A stretch of 46,253 nt of DNA from a virus. Where the stretch lies: positions 1-46,253 of the IMG/VR virus record IMGVR_UViG_3300009163_000061, one strand, 5' to 3'. Numbering within the stretch: the stretch's first letter is position 1; each line of letters starts with the position of its first letter. Position numbers and translations under genes: made by a program. The notes under the pieces are model-generated. The model made no database searches. It was not told the origin of the DNA and saw only the letters and a program-made list of their open reading frames with translations. Positions 1 to 46,253 of this stretch are shown in pieces.

Positions 1-408
1 GAAAAAAGTGATGGCGCAAACGAAAATCGATTTAGGTAGGCGGGCATCCTAAAATAAAACTTACATTTAGACATCTGTGTGGCGCCATACACCCGGCCTT
101 TTTCCTTTTCCTCAACAAAATCAATGGCTTCCAGACCCCAAAAAGCCGGGTGTCTGTTGCAAAACAGTCTGACATCTGTGACCGGACTTTCTACACCCGT
201 ACATATGCCAATAGAATCAACCACTTACAGACCCTGTAAACTATGCGGTAATATAGTACTTTTTGTTTACAGCATGTTTACACGTTTCAAAGTCTTACAC
301 CAGTAAGGGTTTCCGGCGTTTTCTGTAAACTTTGGCATATGCGGTACACGGAACATACATCACACATACAAGGCTATGCGGCATAGGAAGCTATGTCATG
401 ATGGAATG

Positions 409-426
409 AATTACCTTGAGGTAATT
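409..426. promoter_or_regulatory. Perfect 18-bp palindrome inside the iteron region
   Basis: Arms AATTACCT and AGGTAATT are perfectly complementary over 8 bp around a central TG. The size and symmetry fit a dimeric protein-binding site. It lies between the isolated upstream iterons and the duplicated 34-bp element. No flanking promoter could be assigned. Confidence 0.5.
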
Positions 427-440
427 GATGCGCGGTAAGT

Positions 441-540
441 TATGCCTCGGAGGAGTGTGGTTTGGGGGCATGATCTTGCTATGAGGAGTCGCGAACGGGG
501 GCATAATATGCCTCGGAGGAGTGTGGTTCGGGGGTATAAT
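441..540 (+). repeat. Duplicated 34-bp element
   Basis: The copies are 441-474 and 507-540, 66 bases apart start to start. Both begin TATGCCTCGGAGGAGTGTGG and differ at only about three positions near the end. The element starts with TATGC, like the iterons, so it may be a longer variant of the same recognition site. The core CGGAGGAG resembles a ribosome-binding site but no gene follows it. Confidence 0.7.
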
Positions 541-617
541 TTACCCTTGTGTTATGCGGTAGGGGTTTTAGCTATGCGGTATGTTATGCGGTAGCTATGC
601 GGCAGGATATCTCAGTC

Positions 618-631
618 ATGATATCTATCAT
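618..631. promoter_or_regulatory. 14-bp palindrome ATGATA-TC-TATCAT
   Basis: A short perfect inverted repeat immediately downstream of the clustered iterons. It may be a protein-binding site; there is no other support. Confidence 0.3.
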
Positions 632-641
632 AACAGTCACG

Positions 642-674
642 AAAAAAAATCGGGGTAGGCCGCTAGACGGCCTA
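642..674 (-). terminator. Possible second leftward terminator
   Basis: Stem TAGGCCG (656-662) pairs with CGGCCTA (668-674). Read leftward it is followed by an 8-base U-run (A-run 642-649), but six other bases separate stem and U-run, which weakens the call. It would back up the stronger terminator at 728-760. Confidence 0.35.
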
Positions 675-727
675 GGGTGGCGCGTGACGGGCAAAAGCGC
701 CCTAGGCTAGGGGCATGGCGCAGACAC

Positions 728-760
728 AAAAAAACCCCCCTAAGCCTAAGCCTAGGGGGG
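728..760 (-). terminator. Rho-independent terminator after gene 787-1659
   Basis: CCCCCCTA (735-742) pairs with TAGGGGGG (753-760) around a 10-base loop. Leftward transcripts then run into seven consecutive U (A-run 728-734). It lies 26 bases past the stop of the leftward gene, so it ends a single-gene transcript. Confidence 0.85.
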
Positions 761-767
761 TAAAGGT

Positions 768-785
768 ACCTTACGCGTGTAAGGT
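768..785. promoter_or_regulatory. Palindrome ACCTTAC-GCGT-GTAAGGT
   Basis: Seven-bp arms around GCGT, lying between the stop codon of gene 787-1659 and its terminator. A closely related palindrome (core CCTTACACGTGTGAGG) sits at 1766-1785 just upstream of that gene's promoter. Paired similar sites flanking one gene suggest binding sites for a single dimeric protein. Confidence 0.5.
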
Positions 786-786
786 C

Positions 787-1659
787 TTAGCCATTAACAG
801 CATCCTGATAGGCGCGAATTGCTTTGATCAATTGACCGCGATCATGGGCAAGCCAATCGACTAAACCTTCCGCCGCTTCCGTGTCTGCTAAGGTGTTGCC
901 ACCCAAGAGGAAAGCCGCCGCTTTGAGCAAGCTTTCGCCGGACCGGACTTCGCCGCCGTCAAACGCAACAGACTTGGGAGCCGCGACCTTGGGACCGGAA
1001 GCTTCACGTTTTGGCGCAACGGCTCGCGCCATATCGGCATACGAGCCGTTTTCTTTGGACCCGTCACACGTGACAAGCTTGTCTTTATAGGCTTCCCATT
1101 TTTCGATCGCGCTTTCCTTTGCGTCAGCGGCAGGAGCGTCATGCAGGATTGAATAGGGCACCCGCAAATCGTACCCGCCGTTTTCCGCACCCTTGGACTT
1201 GTTCTGACGCAATTGGATATTGGCGCGAATTACTTCCGCTATGTCGTCTGACAAGATATTAGCCGTTATGACAGCCCCAACTAAATTGTAAGCAACAGGC
1301 AGAGAACGGCGAAGTCCTGCTTTGATTGCAGGGGTGGCTTTGTCAGATGGGCAAGAGAAGAGCTTGGCCAAGACCGCGTTTGTCATGGCATTCTTCTGAG
1401 CGTTTGAGTGCTTATCCCACGCTTCGTTGACCATGTCGTTTAGGTCGAATGAAAGCACCTCTATGACGTCACCCTTCTTGTCGGTGACGTCAGCCTGAAA
1501 CGACATAACAAGCCATGCCTGACAAAGAACGAATGTCGATAGGACATTGGCGCGTGAAGCCTGTTTGGCGCTTGCAGACCATGCGGTCACGGATTGCGCG
1601 GCATAATCCAAGATAGCGACAAAGCCATTGGCAACGGTGATGGTGGTGGTGGTGGTCAT
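787..1659 (-). CDS. Hypothetical protein, 290 aa, isolated leftward gene
   Basis: I do not recognise a family. The protein is soluble and alanine-rich with no signal peptide or membrane segment. Its N-terminus is a run of Thr (MTTTTTITVANG), the middle is helical, a basic/Pro segment lies around residues 212-230 (VAPKREASGPKVAAPK), and the C-terminus is helical (VDWLAHDRGQLIKAIRAYQ). It is transcribed alone, with its own sigma70-like promoter (1726-1754) and a strong terminator (728-760), and related palindromes lie at both ends. That isolation suggests a product made early or at a separately controlled level. If the genome ends join, it is the gene closest to the early block. Function is unknown. 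Confidence 0.8.
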   Translation of the reverse strand: MTTTTTITVANGFVAILDYAAQSVTAWSASAKQASRANVLSTFVLCQAWLVMSFQADVTDKKGDVIEVLSFDLNDMVNEAWDKHSNAQKNAMTNAVLAKLFSCPSDKATPAIKAGLRRSLPVAYNLVGAVITANILSDDIAEVIRANIQLRQNKSKGAENGGYDLRVPYSILHDAPAADAKESAIEKWEAYKDKLVTCDGSKENGSYADMARAVAPKREASGPKVAAPKSVAFDGGEVRSGESLLKAAAFLLGGNTLADTEAAEGLVDWLAHDRGQLIKAIRAYQDAVNG

Positions 1660-1725
1660 TTGAGTATTCCCTAGGTTATGGGCATAAACGCCCGCGCGCG
1701 AGACGCAATTCGCCCCGCAAGAAAG

Positions 1726-1754
1726 AGATTAGACTTATTCTGTTGTCATGTCAA
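1726..1754 (-). promoter_or_regulatory. sigma70-like promoter for gene 787-1659
   Basis: On the minus strand a perfect TTGACA -35 (1749-1754) is followed after exactly 17 bases by TAATCT (1726-1731) as -10. The expected start site is about 55-60 bases upstream of the ATG at 1659. A consensus host-type promoter at the genome edge suggests early expression by host RNA polymerase. Confidence 0.75.
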
Positions 1755-1765
1755 CACGTGATAGG

Positions 1766-1785
1766 TGCCTTACACGTGTGAGGCA
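1766..1785. promoter_or_regulatory. 20-bp palindrome upstream of the leftward promoter
   Basis: TGCCTTACAC pairs with GTGTGAGGCA with one mismatched pair, 11 bases upstream of the -35 box. This position is typical of an activator site. An extra ACACGTG lies between it and the promoter (1754-1760). The core matches the palindrome at 768-785. Confidence 0.5.
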
Positions 1786-1806
1786 TGTCATGGATTTTAT
1801 GCGCAA

Positions 1807-1844
1807 GGGGAGGGGGGAGTGGGGAGGGGGGGAAGGGGTATGGG
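1807..1844 (+). other. Six G-runs, potential G-quadruplex
   Basis: Six runs of 3-7 G fall within 38 bases (1807-1810, 1812-1817, 1821-1824, 1826-1832, 1835-1838, 1842-1844) on the + strand, separated by 1-3 bases. Such a block can fold into a G-quadruplex in single-stranded DNA or RNA. It lies between the two divergent transcription units. Confidence 0.7.
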
Positions 1845-1911
1845 ACCGGACCATCACATGGACAGGGGCTATCCTTAAGTACTACGTAAACCGCAACCCC
1901 TATTTTTTAAG

Positions 1912-1957
1912 TAGTGTTAACTAGCAAACAGTGTTGCCCTAATTCGCGGACAGTGTT
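1912..1957 (+). repeat. Three AGTGTT repeats before the late block
   Basis: AGTGTT starts at 1913, 1930 and 1952. The first copy is extended to TAGTGTTAACTA, which matches 11 of 12 bases of the left half of the operator-like palindrome at 36508-36529 (TAGTGTTTACTA). This suggests that one regulator touches both the early internal promoter and the late block. Confidence 0.4.
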
Positions 1958-1967
1958 ACGTTTACAC

Positions 1968-2174
1968 ATGTCAGACGAACATATCACATCCCTAGAACTG
2001 CGCCGAGCCACCGCACGAGAAGATTGTGGATGGGTAATCCATAGACACGACATGGAACACACAAGCGAGATGGAGTGCGACTGTGGCCCACTAATACTCA
2101 CACAAGCTCAGATCAGGGCACATACCCACATATCTCTCCAAGAAGTACTAGATCAACATTACAGGGTTCACTAA
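1968..2174 (+). CDS. Small hypothetical protein, 68 aa, first rightward gene
   Basis: No family is recognised. The protein is acidic and His-rich with CGW, HRHDMEH and CDC motifs (WVIHRHDMEHTSEMECDCG), so metal binding is possible. The ATG at 1968 is chosen over the upstream GTG at 1914. The upstream ribosome-binding site is poor. Support for a real gene is its stop, which overlaps the next start as TAATG (2172-2176), the usual coupling in this genome. It precedes the terminase genes. Confidence 0.5.
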   Translation: MSDEHITSLELRRATAREDCGWVIHRHDMEHTSEMECDCGPLILTQAQIRAHTHISLQEVLDQHYRVH

Positions 2175-2620
2175 TGGAAGACCGCGACTATAAGCTACAG
2201 GAAATCCTTGAGACCTATAGGCGCGATGGCTCTCTTATACGTGAGAAGTCCCGTGTGCTGGTGGAGACGTGGCTTGATCAAATCTATCCGCGCCTTATTG
2301 ACCCTGACATGCCTACCTCTGGTCTGCTGGATATTGGTAAAGTACTAATCGAACTCGGCGACCTAAAACCCAAGAACTCCGTAGCACAACAAACATCCGG
2401 CCCCGGCTTTAGTATTACAATCAACGTGCCCTCGCATACAGGTGCACCCATCACGGTTATAGATGGCACGGCTACAGTGGCTGAGGAGAATAATAAACCC
2501 CCAGAGCTTGAAGACTTGGATGAATTGTCCGCGATGCCAGAGCACATTGGCATAAAAGTTCCTGACTTTGATCTGAACGATGACCTGATGGGGCCACAGC
2601 TAGAGGAAGACGATGAGTAA
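2174..2620 (+). CDS. Putative terminase small subunit, 148 aa
   Basis: By position this is the DNA-recognition subunit of the packaging motor. It sits immediately before the large terminase and overlaps it by 8 bases (2613-2620). The N-terminal 60 residues are helical and charged (EDRDYKLQEILETYRRDG), and the C-terminus is very acidic (FDLNDDLMGPQLEEDDE). No sequence signature of a small terminase was recognised, so the call rests on context. The ATG at 2174 is coupled to the preceding stop by TAATG. Confidence 0.5.
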   Translation: MEDRDYKLQEILETYRRDGSLIREKSRVLVETWLDQIYPRLIDPDMPTSGLLDIGKVLIELGDLKPKNSVAQQTSGPGFSITINVPSHTGAPITVIDGTATVAEENNKPPELEDLDELSAMPEHIGIKVPDFDLNDDLMGPQLEEDDE

Positions 2621-4061
2621 CCTCACCTACAACCCGCCAGTTTCAGTAACCCCATTCCTTACAAGCGAAGACTTCATTTCACTGATCATCGGACCTGTCG
2701 GCTCGACGAAGACGACAGCAAGTCTTATGAAGATAGCTTATCATGCCAGCAAGATGGCTAAGTCGCGTGATGGTGTTAGGCGAAGTCGTGCTATAGTAAT
2801 TCGTAACACCCGTGAGCAGCTTCGAGATACGACTATTCCAGACTTCATGAAGTGGTACCCAGATGGGATCGCTGGCAGTTATTTGAAGACGGAGTACAAG
2901 TATACACTCAAGTTTGACGACGTGGAGTGCGAGGTACTGTTCAGGGGATTGGATGATGCTAACGACGTTCGTCGTCTACTCTCTTTACAGGCTAGTTTCG
3001 GGGTTCTTGACGAGTTCCGGGAAATCAACCCCCAAATCTTCGAAGCCCTGCAAGGACGACTAGGTCGTTATCCAGACGGTATGCTGGTACCGCATCGCCC
3101 TGAGTGGGGTGTGGACAAGAAAGGCAACCCGATACAAGGTTGTGTTACAGACGATGGCAAGTCAAACGCACACTTGTGGGGCGCTACCAACCCACCAGAC
3201 ATGGATACGTTCTGGGAGAAGTTCATAAGTGAGCCTCCTGCTAACGCCAGTATTACGATACAACCTAGCGGACTGTCCCCGGATGCTGACTGGGTTAAGT
3301 ATCTGCCGTCTGATTACTACGATAACCTCGCTGAAGGTAAGGCTGAGGACTGGATAGACGTGTATATACACGCCAAATTCGGCAAATCGCTGTCCGGAAG
3401 GCCCGTTTTTAGCTCCTTTAAGAGCGATTTTCATGTGTCAAAAGAGCCACTTAGACCCATCAGATCAGGTGAAAAACCGCTGATTTTGGGGGTAGATTTC
3501 GGTCTTTCGCCCGCTATGACAATCTCACAGATGGATATGCATGGTCGGTTGCTGACGTTTGCGTGTGCTGTGTCTGAGGGCATGGGGATTACGCGGTTTA
3601 CGCAGGAGAAGATCAAGCCGATACTGGCTGAGCGGTTTCCGGGTCTGCCTGTTATAATCATAGGCGACCCAGCAGGTTCACAGAGGGCGCAGACGGACGA
3701 GAAGTCTTGCTTTGATATACTGAAGGCCGAAGGCTTCCGCGTCCTTCCAGCGCGAACTAACAGCATCGTGGCACGTATTGCTGCGGTGGAGAAGTTCCTA
3801 TCACGTCAGGTTGAAGGCGGAGCAGGTCACTTGATCGATCCAAGCTGCCTAGAGCTGATACGCGCCATGCGCGGGGGCTATCGATACAAGATGCGTAAGA
3901 CAGGTGAGACGGACGCAACGCCGGAGAAGAACTCACACAGCCACGTAGCAGATGCACATCAGTACGCTTGCTTACACGCAGATGGTGGTGAGATGTTCGG
4001 TACTAATATTCAGGTGCAAAAACGAGAAGTTATCCGTGTCAAGTCCGGTGGGTGGACTTAA
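2613..4061 (+). CDS. terL: Terminase large subunit, 482 aa
   Basis: This is the ATP-driven DNA-packaging motor and headful or end-cutting nuclease, acting at the portal. A Walker A variant GPVGSTKTT is at residues 27-35 and Walker B with the catalytic acid VLDEF is at 131-135. The RNase H-fold nuclease domain has D295 (GVDFGLSP), D352 (IIIGDPAG) and D447 (HVADAHQY). Length is normal for the family. A GAGGAAG ribosome-binding site precedes the ATG. The Walker A has Ser-Thr-Lys-Thr in place of the usual Ser/Gly-Gly-Lys-Thr but keeps the essential Lys-Thr. Confidence 0.95.
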   Translation: MSNLTYNPPVSVTPFLTSEDFISLIIGPVGSTKTTASLMKIAYHASKMAKSRDGVRRSRAIVIRNTREQLRDTTIPDFMKWYPDGIAGSYLKTEYKYTLKFDDVECEVLFRGLDDANDVRRLLSLQASFGVLDEFREINPQIFEALQGRLGRYPDGMLVPHRPEWGVDKKGNPIQGCVTDDGKSNAHLWGATNPPDMDTFWEKFISEPPANASITIQPSGLSPDADWVKYLPSDYYDNLAEGKAEDWIDVYIHAKFGKSLSGRPVFSSFKSDFHVSKEPLRPIRSGEKPLILGVDFGLSPAMTISQMDMHGRLLTFACAVSEGMGITRFTQEKIKPILAERFPGLPVIIIGDPAGSQRAQTDEKSCFDILKAEGFRVLPARTNSIVARIAAVEKFLSRQVEGGAGHLIDPSCLELIRAMRGGYRYKMRKTGETDATPEKNSHSHVADAHQYACLHADGGEMFGTNIQVQKREVIRVKSGGWT

Positions 4062-4090
4062 TTGACCTACCAGTTGCGCCATGATAACTT
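4062..4090 (+). promoter_or_regulatory. Weak candidate promoter before gene 4116
   Basis: TTGACC (4062-4067), a 17-base spacer and TAACTT (4085-4090). The -35 is good and the -10 poor. It begins just after the terminase stop and could add transcription for the small virion-type gene that follows. Confidence 0.3.
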
Positions 4091-4115
4091 AACATAGCAA
4101 ACCCTCGGAGGTTAC

Positions 4116-4415
4116 ATGAAACCCTTTAATTCCTCGCAAACAGTAAAGCTGACCTCGACCACGTCGTCTCAGACGGTTACTGTGCCTAACGGCTATAACA
4201 GCCTGACCATCTACAATGGCGGTGTCTACCCAGTGTATTTTGCATACGGCGCGTCTGTTGCTGTGCCAACCGTCGGTACTTGGGTTAACAGCGTGATTTC
4301 TGTACAGCCCGCTACGACTCAAGTGTTTGCCAACATGCCTGTCGGCGGCACCATGGCTTACATTGCGGAAACTGCTGGCGGCACCGTGATTTTGGCTGTT
4401 GGTGAGGGTATCTAA
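4116..4415 (+). CDS. Small beta-rich probable virion protein, 99 aa
   Basis: No named family is recognised. The sequence is Ser/Thr/Val-rich with alternating hydrophobics (TVTVPNGYNSLTIYNGGVYPVYF) and ends in a beta-like AGGTVILAVGEGI. This composition is typical of small capsid-decorating or fibre-associated domains. A strong ribosome-binding site (CTCGGAGG) precedes the ATG. It sits directly against the large fibre-like gene (stop 4413-4415, next start 4416), so the two are probably co-translated. A role in the virion is inferred. Confidence 0.75.
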   Translation: MKPFNSSQTVKLTSTTSSQTVTVPNGYNSLTIYNGGVYPVYFAYGASVAVPTVGTWVNSVISVQPATTQVFANMPVGGTMAYIAETAGGTVILAVGEGI

Positions 4416-7400
4416 ATGATTCGTAGTCGGCAGCGTCCTCGCGTAGGCGGTGGTAGTGGGTTAGGTATTGCCCCATCTCTGCTGCTCGACTTCTTACCGT
4501 CTGGGTCTCTAGATAACCGAGTTACATTTTCTCGCAGCACCAACGCCACGTTGATCAACAGCACTGGCCAGCTTACCTATGCGCCCAGCAACCAAATCCC
4601 CAATAGCGAAAGTTTTACGGCAGCAACTTGGGCACCAACAGGCTTGGCAACGACTCCAGTTGTTTCCAATGCCACTGTTGCCCCCAATGGAACAACAACT
4701 GCCGACAGTATCGTGGAGGTTACCGGGGGAGCGGCCAGCGACCACAGAATAGATTATTCGGGCCTTGCTGGTAATGCGGGTAAATATGCGGCTTCAGTAT
4801 ATTTAAAAGCTGGAACGCGAACTTTTGCTCGTTTACAATTCGATGCTACATTAAATGCAGTCTCGTCTAGTGCTGGCGTACAAATAAATTTAAGTGATGG
4901 GACGCTTAGTTCTACAACCGTCGTAGGCAATATTACCGCAGCCACGGCAACTTCTGAATCTGTTGATAACGGATGGTATCGGGTTGGATTAATTTTTACA
5001 ATTTCCCCTGTTTACGTGCTTTCAGGAGGAAGTGTCCGCATATTCCTGATGGAATCGTTAGCTGCTACGCCATCTTATATTGGAAACGGCTCAAACATCT
5101 TTGTCTGGGGCGCTCAATTCGGCGCTATGACCTACGAAACCGCACCTCGCACTTACAACAGCACCACGCCTAAAAACCTGCTTGGCTATACCGAAGAATT
5201 TAATAATGCGGCTTGGGTAAAATCTCAGGCATATATTCAAACTAATCTAATTTTCCCGTCAGACGGTACAACGTGGTCCGCAACCGGAGCCACTGTAACC
5301 GCAACAGCAAACGCCGCAACCAGCCCAGATGGAACAAATAACGCTACAAAAATTATAACTAACGATACGGCAAATGGTGCACACAACTGGTTTAAAACCT
5401 TTGCTGGTGCCGTAAGCACAGCATATTGCGGGTCTGTGTATTTGAAGGCTGGCGAATATACTCGCGCTCAAGTTAATTTTGGAAATGCCGGTTTTGCCAG
5501 CACCACATATGGCGCTTTGTTTGACTTATCAGCAGGAGAGTTTGTTGTAACAACTGCCGGATCAACCGCCACTATTACGGCGGTCGGAGATGATTGGTAT
5601 CGTTGCACAGTTACAGGCACCTCAGATGCAGATGGCGGATCATACGTTTTCAGCGTATCACCTAAGCCAGCCTCAGTAACAACTATAGACGCAGCATACA
5701 CTCCTGCGGCTACAGGATTGGGTATTTACATATACGGCGCACAAGTTGTTCAAGGGGCCACGGCTGGCAATTACCAGCAAACCATAGCGGCAGCAGCAGC
5801 AGTTCAGTATGCTGACCCTAATGGCTATCTAAATGCAGATAAACTTGTTGAAAATACTGCAACAAATACACACCAAATAACGCAAACAACAGCATTTGTT
5901 TCTGAAACAGTATACACTTGGAGTTTTTTTGTAAAAGCGGCAGAACGCTCAGTGGTTCGTGTTTTATTTCCCTCTGCTGCATTTGGATCAAACTTGACGG
6001 CAAATTTTGACATTGCAGTTGGTCAGTGGCGAACTGGATCACCAACACCTTCTGCTGCACTTACACTTTTTTCGCAAGATGTTGGAGATGGTTGGTATAG
6101 AATTTCAGCAACCGCAAAAGCTACTGCTTCAGTTTCTAGTACAATTTTGTTGATGTTGGTTGACAGTCCTTCAAACACTGGAAGTTACGCTGGCGACGGC
6201 ACATCCGGCGTATATATTTGGGGCGCTCAGTTGTCTGACAGCGCGTCACTGAACCCGTATGTCTATAACCCAGCCGCAGCCCTGACTTCTACGGCCTATT
6301 ACGGCCCACGGTTTGAGTATGATCCGGTAACGCTTGCGCCATTAGGCTTGCTGATTGAAGAAGCGCGAACAAACTTGTTGCTATATTCAGATCAGCTTGA
6401 TGTTGCAACAACGTGGCCTAGTGCAAACATAGATGTTACTGCAAACGCAATTGTATCCCCAGACGGCACAACAAATGCCGATGCAATTATTGAAAAAACC
6501 ACTCCAACAGTTTTTCATTATATAAATCAAAGTGTTACAAAAGCCGCGTCAGCTATTCAATATGTAGCGAGTTTTTATGTAAAAAATAAAGGCCGTGACA
6601 TTATTATAAATATTCAATCCTCAGCGGTTAATGGCGTTGTAGCTAGGATTAATCCGGAAACAGGATACCCTGCATCTGGAATAGCTGCATTTGGCACAGG
6701 CTGGACTGCCGGATCGCTTACAACAACATCTGTTGGAGATGGCTGGTATAAGGTTGTAATGGTAGCTACATCTGATACAGCAATCACTGCTCAATTTCAG
6801 TGTTCACTTTATAACGTGGCGCTTGCAACCAACATTTATACGGGCGATGGCGTTTCTGGAGTTTACATTTGGGGCGCCCAACTGGAAGCGGGCAGTTTTG
6901 CTACGTCCTACATCCCTACCGCAGGCGCATCTGTTACCCGTTCGGCTGATGTTGCCACAATGGTCGGCAATAATTTTTCCAATTGGTACAACCAAACTAC
7001 TGGAACATTTGCGGCTTCGTTTGATGCATCTGCTAATACCAATGCAACGTATATGTCTGCGTCCAACGGTTCGATTGTGCAAAATTCTATACATATCGAC
7101 AATGACAGCGGTAACATGCGGGCCGTGTATTATTCTGGGTCGGCGGAAGTAGCTGCGCTTGGCTTAGGCGCAATTGGTACGGCAGGGACGGCAAACAAGA
7201 TTGCCACGGCTTATGCGGTCAATGATTTTGCGGCATCGCGCAATGGCGGCACGGTAGCTACTGATCCGGATGGCGGCGCTGTACCTGTTGGCCTTACCCA
7301 GCTAAACATTGGCGTGGATAATCGCTTGTCGGCGATCTACTACACGTCCAATCACATCAAATCCATCACCTATTACAATTCCCGCCTAGCAAATATTCAA

Positions 7401-7421
7401 CTACAGGCGATAACCACATGA
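4416..7421 (+). CDS. Multidomain receptor-binding or carbohydrate-binding virion protein, 1001 aa
   Basis: This is probably a surface spike or fibre protein. The N-terminus (PSLLLDFLPSGSLDNRVTFSR) and the mid-segment PLGLLIEEARTNLLLYS are the conserved landmarks of a widespread phage fibre family. Four copies of a lectin-like beta-sandwich module are visible, each ending with (D/N)xWY(R/K) near residues 186, 393, 560 and 775 and (W/Y)GAQ near 230, 439, 602 and 818. A C-terminal LamG-like segment (about 850-1001) ends in the typical IKSITYYNSRLANIQLQAI. Modules 1-4 are noticeably more AT-rich than the flanking genes, consistent with module acquisition and duplication. Its place between terminase and portal is unusual. 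Confidence 0.8.
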   Translation: MIRSRQRPRVGGGSGLGIAPSLLLDFLPSGSLDNRVTFSRSTNATLINSTGQLTYAPSNQIPNSESFTAATWAPTGLATTPVVSNATVAPNGTTTADSIVEVTGGAASDHRIDYSGLAGNAGKYAASVYLKAGTRTFARLQFDATLNAVSSSAGVQINLSDGTLSSTTVVGNITAATATSESVDNGWYRVGLIFTISPVYVLSGGSVRIFLMESLAATPSYIGNGSNIFVWGAQFGAMTYETAPRTYNSTTPKNLLGYTEEFNNAAWVKSQAYIQTNLIFPSDGTTWSATGATVTATANAATSPDGTNNATKIITNDTANGAHNWFKTFAGAVSTAYCGSVYLKAGEYTRAQVNFGNAGFASTTYGALFDLSAGEFVVTTAGSTATITAVGDDWYRCTVTGTSDADGGSYVFSVSPKPASVTTIDAAYTPAATGLGIYIYGAQVVQGATAGNYQQTIAAAAAVQYADPNGYLNADKLVENTATNTHQITQTTAFVSETVYTWSFFVKAAERSVVRVLFPSAAFGSNLTANFDIAVGQWRTGSPTPSAALTLFSQDVGDGWYRISATAKATASVSSTILLMLVDSPSNTGSYAGDGTSGVYIWGAQLSDSASLNPYVYNPAAALTSTAYYGPRFEYDPVTLAPLGLLIEEARTNLLLYSDQLDVATTWPSANIDVTANAIVSPDGTTNADAIIEKTTPTVFHYINQSVTKAASAIQYVASFYVKNKGRDIIINIQSSAVNGVVARINPETGYPASGIAAFGTGWTAGSLTTTSVGDGWYKVVMVATSDTAITAQFQCSLYNVALATNIYTGDGVSGVYIWGAQLEAGSFATSYIPTAGASVTRSADVATMVGNNFSNWYNQTTGTFAASFDASANTNATYMSASNGSIVQNSIHIDNDSGNMRAVYYSGSAEVAALGLGAIGTAGTANKIATAYAVNDFAASRNGGTVATDPDGGAVPVGLTQLNIGVDNRLSAIYYTSNHIKSITYYNSRLANIQLQAITT

Positions 7422-7678
7422 TCGACCTTTATCTAAAAGCCACCAGCAAGACCAAAATGGATGCTGCGCTAATAGCATCAGGTTTATTTGCTTATGTTGA
7501 TAGCGAACTGCGTCCGGTAGATGCAACCGTCTTGCTAGATGTGGTGGGACCCTCGCCTTCTGACAGCACCGAGCGCGGCTATTTCGTCAATCTGCGGCTC
7601 ATCTATGCAGACGAGCCTCCAGCGGCTCTGGTTGACCTGCAAACGTCTCCTGTAACCCCTTGGCGTGTTTGGGCTTAA
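7418..7678 (+). CDS. Small protein after the fibre gene, 86 aa
   Basis: Its ATG overlaps the fibre gene stop as ATGA (7418-7421), so it is translationally coupled to the receptor-binding gene. No family is recognised. The C-terminal half is Pro-rich and ends in PWRVWA. A chaperone or accessory role for the fibre is possible from position only. Confidence 0.7.
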   Translation: MIDLYLKATSKTKMDAALIASGLFAYVDSELRPVDATVLLDVVGPSPSDSTERGYFVNLRLIYADEPPAALVDLQTSPVTPWRVWA

Positions 7679-7681
7679 GAT

Positions 7682-9733
7682 ATGGACAATAGTGTAATTC
7701 AGCTTGGCATGGTTCGAGCCGCTCCACTCACTGTAGTGATGGACGAAGAGCGCAAAGCTGCACAAGAAGTTCAGGATCAGCCCATAGTCTCTGGGCTATC
7801 TAACCATGTGCGTAAGTGCTGGATGCAAGCGCGTACTGCCAAACAGATGACTGTAGAAGTTCGCATGATTCAAAACATGCGGGCACGTCGCGGTGAGTAC
7901 GACCCAGAAAAACTATCTCAAATTCGCGAAATGGGCGGCTCTGAAATCTACGCCAACCTTACAAGCGTGAAGTGTCGTTCAGCAGCAAGCTGGCTTCGAG
8001 ACGTGCTGATGGCTACAGGTAGTGAGCGTCCTTGGACGTTGCGGCCTACGCCTGTTCCCGAGCTGTCGCCAGATATTAACGAGCAGATCGTTATGAAGGT
8101 AGCTATGCCCCTTAAGGAGGCAATGCTCCAAGGCCAGCAAGTTCCGCAAGATCAAGTCGTTCAGATGATGAAAGACCTGAAGGAAGAAGCCAAGAACGAC
8201 ATTATGGAGGAAGCTCGCCGCAAGGCAGCACTCATGGCCGACAAGATGGAAGACCAGCTCGTGCAGGGCGGCTTCTTAAAAGCTCTAGACGCGTTCATTG
8301 ACGATATTACGACTTTCCCTACGGCAGTACTCAAAGGCCCGGTGGTTCGCCGCAAGAAGTCTATGAAGTGGGTTAAGGGCAATAATGGCAAGTACACAGT
8401 ACAGGCCAAAGAAGGTCTGACCGTTGAGTGGGACCGAGTGTCTCCGTTTAATATTTACCCATCTCCGGCAGCTACACACCCTCAAGAGGGTTATCTCATT
8501 GAGAAGCACAGGCTCAGCCGTGAAGACCTCAACGAGATGATTGGCGTTGAAGGCTATAGCGATGCATCGATCCGCATGGTCCTCGAAGATTATGGTCGCG
8601 GCGGCTTGCGCGAATGGCTGACTAACGACGTGGCTATCGCTTCGTCTGAGGGTAAGGCTACAACTCAGATCGCACAGAATGTGGACGGCTTGATTGACGC
8701 CATTCAGTTCTGGGGACCAGTGCAAGGCCGCGCCCTCATTGAGTGGGGCATGGACGCCAAAGAAATCCCTGATTCCATGAAGGACTACCACGTCGAAGTG
8801 TGGTTGGTCGGTAATTACGTGATCAAGGCAGTGCTCAACTACGACCCTCTGAACCGCAAGCCATACTACACGGCTAGCTTTGAGGACGTTCCCGGTAGCT
8901 TCTGGGGTAATGCTGTTGCTGACTTGGTACGCGACCCCCAGATCGTGGCAAACGCGGCTGCGCGTTCGATTGTCAACAATATGGGCATCGCCTCTGGGCC
9001 ACAGGTTGTTGTGAACGTAGACCGCCTAGCTGCGGGCGAGGATATTACACAACTTACGCCTTGGCGCATCTGGCAGGTAAACAACGACCCCACTGGGTCG
9101 AATCAGCAGCCCATCACGTTCAACCAGCCAGACTCTCGCATCGGTGAGTTGATGGCTGTGTTCGAGAAGTTCAACGATATGGCTGACGAGTATTCAGGCA
9201 TACCCAAGTACATGTCTGGCGATAGCGCTGGTGGAGCAGGGCGTACTGCGTCTGGTCTGTCTATGCTCATGGGCAATGCCAACAAGGGCATCAAGCAAGT
9301 CATCAGTAATGTCGATATGGGCATATTTACGCCTATGTTGGAGCGGTTGTACGACTGGAACATGGAGTACTCTGACGACCCAGACCTGAAGGGTGACGCA
9401 CAGATTGTCGCTCGTGGCGCTGCCTCGGTTATGATCAAGGATACCGCCCAGCTTCGTCGTAATGAGTTCTTGGCTGCTACGGCTAACCCCATCGACATGC
9501 AGATTGTTGGCGTCGAAGGCCGACATGCTATTCTGCGAGAGACTGCTAAGAATCTAGACATGGACGTGGACAAGGTTGTTCCCACGCTTAGCACTTTCCA
9601 GAAGAAGACGGCTGCTGCTCAGATGCTGCAACAACAGCAACAAGGCACACCTCCTGCGGCCCCTACTGGAGAAGGTCAACAACTTCAAAACGGTGCTCCC
9701 ATCACAGACAATTTTGCCCCATCTCCGCAGTAA
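7682..9733 (+). CDS. Portal protein, 683 aa
   Basis: The portal forms the dodecameric DNA channel at one capsid vertex. Length and residue pattern fit podoviral portals: a helical N-terminus with a long charged insertion (about residues 130-190, VAMPLKEAMLQGQQ to EEARRKAALMADKM), a central crown/stem region, the characteristic DEYSGIPKYMSGDSAGGAGRTASGLS segment around 500-525, and a low-complexity Gln/Pro tail (MLQQQQQGTPPAAPTGEGQQ). It starts 3 bases after the preceding stop and has only a weak ribosome-binding site, so translation is probably coupled. Scaffold and capsid genes follow. Confidence 0.85.
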   Translation: MDNSVIQLGMVRAAPLTVVMDEERKAAQEVQDQPIVSGLSNHVRKCWMQARTAKQMTVEVRMIQNMRARRGEYDPEKLSQIREMGGSEIYANLTSVKCRSAASWLRDVLMATGSERPWTLRPTPVPELSPDINEQIVMKVAMPLKEAMLQGQQVPQDQVVQMMKDLKEEAKNDIMEEARRKAALMADKMEDQLVQGGFLKALDAFIDDITTFPTAVLKGPVVRRKKSMKWVKGNNGKYTVQAKEGLTVEWDRVSPFNIYPSPAATHPQEGYLIEKHRLSREDLNEMIGVEGYSDASIRMVLEDYGRGGLREWLTNDVAIASSEGKATTQIAQNVDGLIDAIQFWGPVQGRALIEWGMDAKEIPDSMKDYHVEVWLVGNYVIKAVLNYDPLNRKPYYTASFEDVPGSFWGNAVADLVRDPQIVANAAARSIVNNMGIASGPQVVVNVDRLAAGEDITQLTPWRIWQVNNDPTGSNQQPITFNQPDSRIGELMAVFEKFNDMADEYSGIPKYMSGDSAGGAGRTASGLSMLMGNANKGIKQVISNVDMGIFTPMLERLYDWNMEYSDDPDLKGDAQIVARGAASVMIKDTAQLRRNEFLAATANPIDMQIVGVEGRHAILRETAKNLDMDVDKVVPTLSTFQKKTAAAQMLQQQQQGTPPAAPTGEGQQLQNGAPITDNFAPSPQ

Positions 9734-9744
9734 ATACTTGACAG

Positions 9745-9773
9745 TTGACGAGTTAATTAGATCGGTGTTAAAT
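9745..9773 (+). promoter_or_regulatory. Candidate promoter just before gene 9781
   Basis: TTGACG (9745-9750), 17-base spacer and TTAAAT (9768-9773); an overlapping TTGACA lies at 9738-9743. The expected start of transcription is at or beside the A of the ATG at 9781, so a transcript from it would be leaderless. This would boost scaffold and capsid expression. Confidence 0.4.
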
Positions 9774-9780
9774 ACTTACT

Positions 9781-10026
9781 ATGTTCGTGAAACCAACCGT
9801 ACAGACGCTGCGAAGCATTTATAGCCTGAGCCAGCAATCTGCGTGGAAAGAGATCGACAAACTATTTGAGGAAGAGCTGCAACGCACTCTCCTATTCTTA
9901 GCAGAAAGCCGCGACGACGTGGCACTGCGGCAGAATCAGGGGCGGGCACAGTTAATCCGAGAGTTCCTAGACACTGTGAAAAACTCACAAAAGTCGTTGG
10001 AAAGGCTAAAGGAAACAACACTTTAG
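9781..10026 (+). CDS. Small helical protein between portal and scaffold, 81 aa
   Basis: A charged, all-helical protein (SAWKEIDKLFEEELQRTLLFLAESRDDVALRQNQGRAQLIREFLDTV). Small proteins of this kind often lie between portal and scaffold in podophages; function is unknown. No Shine-Dalgarno sequence precedes the ATG, but a candidate promoter ends 7 bases upstream, so leaderless translation is possible. Confidence 0.7.
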   Translation: MFVKPTVQTLRSIYSLSQQSAWKEIDKLFEEELQRTLLFLAESRDDVALRQNQGRAQLIREFLDTVKNSQKSLERLKETTL

Positions 10027-10107
10027 CTTCAACCCCGCCAGCAGACCGTACCCGTGTATTTGGAAACCCAAGAGGACCAAGAAGCGTAGTCGGAGCAGGA
10101 GAACAAC

Positions 10108-11073
10108 ATGAGTCTACCTAAGCAAGCTCAAGCCCAACTTGAGGAAATTGAACAGTGGGAAAAAGAAGTGGCTGCGGCTAGTTCTCCACCATCGACTCCT
10201 CCAGATGGAATTGATCAGCAAGGGCAGCAGCCCGATACGCAGGAACGTCCTGCACAGGCTGAGCCTTCAGAACAAGCCAAGCAACCCGAAGACGAAACTT
10301 GGGAGCGCAGGTACAAGACACTTCAAGGCATGTTCAACGCGGAAGTTCCGCGTCTCAAGTCCGAAGTGAAAGACTTAAAGAGTCAGCTTGAAACCTCAAT
10401 CGCAAGACTAGACCTCGCAAGCCAAGCCAAAGCTGAAAGCCCGTCCGAAAACCATCGGCTGGTGACAGACAAAGACGTAGAAGATTTTGGTGGTGATCTT
10501 GTTGACCTTATTAAGAGGCAAGCAACGGAAGTTGCTCAATCCGAACTAAACAAGAAGATCAGTAAGCTAGAAGAAGAGAACGCTCAGTTACAAAGGGAAG
10601 TAACAGGTGTTTCCGAACGACAAGGCGAAAATGCTCGTCGAGATTATTTTGTAGAGTTGTCGCGGCTAGTCCCTGACTACGAAGCACTTAATGTTGACCA
10701 AGGATTTTTGGATTGGTTGAATGAAGTTGACTTGCTCAGCGGAAATCAACGTCAAGAGTACTTGAACCACGCGTTCAACTCTTTTGATCCTATGCGTACG
10801 GCCAACCTGTTCAATACCTACAAAGAATTGATCGGCGCTCCGACAGCTACGCGACAAACCAATAAAAATCTCGAACGTCAAGTTGCGCCCGGTACTTCAA
10901 AAGTATCTTCGGCAAGTGCCTCAACTGGCAGCGATAAAGTTTGGTCAATGGGAGACATTGATCGGTTTTACCGAGATGTAGCTAAGGGCAATTACCGTGG
11001 TAACGAGTCGGAGCAGGCGCGGATAGAAGCAGATATCGATCTTGCCGTTAATCAAGGACGCCTATCAAAATAG
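10108..11073 (+). CDS. Capsid scaffolding protein, 321 aa
   Basis: It guides prohead assembly and is lost from the mature particle. Typical features are present: an acidic Gln/Pro-rich N-terminal half, a long coiled coil (about residues 70-175, LQGMFNAEVPRLKSEVKDLK and KKISKLEEENAQLQREV) and a Ser-rich linker before a basic C-terminus that would touch the capsid protein. It lies between portal and major capsid genes. A strong ribosome-binding site (GGAGCAGGAG) precedes the ATG. Confidence 0.85.
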   Translation: MSLPKQAQAQLEEIEQWEKEVAAASSPPSTPPDGIDQQGQQPDTQERPAQAEPSEQAKQPEDETWERRYKTLQGMFNAEVPRLKSEVKDLKSQLETSIARLDLASQAKAESPSENHRLVTDKDVEDFGGDLVDLIKRQATEVAQSELNKKISKLEEENAQLQREVTGVSERQGENARRDYFVELSRLVPDYEALNVDQGFLDWLNEVDLLSGNQRQEYLNHAFNSFDPMRTANLFNTYKELIGAPTATRQTNKNLERQVAPGTSKVSSASASTGSDKVWSMGDIDRFYRDVAKGNYRGNESEQARIEADIDLAVNQGRLSK

Positions 11074-11123
11074 GGTTCAGGACGGCAAGGTCTTAGTTTA
11101 ACCCACATATATGGAGCTACACT

Positions 11124-12167
11124 ATGGCTATTGCCGTCCAATCCCCCTTCAATACGTCTCCGGCGTATTCGGGTACTTTTATCCCTACCATCTGGTCGGG
11201 TAAGCTGAACGCTAAGTTCTATGCCACCACTGTTTTCGGTGAAATCGCCAACACCAACTACGAAGGCGACATCCGTAACATCGGTGACAAGGTTGTGATC
11301 AACAACATCCCTTCGATCACCATCAACGACTACACCATCGGTAACACCCTGAGCTACGAAGTCCCTGCGCCGTCCAAGATTGAACTGGACATCTCTAAGG
11401 CTAAGTATTTTGGCGTGAACGTCTCTGACGTGCTTGAGTACCAGTCCCAGCCTAAGCTGATGGACATGTTCACCAACGATGCGGCCAAGCAAATGGCCAT
11501 CAACATCGACACGGACATCCTGAAGCAGTCAATTGACACCACCTTCGGCAACACCCTGTCGGGTGCAGCATCCACCACGGGCGCGGGCATTAACAGCGGT
11601 AACTTGGCAGGCGTTCGTTCCTCCTCGTTCCTCCTCGGCGGCGCGGGCGGTACCTACAATGCCTCTACCAACCCCTTCGGTGGCGTTCCCTTGACGCTTT
11701 CTTCGTCCAACATCATCACGACCATCACCGCGATGGCTTCGTGCATGGACGAGCAGAACGTCCCTGACTCTGACCGCTTCCTCGTGGTCAGCCCTGCGGT
11801 CCGTAACCTGCTCATGGGTTCGAACCTGCAACAAGCCTACCTGACTGGTGACAACCAGTCGATCCTGCGTAACGGCAAGATCGGTACCATTGATCGCTTC
11901 ACGATCTACGTGTCGAACCTCCTGCCTACCGCAGCCGCTGGCCAGAACTTCAATGGTTCGACCACGGGTACGGGTATCTCGGCTAACGCCGTCGCTCGTA
12001 AGTGTATGGTTGCTGGTCAGAAGACTGCCATCACTTTCGCTTCGCAAATCGCGAAGGTCGAAAGCCTGCAAAACCCTAACGACTTCGGTACCTTGGTTCG
12101 TGGCCTGAACATCTACGGCTACAAGACCATCAAGCCTGAGTCGCTGGTTATTGCTCAGTACCTCTAA
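11124..12167 (+). CDS. Major capsid protein, 347 aa
   Basis: This is the head shell subunit (HK97 fold expected). Length, position directly after the scaffold gene and the sequence pattern fit podoviral capsid proteins: N-terminal PTIWSGKLNAKFYATTVFGEIANTNYEGD, the central DRFLVVSPAVRNLLMGS and the C-terminal VESLQNPNDFGTLVRGLNIYGYKTIKPE. The gene has the most C-ending, apparently optimised codons of the region, as expected of the most abundant protein. A GGAG ribosome-binding site precedes it and a strong terminator follows (12181-12214). Confidence 0.92.
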   Translation: MAIAVQSPFNTSPAYSGTFIPTIWSGKLNAKFYATTVFGEIANTNYEGDIRNIGDKVVINNIPSITINDYTIGNTLSYEVPAPSKIELDISKAKYFGVNVSDVLEYQSQPKLMDMFTNDAAKQMAINIDTDILKQSIDTTFGNTLSGAASTTGAGINSGNLAGVRSSSFLLGGAGGTYNASTNPFGGVPLTLSSSNIITTITAMASCMDEQNVPDSDRFLVVSPAVRNLLMGSNLQQAYLTGDNQSILRNGKIGTIDRFTIYVSNLLPTAAAGQNFNGSTTGTGISANAVARKCMVAGQKTAITFASQIAKVESLQNPNDFGTLVRGLNIYGYKTIKPESLVIAQYL

Positions 12168-12180
12168 GTTGAGGTATAAG

Positions 12181-12214
12181 GATGGGGGAGCCATGGCTCC
12201 CCCATCATCTTTTT
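12181..12214 (+). terminator. Terminator after the major capsid gene
   Basis: GATGGGGGAGCC (12181-12192) pairs perfectly with GGCTCCCCCATC (12195-12206), followed by ATCTTTTT. It would lower expression of the tail genes relative to the capsid; read-through must supply them because no promoter is evident downstream. Confidence 0.85.
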
Positions 12215-12227
12215 AAGTGGGGCCACG

Positions 12228-12917
12228 ATGGCAGTAACAGCACAGTCTATTATTGACAAAGTACGCACCCAGCTTATCGATCCTTCTGGGGCAACGCCCC
12301 GTTGGACTGACGCAGAACTTCTTGAGTGGGTATCTGACGGTCAGCGAGCAGTCGTAGCCTATACCGCTGGCTCCTCAAGTATTACTTACGTACATACATT
12401 GGTCGCTGGAACCAAGCAGTTGATCCCTACGAACGGGCATCAGTTGCTAACCGTCGTGCGTAACATCGCATCAGATGGCGTAACCCCTGCTCGTGCTACT
12501 CGCATCGTGACAAGGGACATTCTGGATAGCCAGAACCCTTCTTGGCATACCGTAACGGCTACTAGTGTGGTTCAAAACTATATCTTTGACTTGCAAGAGC
12601 CAAAAAAGTTCTACGTGTACCCGCCTAACGATGGCACAGGTAAGGTGGAGCTTGTCTACTCGATTATGCCGCAAGACCTTACGTCAACGTCGGACGTGCT
12701 GGTTCTACAAGAAATTTATCAGACCGCAGTGTTTGACTACGTCATGTTTAGGGCGCACCAGAAAGACAGCGACTTTGCTGCGGGTCAGGCTATTGCTCAG
12801 AATTATCTACAACTGTTCCTAAGCTATGTGACTCAGAACGAGCAGGGTCAGTTGTCAAACAATCCGAACTTGCAGCTAGCGCCGCGTGATCCAGCGACAA
12901 GAGGTACTTCCCGATGA
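12228..12917 (+). CDS. Head-tail adaptor-like protein (DUF6682-type), 229 aa
   Basis: The residues SIIDKVRTQLIDPSGATPRWTDAELLEWVSDGQRAVV match a conserved phage protein found just after the capsid gene, thought to be a head-tail connector. The C-terminal part is helical and Gln/Asn-rich. The stop overlaps the next start by 4 bases (12914-12917). The family assignment is from memory of the N-terminal pattern; the connector role is inferred from position. Confidence 0.65.
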   Translation: MAVTAQSIIDKVRTQLIDPSGATPRWTDAELLEWVSDGQRAVVAYTAGSSSITYVHTLVAGTKQLIPTNGHQLLTVVRNIASDGVTPARATRIVTRDILDSQNPSWHTVTATSVVQNYIFDLQEPKKFYVYPPNDGTGKVELVYSIMPQDLTSTSDVLVLQEIYQTAVFDYVMFRAHQKDSDFAAGQAIAQNYLQLFLSYVTQNEQGQLSNNPNLQLAPRDPATRGTSR

Positions 12918-13558
12918 GTACGGTATCGTACGATTTGTTTCTGCCAGAGGTCATGCCTTACGTTCACGACACCCCAGAGTTCGTGATGATCAACGCTATC
13001 CGCAACGCGGCTATCGAGTTCTGCGACAAGTCGCTGTATTTGCAGTACGAGCACGACCCAATTACGTGTTTACCTAACCAATCTGTTTACGAGTTTGATC
13101 TTCCAAACGAAACAACTACCGCTCGTATTATGAGTGCGTGGTATCAAAACCTACCTATGGCGTCTCGTAACGAAGATGAAATGTACAAAATCTTCCCTAT
13201 GGATTGGCGAACCATGGTGGGTCGCCCACAGTTCTATATTCAGAACAGGCCATCAGAACTAATCATTGCGCCTAGCCCGCAAATCTTAGCTGTTAATGGT
13301 TTAGTGATCTTGATGGCCCTTAAGCCTACGCGCTCATCTACAACCATTGACTCAGACATCTACGAGCGGTGGGCTGAGCACATTGCTTTTGGCGCACGGG
13401 CACGTCTATACGACACCCCTAACCAACCATACGCTGACCCAATACAAGCAGTTAAGTACCGCACATGGTTTGAGTCCGCCATTGGCGAAGCTAAAATAGA
13501 CCGCAACCGTGGTCTTAACCGTGCGAGCGTTAGAGTTCGCCCCCCTCGTTTGGTGTAA
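12914..13558 (+). CDS. Tail tubular or stopper-like connector protein, 214 aa
   Basis: It resembles the adaptor group of podophages, equivalent in position to T7 gp11. The N-terminus has PEFVMINAIRNAAIEFCDKS and the C-terminus carries YERWAEHIAFGARARLYDTPNQPYADPIQAVKYRTWFESAIGEA, the typical helical tail of these connectors. It is coupled to the preceding gene by an ATGA overlap. Function is inferred from context and pattern. Confidence 0.7.
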   Translation: MSTVSYDLFLPEVMPYVHDTPEFVMINAIRNAAIEFCDKSLYLQYEHDPITCLPNQSVYEFDLPNETTTARIMSAWYQNLPMASRNEDEMYKIFPMDWRTMVGRPQFYIQNRPSELIIAPSPQILAVNGLVILMALKPTRSSTTIDSDIYERWAEHIAFGARARLYDTPNQPYADPIQAVKYRTWFESAIGEAKIDRNRGLNRASVRVRPPRLV

Positions 13559-13567
13559 GGTAATCAC

Positions 13568-13894
13568 ATGGCCGATAAAATTAAATTGGTTCAGGGAGAT
13601 ACCCGTCCAGCCATTCAGGTCACACTAACTGACTCGAACACAGGTACTGCTATAAACATCACAGGTGCAACCGTTGTGATGTTTTTTCGTGCGGCAGGTA
13701 TAAGCGGTATTCTGGATACACTGACCGGAGTGATCACTGACGCAGTAAATGGTAAAGTAGCGTTTAATTGGAATTCAACTACGCTTGCAACTGCTGTAGG
13801 TAATTATGAAGGTGAGGTTCAAGTAACTTTTTCGGACGGCGGTATTCAATCAACGTACGCTTTGTTAAAGTTTATTGTTCGGGCTGATTTCTAA
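13568..13894 (+). CDS. BppU-N-like beta-sandwich virion protein, 108 aa
   Basis: The pattern KLVQGDTRPAIQVTLTDSNTGTAINITGATVVMFFRAAG with YEGEVQVTFSDGGIQSTYALLKFIVRADF fits the N-terminal domain of phage baseplate upper proteins (an attachment domain for fibres). Here it stands alone. The stop overlaps the next start (TAATG at 13892-13896), pointing to joint production with the small gene that follows. Confidence 0.65.
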   Translation: MADKIKLVQGDTRPAIQVTLTDSNTGTAINITGATVVMFFRAAGISGILDTLTGVITDAVNGKVAFNWNSTTLATAVGNYEGEVQVTFSDGGIQSTYALLKFIVRADF

Positions 13895-14112
13895 TGGAGT
13901 TTAACGCTACATATGTGTCGGTCCAACCAGATACAACCTATGTTGCAATAGATGCAAGTACGGTGACTAATGTACTTATGGATGCGTCTAATCAAACGTA
14001 TAATCTTATTACTGCTGAAAATATACTTTTTGGACAGCTTACACAAGATTACTGCAACGTCACTTATTTTGCAGAAAACTACGTACAATTTGTCACATTC
14101 AGCCCTTACTAG
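13894..14112 (+). CDS. Small virion-associated protein, 72 aa
   Basis: The gene is AT-rich and its start is coupled by TAATG to the BppU-like gene. The protein is rich in Thr, Val, Asp and aromatic residues (MEFNATYVSVQPDTTYVAID), as in small beta domains of fibres. No family is recognised. Confidence 0.65.
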   Translation: MEFNATYVSVQPDTTYVAIDASTVTNVLMDASNQTYNLITAENILFGQLTQDYCNVTYFAENYVQFVTFSPY

Positions 14113-14121
14113 GTAAACACA

Positions 14122-15432
14122 ATGGTAACGATTGTAACACGCGCTGGCAAAGGTGCCCCTCTAACCAACAATGAGGTGGACGCCAACTTTAACAATTTGA
14201 ATACCGGCGTTATAGGCGCGGCTACCAACACACTCGGCAATGTTGTTACAGGGTATACAACTGGAAGACTGGTTATTAACCCGTCAAACAACATAAGTCC
14301 CGCCGCAGATACAGCCAATAATTTTTGGGTTTATAATACTGCAATCCCTATAAATAATTATGCTGCAACGCGCTTTGATTTTAATTTTACAGGCTCAGGA
14401 GGTACGGGTGGGTTTGTATCATCAGGGATTCGAGTTAATTCTACAGCAGCAGCGGGCCGCACAGATTTTGTTTGGGGTATAACATCAATACTCAACAACT
14501 CCGCTACTGCTGGGGAAAATGTTGCTGTGTACGGTCAAGCAAACAAGCTAACTGGCGCAGGCCCAACTTGGGGCGGTGTGTTTGAGGCAAGAGATAAATC
14601 TAATGCAAGCGACCCTTCAAATGGCCTTGTTGGCATTGAAATTGACGTTTTTGCCAACGGCACAGACAATTATGTAAACCCAACTAACAGTGGCAACCGT
14701 GTAGGATTAGATATTGTAGGTGGTAAGGGTGTTTCGGGCGGTGCCCGCGCCGAGATTGCTTATGGAAGCCGGGTATCGTCTTCATCCGATGTTACAGCAG
14801 ACAGTCTTTTTTATCGGGCATATTCAGTTACCGCCGCTGCTAAGGTTGGGTATGATTGCTCTGAAGCACCTCTTGAAGGTGATCAGATTGCTTTTCGTAT
14901 GGCCACTAATCAATGGATTAGCTTGGTAGCAACGAATAATCGACTGCTTGGGTACACAACATCAGGTTTGACTTATAAAGTATCAGGAGTAACAACACTT
15001 ACTTATTCAGACGCTGGAATTTTAAATGTAAATCTCGGCAAGTTTTACATGGATGCTAGCGGTAATGTAAGCGTTAATGGCAGTGTAAGTGTCACAGGTG
15101 TTGGCGGCCTAGGTTACGGCACTAACTCAGGCGGTGCAATTACGCAACTCATTAGCCGAACAACGGGCGTTACGCTGAACAAGACCAACGGCGCGATTAC
15201 CATGTTCTCGGCGGCAGGTTCGGCTACGGCGGCGACCTTCACAGTGACTAACTCCACTGTGGCGGCGACGGATACGATCATCCTATCGGTCAAGTCTTCC
15301 ACCAATGTTTACCTAGCCTTCATCACGGCTGTCGCGGCAGGCAGCTTCAACATCACCTTCCAAACCACTGGCGGCGTGTCTACTGACGCACCAGTGATTA
15401 ACTTTGCCGTAATTAAAGCCGTAACTGCGTAG
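14122..15432 (+). CDS. Tail fibre protein, 436 aa
   Basis: The N-terminus contains GKGAPLTNNEVDANFNNLN, a landmark of phage fibre attachment regions. The middle is beta-rich, Gly/Ser/Thr/Asn-biased and AT-rich. The last roughly 110 residues, GGAITQLISRTTGVTLNKTN onward to VINFAVIKAVTA, are a recurrent C-terminal fibre domain and switch back to GC-richer codons near 15150, suggesting a domain joint. It probably takes part in host recognition or structural decoration. Confidence 0.8.
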   Translation: MVTIVTRAGKGAPLTNNEVDANFNNLNTGVIGAATNTLGNVVTGYTTGRLVINPSNNISPAADTANNFWVYNTAIPINNYAATRFDFNFTGSGGTGGFVSSGIRVNSTAAAGRTDFVWGITSILNNSATAGENVAVYGQANKLTGAGPTWGGVFEARDKSNASDPSNGLVGIEIDVFANGTDNYVNPTNSGNRVGLDIVGGKGVSGGARAEIAYGSRVSSSSDVTADSLFYRAYSVTAAAKVGYDCSEAPLEGDQIAFRMATNQWISLVATNNRLLGYTTSGLTYKVSGVTTLTYSDAGILNVNLGKFYMDASGNVSVNGSVSVTGVGGLGYGTNSGGAITQLISRTTGVTLNKTNGAITMFSAAGSATAATFTVTNSTVAATDTIILSVKSSTNVYLAFITAVAAGSFNITFQTTGGVSTDAPVINFAVIKAVTA

Positions 15433-15478
15433 CCATTGATTACGCTTAAAACCTTAACTGTGTAAGCAGGAGATTGTT

Positions 15479-15838
15479 ATGATCGAGCAACTAGTATCTC
15501 GCGTTTTTTACACCCGTAACGCAGCGCACCTAGCACACTGGAAGACTAAGTCTTACGCTCAGCATGTGGCACTAGGCGCGTTCTATGATGGTCTGATCGA
15601 CAACATCGACAACATCGTTGAGGCTTATCAAGGCTTCTACGATCTGATTGCTATGGTCCCACCCAAGCCCGGTGAGATGCTTCCCAAGGATATTATCTTG
15701 CATATCTCTGATGAAGCTGATTGGATCAACGAGAACAGAAGTAAAATTGCCGATGGTACACCTGCCATAGAGAACTTGATTGACAATCTCTCTGGCTTAT
15801 ACCTGTCCACGCTCTACAAGTTGCGCAATCTTAGCTAA
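15479..15838 (+). CDS. DUF5856 protein, Dps/ferritin-like helical fold, 119 aa
   Basis: The stretch FYTRNAAHLAHWKTKSYAQHVALGAFYDGLIDNIDNIVEAYQGFY is the signature of DUF5856, a phage family with similarity to Dps/ferritin-like helical bundles. Conserved His/Asp/Glu positions (AHLAHW, HVALGAFYDG) could bind metal, but no activity is established. It has a good ribosome-binding site (GCAGGAG). It lies among fibre genes, so it may be a virion component. Confidence 0.8.
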   Translation: MIEQLVSRVFYTRNAAHLAHWKTKSYAQHVALGAFYDGLIDNIDNIVEAYQGFYDLIAMVPPKPGEMLPKDIILHISDEADWINENRSKIADGTPAIENLIDNLSGLYLSTLYKLRNLS

Positions 15839-15872
15839 GCTGATACTTGTAAGATAACATATAGAGGTAATC

Positions 15873-16901
15873 ATGGCCGCAGCTCTCTTTAGCAACAATG
15901 CGTCAACTACGTTGACAGCAGACATCACCAACGTGGCTACGAGCTTTAACGTAACGGCAGGGGCTTTGTTTCCTGCGGCTACCACTGGCGGAGATTACTT
16001 TTATTGTACATTGGTGGACTCCTCTAACAACATTGAGATCATCAAGGTAACCAACCGATCCACTAACACGTTTACAGTTACACGCGCTCAAGAAGGTACG
16101 TCTGCCAGAGCATACACTTCTGCCGCTACCAAAGTAGAGCTTCGCCCAACCGCAGCAGGTTTGAACTCTAAGTTCGATAAAGACGGCGGTACCGTCACAG
16201 GCGCTACGACGTTCAGCGCTAACGTCACGCTAGGCGGCTCTACACTTACAATCCCAACCACGCTTACGGTATCGGGCGGCACGGCCAACTACTCAGTCGG
16301 GCTTCAGTTAGCAGGTTCGGCTGTACTTACAGCAGCTAGCGCCGCTACCCTCACCAACAAGACCTTCGATACCGCTGGCACAGGTAATGCGTTTACGATC
16401 AACGGTAACACCATATCGGCATCGGCAGGTACGGCAACCATCACAGTGCCAAATACCACTGGCACTCTAGCGACCTTGGCTAACACCGAGACGTTCACTA
16501 ACAAAACCATCACAGCCCTAAAAGCTGCCTCGACGGTCAACGACAAAGATACGTCAGGCACCGCTTACTCTATCGGTTTTAGGGAAGTCCCACAGAACGC
16601 CAAGACTTCAGCGTACACCCTCGTGCTTGAGGACAGCGGCAAGCACATTTCGATCACAACGGGCGGGGTCGTTATTCCTGCAAACGGTAGCACATCTCCT
16701 CAAGTTTTGTTTCCGATTGGTACAGCGATTGTAATCTACAACAACAGCTCATCCAGCCAAGCCATCACTATTACCACTGATACGCTGTACTTAGCAGGAA
16801 CAGCTACTACAGGCGCTCGTACGCTGGCGCAGCGAGGCATAGCTACCATCATGAAGGTAGACACGGCTGCTTGGGTTATTACAGGCGCAGGACTCACGTA
16901 A
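15873..16901 (+). CDS. Tail fibre-like protein, 342 aa
   Basis: The N-terminus (MAAALFSNNASTTLTADITNVATSFNVTAG) with a later VTRAQEGTSARAYTSAATKVELRPTAAGLNSKFDKDGG is common in phage tail fibres. It is followed by Ala/Thr-rich beta repeats with LTNKTFDTAGTGNAFTINGN and TFTNKTITALKAAST. The C-terminal region folds as a fibre tip in related proteins. Stop and next start overlap as TAATG. It is a probable structural or receptor-binding component. Confidence 0.8.
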   Translation: MAAALFSNNASTTLTADITNVATSFNVTAGALFPAATTGGDYFYCTLVDSSNNIEIIKVTNRSTNTFTVTRAQEGTSARAYTSAATKVELRPTAAGLNSKFDKDGGTVTGATTFSANVTLGGSTLTIPTTLTVSGGTANYSVGLQLAGSAVLTAASAATLTNKTFDTAGTGNAFTINGNTISASAGTATITVPNTTGTLATLANTETFTNKTITALKAASTVNDKDTSGTAYSIGFREVPQNAKTSAYTLVLEDSGKHISITTGGVVIPANGSTSPQVLFPIGTAIVIYNNSSSSQAITITTDTLYLAGTATTGARTLAQRGIATIMKVDTAAWVITGAGLT

Positions 16902-17287
16902 TGAGCGGCATTGGCATGATGGTGCTAGGCAGTGGTGGTGTAGTTGGCTTGGGTCCGTATTCAGGCAACCTAACTGTTGGCTATTGGCTATCGGGCGGCA
17001 GCGTTGATAACTATGGTTTTAGTGGCGTTTTAGGCGGTAGCATTGCACCTACTGCATGGGGCACAAACACCATAAACGGCATATTCTGGAGAATGACGCA
17101 GGTTGTAACCTTGTCGGTTGCCAATACGGTTGCGTCTCCAAATTGGACAACGCTTGTGATTGGTGGCGTTAGCTTTACTAGGGCGTCTGCGACGTTTAAT
17201 GGTACTACGCAATGGCAATGGAGTTCCGTTGTCACAAACCCATTTGGCACGACCGTTGGCGCTATTAAAGCCATAACCATAACGTAA
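16901..17287 (+). CDS. Hypothetical virion-type protein, 128 aa
   Basis: Start chosen at the ATG coupled to the preceding fibre stop (16899-16903). The protein is Gly-rich at the N-terminus (GIGMMVLGSGGVVGLGPYSGN) and beta-rich after that. No family is recognised; the position suggests a fibre tip or chaperone. Confidence 0.7.
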   Translation: MSGIGMMVLGSGGVVGLGPYSGNLTVGYWLSGGSVDNYGFSGVLGGSIAPTAWGTNTINGIFWRMTQVVTLSVANTVASPNWTTLVIGGVSFTRASATFNGTTQWQWSSVVTNPFGTTVGAIKAITIT

Positions 17288-17301
17288 TCTGGATTTAAAC
17301 A

Positions 17302-17523
17302 ATGACCGATCAATCAGTAGAAACCCAGATTGCTTTGCTTCAGGCGGATATGGCGGCGTTGACCAAGGCTGTAACTAAACAATCTAGCGACATCGAAGGT
17401 CTTGTGAAGGCTTGGAACACTGCTAATGGGGTTGTGTCATTTATGAAGTGGCTGGCTGGTATTGTGACTGCTGTGACAATCCTGTGGGGCGTATTTAAAC
17501 TAAAACTTCTTAGTGCGCCTTAA
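17302..17523 (+). CDS. Small membrane protein, candidate holin component, 73 aa
   Basis: An N-terminal coiled coil (ETQIALLQADMAALTKAVTKQ) is followed by one membrane segment (about residues 48-68, MKWLAGIVTAVTILWGVFKL). This arrangement resembles small phage holin or haemolysin XhlA-type proteins. It lies a few hundred bases upstream of the endolysin. A second candidate holin gene follows the endolysin, so it is not clear which one sets lysis timing. Confidence 0.55.
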   Translation: MTDQSVETQIALLQADMAALTKAVTKQSSDIEGLVKAWNTANGVVSFMKWLAGIVTAVTILWGVFKLKLLSAP

Positions 17524-17526
17524 CTT

Positions 17527-17928
17527 GTGGGCATATCCAACACCGCCAAAGGCCGTATGGGTGAGCTGATAGCAGCTACAGCTATCGAGCAGTGTGGGTG
17601 GAGTACGATCATTATTCCCATGGACCACATAGACATATTGGCCATGAAAGACGGTACGTTCATACGTGTTCAGGTAAAGGCATCCACCTACAAGATAGAG
17701 AAAAACGTTCCGTCGTATAGGTATATGACAGGCACCTCCAGTCACAAGTACCTAGACCCAACGAATATAGATGTGTTGGCTGCTGTGGCGCTGGAATCTA
17801 GGCAAGTAATTTTCTACAACGTAAATACACTAACCAAAACTTTACGCATACACCCAGACAAGTTCAACATCGTTGACATTGAGAAGTCCTCGTGGGAAAC
17901 TGCTGTTAACAAAGTATTGGGCCTTTAG
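17527..17928 (+). CDS. PD-(D/E)XK-type nuclease, 133 aa
   Basis: A small restriction-endonuclease-fold protein, with G-x-x-G-E13 in helix 1, D36 in HIDILA and Q49-V-K51 in FIRVQVKAS. This is the E-D-QxK layout of Holliday-junction-resolvase-like and related phage nucleases. The start is GTG at 17527, four bases past the preceding stop. An internal ATG at 17557 would cut into helix 1, so GTG is preferred. It could process replication or packaging intermediates. It sits inside the lysis cassette, an uncommon position. Confidence 0.65.
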   Translation: MGISNTAKGRMGELIAATAIEQCGWSTIIIPMDHIDILAMKDGTFIRVQVKASTYKIEKNVPSYRYMTGTSSHKYLDPTNIDVLAAVALESRQVIFYNVNTLTKTLRIHPDKFNIVDIEKSSWETAVNKVLGL

Positions 17929-17947
17929 TGTTCCAATGGAGTTGCGT

Positions 17948-18331
17948 ATGTCGTTCGTGCTTGGACCTCGGTCGCTTCAGCGACTACACGGGGTTCATCC
18001 TGATCTTGTGAAGGTGGTGGAACATGCCATCAAGAACAGCCCGATTGACTTTATGGTCGTCGAGGGACTGCGTACGCTTGCGCGTCAAAAGGAGCTTGTT
18101 GAAGCTGGCGCGTCTAAGACGTTTAATTCACGGCACCTCACTGGTCATGCTGTTGATCTTACTCCTGTGGTTGCGGGCGAAGTTCGCTGGGACTGGCCAC
18201 TTTACAAAACACTGGCCCCTGTAATTAAGGCGTCAGCAAAAGAACTCGATGTGCCTATCGAGTGGGGCGGTGATTGGATCACGTTTAAAGACGGTCCTCA
18301 CTGGCAACTTCCGTTCAAGTCGTACAAATAG
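17948..18331 (+). CDS. M15-family peptidoglycan endopeptidase (endolysin), 127 aa
   Basis: It cleaves peptide bonds in the host cell wall at lysis. The M15 zinc motif is present as S61-R-H63-L-T-G-H-A-V-D70, with the third ligand in GPH118W and catalytic-site context ETLR-like VEGLRTLARQKELVEAG at 38-54. It is a bare catalytic domain with no signal peptide, so it needs a holin. The ATG at 17948 is used because GGAG lies 6 bases upstream; the ATG at 17936 is less likely. It is followed 8 bases later by a membrane protein gene. Confidence 0.9.
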   Translation: MSFVLGPRSLQRLHGVHPDLVKVVEHAIKNSPIDFMVVEGLRTLARQKELVEAGASKTFNSRHLTGHAVDLTPVVAGEVRWDWPLYKTLAPVIKASAKELDVPIEWGGDWITFKDGPHWQLPFKSYK

Positions 18332-18339
18332 GAGCTACC

Positions 18340-18492
18340 ATGCTTAAGGGTTACAAGACTTACATTACCGCTGGCGTTGCTATTGTTACCGCAGCCGCAG
18401 CGTATCTGGTTGGTGACGCGACGGTGATGGACACCGCTACTCTCGTCTTCAATGCACTGCTTGCGGCGTTCATTCGTCACAGCGTCAAGTAA
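18340..18492 (+). CDS. Small two-helix membrane protein, candidate holin, 50 aa
   Basis: The protein begins MLKGYKTYITAGVAIVTAAAAYLVGD and ends in a second hydrophobic helix (TATLVFNALLAAFIRHSVK). Two membrane segments, a basic C-terminus and a place directly behind the endolysin make it a plausible holin. It has a GGAG ribosome-binding site. Tiny proteins of this pattern are frequent in podophage lysis regions. Confidence 0.65.
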   Translation: MLKGYKTYITAGVAIVTAAAAYLVGDATVMDTATLVFNALLAAFIRHSVK

Positions 18493-18514
18493 ACAGCAAT
18501 CTCGGAGCAATAAT

Positions 18515-18691
18515 ATGTTTAAGTCGTCTGTGAGTAAGCAACTTAATTCGTCCAAGGAAAACACCAATCCCGGTGGCGAATATCAGCAGGTATCAGCTAC
18601 GTCTAAGGATGTGCCTTCGACCATCCCTGCCAAGTCTAACCACAAGGACTCGATGATCAACGGTCCCTACGGCGGCAAGAAGCCCGCTTAA
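18515..18691 (+). CDS. Small protein with C-terminal GPYGGK motif, 58 aa
   Basis: Start at MFKSSVSKQ, preceded by GGAG; the longer frame upstream lacks a ribosome-binding site. The protein is polar and looks disordered. Its C-terminus DSMINGPYGGKKPA is shared with the neighbouring gene (NNMMDGPFGGKRPE) although the rest differs. A shared tail motif suggests a common docking or processing signal. No function is known. Confidence 0.7.
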   Translation: MFKSSVSKQLNSSKENTNPGGEYQQVSATSKDVPSTIPAKSNHKDSMINGPYGGKKPA

Positions 18692-18701
18692 GGAGCTAGC
18701 T

Positions 18702-18875
18702 ATGATCAGCAAGGCAGTCGTGGACTACTACGCTATGGCATCTACAGGTAAGTGCGAAACACCTATGCCTGTGGACACGCCTAAGTACGGTGAAGTGCCT
18801 ACCTCTACTGCAACCCCCAAGGTTGCTCCCAACAACATGATGGACGGCCCCTTTGGCGGCAAGCGTCCGGAGTAA
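18702..18875 (+). CDS. Small protein with C-terminal GPFGGK motif, 57 aa
   Basis: It begins MISKAVVDYYAMASTGKCETPMP and ends NNMMDGPFGGKRPE, matching the tail of the preceding gene. The middle is Pro/Thr-rich and probably disordered. It has a strong ribosome-binding site (AGGAGC). Both genes lie 10 bases apart in a run of five tiny genes before the nozzle gene. Confidence 0.7.
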   Translation: MISKAVVDYYAMASTGKCETPMPVDTPKYGEVPTSTATPKVAPNNMMDGPFGGKRPE

Positions 18876-18880
18876 GACAC

Positions 18881-19030
18881 ATGGCTAAGAAACCTGCGAA
18901 GATGATGGCAAAGGCCGCTCTGTTCGAAAAGAAGGACAAGGCTGCTGACAAGAAGATGGGCGTCAAAGAAAACTCCAAGAAGGACATAAAAATGGACTTC
19001 AAGGCGATGAAGTCTAAAAAGGGTTACTAG
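18881..19030 (+). CDS. Lysine-rich small protein, 49 aa
   Basis: Very basic and helical, with Lys/Ala/Met repeats (KKPAKMMAKAALFEKKDKAADKKMG). Similar lysine-rich peptides with a KKDK..DKKMG pattern recur in phage structural regions; binding to packaged DNA is one possibility. The gene starts 5 bases after the preceding stop. Confidence 0.65.
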   Translation: MAKKPAKMMAKAALFEKKDKAADKKMGVKENSKKDIKMDFKAMKSKKGY

Positions 19031-19031
19031 T

Positions 19032-19289
19032 ATGACGAAGACATCCGACGCTCAACTAAGGGCACAAGCAAAGTATCAATCTTCGCCTGAGCAGGTTGAG
19101 CGTCGGATGGCACGTAACCGTGCGCGGTACGCCATGATTAAAGCTGGCAAGGTCTCCAAGGGCGACGGTAAAGACGTGGCCCACAAGGATGACAACCCGC
19201 ACAATAACAATCCGAAGAATCTGGCTGTTCAGTCCAAAACGAAGAACAGGTCGTATCCCCGCACTAAAAGTGGAGCGATGAAGAAATGA
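19032..19289 (+). CDS. Small basic protein with HNH-like core, 85 aa
   Basis: The segment AHKDDNPHNNNPKNLAVQSKTKNRSYPRT resembles the HxxGN...NN...NL part of HNH nucleases, but the expected DxDH is reduced to DVAH, so activity is doubtful. The N-terminus is basic and helical (AQLRAQAKYQSSPEQVERRMARNRARY). This family is recurrent in podophage structural regions. It is coupled to the next gene by an ATGA overlap. Confidence 0.7.
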   Translation: MTKTSDAQLRAQAKYQSSPEQVERRMARNRARYAMIKAGKVSKGDGKDVAHKDDNPHNNNPKNLAVQSKTKNRSYPRTKSGAMKK

Positions 19290-19567
19290 CTATTAAGTAT
19301 CGAGGCCATGAGTTTCCGGGCTACAACAAGCCTGTGAACGCACCTGCTGGCGACAGCCATAAAAAAATGGTGCTGGCTAAAAAGGGTGAAGACGTAAAGC
19401 TCGTGAAGTTCGGCCTACGTGGCATGGAGGATTTCACTCAGCACCATGACCCAGAACGCCGTAAAAACTATCTTGCACGATCTGGCGGCATCAAGAATAA
19501 ATCCGGCCAGCTAACTAAAGACGATAAGTTCAGTGCTAATTACTGGGCGAGAAAAGTTCTCTGGTGA
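19286..19567 (+). CDS. Conserved small phage protein, 93 aa
   Basis: It begins YRGHEFPGYNKPVNAP and continues with KMVLAKKGEDVKLVKFGLRGMEDFTQHHDPERRKNYLAR and a C-terminal FSANYWARKVLW. This pattern recurs next to the HNH-like small protein in many podophages, suggesting that the two act together. Function is unknown. Confidence 0.75.
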   Translation: MTIKYRGHEFPGYNKPVNAPAGDSHKKMVLAKKGEDVKLVKFGLRGMEDFTQHHDPERRKNYLARSGGIKNKSGQLTKDDKFSANYWARKVLW

Positions 19568-19574
19568 GGTCCAA

Positions 19575-21722
19575 ATGCCTGTTCTTAAAGTTATGGGGTT
19601 TGACGGTATTATCCCGCGTACCTCACCCACGATGCTTGAGGACTCGCAAGGCCAGCAAGCCGACAACGTAAAGCTATACTCTCGTGAACTGCGTTACTGG
19701 AAAGGTGCGCAGCTAGAATCGTACACGCCTGAGAACGGTCTTGCCGTTGGTGGCTCAGCCATTAAGAGCTTGTACAAATACTATTACGGTACAGGTAGCT
19801 CGTATCTGTGGTTCGCGTGGACTACAGATATTAACGCTGTCCAAAGCCCGATGGCCGACCTGACCGACTATCGCTTGTACTACACCGATGGCGTGAAACC
19901 AAAGAAGACCAACTACACGCTGGCTACAACTGGATCAGGCGCGTACCCCCGCAGCTATCAAAATCTCGGCATCCCTGCCCCCGCAGCCAAGCCTACCTAC
20001 TCCACTTACACGTTCCCCTTGAGCACCGCTACGGTGCTGGAGAGCGGCAATGGTTATACCGTGGGCGACGTTCTGACTTTGGTTAGCGGCACGTTCAGCG
20101 TTGTGGGTAAAGTCACCGTGTCAAGTATATTGGGCACTGCGGCTACAGGGCCTATCGCTGGCGTGAACTTAACCACTCCGGGGACATATACGGTCCTACC
20201 CGCCAGCAACTCCACAGTGACGGGCGGCACGGGTTCCGGTGCTAAAATTACAGCGACAGCAGGTACGGCTGAAAGCCGTGTGTATCTGTACACATACCTT
20301 AACACGTTTGGGGCAGTGGTAGAGGAAAGCGCTCCCTCACCTGTGGCAGACACGCTTACGGTCTATCCTTCGTCCAACAGCGTCACGTTTCCAGCGGGGG
20401 CGTTCGCCGCATTTCCGTCTGGTAGCTATGGGTTCACAGGCATCCGGATATATCGTTCAGTTACAGGCCAGACTACGAACAGCTATCAGCTTGTTACTGA
20501 GATCACGACGGCTACCCCTGCCACAGCTACATTCACAGACACTAAGACCGCTGCGCAGTTGGGGAACAACCTCAGCACTCTTGGTTGGTCCACCCCTCCC
20601 GACGCGCTACAGGGTCTAATCTCACACCCGTCAGGCGCACTGGCCGGGTTTGTAAACAACACTGTTTACTTTTCTGAGCCGTACTACCCTCATGCTTGGC
20701 CGCTAGCATACGCTATCAACGTACCCAACAAGATTATATCCTTGGGTATCTTTGGTACGTCAATTGTTGTGACCACAGATCGCTTTCCGTACATCATCAC
20801 AGGTTCGTACCCCGGAGGCATGTCAGCCGAGCGGGTGCCTATTCTGGAGCCATGTATCTCCAAGCAATCTACCGTGAGCGATGAGTTTGGTGTTGTGTAT
20901 GCTAGCCCTAACGGACTGGTGGGTATTGGTCCCGCCATGCGCGGCGTGATTACAAACAACCTGTTCGCCTACAACGAATGGATCAACTATAACCCTGATC
21001 TAATTGCAGGGGCTGTAATCAACAACCAGTATTTTGCAACTTACCCAACAACAACGGAAAGTCAAAGGACGCTAGTTTTTAACCGAGCAGATGTTCCTGC
21101 GTTGTCTAAGGTAGACATGCCAGCAACTGCTGTGCATGTAGATAGTAAAGGCGGTAATCTTTACTACGTTAATGGCATCAATGGCCGTATCTATAAGTGG
21201 GATGCGGATGATCTGAACCCACTAGCTTTTGACTGGTTGTCAAAACGGTTTGTTTTGCCTCAAGCTACTACGTTCTCTGTTCTTAAGCTGGATGCAAACT
21301 ACGCACAAATCTCAAACGCTAGCGGCAACGCAGCACTGACAGCAGCTATATCTGCTCGTAACCAAGCGCGGTTTAGTAGTGATTTGATCGGCGCAGTTAA
21401 CGCAGGTCAACCCGGACCAGCCGGGACCAACAACTTCATGGGCACTCTAAACTCGTCGTACTATGACTCTGCGTTGGCTCAGTATCGAGGCATGTTGGTC
21501 AACGGCAGTATCCTTGAGGAGCTGCCGACCTCGGCGTCTACCCGCGCAGTGGCTGTGGAAATCTATGGCGACGGCGTACTTAAGACCACGCTCAATATGA
21601 CATCATTTGATCCCGTGCGTATTCCACCATTCAAGTCTAGAACGGTAGAAGTGTCTGTGCAGGGAAATATTGACGTTCGATCTGTAGCATTAGCCACAAC
21701 GCAAATAGAGTTGCGTCAATGA
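19575..21722 (+). CDS. Tail nozzle or hub protein, 715 aa
   Basis: It corresponds by position to T7 gp12 or P22 gp10. The N-terminus (MGFDGIIPRTSPTMLEDSQGQQADNVKLYSRELRYWKG) matches the typical start of nozzle proteins, which list a Gln and Asn in (S/Q)QQADNV and then R-x-W. The rest is beta-rich, with TGIRIYRSVTGQTTNSYQLV and repeated Gly/Thr segments, as in beta-propeller nozzles. The ATG at 19575 is preceded by GAGG. Residues about 148-235 look like an inserted Gly/Thr domain. The stop overlaps the next start. Confidence 0.7.
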   Translation: MPVLKVMGFDGIIPRTSPTMLEDSQGQQADNVKLYSRELRYWKGAQLESYTPENGLAVGGSAIKSLYKYYYGTGSSYLWFAWTTDINAVQSPMADLTDYRLYYTDGVKPKKTNYTLATTGSGAYPRSYQNLGIPAPAAKPTYSTYTFPLSTATVLESGNGYTVGDVLTLVSGTFSVVGKVTVSSILGTAATGPIAGVNLTTPGTYTVLPASNSTVTGGTGSGAKITATAGTAESRVYLYTYLNTFGAVVEESAPSPVADTLTVYPSSNSVTFPAGAFAAFPSGSYGFTGIRIYRSVTGQTTNSYQLVTEITTATPATATFTDTKTAAQLGNNLSTLGWSTPPDALQGLISHPSGALAGFVNNTVYFSEPYYPHAWPLAYAINVPNKIISLGIFGTSIVVTTDRFPYIITGSYPGGMSAERVPILEPCISKQSTVSDEFGVVYASPNGLVGIGPAMRGVITNNLFAYNEWINYNPDLIAGAVINNQYFATYPTTTESQRTLVFNRADVPALSKVDMPATAVHVDSKGGNLYYVNGINGRIYKWDADDLNPLAFDWLSKRFVLPQATTFSVLKLDANYAQISNASGNAALTAAISARNQARFSSDLIGAVNAGQPGPAGTNNFMGTLNSSYYDSALAQYRGMLVNGSILEELPTSASTRAVAVEIYGDGVLKTTLNMTSFDPVRIPPFKSRTVEVSVQGNIDVRSVALATTQIELRQ

Positions 21723-21916
21723 GTAACAAACCCGGTATCCCATCCATACCTGTAGTAAGCCAAGAACTACAGACTGTGCTGCAAGCACTCAAAGAAAATA
21801 TAGAGTTGATTACAGGTGTGCGTGGGGGTAACATAGATACGCTTGCTACTACAGCTAGCCTTAGCGATACCATAACTAAAGTGAACGAGATTATCACTAG
21901 GTTGAACGGACGCTGA
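21719..21916 (+). CDS. Small helical protein downstream of the nozzle gene, 65 aa
   Basis: Pattern VVSQELQTVLQALKENIELITGVRGGNIDTLAT with a C-terminal helix SDTITKVNEIITRLNGR is common directly after nozzle-type genes in podophages. It probably forms a coiled coil. It is coupled to the nozzle gene by a 4-base overlap. Function unknown. Confidence 0.7.
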   Translation: MSNKPGIPSIPVVSQELQTVLQALKENIELITGVRGGNIDTLATTASLSDTITKVNEIITRLNGR

Positions 21917-21921
21917 CGATC

Positions 21922-22341
21922 ATGCCTAAGCCAGTCTACAAGGTTGAGTCAGATGCAGAAGCTGCCTTTCAGTTCCTCAACGAGTTTTTCCTTGTCGGTC
22001 GTACCGATGACCAAAAAGGGATTGTCTTGCGAAGGGAAGGCGAGGTTATCGCCGCAGTACTATACGTCCAGTACAGCGGTCCCAATGTCTTTATGCATGT
22101 GGCAGGTATACCCGGTAGAAAGTGGATCAACCGTGATCTGCTCTACTGGACCTTCCATTACCCCTTCACACAGATGGGCGTATCACGCGTCAGTGGTTGG
22201 GTAGAGGCAGATAATGCGGACGCAATTCGCTTCAATGAGCACCTAGGCTTCACAAGAGAAGCCACGCTACAAGGAGCTGGTAGGGGTGGTGTAGATGTCT
22301 ATATATACAAGATGTTCAAGGAAGATTGTCGTTATGGCTAA
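21922..22341 (+). CDS. GNAT-fold protein, T7 gp13-like position, 139 aa
   Basis: The residues KGIVLRREGEVIAAVLYVQYSGPNVFMHVAG, then VSGWVEADNADAIRFNEHLGFTREATLQGAG follow the N-acetyltransferase fold, including the terminal NxxAxxFxExLGF feature. In T7 a gp13 with this fold is needed for internal core assembly, and here it lies in the same order between the nozzle and gp14-like genes. Whether it acetylates anything is unknown. It overlaps the next gene by 8 bases. Confidence 0.75.
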   Translation: MPKPVYKVESDAEAAFQFLNEFFLVGRTDDQKGIVLRREGEVIAAVLYVQYSGPNVFMHVAGIPGRKWINRDLLYWTFHYPFTQMGVSRVSGWVEADNADAIRFNEHLGFTREATLQGAGRGGVDVYIYKMFKEDCRYG

Positions 22342-23179
22342 TCGCACACAGTATGGCAGTAAAGGTGTTAAAAACCAGTACGATCCTCAAATTGGGGTTG
22401 CTGCTGCTCAGAACGCTGCTGTGTCTGCAAAAGCTGAGGCATTTGCCGAAGAGTATTACAAGAATACTGTCGCACCTCTAAACGAGAAAATGCAGCAAAG
22501 TGCGGACGTGACGGCTGGGAAGCTGAACACGCTGTATGACCTCAACGCTGAGCAGATGCGTTCCGCTGGCGAACGCTACAAGCAGTATGGCATCCCTGCC
22601 GAACAAAAATACTACGACATGGCTACCAAGTACTCGGAACCTGAAGAGCAAGAGCGTCAAGCGCAGTTTGCCAAGGGTGATCTGGGCGTAGCTGTACAGA
22701 ATCAAGAACAAGCTCGGATGCGTCAGTTTGCGGGTTTGGGTATTGACCCGTCTTCCCCTGCTGCGATCTCTGCGGCTACTGATGCAAGTGTGATGAACGC
22801 CGCCGCTGAAGCTGGCGCGATGAACCGTTCGCGTGGTGCGGCTCGTGAGCTTGGTATGCGTCTTACCTCAGACGCCGCTAACTTCGGTCGCGGTGGCCAG
22901 TCGGGCATCCTCCAGTTTGGCGGGGCTGCTCAAGGTAATGCTCAAGGCTCGTTCGGCACGACTCAAGGCGCTCTCGGCTCTGCGCTTGGCGCGGGTCAGT
23001 TTGTCAATCAAGGCTACGGCACGGCTCTACAGGGCTACGGCAATAACTTGAACGCCTATACAAGCCTCGGCAATACAAACATGAACGCAAACGCGGCTCA
23101 GACATCTGCCATGTATGGCGCAATCGGTTCAGTTGTTGGGGCTGGCGTCGGCGCGTTTGCGCCCATTCCAAAAAAATAA
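22334..23179 (+). CDS. Internal virion protein, T7 gp14-like, 281 aa
   Basis: Expected to be part of the inner core ejected into the host to form the DNA conduit. It has an N-terminal helical domain, a run of heptad-like helices (QSADVTAGKLNTLYDLNAEQM), the landmark RMRQFAGLGIDPSSPAA and a Gly/Ala/Gln-rich C-terminus ending in a hydrophobic Gly-zipper (AIGSVVGAGVGAF). The start at 22334 is chosen because AAGGAAG precedes it; the upstream TTG-type start lies inside the GNAT gene. Confidence 0.8.
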   Translation: MANRTQYGSKGVKNQYDPQIGVAAAQNAAVSAKAEAFAEEYYKNTVAPLNEKMQQSADVTAGKLNTLYDLNAEQMRSAGERYKQYGIPAEQKYYDMATKYSEPEEQERQAQFAKGDLGVAVQNQEQARMRQFAGLGIDPSSPAAISAATDASVMNAAAEAGAMNRSRGAARELGMRLTSDAANFGRGGQSGILQFGGAAQGNAQGSFGTTQGALGSALGAGQFVNQGYGTALQGYGNNLNAYTSLGNTNMNANAAQTSAMYGAIGSVVGAGVGAFAPIPKK

Positions 23180-23188
23180 GGTAAGCAC

Positions 23189-24877
23189 ATGGCCGACTTT
23201 GGTTCAAATTTTACAGATGCATTTAGTGCTGTTTATGGCGCACGTATAAAAGGTCGCGCTTTAGCGGCTGAAGAAGAACGCGCAAAAAATGCCGAGGCTC
23301 GCGCTCAAACTGAGTTTGAATATAACCAAGAACAGCGCAAAAACCAAAAGACCGTACAGCAAGCTATTGCTAGTGCGGGAAACCAAATCAAGCCAGACGC
23401 TGATACTAGTGGTGCTATGAGCGAAACTCAGATGCAAAGCCTTCGAGGCTTACCTGCTGCTGCGCCGTCCATGCGAGAACTACAAGCTGGTTTAAAAAAC
23501 GGTTTTGAAGCGGCCCCAAATCAGGCTGTACCCGCTGGAGGTTTCTATCGTCCCCCAGAAACCTTCGAGGCCCAAAAGCCTTACACCCCTCAAGGTATAC
23601 CTGCCCCTGCTGCCCCTGCTGCCCCTGCTGCCCCTGCTGCCCCACAAGCCGCGCTTCCCGGTACGGCACCTGTACCTGTACCTGCACCTGAAATGCAACA
23701 AGTTGCTGCTCAAACCCCTGCTGCAAACACTGAGCGGTTTACGGGAAAGAACGCTACGGTTCCCGCAGCTAATGCACCCATTCCTTTGTCAGGCCCAGAT
23801 AAAGAAGGCAATGTAACAACCATTGCTCCAGACGCGCAGGTAGTTTCGGCTGAGCAAGTTAAAAAACTACCTAACCCAGATGACTATGTGCAGACCACGC
23901 TAAACGGCAAGAATGTCTATGTGCCAAAAGATAAGGTTACAGTCTTATCCGGTGGCGACCTTGCCGTAGCTCAAGGAAACGCAATCCTTCGCACTGGTTT
24001 TGATCCACAACTTGGTCAGACCATGATTGCCAACGGTATGAAAATTCAAGCGGATACTATCGCTGCTACGGCTGATAAGTATCAACGAGCTGTTCTAGCT
24101 GCTCAAGCTACAGGTGATCTGGATGGCCTTAAACATGCTTGGAATGAGTTATATCCTTCCGCTGGTAAGGCAGACATTACTGAAAAGGATGGTCAGATAA
24201 CGGTCAGCCATTACATTCAAACTTCGGATGGCAAGAAAGTGTCTGTAGGCGACCCAGAAGTTTTTAAGTCTGATCAATTACATACGGCAAAAGAAAAGCT
24301 GTTTGGAAAATCTATGGCTATGGGTTCTCCCCAAGCCATGCGCGAATATAGCGCTCAACAGTCGCAAGACATTGTGCATGTAGCCACATTAGTTAACCAA
24401 AAGCTGCAATATGATTTAGATAAAATACGCACGGACATGGCGGTTAAAACCGGGCAAGCCTCTATTCGAGCTAGTGATGCTGCGGCGGCGGCTTCTAGAG
24501 CTGAAGCTAGCGGCGTGTACAATAGAAAACAATACATAGCGGATATTAAAGACTTTAAATCAACTGTTAATAGTCGTGCCAAAGAACTTAGAACAGATAA
24601 TCCAAGTTTGAGTTTTGCTGATTCTGTTGCTAAAGCCAAGGCTGAAGTATTGCCGGGTATGCCAGCACAATTTCAAGATCAATACGCTCTTGCTGCTGGG
24701 GTTGTAGATGTTCCGGGTGGTCCTGCCGCTCCTGCTGCTCCTACAGCAAAACCTCCAAAAGGACCAAGTCCGTTAAATAGAGGTTTGACTGCTCCACTTA
24801 CAAACCCGTTTACTAATAAGCCTGTGACAGCCCCTACCATGAGCATACCTGCACCTTCTGCGTACCCTATCGGTTAA
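23189..24877 (+). CDS. Internal virion protein, T7 gp15-like, 562 aa
   Basis: By order and composition this is the second internal core protein. The N-terminus (FTDAFSAVYGARIKGRALAAEEERAKNAEARAQTEFEYNQEQRK) is a long charged helix. Residues about 139-150 are a PAA repeat, and the middle carries polar repeats and coiled coils. The C-terminus is Pro/Ala-rich. Little sequence conservation is expected in this group, so the call is by context. Confidence 0.65.
   Translation: MADFGSNFTDAFSAVYGARIKGRALAAEEERAKNAEARAQTEFEYNQEQRKNQKTVQQAIASAGNQIKPDADTSGAMSETQMQSLRGLPAAAPSMRELQAGLKNGFEAAPNQAVPAGGFYRPPETFEAQKPYTPQGIPAPAAPAAPAAPAAPQAALPGTAPVPVPAPEMQQVAAQTPAANTERFTGKNATVPAANAPIPLSGPDKEGNVTTIAPDAQVVSAEQVKKLPNPDDYVQTTLNGKNVYVPKDKVTVLSGGDLAVAQGNAILRTGFDPQLGQTMIANGMKIQADTIAATADKYQRAVLAAQATGDLDGLKHAWNELYPSAGKADITEKDGQITVSHYIQTSDGKKVSVGDPEVFKSDQLHTAKEKLFGKSMAMGSPQAMREYSAQQSQDIVHVATLVNQKLQYDLDKIRTDMAVKTGQASIRASDAAAAASRAEASGVYNRKQYIADIKDFKSTVNSRAKELRTDNPSLSFADSVAKAKAEVLPGMPAQFQDQYALAAGVVDVPGGPAAPAAPTAKPPKGPSPLNRGLTAPLTNPFTNKPVTAPTMSIPAPSAYPIG
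23603..23643 (+). repeat. 9-bp tandem repeat encoding Pro-Ala-Ala
   Basis: About four and a half copies of GCCCCTGCT in frame within the gp15-like gene, giving repeated PAA. Such a linker can gain or lose units by slippage without a frameshift. Confidence 0.8.
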
Positions 24878-24880
24878 AAC

Positions 24881-24926
24881 AAGTGTGGTTTGGTAAATCG
24901 TGTATGTATTGATTTACCAATCACTT
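24881..24926 (+). promoter_or_regulatory. Stem-loop before the giant virion gene
   Basis: TTGGTAAATC (24890-24899) pairs with GATTTACCAA (24911-24920), and an outer AAGTG (24881-24885) pairs with CACTT (24922-24926). It ends 19 bases before the ATG at 24946. The following sequence (AATTTTG) has only four U, so as a terminator it would be weak. It may instead control translation or RNA stability of the giant gene, which lacks a Shine-Dalgarno sequence. Confidence 0.6.
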
Positions 24927-24945
24927 AATTTTGAGTTGGCACAAA

Positions 24946-27900
24946 ATGGCTGATTATAAGTATGTACCTTTACCTGATGGCCGAGTTGGCCGCGCCCCTG
25001 TGGGTATGTCAGATCAAGAGGTGTATAAAAGATTTGGCCTAGCGGCTCCGGCATCTGCAACACCTCAAAAACGAGATGCGTTTAGTGCTGGGTTAGAAGC
25101 CGCAAAAACAGGGTTAGCCGTAGGGCTTCCTTACGCGCTAAACAAGTTTACAGAAACGCCAAGCACGGTTCAACCCGGAGATGATGAGTACTATCAATCT
25201 CGTCTGCGGGAATCTGCTGCCAAGCAAGAGCAACTACTCCCCGGTGGTCCCGCAGGGTTTGGTCAGGGCGCTGGTTTAGGTCAGATCGTAGGTGAAAACC
25301 TCGCATACTCCGCCCCTCAGATGGGCGCTCAAGCCTTGGGCGGTGCCGCAGGTTTTGCGTTGGGCGGTCCTGTTGGTGCTGGTCTAGGCACTGGCCTTGT
25401 AGGCGCTCCCATGTATGTGGGTTCTAACGTAGACCGTGCCACACAAGGCGGTCAGACTGCGCTTACAGGTGGACAAGCCGCGCGGAGTTTTGGGGCTGCT
25501 ATCCCACAGGCTGCTGTTGACGTTTTGGGCGCACGGTTCCTTCCCGGTGTTGGCAAGTATCTAGGTGAAGCAGGTTTTACAGGTAACATACTATCTCGTG
25601 CGGCCAAGGGTGCGGCTGCTGGTATCGTCACTGAAGGCGGTGGTGAAGCTCTACAACAAGTCGGTGAGCGGTACGCTGCTGGCCTCAACCTAACGGATCA
25701 AGAAGCCCTCGGTGAGTATGGCCAAGCTGCTGCTATCGGTGGTTTGCTGGGTGGTGGGTTTGGCGCTATCGGTGGTGTCACTAATACCACGAAGCTAAAA
25801 GAACAACGCGCCGCTGCCGCAGAGGCCGCTCTTGCGGCAGGTAAACCTGCTGATCTTTTAAACGCAGGTCAACTCGATCTACAAGGCGGCACTTACAACG
25901 AGAAGGTTGGTCCCGCTGCTCGTAAGTCTGTGAACCTAGCGGATAACGTACGCGCCCACCTTAACCTAGGCGAAGACGAGAACGTCGATGAAGTTGTAAA
26001 ATCGCTTCAAGACCAACGTCGCGCTATTGTGTCTGCTGTACAAGACGCTCAAGCCAAGGGTGACACGGCTTCATTCTACAAGCTCACTGACGCGCTTGCC
26101 GCTCATGACAACCAGTACTTTAAATCGTCTGACCCTGACGTTATTGCCCAACGTGCTGATTTAGTTCAAAATGTTGAGGCTGCTCAAACCGCTGCTGCCT
26201 CCGCAGAAGGACGTAAGGGCAAACGTGCGGCGGCTAAGCTGGCCAGCGCTAAGGCAGAACTATCGCGCTTTGACCGCACCAAGAACATCTCGCCTGTCCA
26301 AGAATATATTAACGCCCAGCAAAGAGAAGCCGCACGGTCTACGCAAACTGACCTGCTGAGTAATGTTGGGCGTACCTCAAACAAGCCTATCAACGAGCAG
26401 GTGCCTGAAGGTGCCCAGTATGATTTGTTTGGTGGCCCTGCCGTGGCCCCTGAAGCAACCGAGGGTGAGGTTGTTAGGACAGACGTGGGTGGGCAACTGC
26501 CTCTTGAAACAAGCGGGGCTACACCCCTATTTGATCGTCGGCCTACGTCCACGGTCGCGTTAGACTTCACGCCCCGCAACATTGCTAGAAACCTCAGAGG
26601 CGCTCAGCCCCTAAAGGGTAACCCTAAAGGCTACACCACTACGCTAGCAGCACGGATGGCTCCGCTATTTCAGTCTGGTGACGTGAAGGGTCTGGCTGAG
26701 CTGTTGTCTTCTGAGTTGGAAAAGAAGAGCCAGCTTCCAAGCGTAGACCAGTACCTGCCCATCTTGCGCAGGGCTAAAGCTATGGCCACCGACTTTGCAA
26801 ATCGTGCAGAGACCGCCAAGCGCGAAGAGATCAACATCCGCGCTCAAGAAGGCATAGCTCGATCCACTGGTGGTACTACGGCTAGCGGTGCGCCTACGAT
26901 GCAGGATGCTGTGTCGATTGCACGTAACCGCGACCAGAACGCTCAAGCTGCGGCGGGTGAACAGGCTCAAGCTCAACAAACAGCGGCCCAAGAACAAGCT
27001 GTCATACAACAAGCACAAGCCAATCAAGCTCAAGCAGCTCAAGTCGCAGAAGACTCTAAGCGTAAACAACTACTAAGTAATATCTTACGCAACCCAGATA
27101 TAGATAACTACTACAACGCGTTTGAAGAACAGCTTGGTAATTTGGGTATGAACTCATCTGTTAGTGATGATGAGCTAGCTGCAATAAAGGCGGCTAAAAA
27201 CGCACAAGAACGTCAAGCTGCTGGTCGTGAAGTCTTTACAGCTACCGAAGCTGACGTAATCACTGAAGAATTGCAAAACGCTTTTGACAAGATTGAGGCC
27301 ACGACTCAAGCCGGGACGGCTGAGCGTGTTATTGCTAAGCGCAATGCCACGATGGAAGCCATCACAAAGGCAGTGGACTTGGTCGGTGCTGCGGAGACAG
27401 ACGCACTAGAAGCGATTGAGAGGCTCGTGGGTAAGACTTCTTACAAGCAAGCTGAGCAGTCGTGGCAAAAGATGATGGCCGCTAAGGAAGAAGCGTTAAA
27501 TACTCCTACCGAAGCTACTGCCCAACCTGAAGCCCAAGCTGAAGCCACCGAAGCACCTATAGCCAAAGAAGCTGCGGTTGAGCCTACCGTGGCCGAAGCT
27601 GCCCCCACCCCTGCAACACCGGAGACTACCAATGCCGCTCAAGAAGGGGAACAGCCCCAAAGTCGTAAGCGCCAACGTAAAAGAGCTAATGAAGTCGGGA
27701 CGACCACAGAAGCAAGCAGTAGCAATAGCGCTGAGCCAGTCGCGGAAACAGCCGAAGAAATAGCAGCGCGAGCTGTTGCGGAAATTAAGGCCAACCAAGA
27801 AGCCAAAGAAAACTTCTGGCGGGTGGCCGAACTTAAACTTACTGGTCCCGAAGGTCAGGAGCTAAACGCTGTTGTCTTAGATAAGACTAAGAGTCTAGAT

Positions 27901-30900
27901 GACGTAAAGGCCAAGCTCGCAGAAATTGAAAACAGAGGTACAAAAGGTACTACGCAGAAAGCTGCCGAGCCTGCTCCTGCGCGTCGAACATCTATTGAGT
28001 CTGAAAAAGTTGCTCTCAGAAAAGATATTACCACAACTGCGCGAAATAAAAAGAATCTCCCTGCTGATCAGGTTCGTACGTTCCTTGACGCCGTGGACAA
28101 AGCTACGTCTGTTGCTGACCTTAAGACTATTAAGGCTGACCTAGATGCGCAGGTTGAAAAGAATATTGCAGCTCCTACACCTAAGCCTGTAGTTACGGCT
28201 GCTATTAAAAGCGCGGCAGAAAAGATTACTGCGCGTCGTGCTGCTGAAAAAGAACGCATGGCGGGCGCAGCACCTAAAAAAGGCCAGTTCCAAGAACTAG
28301 CCGAGAAGCCTGTAACGATTGCAGGTCAGGATCAACCCATCTCACCACGAGTTCTAACAAAATTTCGTCAGGAGCTAGACAAGCTAGGTCTGGCGCATAT
28401 CGGTGTGCGTGTGCTTCGCCAGTTGGAAGGTCGTACGGAGTATGGCCGCGACATCGGTGGTCACTATAATCAAACCGATCAACTCATCACGGTAGTGCTG
28501 CAAGGCAACGGCGAAGGGTTCTATACTCTGTCGCACGAGGCCATTCATGCGTTAGAAGATGCTGGCCTAATCCTTAAAGGTGAAAAGGGCGCTATCCTTA
28601 ACTGGGCTAAGAATCAGCCTGCCCTTAAGAAGTTTATTGAAGACAAGTATGGTAAGCAGTCTCCCGGCGTAAAGGCTAGTGAGTATGTGGCGGAAGCCTA
28701 CGCCTTGTGGCTTAAGAACAAGGGTGAGACCCCTACGTATATCGGTAAGGTGTTTGCCAAGGTTACTGATTTCTTAGATGCCATGCGTAACTTCCTTACA
28801 GGCAACGGCTTTCAGTCTGCGGACGATGTGTTTAAGTCTATTTACGGCGGAGAGCTTACTAGCCGCAAGATCGGTCAAAGCACTTTAGGTGAAGCGCCTA
28901 AAGGTTTCTTCCGTGAGTCCACTGCCTCACAAGAGTATACCAAGGCCAACGACCGCGTCCGTGAATATGTTGGTGGAGCAGGTAATTATGTCGCGGCTGC
29001 GATGGTTATTGCCAACAAACTAACCGATATGGCTGTCCGCGCTGGTGTTCCCGCTGCACGTACGATGGAGCGTCTGCTGGCTGATCAGGGCCGCATAACT
29101 GCACGTCTTGACCGTAAGATTGAAGACTTGTCTGAGCGTTATGATGGCTTGAAGAACGCTGTTGAAAAAGGTGTCGGTGAGGGTAGCGTCAACAACGTCA
29201 TTCAGCAAATCCGCTTTGCCAAGAAGTGGGGCTTTGACCCCATGTACAAGGACGCTGACGGTAAGAAAATTACTGTTGACGTTGATCCAGAGCTAAACAA
29301 ACTGTTTAACAAGTTGTCTCCTGAAGCCCAGCAAGTTGTGAAAGACGTGTTCCAGCTATCGCGTGACAATCTGTATGCCAAAAAAGAAGCTGTCATGCGT
29401 ACCATTGGGTCTGAGTATGATGCTCTGATCAAGGCTACACGAGACGACTTAAGCAGTGCCACAGGTGACCGCGCCATTAAGCTGGCGCGTGAGGTAAAAA
29501 ACTTAGAGGCTAAAAAAGCTAGGCAACTGACGCGCTATCAGAGCTTGCTTAAGATTGACCCCAACACACCTTACGCACCTATCAAGCGTTTTGGTGACTT
29601 CGTGGTTGTCGGTCGATCCAAGGAGTATGTAGCTGCTGAAGAAAAAGCTGCGCGGGAAAAGACCCCAGAGGCTTACGCCGAACTGCGCAAGATGCAGGAA
29701 GACGGCGAGCACTACTACGTGGCCTACGCTGATGACCGTTGGAAAGCCATCTTGCTACGTGACAAGATCGCTCAAGTCTACGATGCGCCTGACATGTTCC
29801 GCAAGGATGAGGCTAGCGAAGCGCAAATCGGTGGTAGCGAGATATATGCCGCGTTCCAACGTATGCAGAAGATGATCCAAGAGCAGGGGGACAGTATGGA
29901 CCCTAAAATGCGTAAGAGCCTAACCGCTCTTGCCACTGACCTGTACCTAAGCACCTTGGCTGAAAGCAGCTCGCGTAAGGCTGAAATGGCTGCACGTCTG
30001 GTGCACGGTGGTGACTTCGACATGGTTCGTGGTGCGATTGCTCAGGGTCGTTCAGATGCTCGCTTTATCGGCTCTATCGAGAAGAACGGTGAGATCGCAG
30101 ATGCGATCACGCAGATGAAGAAGGAAGCCAGAGCTGGCGGTACTAGCACGGACCAAGCCCGTGAGCTGGTAAACCAGATTACTGCACGTCACGCAGCTAA
30201 CTTGGCTCCCTCACCTCAAAATAAGACCATCGATAAAATCCTTAGCTTCACCACGGCTATGTACTTGACCACGTCGCCTATGTTCTTTGTACAGCAAGCT
30301 GTACAGCCCTTCATGGTTTCGGTTCCTGTCGCCGCTGGAAAGCACGGCTATGGCCGAACGATGGATGCCTTGAACAAAGGTTATGATGTTGTGCGTCAAG
30401 CGTGGGGTGACGCCGACATTACCAAGCCGCTAGACCTAGATAAGCTCAAGGGCACGATGTGGGCTGTGGCGCAAGTGATCGCGGATAGTAATGCCCTAGA
30501 TGTCGCCATCGACAAGGACATGGGTAACTGGACCTCCGAAGCAAACGGACCCATCAACTCTGCCATGACTACTGTGAGCAAAAAGCTCGGTGGTTGGACT
30601 CGTAAGCTGGAAGCCATCAACCGTCTGTCTACGGGCGTCATGATGTTCGAGCTGGAGATGGGCAAGAAGACGGGTCAGAACGTCGATCCAGAAGCCTACA
30701 AATCATACGTGGAAGACTTCAAGAAGACCCATCCAGAGGGCGCGACTGAAGAACATCCGATGCTGTCGGAGCAGCAGTATGTAGCCACGCAAGAAGCCAT
30801 CCGCCTGATCATGGATACGCACGGTGACTACAGCCTGAAGGCTTCGCCATTGTTCATGCGCTCCGGCGCAGGACGGGTCTTGTCTCAGTTCAAGAAGTTC

Positions 30901-31881
30901 CAGATCATGCAACTGAGCCTGTATACGCAGGCTATTAACGATGGCTTCTTCGCAAAAGATATCCCTGCTGCTGAAAAAGAAATCGCTCGTCGTACTCTGT
31001 TGTATATGACTGGCCATGCTGCACTGTTTGCTGGTGCTCTTGGTCTTCCGGGCGCTGCTGCTGGTGAGTGGTTGTGGGAGTTCATCAACAAGCTCATGGG
31101 TCGCCAAGGGCCCTTCACGGCAGAAGGTGACCTGCGTAAGGCAATCGGCAATCCCACGATTGCTAACCTGCTGATCAATGGTGCGCCTACGCTTGCTGGT
31201 GTGGACCTATCCGGGTCGCTGGGTCAGGGTAACTTGTTGTCCATCGCGCCATACGCAGACATCCCCAAAGATGAAGACACATATAAAGATGCTATCATTC
31301 GCATGGCTGGTCCTGCCATCGGTGGTGTGGGTCTGGACTACGCCAAGGCTCTGGGCTTCATGAATGACGGCCAGTACTACAAGGGCCTTGAGAAGATGAT
31401 GCCCAAGGGTTTCTCAAATGCCATCAAGGCGTACCGGGAATCTACCGAAGGCGTCACTGACAAAGGCGGCGAAACGACTGTTGGCGCTAAAGATATTGGG
31501 ATTGGTGCCACGATTGCTACGGCTCTTGGGTTGCGCACTACCGAGGTGTCAAACCGTCAGTATCGTCAAGGCACCGCCATCGAGACCAAGCAGTACTTCC
31601 AAGACCAAACGTCCACGATGAAGCGTGAGTACATCAAAGCCTACGACAAAAAAGACGGCGCTAAGATGCAAGAGCTTCGTGTTAAGTGGCTCGACCTGCA
31701 AAAGTCTCGTGACGAGAATGGCCTTACACGTCAACCGCTGTCTGACCTGATCCGTGAGCCGATGCGCCTTGCGAAGCGTGAGAAGAACGTCCTAGGTGGG
31801 GTGAAGGTTTCCAAGTCCAACCGGGCAATGGCCGCGCAGTTGGCTGAAGAAACAGGCTACGTACCGCCTGAAGAAGAATAA
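24946..31881 (+). CDS. Giant polyvalent internal virion protein, 2311 aa
   Basis: It takes the place of T7 gp16 as the largest ejected core protein. The N-terminus (YKYVPLPDGRVGRAPVGMSDQEV) is the usual start of large phage polyproteins. Then follow Gly-zipper hydrophobic helices (about residues 90-285, GGAAGFALGGPVGAGLGTGLVG), charged coiled coils and a low-complexity Glu/Ala/Pro linker (about 850-940). A zinc metallopeptidase-like site is formed by H1197-E-A-I-H1201 and the downstream E1246-Y-V-A-E1250. The C-terminal third (about 1775-2120) resembles the LPD38-type domain of polyvalent proteins (FFVQQAVQPFMVSVPVAAG, WTRKLEAINRLSTGVMMFELEM). The ATG at 24946 is chosen; a TTG at 24931 is possible. 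No lysozyme/transglycosylase domain was recognised. Confidence 0.8.
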   Translation: MADYKYVPLPDGRVGRAPVGMSDQEVYKRFGLAAPASATPQKRDAFSAGLEAAKTGLAVGLPYALNKFTETPSTVQPGDDEYYQSRLRESAAKQEQLLPGGPAGFGQGAGLGQIVGENLAYSAPQMGAQALGGAAGFALGGPVGAGLGTGLVGAPMYVGSNVDRATQGGQTALTGGQAARSFGAAIPQAAVDVLGARFLPGVGKYLGEAGFTGNILSRAAKGAAAGIVTEGGGEALQQVGERYAAGLNLTDQEALGEYGQAAAIGGLLGGGFGAIGGVTNTTKLKEQRAAAAEAALAAGKPADLLNAGQLDLQGGTYNEKVGPAARKSVNLADNVRAHLNLGEDENVDEVVKSLQDQRRAIVSAVQDAQAKGDTASFYKLTDALAAHDNQYFKSSDPDVIAQRADLVQNVEAAQTAAASAEGRKGKRAAAKLASAKAELSRFDRTKNISPVQEYINAQQREAARSTQTDLLSNVGRTSNKPINEQVPEGAQYDLFGGPAVAPEATEGEVVRTDVGGQLPLETSGATPLFDRRPTSTVALDFTPRNIARNLRGAQPLKGNPKGYTTTLAARMAPLFQSGDVKGLAELLSSELEKKSQLPSVDQYLPILRRAKAMATDFANRAETAKREEINIRAQEGIARSTGGTTASGAPTMQDAVSIARNRDQNAQAAAGEQAQAQQTAAQEQAVIQQAQANQAQAAQVAEDSKRKQLLSNILRNPDIDNYYNAFEEQLGNLGMNSSVSDDELAAIKAAKNAQERQAAGREVFTATEADVITEELQNAFDKIEATTQAGTAERVIAKRNATMEAITKAVDLVGAAETDALEAIERLVGKTSYKQAEQSWQKMMAAKEEALNTPTEATAQPEAQAEATEAPIAKEAAVEPTVAEAAPTPATPETTNAAQEGEQPQSRKRQRKRANEVGTTTEASSSNSAEPVAETAEEIAARAVAEIKANQEAKENFWRVAELKLTGPEGQELNAVVLDKTKSLDDVKAKLAEIENRGTKGTTQKAAEPAPARRTSIESEKVALRKDITTTARNKKNLPADQVRTFLDAVDKATSVADLKTIKADLDAQVEKNIAAPTPKPVVTAAIKSAAEKITARRAAEKERMAGAAPKKGQFQELAEKPVTIAGQDQPISPRVLTKFRQELDKLGLAHIGVRVLRQLEGRTEYGRDIGGHYNQTDQLITVVLQGNGEGFYTLSHEAIHALEDAGLILKGEKGAILNWAKNQPALKKFIEDKYGKQSPGVKASEYVAEAYALWLKNKGETPTYIGKVFAKVTDFLDAMRNFLTGNGFQSADDVFKSIYGGELTSRKIGQSTLGEAPKGFFRESTASQEYTKANDRVREYVGGAGNYVAAAMVIANKLTDMAVRAGVPAARTMERLLADQGRITARLDRKIEDLSERYDGLKNAVEKGVGEGSVNNVIQQIRFAKKWGFDPMYKDADGKKITVDVDPELNKLFNKLSPEAQQVVKDVFQLSRDNLYAKKEAVMRTIGSEYDALIKATRDDLSSATGDRAIKLAREVKNLEAKKARQLTRYQSLLKIDPNTPYAPIKRFGDFVVVGRSKEYVAAEEKAAREKTPEAYAELRKMQEDGEHYYVAYADDRWKAILLRDKIAQVYDAPDMFRKDEASEAQIGGSEIYAAFQRMQKMIQEQGDSMDPKMRKSLTALATDLYLSTLAESSSRKAEMAARLVHGGDFDMVRGAIAQGRSDARFIGSIEKNGEIADAITQMKKEARAGGTSTDQARELVNQITARHAANLAPSPQNKTIDKILSFTTAMYLTTSPMFFVQQAVQPFMVSVPVAAGKHGYGRTMDALNKGYDVVRQAWGDADITKPLDLDKLKGTMWAVAQVIADSNALDVAIDKDMGNWTSEANGPINSAMTTVSKKLGGWTRKLEAINRLSTGVMMFELEMGKKTGQNVDPEAYKSYVEDFKKTHPEGATEEHPMLSEQQYVATQEAIRLIMDTHGDYSLKASPLFMRSGAGRVLSQFKKFQIMQLSLYTQAINDGFFAKDIPAAEKEIARRTLLYMTGHAALFAGALGLPGAAAGEWLWEFINKLMGRQGPFTAEGDLRKAIGNPTIANLLINGAPTLAGVDLSGSLGQGNLLSIAPYADIPKDEDTYKDAIIRMAGPAIGGVGLDYAKALGFMNDGQYYKGLEKMMPKGFSNAIKAYRESTEGVTDKGGETTVGAKDIGIGATIATALGLRTTEVSNRQYRQGTAIETKQYFQDQTSTMKREYIKAYDKKDGAKMQELRVKWLDLQKSRDENGLTRQPLSDLIREPMRLAKREKNVLGGVKVSKSNRAMAAQLAEETGYVPPEEE

Positions 31882-31917
31882 AAAAATAGCCCCACAGCCA
31901 TCAAAGCTGTGGGGCTA
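31880..31917 (-). terminator. Terminator between the convergent blocks
   Basis: AGCCCCACAGC (31888-31898) pairs with GCTGTGGGGCT (31906-31916), a perfect 11-bp stem. Leftward transcripts then meet seven consecutive U (A-run 31880-31886), so it is a strong terminator for the leftward block. Rightward transcripts reach no U-run after the stem, so it should stop late transcription poorly. Confidence 0.85.
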
Positions 31918-31927
31918 AGTCTAACGA

Positions 31928-34828
31928 CTATTTACTGGCAGAAGCGCTATCGACACCGCCTTGGATGGTGCCTACGATTTTTGCAGAGATAGTCGCGTCC
32001 CCCATGCCCGTTCGAACGGCGCTGGGGTTAACCTCCCAAACCTTGACTGGACCGCCAAGGGCTGAGTACTCCTGCGTACCCTTACCAAGGGACATACGCT
32101 TAACGTCAGGGCTGGCCCACTTCGCATCGACCAGTGCTTCCTGCATGGCCTTGAGCGAGACACCCTTCTTGTTACACCAGTCCTTAGCCGCACCGACCGA
32201 GACGTAGAGTTTCTCAGAGCTGGTGCGATCCCCGATGATCGAGCGTCCGGTAATGACACCCGTTGGGCCACGTCCGACAAGTTCGGCGTGTAGACCTTGA
32301 GCGAGATTGCCTTCGCCAACCGTAACCAGAACACCCTTCCAGATGTCGGACAGCATGTCTGCAAACTGCTCTAGTGGCAGGGTCACGGACTGCACGGTGT
32401 TACCACGGCTGTGAGCCAGAGCGTCTTCGATCCAAGCCAGCATCTCATCAAAGCTAAACTGAGTTAGCTCTAGCTTATTACAGATAACCACGGCTGTAAG
32501 GATGGATGCATGTAGTGCCGCCCAATACCGCTCTTGTTGCAGGATGTTGCAGCGCAAGTTAAACATCTCACGCATATCAAACAGCATCTTGGTAACTTCC
32601 TCGCGGTTGTCCACAAGGTAGCGGGCGTACTTCAGACCTGCATGGCCGTAGTTATCGTTAAACACTGCAAAGATTGCGTTCGCATCGTTCGTAGCAATAG
32701 GACTACGGGTAGGGATGGTGAACTCAAAAATACGTGCCAACTCGGACTCAGCATTGGCCCTGTGCAGCGACAGCTTTTCTGACAACAAGTTATTGCCGCT
32801 TGCTGCGGTGATTGTAGCCCAGTTTGCCGTATCCTTAGCCGATCCATCAGCGTTAAGACGCGACTTGCCCTTACCCGAACTGGCACTAAACACCAGATCA
32901 GACGCAAACTTATTCTCACAGTTTGTCAGCTCGTCGATAACGACAGGCAGATGGCACATAGTACCCATGTGATTATAAAGCGCGTTAATCGTGAAGTTAT
33001 TTTCTTGTAGGTACAACTCCCTGTGCTGGCCCCAAGCAGACAGGCCCACTAGCTGAGCCGTGGTCTTACCGTAACCGGAACCTTCAGAGTGAGCGTATAC
33101 CGTCACGCCGCCCTTATCCTTAAACAGCGAGAATAGTGGCGCAGCAAAGGATGTCATCATGCAGTACTGTAGGGGTGTGGACCAACTGTTGTTGTAGGCC
33201 CGATCAACCGCATCTACCCATGCCTCTAGGCTACCCTTGGGGACTAGGTACTTCGCTAGCGATTGTGCGGACCCACTGACCATGGCTTTCTGATCGCCGC
33301 CTAGTGCGACGTAGGTCTGACCCACAACAAGTCCATCATTGTGCCAACCGTACTGTGTTACGGTTGGCGTCTTCTTGTATTCGTCTCGCAGTTTACCAAT
33401 CCACTCGCCTAGATAAAGCTCCATGCGAGTACGTGCTGCTGCACCCATAACTGCAATCTCATGCTTACCTAACTCAGCCATTATTGACTTATCTCCTCGT
33501 GTAATCATGTGAGTATCGACTGTAAATTCTTTTTTATAACCTTGCTCCGTAATCATCCGTAGTCGCATATGGTGGTGTTCACTTTTATCTTCGATGCGAG
33601 CTATGGGGTACAAATTCACGTCTGTGATGATTTGTTGCTCGTATGAAACCTCACCTGAATCGGGGTCTACCTTTTTGGTAATGTAGACGAGGTGTTTTTT
33701 CTTGCTGCCTGTTACGTGAGCATACATGTAGCCCGGAGGATAGTCCGGAGCAGCGCCGTTTGTGTGTGCCAAGTCTTCTGGGCTTACCTCAATAAGCTGC
33801 GTAGCACCCGTTGAAGTCCCAAGAGAGATAGGCGACTTGATCTTGCCGAAGTGGCGGCAAGCCTTACAGATAGTAGGGTTTAGCTGTGAGAATTTGTCAC
33901 AGGTTGTTGGGCCGTACTGCTTGACCTGAGCGATCTTTATATCGGTTTCACGCTTGTTGTAGTGCGCGTGGCCGTTAGACCATTCATGACTGAGATCGTC
34001 TCCTTCGGTGGTGAAGGATGTAATGCCAAGTCCTGCGTACCACTCAGGCTGCGACAAGTTACCTTTTGTGTCTCTCATCTGAGCCACAGCGCCGCACTCT
34101 TCAGCAATCTTTTCTGCCGAGGATGGTGCGTATGTAATGCCGCCAGTCAGGTCACTATTGATGTCAGCCATCTGCGACGGACCTGACTGCGTGAACATAT
34201 CTGCGTCATCGCCTAGGTAGTCTGCGAGGATCACAAGGAAGTCATCAGGGTCAATCTCTTCGCCGCGACTTATTGCCTTAACTTCTTTGGATTTACCGTT
34301 CTTGAAGTTGTGTGTGCCAACAGGACGCAGGACGCTGGCTTCGTCTGTGGTGCGTGACCGATCTACGGCAAGGCCGTACCGTTCGCAGGTCGCCTTAAGC
34401 AACGTGGCAATCTGCTTCCACTTCTGACGGGACACGTCGTGAGTATAAACCCAGTAGACATGCAAGCCGTAGCCAGAGCTGATAACCAGCGGCTTAGGTA
34501 GGGATGTTTCCTTACAGAAATCCATCAGCTCGATATACGCCTCCTTGCGGTTAGCGTAGGTCTCGTTGGGCTTGGACTCTTGTGTGTCGATGTCTAGCCA
34601 TGAGCAGCGTAGGCTGACCACGTTGTCCTGCTTGCGGCTGCGCTCTTCTCCGAAACCGCCTAGAGCGATGTAGGAGTTTACGTTCTTGGCGTCGATACGC
34701 TTGACGGCTTCGGTGGCCCACTCATTGGCACCGCCAAAGAAGTTCTTAAAAACCTTACCGTCAAGCATACCTACGCAGCGCCGTCCCGCATGTGGCAAGA
34801 CGGTGTTTAGAAATTCTAGAGTATCCAT
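31928..34828 (-). CDS. Primase-helicase: AEP primase/polymerase with DUF927-like helicase, 966 aa
   Basis: It would prime and unwind at the replication fork. The N-terminal archaeo-eukaryotic primase domain has catalytic W-L-D79-I-D81, the SGYGLH123 motif and D162 followed by LRPVGTHNFKNG. The C-terminal DUF927-type ATPase has Walker A GSGYGKTT (about residues 580-588) and Walker B LPVVIDE (about 625-631). The ATG at 34828 is preferred because GAGGGA lies just upstream; a GTG at 34852 would add 8 residues. It is the last gene of the leftward block, ending at the terminator at 31.9 kb. Confidence 0.88.
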   Translation of the reverse strand: MDTLEFLNTVLPHAGRRCVGMLDGKVFKNFFGGANEWATEAVKRIDAKNVNSYIALGGFGEERSRKQDNVVSLRCSWLDIDTQESKPNETYANRKEAYIELMDFCKETSLPKPLVISSGYGLHVYWVYTHDVSRQKWKQIATLLKATCERYGLAVDRSRTTDEASVLRPVGTHNFKNGKSKEVKAISRGEEIDPDDFLVILADYLGDDADMFTQSGPSQMADINSDLTGGITYAPSSAEKIAEECGAVAQMRDTKGNLSQPEWYAGLGITSFTTEGDDLSHEWSNGHAHYNKRETDIKIAQVKQYGPTTCDKFSQLNPTICKACRHFGKIKSPISLGTSTGATQLIEVSPEDLAHTNGAAPDYPPGYMYAHVTGSKKKHLVYITKKVDPDSGEVSYEQQIITDVNLYPIARIEDKSEHHHMRLRMITEQGYKKEFTVDTHMITRGDKSIMAELGKHEIAVMGAAARTRMELYLGEWIGKLRDEYKKTPTVTQYGWHNDGLVVGQTYVALGGDQKAMVSGSAQSLAKYLVPKGSLEAWVDAVDRAYNNSWSTPLQYCMMTSFAAPLFSLFKDKGGVTVYAHSEGSGYGKTTAQLVGLSAWGQHRELYLQENNFTINALYNHMGTMCHLPVVIDELTNCENKFASDLVFSASSGKGKSRLNADGSAKDTANWATITAASGNNLLSEKLSLHRANAESELARIFEFTIPTRSPIATNDANAIFAVFNDNYGHAGLKYARYLVDNREEVTKMLFDMREMFNLRCNILQQERYWAALHASILTAVVICNKLELTQFSFDEMLAWIEDALAHSRGNTVQSVTLPLEQFADMLSDIWKGVLVTVGEGNLAQGLHAELVGRGPTGVITGRSIIGDRTSSEKLYVSVGAAKDWCNKKGVSLKAMQEALVDAKWASPDVKRMSLGKGTQEYSALGGPVKVWEVNPSAVRTGMGDATISAKIVGTIQGGVDSASASK

Positions 34829-34868
34829 TCCGTTTCCCTCGGAGTAGGACACCGCCGTGTTAGCTAAC

Positions 34869-35141
34869 CTAAGCTAGTCCGCTCGATGTCGGTTGGTCTT
34901 GCGTCAGTACGCTGTCAATGATGGCTGTGCGATCTTTACGCTTAACATCAGCGTTGATCGGCAGGTCGCCACTTTCAACTGCCACCGCGATACGGTCAAG
35001 CAAATCATTTACGGTATCAGCAAGTAACCTGTGGGGCTTGCGATGACCGTTGAGCCAAAGGCTAACAGTGATTCGGTTGACCTTAAGAAGTCGGGCGACT
35101 TCGTGTGGTAGTAATCTGGCAGTGTGTACAATCTCAAACAT
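34869..35141 (-). CDS. HTH DNA-binding protein, XRE/Cro-like, 90 aa
   Basis: A helix-turn-helix is visible at residues 10-35 (LLPHEVARLLKVNRITVSLWLNGHRKP), typical of XRE-type regulators. It lies in the leftward replication block between the ssDNA-binding-like gene and the primase-helicase. An operator-like palindrome lies over the promoter about 1.4 kb upstream, so self-control is plausible. No lysogeny genes are present, so a phage timing regulator is more likely than a prophage repressor. Confidence 0.8.
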   Translation of the reverse strand: MFEIVHTARLLPHEVARLLKVNRITVSLWLNGHRKPHRLLADTVNDLLDRIAVAVESGDLPINADVKRKDRTAIIDSVLTQDQPTSSGLA

Positions 35142-35211
35142 ATAACTAATCCTGTGTAGTGGGTGCCGTCTATCCGTGCTGTCACTGGACTTTCCCAGTC
35201 GTCAGGGAAAC

Positions 35212-36114
35212 TTAGTCGTCGATCATGCTGAGTGCATCATCCAAGGATGCATCGGCTTCTTCGAGAACATCTGCAATCTTCTTAGGCTTAGGGGCTTCCT
35301 GCTTGATCGGAGCAGGAGCTGCCTTCTTGACTGGAGGCGTATCGAGGAAATCGTCTTCCTCTACAGCCTTAGCCTTGAGCGGCGTACCAGCAATCGCCAG
35401 CGGAGCTGCGTCCATAGCCGTGATCTTGCCGACGATGTCGCGGTCAAGCACATCCATAACCACGTTGGCTTCTTCGTCCGACAACCAGCGCAGCGCCTTG
35501 AACGCAAACTTCTGATACGCAACGGTGTGATCAAACCCGATCTTGGTGACCAGCGATTGATAAGGAGCCTTGCGACGGTTCAGCATGTCTGCATAACCCA
35601 CGAGGTCTTTGAGCGAACCTGCGGGGATGCGCAGCAGCATAGGGTTTTCCAGATCATTGATCGGAGCCACGGCCAGACGACGCGAATCAGAGCAGGACTT
35701 ACCCTTGGCACCGCTCTCAGTAATGCGCGAACCCCATGCGTTATGTGGGCAGATAGCGCAGCTTGCAGACTGTGGAGCCTGAGCGTCACCCGCTGGCGTG
35801 ATGCTGTCATTTGAGTAGCACGTAGGCTTAGCAGCCGAGCCTTCCTCGTACCCACCAGAATAATAAATCTTGGACAGGTGTGGGTTGGACTTCAGGATAA
35901 CAACTTCGATGGATGCCTTGGGGTCGCCATCATCGTTCGTGATCAGGGTACGGTTGTCGCCCTGCACGACAGTCCAGACTTTGCCCTTGTAAGAGATGCT
36001 AGGGTAGCCCCCGGCACCGACGCCGCCAGACAAATCACTGTTCGCTGCAAGCGAAGCAAAACGGGATGCGACAGACGGAACGTGGTCGCCGCTCATAGTG
36101 GTAAGGTTAGACAT
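35212..36114 (-). CDS. Probable single-stranded DNA-binding protein with Cys cluster, 300 aa
   Basis: The N-terminal and middle regions are beta-rich (GYPSISYKGKVWTVVQGDNRTLITND) with a Cys motif CAICPHNAWGSRITESGAKGKSC that could bind zinc. The linker is Ala/Pro/Lys-rich and the C-terminus is a very acidic tail (EEADASLDDALSMIDD), as in T7 gp2.5 and other ssDNA-binding proteins where the tail contacts partner enzymes. It is encoded beside primase-helicase and helicase genes. The function is inferred from this combination. Confidence 0.6.
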   Translation of the reverse strand: MSNLTTMSGDHVPSVASRFASLAANSDLSGGVGAGGYPSISYKGKVWTVVQGDNRTLITNDDGDPKASIEVVILKSNPHLSKIYYSGGYEEGSAAKPTCYSNDSITPAGDAQAPQSASCAICPHNAWGSRITESGAKGKSCSDSRRLAVAPINDLENPMLLRIPAGSLKDLVGYADMLNRRKAPYQSLVTKIGFDHTVAYQKFAFKALRWLSDEEANVVMDVLDRDIVGKITAMDAAPLAIAGTPLKAKAVEEDDFLDTPPVKKAAPAPIKQEAPKPKKIADVLEEADASLDDALSMIDD

Positions 36115-36116
36115 GC

Positions 36117-36491
36117 TTATGCTCTCCGCACATTGATGGTAATTTCTTCACGCCAGTTAATCCCCGGTGGGAGATTGCCGTGTTCTTCTTTGTACTGCTC
36201 GACGGCTGACTTGCTGACACGCCGCTCTAACATATTCCAAAGCTCGTTCGTCTGGATAAACTCCAGAACATAATCCCAATCGGCCACGGTGGCCGAGTTA
36301 CGGGTAGACTTGTAAGCCGTACCGCTCTTAGTGCGGACTGACTCCATGCCGTGTGTACTGAAATCTCGTAGCAACTGCCCTTCGATCTTGTCCAAGATGC
36401 TATCGATCTGCGCAACTTGGGACTTGTACTCTGTGGACAACTTGGACTTCTCGTCCCTCAGAGCGATATACTTCTCTACTAGTTCTTCCAT
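36117..36491 (-). CDS. Conserved phage protein with coiled coil, 124 aa
   Basis: An N-terminal coiled coil (EKYIALRDEKSKLSTEYKSQVAQIDSILDKIEGQLL) is followed by the conserved phage pattern SGTAYKSTRNSATVADWDYVLEFIQTNELWNMLERRVSKSAVEQY and LPPGINWREEITINVRRA. This protein recurs next to ssDNA-binding-type genes. Function unknown. It has its own promoter and operator upstream (36508-36546) and a GGAG ribosome-binding site. Confidence 0.75.
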   Translation of the reverse strand: MEELVEKYIALRDEKSKLSTEYKSQVAQIDSILDKIEGQLLRDFSTHGMESVRTKSGTAYKSTRNSATVADWDYVLEFIQTNELWNMLERRVSKSAVEQYKEEHGNLPPGINWREEITINVRRA

Positions 36492-36507
36492 GATTTACTC
36501 CTTGTGT

Positions 36508-36529
36508 TAGTGTTTACTAATATACACTA
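36508..36529. promoter_or_regulatory. 22-bp operator-like palindrome
   Basis: Outer arms TAGTGT and ACACTA, with matching TA positions inside (TAGTGT-n-TA-n-TA-n-TA-n-ACACTA). It covers the -10 box and start site of the leftward promoter at 36519-36546. A half-site match occurs at 1912-1923. Confidence 0.65.
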
Positions 36530-36546
36530 TAATCAGACGCTGTCAA
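36519..36546 (-). promoter_or_regulatory. sigma70-like promoter inside the helicase gene end
   Basis: Perfect TTGACA (36541-36546 on the minus strand), 16-base spacer and TATATT (36519-36524). Transcription would start just upstream of gene 36117-36491 and cover the ssDNA-binding, HTH and primase-helicase genes. The -35 lies in the last codons of the helicase gene. Confidence 0.75.
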
Positions 36547-38065
36547 GCAACAGCCCCTGTAGCGATTGTTTTAGTTTCAGGCGCGTATAGATGCGCCGCT
36601 CCACGTCACTAGCCTCGACGTTTACGATCAGTTGGGTGAGTTTCTGACCGGGTCGTGTGATGCGGGCATTGGCCTGTTGATACACCTCGTTTGATGTAAC
36701 AGGTGCGTACCACACCACGGTAGATGCCGCCGTCAGGGTCAGACCGTGAGACATTGCAGCAGGTTGCGCGACAAGAACTTGAAGCTCTTTGCCATGCTGG
36801 AACCTGTGGAAGATATCATCTCGCGCTGCCTTGGACGTATCGCCGCTGATCATAGCGACGGTGAAGTCTTTACTGAGTTGGTCTGCCACATGTCGCAGGA
36901 CGCCCTTGAACGGAACGAACACGATGGTCTTAGTGCCCGCCTCCTCGATGGCTTCGCGCACGACTGCAATGCGTGGATCGTTAGGCAGGATGATCTCAGT
37001 ATCATCGGCCCCGTACACCACGCCACAAGCTATCTGCACAAGTTTCTGCATCTTGACGGCTGCATTGACGGCTGTGACTTCCTGCTTCTGGAACTCCATC
37101 ACCAGCGTAGCCGACATATCCTTGTAGGCTTTCTTCTGCTCAGGGGTCATCTCCACATGGCGGTCAACGTATATGGCGGGTGGCAGGTCTACGCACTCAT
37201 CACGACTAAACCGGATGGATGGCTGCATGGCTTCCGCCACTACTTCTGTAGCTGTGTCCCTAGGCTCCCACAAAAATGGACCCTTCTGCTTCAACGTCAT
37301 GTCTTTGAATTTTCCAAAGTAAGGCGGAACATTGTCGGGGCAGATAAGTCTGCACTGCGCCCAAGCATCTGTAGGCATGTTAGGCGTAGGCGTACCTGTA
37401 AGGCCCCATGTGTAGGCTCTCGGCTTACAGATGCGGTTCAAGACTTTCCACCGGGTCGTAGCTGCATTGCGGAACGATGCGATCTCATCGACAACAACTA
37501 GGTCAATATCGGTCCTATCAATAAGTTCTTGCTCGATGGTTTTGATGCCGTCGTGGTTGATCAGATAAATGTCCACGTCCTCGTTCAGCATCTTGATCCG
37601 TCGATCTTTGGACCCGTACAGCACTGCCGTAGTCAGATGCGGGAAGTGGTTGAACACCTCGTCGCACCATGTGCGTTCTAGCGTGGACAATGGTGAGATC
37701 ACCAGCATCTTACGGATTTGACCCACAGAGCGCAGATAGTCAAAAGCCCAAAGCGTAGAAAGAGTTTTACCTGTGCCCATATCGTTAAGGCAAAAGGACT
37801 TAGGGTTCATAGTAAGAAACGCAGCAGTCTCTAGCTGGGCATGAAACGGTTGATACTGCCCTGACCACTTGTAGTAATACTCGATGGGCGACGGCGTGGT
37901 GTGCCCGATACTTGTGAGTATTCTAGCTTCCTTGATGCCGTGCGGGACTGCCACCAAATCCTCGTTGTTGTGCGAGAACCTACGTGCTGTGGGTATTAGG
38001 GTTGTTATGCGCTCTGGATCAGAGGTTCGTAGCACAATCTTCTGGGTTGCCTTAGAGATCATCAT
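36533..38065 (-). CDS. SNF2-type superfamily 2 helicase, 510 aa
   Basis: An ATP-driven DNA translocase. Motif I is N94-D-M-G-T-G-K-T101, motif II is VVVDE194 followed by IASF, motif III is GLTGTP (221-226), and motif VI is QANARITRPGQ near residue 468. The N-terminal YYYKWSGQYQPFHAQLETAAFL is the Q-motif-like entry of SNF2 proteins. It is coupled to the Rz1 stop (ATGA at 38062-38065), while the VRR-NUC gene lies two genes upstream; SNF2 and VRR-NUC are often neighbours or fused. Confidence 0.9.
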   Translation of the reverse strand: MMISKATQKIVLRTSDPERITTLIPTARRFSHNNEDLVAVPHGIKEARILTSIGHTTPSPIEYYYKWSGQYQPFHAQLETAAFLTMNPKSFCLNDMGTGKTLSTLWAFDYLRSVGQIRKMLVISPLSTLERTWCDEVFNHFPHLTTAVLYGSKDRRIKMLNEDVDIYLINHDGIKTIEQELIDRTDIDLVVVDEIASFRNAATTRWKVLNRICKPRAYTWGLTGTPTPNMPTDAWAQCRLICPDNVPPYFGKFKDMTLKQKGPFLWEPRDTATEVVAEAMQPSIRFSRDECVDLPPAIYVDRHVEMTPEQKKAYKDMSATLVMEFQKQEVTAVNAAVKMQKLVQIACGVVYGADDTEIILPNDPRIAVVREAIEEAGTKTIVFVPFKGVLRHVADQLSKDFTVAMISGDTSKAARDDIFHRFQHGKELQVLVAQPAAMSHGLTLTAASTVVWYAPVTSNEVYQQANARITRPGQKLTQLIVNVEASDVERRIYTRLKLKQSLQGLLLDSV

Positions 38066-38292
38066 TTCTGCTTGACCTCTTTACATAGGGCAGACCAAGC
38101 AGCGTTATGTTCTGTGACTTGTTTTTGTGTGTCTAACGTGTCCAGCTTAGACCAGTAGATCGGCTTGAACGCTGCGCAACTCACGGACTTGCTAGTCCCT
38201 ACGGAACCCGTCGTCTGGCAAGCTGCCAGACTTGACACGATTGTTAGCAGCAAAAGCGGCTTGCCTAGCTTCGATAGCGGCTGTGATCTCAT
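38062..38292 (-). CDS. Rz1: Outer-membrane spanin lipoprotein (Rz1-like), 76 aa
   Basis: The signal peptide MRSQPLSKLGKPLLLLTIVSSLAAC carries a lipobox LAAC with Cys25 as lipid attachment. The mature part is about 52 residues. The gene starts out of frame inside the inner spanin gene (overlap 38192-38292), the classic Rz/Rz1 arrangement, and fuses the outer and inner membranes in Gram-negative lysis. The mature part is not Pro-rich, unlike lambda Rz1. The ATG at 38292 is chosen because the upstream frame adds only non-signal sequence. Confidence 0.8.
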   Translation of the reverse strand: MRSQPLSKLGKPLLLLTIVSSLAACQTTGSVGTSKSVSCAAFKPIYWSKLDTLDTQKQVTEHNAAWSALCKEVKQK

Positions 38293-38428
38293 GTTCGTTC
38301 TTCTCCATTTCCTTAACGTGTTCGTCTTGACGCGCTGCGTCTTCGATCTGTTTCCGGTTAAACATCTGTAGCACGGCAACACATACCGTGACTAGCCCCG
38401 CTGTAATTTTTAAAATGCTAGACCACAT
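38192..38428 (-). CDS. Rz: Inner-membrane spanin (Rz-like), 78 aa
   Basis: One N-terminal membrane anchor (about residues 4-22, SILKITAGLVTVCVAVLQM) is followed by a charged periplasmic coiled coil (KQIEDAARQDEHVKEMEKNEHEITAAIEARQ). It overlaps the o-spanin gene in a different frame. It has a GAGGG ribosome-binding site. The spanins lie on the leftward, replication-gene strand, not next to the endolysin at 17.9 kb. Confidence 0.75.
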   Translation of the reverse strand: MWSSILKITAGLVTVCVAVLQMFNRKQIEDAARQDEHVKEMEKNEHEITAAIEARQAAFAANNRVKSGSLPDDGFRRD

Positions 38429-38729
38429 CGTCCCACCCTCGTTCTCTGAATGTAATTTTAACCTGCTCTACATCATCGACAACCATAGCCACAGCACCGT
38501 TATCTGCAATGGCTTGCAGGGTTCGATCTTGCAGTTCCGTAGTATTGTTGCGCTTGCCGGGGGCTTTGACCTCGATACCAAAGAACCAACCGTTCACATG
38601 TCCGACAATGTCTGGCACTCCGTGAATAGAATAGGCTCCGCCAATAGGCATAAAGAACCAACAATCAGGAACCGTTTTCAAGTATACCTTTATCTTAGCC
38701 TTGACTTTGCTTTCCGGCGTCATTGCCAT
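38418..38729 (-). CDS. VRR-NUC domain nuclease, 103 aa
   Basis: A virus-type replication-repair nuclease of the PD-(D/E)XK fold. Seen are GGAYSIHGVPDIVGHVNGWFFGIEVKAPG, with the catalytic D in GVPD and E-V-K, and the helix ELQDRTLQAIADNGAVAMVV. Such stand-alone domains act on branched DNA with SNF2-like helicases, which fits the helicase encoded downstream. It overlaps the spanin start by 11 bases. A GAGG ribosome-binding site supports the first ATG. Confidence 0.88.
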   Translation of the reverse strand: MAMTPESKVKAKIKVYLKTVPDCWFFMPIGGAYSIHGVPDIVGHVNGWFFGIEVKAPGKRNNTTELQDRTLQAIADNGAVAMVVDDVEQVKITFRERGWDDVV

Positions 38730-38760
38730 GTTTTTGTCCTCGTGGTACTTGTACTGGTTG

Positions 38761-38774
38761 GCGGCATGTGCCGC
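38761..38774. promoter_or_regulatory. Inverted repeat GCGGCA-TG-TGCCGC
   Basis: A perfect 6-bp inverted repeat about 20 bases upstream of the rightward gene 38795-39178 and upstream of the leftward gene ending at 38729. It could be an operator for either direction. No consensus promoter was found around it. Confidence 0.4.
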
Positions 38775-38794
38775 ATTATTGTGGAGTAATTCTC

Positions 38795-39178
38795 ATGTCT
38801 GTCTCTACCTACGTCCCCGGCAATACCAACTATGAAATTGTTACTGCCCTTACTGCTCAGCAGTCGGTTACTGACAACATCACTGCGTCTACTACTAACA
38901 CGCAAGCAGGTGCTCTTGCGCTGACCTCTACCTTTAACAACGTGACGACCGTTGCCGTTGCCGCTAACACCGTCAAGCTGCCTCTAGCTGTTGCAGGTTT
39001 GTGGGTTGCTATCCGTAATGGTGGTGCTAACTCCATGCAAGTTTACGGTGATGGTACCGACACCATCAACGCCGTGGCAACTGCTACGGGTGTGGCTCAA
39101 GCTGCTGCCACCTCGGCTTTGTACTTCTGCACCACCCCGGCTCCTGCTGGTAAGTGGTTCCGCGTACTTAGCGCCTAA
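38795..39178 (+). CDS. Isolated rightward gene, probable beta-rich virion or decoration protein, 127 aa
   Basis: Thr/Ala/Val-rich with NYEIVTALTAQQSVTDNITASTTNTQAGALALTSTFNNV and GDGTDTINAVATATGVAQAAATSALYFCTTPAPAGKWFRVLSA, a pattern I associate with small phage capsid-associated or decoration-type proteins. The ATG at 38795 follows GTGGAG. The codons resemble the capsid gene. It is flanked on both sides by leftward genes and has its own terminator, so it is an independent unit, probably late. The virion role is inference. Confidence 0.75.
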   Translation: MSVSTYVPGNTNYEIVTALTAQQSVTDNITASTTNTQAGALALTSTFNNVTTVAVAANTVKLPLAVAGLWVAIRNGGANSMQVYGDGTDTINAVATATGVAQAAATSALYFCTTPAPAGKWFRVLSA

Positions 39179-39186
39179 AGCCTATG

Positions 39187-39217
39187 ACCCCGGAGCTTCG
39201 GCTCCGGGGTTTCTTTT
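39187..39217 (+). terminator. Terminator of gene 38795-39178
   Basis: ACCCCGGAGC (39187-39196) pairs perfectly with GCTCCGGGGT (39201-39210) around a TTCG tetraloop, followed by TTCTTTT. In the leftward direction no U-run follows, so it is one-way. Confidence 0.92.
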
Positions 39218-39404
39218 AGAAGTTTGTACCTGTCTTAGTTTGCGCCGCACGCGGTGCAGCATCTCCAGACCTGTTACCCTTATCGCCACCGTCTTCGAGG
39301 TATGGGTTGTCTGTTGAGTATGCCCAACTCCGACGATGTTCTCTGTACGCTGCTTGCTTGGTCTCAGCGTCAGCTTTAAAAATCTCTAGCTCTTGTTCGG
39401 TCAT
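39216..39404 (-). CDS. Small hypothetical protein, 62 aa
   Basis: Its ATG overlaps the stop of the nuclease gene (ATGA, 39401-39404), which supports translation. The N-terminal half is a charged helix (TEQELEIFKADAETKQAAYREHRR), and the rest is Gly/Asn/Thr-rich and likely disordered. No family is recognised. Its stop falls on the U-tract of the rightward terminator. Confidence 0.6.
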   Translation of the reverse strand: MTEQELEIFKADAETKQAAYREHRRSWAYSTDNPYLEDGGDKGNRSGDAAPRAAQTKTGTNF

Positions 39405-40072
39405 ACGCCACAGTGATCACAAAGTGCCTTGCCTACCGGGCACCATGCCCGACACAGCCCTGATGGTCTTGCAGGAAACTTCTCTTCCTCGATGGCATGT
39501 TCCAAACGTGCGACCCTTGGCGCAAACTCTTGCCAGATTGCTGGAATGTCATCGCGTGTAAACTTCTCGGCAGTAACTGTACCCGTCTTAAGCCACACGA
39601 AGGCGTTGATAACCTCGTTGACGTAAGGCTTGAGATGCATGGTCATTGCCGCTGTCAGCTTGAGCTGGCTCGACTCAGGCGTAGGCTTGCCTGTCTTCCA
39701 GTCCCCGATAAACACCTTGTCTTTAGTACCGATGGTAAAGTCGGTAATGCCGCGCACCCAGACATCCTTAGCGAACCACGTAGTTCCCTTGAACGAGGCC
39801 GTGAGTGCCATCTTAGTTTCGGCTTCTAGCTTCTTGCCCTTAGCCTTGTTGGCCACAGTCGTAGCAATAGCCTCAAACTGTTGCATGTTTTCAGGCAATG
39901 GCTTGTTCTTGACCAGACGATGTTCCAAGGCCGTGTGTACCTCGTTACCCCACTTCATAGCTTCAGACTGAGGCTCGTAAGCCTGCTTGCTGATCTTGGT
40001 AAGATAGTACCGCTTGGGGCACGTCTCGAACGCAGTGAGGGATGAGTAAGACCATGTAACAGGTTTAGTCAT
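39401..40072 (-). CDS. PD-(D/E)XK exonuclease, RecB/Cas4-like, 223 aa
   Basis: Domain PDDEXK_1. The catalytic landmarks are EVHTALEHRL (His), GITDFTIG (Asp) and GDWKTGK (Asp and Lys). An iron-sulphur-type Cys set is suggested by FETCPKRYYL near the N-terminus and CRAWCPVGKALCDHCG at the C-terminus. Members of this group are 5'-3' or single-strand exonucleases in phage recombination or end processing. The ATG at 40072 is used because AAAGG precedes it; it overlaps the DUF3310 gene by 8 bases. Confidence 0.85.
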   Translation of the reverse strand: MTKPVTWSYSSLTAFETCPKRYYLTKISKQAYEPQSEAMKWGNEVHTALEHRLVKNKPLPENMQQFEAIATTVANKAKGKKLEAETKMALTASFKGTTWFAKDVWVRGITDFTIGTKDKVFIGDWKTGKPTPESSQLKLTAAMTMHLKPYVNEVINAFVWLKTGTVTAEKFTRDDIPAIWQEFAPRVARLEHAIEEEKFPARPSGLCRAWCPVGKALCDHCGV

Positions 40073-40277
40073 TTGATGCCTTTCGTTTGGCAAGTTCGCG
40101 CTGGATGTACCAGACAGCTTTTTCAAGGTCTTCGATGGCGTCATGCTTTAGATCGGCTCGCCATATGTACTTGATGGCATTGCCTAAACAAAACCCCATG
40201 TGCTCTGTTATCTGGATACATTCTACGCCGGAAGGATGCGCTGTGTAATGTGGTGGGTGATTTATTACGTCAGCCAT
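40065..40277 (-). CDS. DUF3310 protein, 70 aa
   Basis: The full family pattern is visible: INHPPHYTAHPSGVECIQITEHMGFCLGNAIKYIWRADLKHDAIEDLEKAVWYIQREL. DUF3310 is common in phage early operons; it has been described as a SaV-like nucleotide kinase-related fold but its biochemical role is not settled. It is the first gene after an internal promoter (40298-40325), and its stop overlaps the nuclease start. Confidence 0.92.
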   Translation of the reverse strand: MADVINHPPHYTAHPSGVECIQITEHMGFCLGNAIKYIWRADLKHDAIEDLEKAVWYIQRELAKRKASND

Positions 40278-40297
40278 GGGCGCTCCTTATGGTGTTA

Positions 40298-40325
40298 TGT
40301 ATACCCTCTAACAGTGTAAAGTCAA
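40298..40325 (-). promoter_or_regulatory. Candidate promoter for the DUF3310-nuclease genes
   Basis: TTGACT (40320-40325 on the minus strand), 16-base spacer and TATACA (40298-40303). The -35 overlaps the stop of the upstream gene. The ATG at 40277 lies about 20 bases past the -10, leaving room for an AAGGAGC ribosome-binding site. Confidence 0.6.
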
Positions 40326-40624
40326 TCTCGCTTGCGGTAGGTGGCCATGTACGAACGCATGTAGTTCCTACGCTCTTGCAGCTTTGTGTCTCGACGCTCT
40401 TTTAGTTTTTGACGGTATGCTGCCTTACGCTTCCGGTTGATCTGGTTGCGCAATATCTTCCAAGCATCAGGGTCAAGGGCTATCCTAGAAATGGGATATA
40501 GAACTTCTGGTAACTCATTATCACGCTTGAGCCTGTGCAACCACATCACCTTGGTCGATATCTCCTTCCACTGGTTTCCGGAAATATCGATTAGGTGCTG
40601 CTCAACTTTATCAAGGTCACTCAT
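40322..40624 (-). CDS. Basic helical protein, 100 aa
   Basis: Start at MSDLDKVEQHL, whose ATG overlaps the stop of the proteasome-like gene by 8 bases. The C-terminal half is strongly basic (RNQINRKRKAAYRQKLKERRDTKLQERRNYMRSYMATYRKRD), so nucleic-acid binding is likely. No family is recognised. Confidence 0.7.
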   Translation of the reverse strand: MSDLDKVEQHLIDISGNQWKEISTKVMWLHRLKRDNELPEVLYPISRIALDPDAWKILRNQINRKRKAAYRQKLKERRDTKLQERRNYMRSYMATYRKRD

Positions 40625-41054
40625 CAAAACTAAACCTATCCACTCCACAGCCGCAGTAGATATTATACTTGCTAGCAATCTCAACGGCTTGTTCTGCTGT
40701 CGCTCCCATAGCCATAGCACCTAGTGCTAGATCACCGCCTTGTCCCTCTGCCCAGAACTCATCCTTGACTATGATGGGGTAGGGCGAGTCTTCAAACTTC
40801 ACAACGTGCCCAGACTTATAAACCACGTACACTATGGGAATACCGCTGTCTGTCTCCAAATCTTGCGGAAACGAGATGGGGTTCATACCGCTTAGTAACC
40901 AGTTGTACAGCCTCACTGTTGATGCGTGAGAACCGATTAGCCCAAACAGCCTGTCATCGACTTTAAAGATTTTAACGGATGTGGTTATGCTTCCGCCGCA
41001 GGTTGCTTGCCTGTCTGCTGCTAGTGTCTTGCCGTCCCATGCTATGACGCTCAT
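40617..41054 (-). CDS. Proteasome/HslV-like Ntn hydrolase, 145 aa
   Basis: The N-terminus MSVIAWDGKTLAADRQATCGG followed by VKIFKVDDRLFGLIGSHAS matches the 20S proteasome/HslV beta-subunit fold found in phages. After Met removal the first residue would be Ser, which could serve as N-terminal nucleophile in place of the usual Thr; D14 and K28 are candidate partners. An ATP-free peptidase or non-catalytic role is unknown. No unfoldase is encoded in the window. It is coupled to its neighbours on both sides (4- and 8-base overlaps). Confidence 0.8.
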   Translation of the reverse strand: MSVIAWDGKTLAADRQATCGGSITTSVKIFKVDDRLFGLIGSHASTVRLYNWLLSGMNPISFPQDLETDSGIPIVYVVYKSGHVVKFEDSPYPIIVKDEFWAEGQGGDLALGAMAMGATAEQAVEIASKYNIYCGCGVDRFSFDE

Positions 41055-41245
41055 TCCAAATGATCCCCTGCTTCGATGTACATGGCAATTTCTCGTGCCG
41101 CACTATGGTCAAGATAAAAGTCTGACATTTCCTTACGATCCCGCAGCCAAGCCACGATCAAATGGCGCTCCAGTGCCCTGCCCTGCGTGACGCCTGTTTT
41201 ATGCGCCACCAGCGGCACACTGTCTGCAGATGTGTAATTGCTCAT
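41051..41245 (-). CDS. Small protein of the VAWLR...EAGEHLK family, 64 aa
   Basis: The C-terminal half, RHLIVAWLRDRKEMSDFYLDHSAAREIAMYIEAGDHLE, aligns with the downstream-located paralogs (RAKIVAWLRK...AADAIEAGEHLK). The N-terminus is unrelated. The end of the gene contains the ribosome-binding site and start of the proteasome-like gene (ATGA overlap). Function unknown. Confidence 0.75.
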   Translation of the reverse strand: MSNYTSADSVPLVAHKTGVTQGRALERHLIVAWLRDRKEMSDFYLDHSAAREIAMYIEAGDHLE

Positions 41246-41445
41246 TTCAAATGCTCCCCTGCTTCGATTGCATCAGCGGCAGTAAATTGGCAACGATGAT
41301 CCATAGGCTTGCGTAACCAAGCCACGATCTTGGCCCGCTCGTCGCGAGCGTCAAAGTTAGGCCCTTCATTACATTTAAAGCAATTTGGGACGTATGGCGC
41401 ATATACGCACTGGCATTTGGGACATATCCAGCCTCTGTTGGTCAT
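41242..41445 (-). CDS. Zinc-ribbon protein of the VAWLR...EAGEHLK family, 67 aa
   Basis: The N-terminal zinc ribbon has CPKCQCVYAPYVPNCFKC; the C-terminal family module reads RAKIVAWLRKPMDHRCQFTAADAIEAGEHLK. The ATG at 41445 is preferred because AGGAGGG lies 8 bases upstream as part of the repeated junction; the in-frame ATG at 41496 would add 17 residues and abuts the previous stop. The protein shows that the family module is attached to different N-terminal domains. Confidence 0.75.
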   Translation of the reverse strand: MTNRGWICPKCQCVYAPYVPNCFKCNEGPNFDARDERAKIVAWLRKPMDHRCQFTAADAIEAGEHLK

Positions 41446-41492
41446 TTCAGATGCCCTCCTGCTTTGATTAAATCTCCTGCAGTAATCGTCGA
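41442..41492 (-). pseudogene. Decayed C-terminus of an EAGEHLK-family gene
   Basis: In the frame one step from the zinc-ribbon gene, this stretch encodes STITAGDLIKAGGHLK-stop. TAGDLIKAGGHLK matches TAADAIEAGEHLK at 9 of 13 positions. It is preceded in frame by TGA and has no start codon, so it is a remnant left when the body of a paralog was lost. Its junction function (ribosome-binding site and start for the next gene) is retained. Confidence 0.6.
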
Positions 41493-41496
41493 TCAT

Positions 41497-41670
41497 TTAC
41501 TCTCTCCACATTTGAACTAATAAAAAACAAAGCTTGTACAAACAAACTAGAGCGGCGAATATCAAAACCCCTATGACAAATTTTGTCATATAAATCATCG
41601 CCCACAAAAACCCAAAGAAAAACAAAACAAACCCCGCCATAAGGCTAATCGCGTAAATATGGTTTTTCAT
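41497..41670 (-). CDS. Small membrane protein, 57 aa
   Basis: Two hydrophobic helices (about residues 8-29, ISLMAGFVLFFFGFLWAMIYM, and 31-53, FVIGVLIFAALVCLYKLCFLL). The ATG overlaps the pentapeptide gene stop (ATGA) and uses the junction ribosome-binding site GGAG. The AT-rich, T-run-rich codons differ from neighbours. It may modify the host membrane or block other phages; no function is known. Confidence 0.7.
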   Translation of the reverse strand: MKNHIYAISLMAGFVLFFFGFLWAMIYMTKFVIGVLIFAALVCLYKLCFLLVQMWRE

Positions 41671-42104
41671 TTCAGATGCTCCTTTCTGTTACTCTCGATG
41701 ACTGCCTGTTGATCTTCGCGCATGATTGCTTCCAGCGCCGTGTGATTAAATACGCATCCGTTGGTAAGCGACCTAGTGAAATTGGTCCCTTTCAGATTGC
41801 AATCCGAAAAGTCTGAACCCCAACAATCCGTCGGCATGTACGCACCGCTAAAATCTAAACCTTTTAGATCGCGATTATAGAACACTATGCCGCCCAGATT
41901 CTGACCTGCCAGCGATTTCCGGGCTTTAATTGCGGCCTCGGTCCTGTCCTTCAAACCTATGCGTTCTGCCCACTCAACATGTTGGTCCAAACAGCGCGGA
42001 CAAAGCCGAGCATAAGGGTTAAAATAACCAATTTTCCAACACCGCTCACACTTAACTCCCTTTGCTCGGCCTGCTGAAATAAATGTATGTTTTGCCTTAA
42101 TCAT
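41667..42104 (-). CDS. Zinc-ribbon plus pentapeptide-repeat protein, 145 aa
   Basis: An N-terminal zinc ribbon (C19-x2-C22 ... C35-x2-C38) and a helix are followed by pentapeptide repeats at about 70-125 (LGGIVFYNRDLKGLDFSGAYMP, SDFSDCNLKGTNF), which form a right-handed beta-helix. Pentapeptide proteins can mimic DNA or act as protein scaffolds. The C-terminus ESNRKEHLK retains the family EHLK end. The start is the ATG in the junction repeat (42102-42104). Confidence 0.8.
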   Translation of the reverse strand: MIKAKHTFISAGRAKGVKCERCWKIGYFNPYARLCPRCLDQHVEWAERIGLKDRTEAAIKARKSLAGQNLGGIVFYNRDLKGLDFSGAYMPTDCWGSDFSDCNLKGTNFTRSLTNGCVFNHTALEAIMREDQQAVIESNRKEHLK

Positions 42105-42274
42105 TTCAGATGCTCCCCTGCTTCGATTTCGTCGGCTGCCCATCTTAATTCTGCGGAAATAGCCACAACATCCTCGCCGTGTGAATTTTTCTCGATCCAC
42201 CTCGCCCGCCCGAGCAGCCACTCCGCAACTAAATATCGCTCAACACCAATGGCGTCCGCTATTTCGTTTATCAT
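42101..42274 (-). CDS. Small protein of the EAGEHLK family, 57 aa
   Basis: It begins MINEIADAIGVERYLVAEWLLGRARWIEKN and ends AELRWAADEIEAGEHLK, so the family module makes up the whole protein. Start and stop both lie in junction repeats (ATGs at 42274 and 42104). Function unknown; the helical pattern suggests a small binding protein. Confidence 0.75.
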   Translation of the reverse strand: MINEIADAIGVERYLVAEWLLGRARWIEKNSHGEDVVAISAELRWAADEIEAGEHLK

Positions 42275-42287
42275 TTCAGATGCTCCC

Positions 42288-42401
42288 CTACAGTACCCAT
42301 CGGACAAGCCAGTGGATGGTTTCAACGAATGTAAAAACAGACACGATAGTGACAACCAGTGTGGCCATCAATACGCTAACAATCTCGTCGTACTTGTGCA
42401 T
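42288..42401 (-). CDS. Membrane peptide, 37 aa
   Basis: It reads MHKYDEIVSVLMATLVVTIV and then SVFTFVETIHWLVRWVL: one membrane helix with a charged N-terminus and amphipathic end. It has the strongest ribosome-binding site of the cluster (GGAGGTAAAGTA before the ATG), and its ATG overlaps the polymerase stop (TAATG). A junction repeat follows its stop. Confidence 0.65.
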   Translation of the reverse strand: MHKYDEIVSVLMATLVVTIVSVFTFVETIHWLVRWVL

Positions 42402-44254
42402 TACTTTACCTCCTTCAGATCACCCCAGTTCTTGCCCCACTTTGCATCGACGGGGAACGACACAGGCAAGTCTACGCCCCAAGCCTTTTTGTATGGCAGG
42501 TTTGACAGTAGATGTTTAATCTTGGGCAGGGCTTCCACTGCGTGTTCGTCTGGTATGATCACAAAGATACCGTCGTGCAGCTCGAAGTAAAACTTGCCCT
42601 TAACTTTTTGCAGGTAGTCCTTGAGTACGGCCAAGGCTAGGTACTTCTGATCTGCACCTGTGCCCTGTATGGGGAAGTTAATCGCAGTAGACTCAGCAGA
42701 CCATGAGAAAGTTTTGCTCCATGTATTACCTTCTCCTAAGTTTATCCTTCTACCAGCAACTGTATCTACATGCCCATCAAGTTTGGCATCTTTGATTTGA
42801 TTAGACCAATACGTTCCTACCCTTGGATATGTCGTGCGGTAGGTTGCGTGAATAACCTTAGCCTCAATCTCTGTGATGCTCAGTTTGTGCTGAACCCGCG
42901 CAACCCGCTTCAGAGTTTTTGCTGATGTGCGATAGCCAAGGCCAAGGTTTGCTACCTTGCCCAACTGACGGATAGCCTTGATCTTTGGGTCTCCAGTCGC
43001 GCCACCTGCAAGCATCTGCTCGTATGTTTTCTTGCCGATCTTGCCGCCCATGTATGCGTGAGCGTCTTCGCCGGGTTGGCACTTGTCGATCATGGTGGGG
43101 TCACCAGACAGCACAGCCATCCACCGAAACTCCTGACCCGCGAAGTCAAACTCCATCAGAGTATAACCATCTGGTGCTTCAATCAGACGACGAAATGCTG
43201 CGTCACGTTTCCACTGGTGCAGGGCTACGCCTGTTTGCTTCTTGTCCTTGCCGCGCAAGATCGACGAGCCGTACGTCATACGTCCTGTGTATGTACCGTT
43301 CACCTTGGCGCTAGGTCTGACCCTGCCGTCACCGTTATAGTCCAAGGCTGCTATAGTGTTATCTGCAAACTTGGTACGGTTGCCGTTGGCTTCACGGTAT
43401 GCGTTCAGCAACCCTGCCCGCTCATCAACCTCGGCCAACTGAGATAGTGCATCCCTGTCGGTAGAGTCCGCGCCCTTGTCGGTTAGCTTGACTGACTTTA
43501 GGCCCCAGTCCTCAAACAATAACTTCCGTAGTTTAGTTGGTGACGCAAGAATATCTACGTCAACCGCGCCTCGGTTCTTAATCGCCAGAGTGACCAGAGC
43601 TATGTTGGCTTCATCGGTTAGCTTCTTCTGCAAGTCCTTGGCTGCGTCATAGTTCATGACGATACCCTCAACGTGCGACTCCGCGACCATAGGCAGACAC
43701 GCTGCCTCGATCAGAGCTGCTCGACGCTGCTTCGGATTTAACAAATCCCAAAACTTGTTAGTTAGCCTGAGCGTAAACTCGGCGTCATTAATATTATATA
43801 CCAGCAGGTCGGCCAGCTTGTCGGGATCGTCCGTATTAAAATCTATGTCCTGCTCATATCCTGCTTCATCAGGATAAAACTCACGGACTGCGGCCTTCAG
43901 GCCATAGCTAGACGGAGCCAAGCCTGTCCACTCAGGGCTAGCTGTGAGATGCTTCCACAACAGCATGGCGTCCAGCCACTTACAGGCAAACACTTCCTCA
44001 CGTAGACCCAGAGCGATCAGCCAAGCGGCATCAAACGCCGCGTTCCATGCGGTGATTACGCGATTATTCACCGCACAATCGACCAGCCACTGACGCAGGG
44101 TTTCCACGTCAGGCTTCATGATGCCTTCAGCGCCGTCCTTGTCGGCCATAGCGCACATTGTCAACCACGCCTCACCTGTGCGAGCGCGGAAGGGCTGTAG
44201 CCCGTAGCCATCCTCTGTGCCACGGGTTTCAACGTCGAACGATACAATGTTCAT
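42401..44254 (-). CDS. polA: DNA polymerase I family A with 3'-5' exonuclease, 617 aa
   Basis: The replicative polymerase. Exonuclease motifs are D7-V-E9, N71...D75 and Y153...D157. Polymerase motif A is FD370FAGQEFR, motif B is R429QLGK433VANL437GLGY441, and motif C is LH560D561G562. Leu437 is equivalent to E. coli residue 762, and motif C has Gly where nearly all relatives have Glu. The two catalytic Asp are kept. The length fits phage-type polymerases with a short N-terminal region. It is coupled to both neighbours (4-base overlap upstream, 1-base overlap downstream). Confidence 0.95.
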   Translation of the reverse strand: MNIVSFDVETRGTEDGYGLQPFRARTGEAWLTMCAMADKDGAEGIMKPDVETLRQWLVDCAVNNRVITAWNAAFDAAWLIALGLREEVFACKWLDAMLLWKHLTASPEWTGLAPSSYGLKAAVREFYPDEAGYEQDIDFNTDDPDKLADLLVYNINDAEFTLRLTNKFWDLLNPKQRRAALIEAACLPMVAESHVEGIVMNYDAAKDLQKKLTDEANIALVTLAIKNRGAVDVDILASPTKLRKLLFEDWGLKSVKLTDKGADSTDRDALSQLAEVDERAGLLNAYREANGNRTKFADNTIAALDYNGDGRVRPSAKVNGTYTGRMTYGSSILRGKDKKQTGVALHQWKRDAAFRRLIEAPDGYTLMEFDFAGQEFRWMAVLSGDPTMIDKCQPGEDAHAYMGGKIGKKTYEQMLAGGATGDPKIKAIRQLGKVANLGLGYRTSAKTLKRVARVQHKLSITEIEAKVIHATYRTTYPRVGTYWSNQIKDAKLDGHVDTVAGRRINLGEGNTWSKTFSWSAESTAINFPIQGTGADQKYLALAVLKDYLQKVKGKFYFELHDGIFVIIPDEHAVEALPKIKHLLSNLPYKKAWGVDLPVSFPVDAKWGKNWGDLKEVK

Positions 44255-44580
44255 TTTGCTGCAAGCGTACTGATGGTTAGGGTGCGAGTAATAACATCGC
44301 CTATCTTTTCCATATCTTCTTCAGGCACAAACGCAATTATGGGCTGGTTCTCTTTTGAGTAGCCAGTGCTGTCGGGTGAAGAGAATATGCTGACCTCAAG
44401 AATCATGCCGTTAGTGGCCTTGAACAGTCTTACGTGTCCTGTAGCCATAGACATCATACTGGCGGGCCTATGTTGGCTTGACTCTAAAACATCGTCAAGG
44501 CCGTCATTGCCGTAGCCTCTACCTGCAAGCACTTCAAAAAATGCTGAACAGGCATCCCATAACTTATTCTTCTTTCGCAT
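44251..44580 (-). CDS. Hypothetical protein upstream of the polymerase, 109 aa
   Basis: Start at MRKKNKLWDAC, supported by GAGGAG upstream; the longer frame overlaps the preceding gene. The protein has a helical N-terminus and a beta-rich middle (GHVRLFKATNGMILEVSIFSSPDSTG). No family is recognised. Its stop overlaps the polymerase start (ATGA). Confidence 0.65.
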   Translation of the reverse strand: MRKKNKLWDACSAFFEVLAGRGYGNDGLDDVLESSQHRPASMMSMATGHVRLFKATNGMILEVSIFSSPDSTGYSKENQPIIAFVPEEDMEKIGDVITRTLTISTLAAK

Positions 44581-44621
44581 AGTCCTGTCTCCTCTAACTG
44601 ATCCGCCACGCCACCCGTGGC

Positions 44622-44783
44622 TCAATGGTACGTATCCCCCATGAGGTACGTTACCTTCTTCTCCAGTATCGCAATCCTTATAGCCATCTGCTGGATCACA
44701 TCGGTACACATCTCCAGCGTATTGATGGCCAACTGAGACGACCTGATCAGCTCGTCCAAAATCTCTTGATCTCGCTCGTTCAT
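44622..44783 (-). CDS. Small coiled-coil protein, 53 aa
   Basis: MNERDQEILDELIRSSQLAI followed by further heptads (TDVIQQMAIRIAILEKKVTYLMGD). The entire protein is a probable coiled coil. A strong ribosome-binding site (GGAGGTTAAC) precedes the ATG. It fills an otherwise empty gap between two leftward genes. Confidence 0.65.
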   Translation of the reverse strand: MNERDQEILDELIRSSQLAINTLEMCTDVIQQMAIRIAILEKKVTYLMGDTYH

Positions 44784-44793
44784 GTTAACCTCC

Positions 44794-45012
44794 TCAATCT
44801 CCTAGATCGTTACCGAAATACTCTAGTGTTCGTGTCATGTGCGCAACATCTTTTTTCGCTAATTTGCCGAACGGGCTAGATTTTTCGTACGGCGCTGTCT
44901 CCAGCAGCATGATGTGGTAGCGCAGCATCCACCGAACTATCCGCTCCATCTCGCTGTGGCTCAGCTTGTAGGTCGGCTCGTCGCCCACCTTAGTCTTGTG
45001 CTCATCAATCAT
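44794..45012 (-). CDS. Small hypothetical protein, 72 aa
   Basis: Charged and helical (LSHSEMERIVRWMLRYHIMLLETAPYEKSSPFG). It starts inside the end of the DnaA-like gene (8-base overlap 45005-45012), which supports coupled translation. No family is recognised. Confidence 0.65.
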   Translation of the reverse strand: MIDEHKTKVGDEPTYKLSHSEMERIVRWMLRYHIMLLETAPYEKSSPFGKLAKKDVAHMTRTLEYFGNDLGD

Positions 45013-45379
45013 GATTACCTCCTGTTAGTTTATAGTACAGATTAATGTATCCCACGATGGTCGAGTGATCTCGGCTGAGTATCTTAGCAATCGCAGACTT
45101 TGTGTACCTGCTTGTACCATGCAGTTTAGCGCAGACTTCCGCCCTTGCTAGCTTAGCTCGGTCAGGGTGGTTGTGCTTGTCCACAAGGTGCTTGCGGGTG
45201 ACGCCATGCTTGGCAACGATCTCATCCACAATAGCCCATGCTGCTGCGTCGATAGGGCCGTACTTGCGGCTCGGTAAGAACCTTTTCCGAAGGGCTTTGA
45301 ACTTTAGCTCTTGCTGATAAAGCTTGTCTTCTAGTTCTTGGATTTTTTGTTGGTACTGCTCAACGGTATAGAACGTCAT
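45005..45379 (-). CDS. DnaA domain IV-like DNA-binding protein, 124 aa
   Basis: The C-terminal half has the DnaA domain IV pattern: a helix with RAKLARAEVCAKLHGTSRYTKSAIAKILSRDHSTIVGYI, including the signature R103-D104-H105-S106-T107 that reads bases in DnaA boxes. The N-terminus is a coiled coil (YQQKIQELEDKLYQQELKFKALRKRF) in place of the ATPase. It is therefore a stand-alone origin-binding-type protein. Possible targets are host DnaA boxes or the phage's own repeats at the left end. It is near the start of the leftward block, as expected of an early protein. Confidence 0.85.
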   Translation of the reverse strand: MTFYTVEQYQQKIQELEDKLYQQELKFKALRKRFLPSRKYGPIDAAAWAIVDEIVAKHGVTRKHLVDKHNHPDRAKLARAEVCAKLHGTSRYTKSAIAKILSRDHSTIVGYINLYYKLTGGNHD

Positions 45380-45535
45380 TTTAGTTCCTTAAGATATTAC
45401 GGAAAGAGCACTGGGGTTTAACGTCGCCCAGCTAGACGGCCAACTCACCCCGGAAAGGAGGGCAGGGCGTTGACTGCTAGCGATATTGCCGCCTCTAAAC
45501 TAGCTCGGCGGAGCAGGGCAAATGACTCAACCCTA
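45380..45535. other. Leader/spacer between the first two leftward genes
   Basis: About 156 bases with no supported gene. The leftward strand has short complementary segments (GGGG...CCCC around CGTC...GACG) that could fold in the leader of the DnaA-like gene. No clear promoter or terminator is seen. Confidence 0.5.
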
Positions 45536-46210
45536 CTATTGTGCGATACGTCCTGCGATCTTGTTGATCACGAGAGACGTATTCAATGACGATGTATCGA
45601 TCTCCAACCTATCTAGCTCTTCCTGCTTTGCGCTACGCTCGACCTTGCGGTGATGGCGCGACAGCAGTTCACTGTCCAACAGTTCCACAAGTTGTGGCCA
45701 GCGGTCAAGTGCTTGTTTCAAAGTCGTGCAGTTCTCTAACAGCTTAAGCACCGTGGCTCTAAACTGCCTGCACTCGTCCTCGATCAACGCGGTTAGCCCG
45801 CTACATTCTCTGACCCTATCGGCGAAATGTTGTAGGCTTGGGTAGTTGTTGATCTCCAGCATTTTAGACTGGGTGTAGGAAGATGTTGTTGTGTGGTCTT
45901 GGACCATAGACGCTAGAACTTTTGTCTCTTTGTCAAAGCCTGCATAACAGTACGGGGCCATACTCATCCCGTTAATACTACGCACCTGCACATGGGTGAC
46001 AGGCTTCCAGAACATGTTAGGAAGCGTAGGCGCTACGTGGGTTAAGCCGTTCTCGTCCAGCCATGCAGACACTACGCTATCTGCGTAGTTGTTATCGTTT
46101 AGGTACTTTTTAGTTGCAGTGGCTATTGTTACGAGTCGTGTATCAAACTGCTTGGTCGCGTTTTGCATGATGGTGGTGATTACTGTGTCGGTGATTCGGA
46201 TGGTAGCCAT
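45536..46210 (-). CDS. Conserved early-region phage protein, 224 aa
   Basis: The N-terminus MATIRITDTVITTIMQNATKQF and C-terminal region DRWPQLVELLDSELLSRHHRKVERS recall proteins encoded in podophage early operons, with helical N- and C-terminal parts around a short beta-rich middle. I cannot name a family with confidence; a nucleotide-modification-associated (Nmad) relation was considered but not established. A GAGGAG ribosome-binding site precedes the ATG. It is the first gene of the leftward block. Confidence 0.7.
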   Translation of the reverse strand: MATIRITDTVITTIMQNATKQFDTRLVTIATATKKYLNDNNYADSVVSAWLDENGLTHVAPTLPNMFWKPVTHVQVRSINGMSMAPYCYAGFDKETKVLASMVQDHTTTSSYTQSKMLEINNYPSLQHFADRVRECSGLTALIEDECRQFRATVLKLLENCTTLKQALDRWPQLVELLDSELLSRHHRKVERSAKQEELDRLEIDTSSLNTSLVINKIAGRIAQ

Positions 46211-46232
46211 GTTGTGTATCTCCTCTTGTTAA

Positions 46233-46253
46233 GGGGTGGCACCATGCCACCCC
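46233..46253. promoter_or_regulatory. Perfect hairpin at the window end
   Basis: GGGGTGGCA (46233-46241) pairs with TGCCACCCC (46245-46253) around CCA. It ends exactly at the last base and lies just upstream of the first leftward gene, so it could fold in that gene's leader. No U-run follows within the window. Confidence 0.6.

Follow-up and report, generated by a model that had tools for sequence, protein, structure and literature searches.

Small genes and seams in the window

The window, i.e. the whole stretch of DNA analyzed here, is an IMG/VR virus record of 46,253 bases. On its minus strand, five small genes sit between the DNA polymerase gene with an adjoining 37-aa membrane peptide gene and an HslV/proteasome-like gene. 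The junctions of this array carry a short repeat, in the following called the seam. The features of the region are listed below.

42401..44254, minus strand: DNA polymerase gene (phrog_17); left flank anchor for finding relatives
42288..42401, minus strand: 37-aa membrane peptide gene; conserved left flank of the variable region
42271..42289, minus strand: seam copy 1, exact consensus; upstream TAG fused to the seam, no tail encoded; 5' breakpoint relative to contig L005
42101..42274, minus strand: small helical gene, 57 aa, with an AEWL-type motif and an IEAGEHLK tail
42101..42119, minus strand: seam copy 2, exact; encodes IEAGEHLK-stop
41667..42104, minus strand: zinc-ribbon-like and pentapeptide-repeat gene, 145 aa (PF00805, E=1.5e-6); ends in KEHLK
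41667..41685, minus strand: seam copy 3, at the end of the pentapeptide gene; encodes only KEHLK-stop (NRKEHLK)
41497..41670, minus strand: 57-aa membrane peptide gene; TAA stop, without seam tail
41442..41460, minus strand: seam copy 4; with orphan tail, 41442..41492 (17 codons, STITAGDLIKAGGHLK-stop)
41242..41445, minus strand: zinc-ribbon gene, 67 aa, with ERAKIVAWLR hinge, KPMDHRCQFTAADA linker and IEAGEHLK tail
41242..41260, minus strand: seam copy 5; encodes IEAGEHLK-stop
41051..41245, minus strand: 64-aa gene with head SNYTSADSVPLVAHKTG, hinge ERHLIVAWLR and tail IEAGDHLE
41051..41069, minus strand: seam copy 6; encodes IEAGDHLE-stop, weaker Shine-Dalgarno (SD) run GGGGAT; 3' breakpoint relative to L005
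40617..41054, minus strand: HslV/proteasome-like peptidase gene (phrog_1040, E=2.9e-34); conserved right flank, directly after the array
39401..40144, minus strand: PD-(D/E)XK exonuclease gene (PF12705); candidate recombination enzyme of the phage

The kinds of genes named in the first-pass annotation of this DNA, i.e. a zinc ribbon, a zinc ribbon with pentapeptide repeats, membrane peptides and small helical proteins, were all recovered. The zinc-ribbon gene (41242..41445) has its head in common with contig L066 and its linker in common with L096 and L025. An alternative start at 41496 (MIDDYC...) is possible for this gene; the start at 41445 is favored because the L066 homologue begins right after its seam. 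For the pentapeptide gene (41667..42104), no relative was found in the viral contigs beyond one near-identical contig, and no annealing protein (SSAP) was recognized among the phage genes scanned. A role of the tail as a degradation tag tied to the adjacent HslV-like peptidase was considered and dropped, as HslV-like genes were found in 16 other contigs without a nearby seam.

The sequence AGGGGAGCATCTGAAATGA occurs in six minus-strand copies with 0-3 mismatches. No further copy (up to 3 mismatches) was found anywhere in the 46,253 bases, and the expected number, based on 100 dinucleotide shuffles of the window, was 0; the six near-identical junctions reported earlier are thus real. The seam is about 19-27 bp long with the consensus ATCGAAGCAGGGGAGCAT[C/T]TGAAATGA, and comprises the last codons of the upstream gene (the helical tail ...IEAGEHLK), the Shine-Dalgarno run GGGGAG and an ATGA start/stop overlap. 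In all six copies an SD-like purine run, GGGGAT in copy 6, lies 8 nt ahead of the ATG, which overlaps the TGA, so the junction does supply both ribosome-binding site and start, as had been proposed. Stop, ribosome-binding site and start are complete in each copy, so that a gene joined to it is at once in the operon and translatable.

The further claim that every junction encodes IEAGEHLK-stop held only in part. The exact tail is found in just two upstream genes, ending at 42101 and 41242 and with 26 of 27 bases in common; the gene ending at 41051 has IEAGDHLE, the one ending at 41667 only KEHLK, and at 42271 and 41442 the upstream gene receives no tail. At 42271, the 37-aa gene ends in a TAG fused to the seam (CTGTAGGGGAGCATCTGAAATGA), and the seam DNA encodes no tail there. 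At 41442, the upstream membrane gene has already been ended by its TAA (41497-41499), and the 17-codon orphan frame is followed by the ATG. This orphan tail (41442-41492) is apparently the leftover end of a lost gene. As the seam DNA persists where the upstream gene gets no tail from it, the repeat is DNA first. Another remnant between seams is found in L066, where a gene ends in ...GEHLNMPPATN-stop just ahead of GGAGCATCTGAAATGA. On the reverse strand of L069 (around 200-223), a perfect GAAGCAGGGGAGCATCTGAAATGA has an upstream frame that differs (...TLTPKQGSI-stop) and hence no EHLK tail.

Distribution and codon conservation of the seam

In viral contigs, 54 stretches matched EAGEHLK-TGA when searched for codon-blind, compared with one stretch when TAA or TAG took the place of TGA; 84,980 bacterial and archaeal genomes gave a single chance-like match. 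The 103 junction contigs, a few of which are chance matches, fell into 40 groups by 500-bp DNA similarity. Among the 92 matches of the first pattern scan, several were evidently chance hits or of another kind (e.g. L052, L060, L067, L083, L097 and L100). Three tail proteins used as queries against cultured phages and plasmids gave no relative, and the sole region matched in a distant DNA search in phages was a small DUF3310/'nucleotide kinase' gene. In L026 (around 2881-3294, reverse strand), a protein with repeated DWFLDGKxHRVDGPA, i.e. a gene outside the family, ends in IEAGEHLK.

Tail codons were close to uniform over 48 distinct instances (GAA 44, GCA 41, GGG 44, GAG 47, CAT 42 and AAA 47), as compared to contig backgrounds of 20% for GCA, 18% for GGG, 50% for CAT and 34% for AAA. 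To be free of bias from the tail itself, 28 distinct genes were picked codon-blind by ERAKIVAWLR alone. In these, 26 of the 28 end in the ATGA overlap, and the tail codons were GAA in 21/21, GCA in 19/20, CAT in 23/23 and AAA in 24/24. The hinge codons were more variable than the tail codons of the same proteins, with an effective codon number of 1.3-2.4 at seven of eight degenerate positions (1.07 for Val), against 1.0-1.4 in the tail, except for Leu (2.07). The SD and the start overlap account for GGGGAG and AAATGA, but not for GAA, GCA and CAT. Protein-level conservation with diverged codons, which the first-pass annotation had named as one of the findings that would speak against exchange, was not what these codon-blind searches gave; the junction codons are conserved.

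Gene replacement between close relatives

By searching with the DNA polymerase, we found contig L005, which is 93.6% identical to the window along 2903 bp that end at the seam at 42271, and 95.1% identical along 2215 bp that start with the ATGA at 41054. Between these matching flanks, the window has its five genes and L005 has two unlike genes (MRSDYEAAQDW...IEAGEHLK and MSELIPYII...KAGRHMYT). On one side, similarity is lost immediately after the ATGA; on the other, it starts exactly at the ATGA. Gene content between junctions therefore differs despite closely similar flanks, with both breaks at a junction ATGA, as expected if the genes are exchangeable. The right end of the L005 insert is a diverged tail (KAGRHMYT-stop) and not the seam consensus. 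In contig L006, which shares 99.98% identity with the window, the gene set is the same as in the window.

Gene turnover and breakpoints in other contigs

Eight different genes were found downstream of one conserved upstream gene (...NMFERSTRWLADRIEAGEHLK), which is present in 32 contigs. Conversely, several downstream genes have different upstream partners, e.g. the GTPEHFAAIGAKGG gene, which comes after several unlike upstream genes. The exchange role assigned to the junctions gained support from both sides, the same upstream gene preceding up to eight downstream genes and the same downstream gene following several upstream genes. In 76 contig pairs, most of them from one 36-contig cluster, DNA similarity (up to 3.2 kb, 80-97%) stops at the seam in both members, mostly at offset 0. 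Filled alleles with single small genes or up to 1.17 kb are carried by L010, L071, L023, L032, L031 and L063, and empty alleles, running straight to the next gene, by L019, L021, L045, L047 and L082. One insert, at 2126-3298 in L023 (also in L062 and L101), is a cytosine methyltransferase-like gene (MRYGSVCSGIEAATAAWHHMGW...) placed exactly at the seam as compared to L047.

Inserts in the largest lineage (36 contigs) have no seam at their right end, which is instead the preserved start of the following gene; exchange of a cassette between two seams is therefore seen only in the window lineage. The notion of a cassette between two junctions stands for the latter; in the large lineage, only the left end of the insert has a seam.

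A breakpoint was located within 15 bp of 42 out of 96 seams (44%), compared with 112 out of 564 other ATGA junctions (20%) in the same contigs; the odds ratio is 3.1, with a p value that serves only as a guide, as the alignment pairs are not independent. The other ATGA sites also attract breakpoints, with 105 seen versus 26.6 expected. Gene boundaries in general thus attract breakpoints, so part of the enrichment at seams reflects selection for intact genes.

Other junctions of the tail-SD-start kind are present in the same contigs, each before several different genes. These include RAALGETK-stop (L098, L131, L038, L090 and others), IREKGQ-stop (L099, L032, L037 and L046) and EQSK-stop (L015, L046 and L072). 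In L150 and L155, IEAGEHLK is fused to a subsequent EQSK/GQSK seam.

Shuffling at the hinge and the tail domain

A second exchange point, overlooked in the first-pass annotation, lies within genes at ERAKIVAWLR, where heads and linkers are shuffled. By a rough clustering (50% identity, single linkage), 60 distinct hinge genes sorted into 36 clusters by head and 40 by linker, with 56 combinations in all. Many heads go with several linkers, and many linkers in turn with more than one head, which argues for exchange at the hinge too. The head of the 41051 gene, for example, is also found in L022 and L033, each time with another linker, and the L033 linker is that of the first L005 gene. When the zinc-ribbon protein of the window was used as query, most of its 40 relatives matched from hinge to tail only.

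The stretch from ERAKIVAWLR to IEAGEHLK is probably a real small domain. AlphaFold predicts two helices (28-44 and 52-61), with a mean pLDDT of 74 overall and 83-89 for residues 31-60, and selection on the protein probably adds to the conservation. E36, R37, I40, W43 and K67 are invariant in an alignment of 52 sequences. None of the 52 members matched Pfam at 0.01, one gave a weak PHROG match (E=0.008) with no family that fits, and nothing significant was found among PDB sequences. It is conceivable that the tails have a common partner.

Comparison with known systems

The idea closest to the seam is that of the lambdoid boundary sequences (Susskind and Botstein 1978; Clark et al. 2001, HK620), which, as cited in PMC3029335, have been proposed to supply the homology for module exchange through short stretches conserved at the borders of genes. 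As in these, the seam is conserved at gene borders across mosaic genomes (the 76 pairs; window versus L005) and has different modules beside it (eight downstream genes after one upstream gene). The nin genes of lambda and HK620 likewise overlap by ATGA or GTGA, with the SD inside the upstream coding tail. In lambda nin, however, border sequences vary between genes and do not recur within the region, whereas the seam occurs six times in one genome, encodes a protein tail common to different genes and links genes that are interchangeable.

The SAS/ESAS elements of cluster K mycobacteriophages are, in the passages of PMC3203893 at hand, 13-bp GGGATAGGAGCCC repeats with a ribosome-binding site just upstream of many small unrelated genes. 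The seam is similarly a repeated start-site element before many unrelated small genes (27 and 21 distinct ones). Its consensus, tested as GGGGAGCATYTGAA, is unrelated in sequence to GGGATAGGAGCCC, and by this comparison the seam is not a member of SAS. Those passages describe SAS neither as a conserved C-terminal peptide of the upstream gene nor as an exchange breakpoint, and they give ESAS inverted repeats, of which none were seen at the seam.

Promoter early stem-loops (PeSL; Arbiol 2010, Comeau 2014) of T4-like phages, which we cite through the description in PMC4503421, are promoter-terminator cassettes between genes. Both PeSL, as described there, and the seam are short repeated motifs between small accessory genes that undergo modular shuffling. 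Unlike PeSL, the seam is a translation and coding motif without intergenic space, and its ATGA-overlap layout gives no sign of a PeSL.

Origin of the seam

That small genes turn over exactly at the repeated tail-SD-start seam is well supported, and short homology is likely what drives the exchange. Stretches of 20-30 bp are around the lower limit for RecA- and Red-type recombination. The explanation that we consider probable is a compact seam for recombination, where small genes enter, leave or take one another's place; some genes have in addition recombined internally at ERAKIVAWLR. Homologous or annealing recombination on short shared DNA, by host RecA or phage enzymes, would make the joins, and selection for translatable joins would filter the products. 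A gene joined at the seam would immediately be placed in the operon and be translatable, and we infer that translation is coupled across the seam. The second stretch would recombine inside genes, shuffling heads and linkers.

Selection certainly plays a part by favoring joins in which SD, spacing and start are intact, and the question is whether it could suffice. Illegitimate joins would then occur anywhere, with survival of only those restoring SD, spacing and start at an intact gene end, and the seam would be kept because tail peptide and translation signal are both needed, not as recombination homology. The enrichment of breakpoints at all ATGA junctions, the inserts without a seam at their right end and the part of the codon uniformity due to SD and start overlap (GGGGAG, AAATGA) fit this well. 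Nevertheless, we regard selection alone as unlikely, given that the GAA (21/21), GCA (19/20) and CAT (23/23) codons are fixed outside SD and start, that breakpoints are roughly twice as frequent at seams as at other ATGA junctions (44% versus 20%), that joins fall at offset 0 for many different inserts, and that no translation signal explains the shuffling within genes at ERAKIVAWLR.

Less probable still is a regulatory start-site element, by which a phage or host factor would co-regulate translation of small accessory genes with exchange as a by-product. The seam does lie always directly upstream of starts and in one orientation, as SAS does in the passages of PMC3203893, and its two commonest forms precede the 27 and 21 distinct downstream genes; however, conservation is confined to the coding tail, SD and start, and in the same contigs seam types of other sequence occupy comparable places. 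A single small gene family that duplicated in tandem and diverged, with the junction repeat as ordinary paralogy under protein selection, would account for a shared domain (the 52-sequence alignment, with two predicted helices at pLDDT 83-89) and for the three window genes that have both motifs in some form. This scenario does not account for the tail on non-family genes (the pentapeptide gene, the DWFLDGK-repeat protein of L026 and a small Cys-rich protein of L069), for seam DNA kept where it is not translated as a tail, or for recombining heads and linkers, and it is largely refuted by L005, whose genes are different and not diverged copies; we consider it very improbable.

A bolder extension of the recombination seam is an assembly grammar, in which a small set of tail-SD-start seams (GEHLK and apparently AALGETK, IREKGQ and EQSK) and an internal hinge are kept as DNA because recombination uses them. 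We offer this tentatively, as possible rather than probable.

Implications

How phage mosaics arise is a long-standing question: through recombination at brief conserved sequences where genes meet, or through joins made at random and then sorted by selection. It becomes testable with the seam, which is repeated and well defined, and which comes with naturally filled and empty sites, breakpoints precise to the base, and shuffling within genes. The seam phages form an uncultured group, for which no cultured relative was found, and are a clear natural example of phage genome patching. The seam is furthermore a handle for finding accessory genes with fast turnover, such as zinc ribbons, the pentapeptide protein, the methyltransferase and membrane peptides, which are a likely place for host-interaction functions. 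If the assembly grammar were true, these phages could build new accessory proteins, ready for immediate translation, from heads, linkers and neighboring genes.
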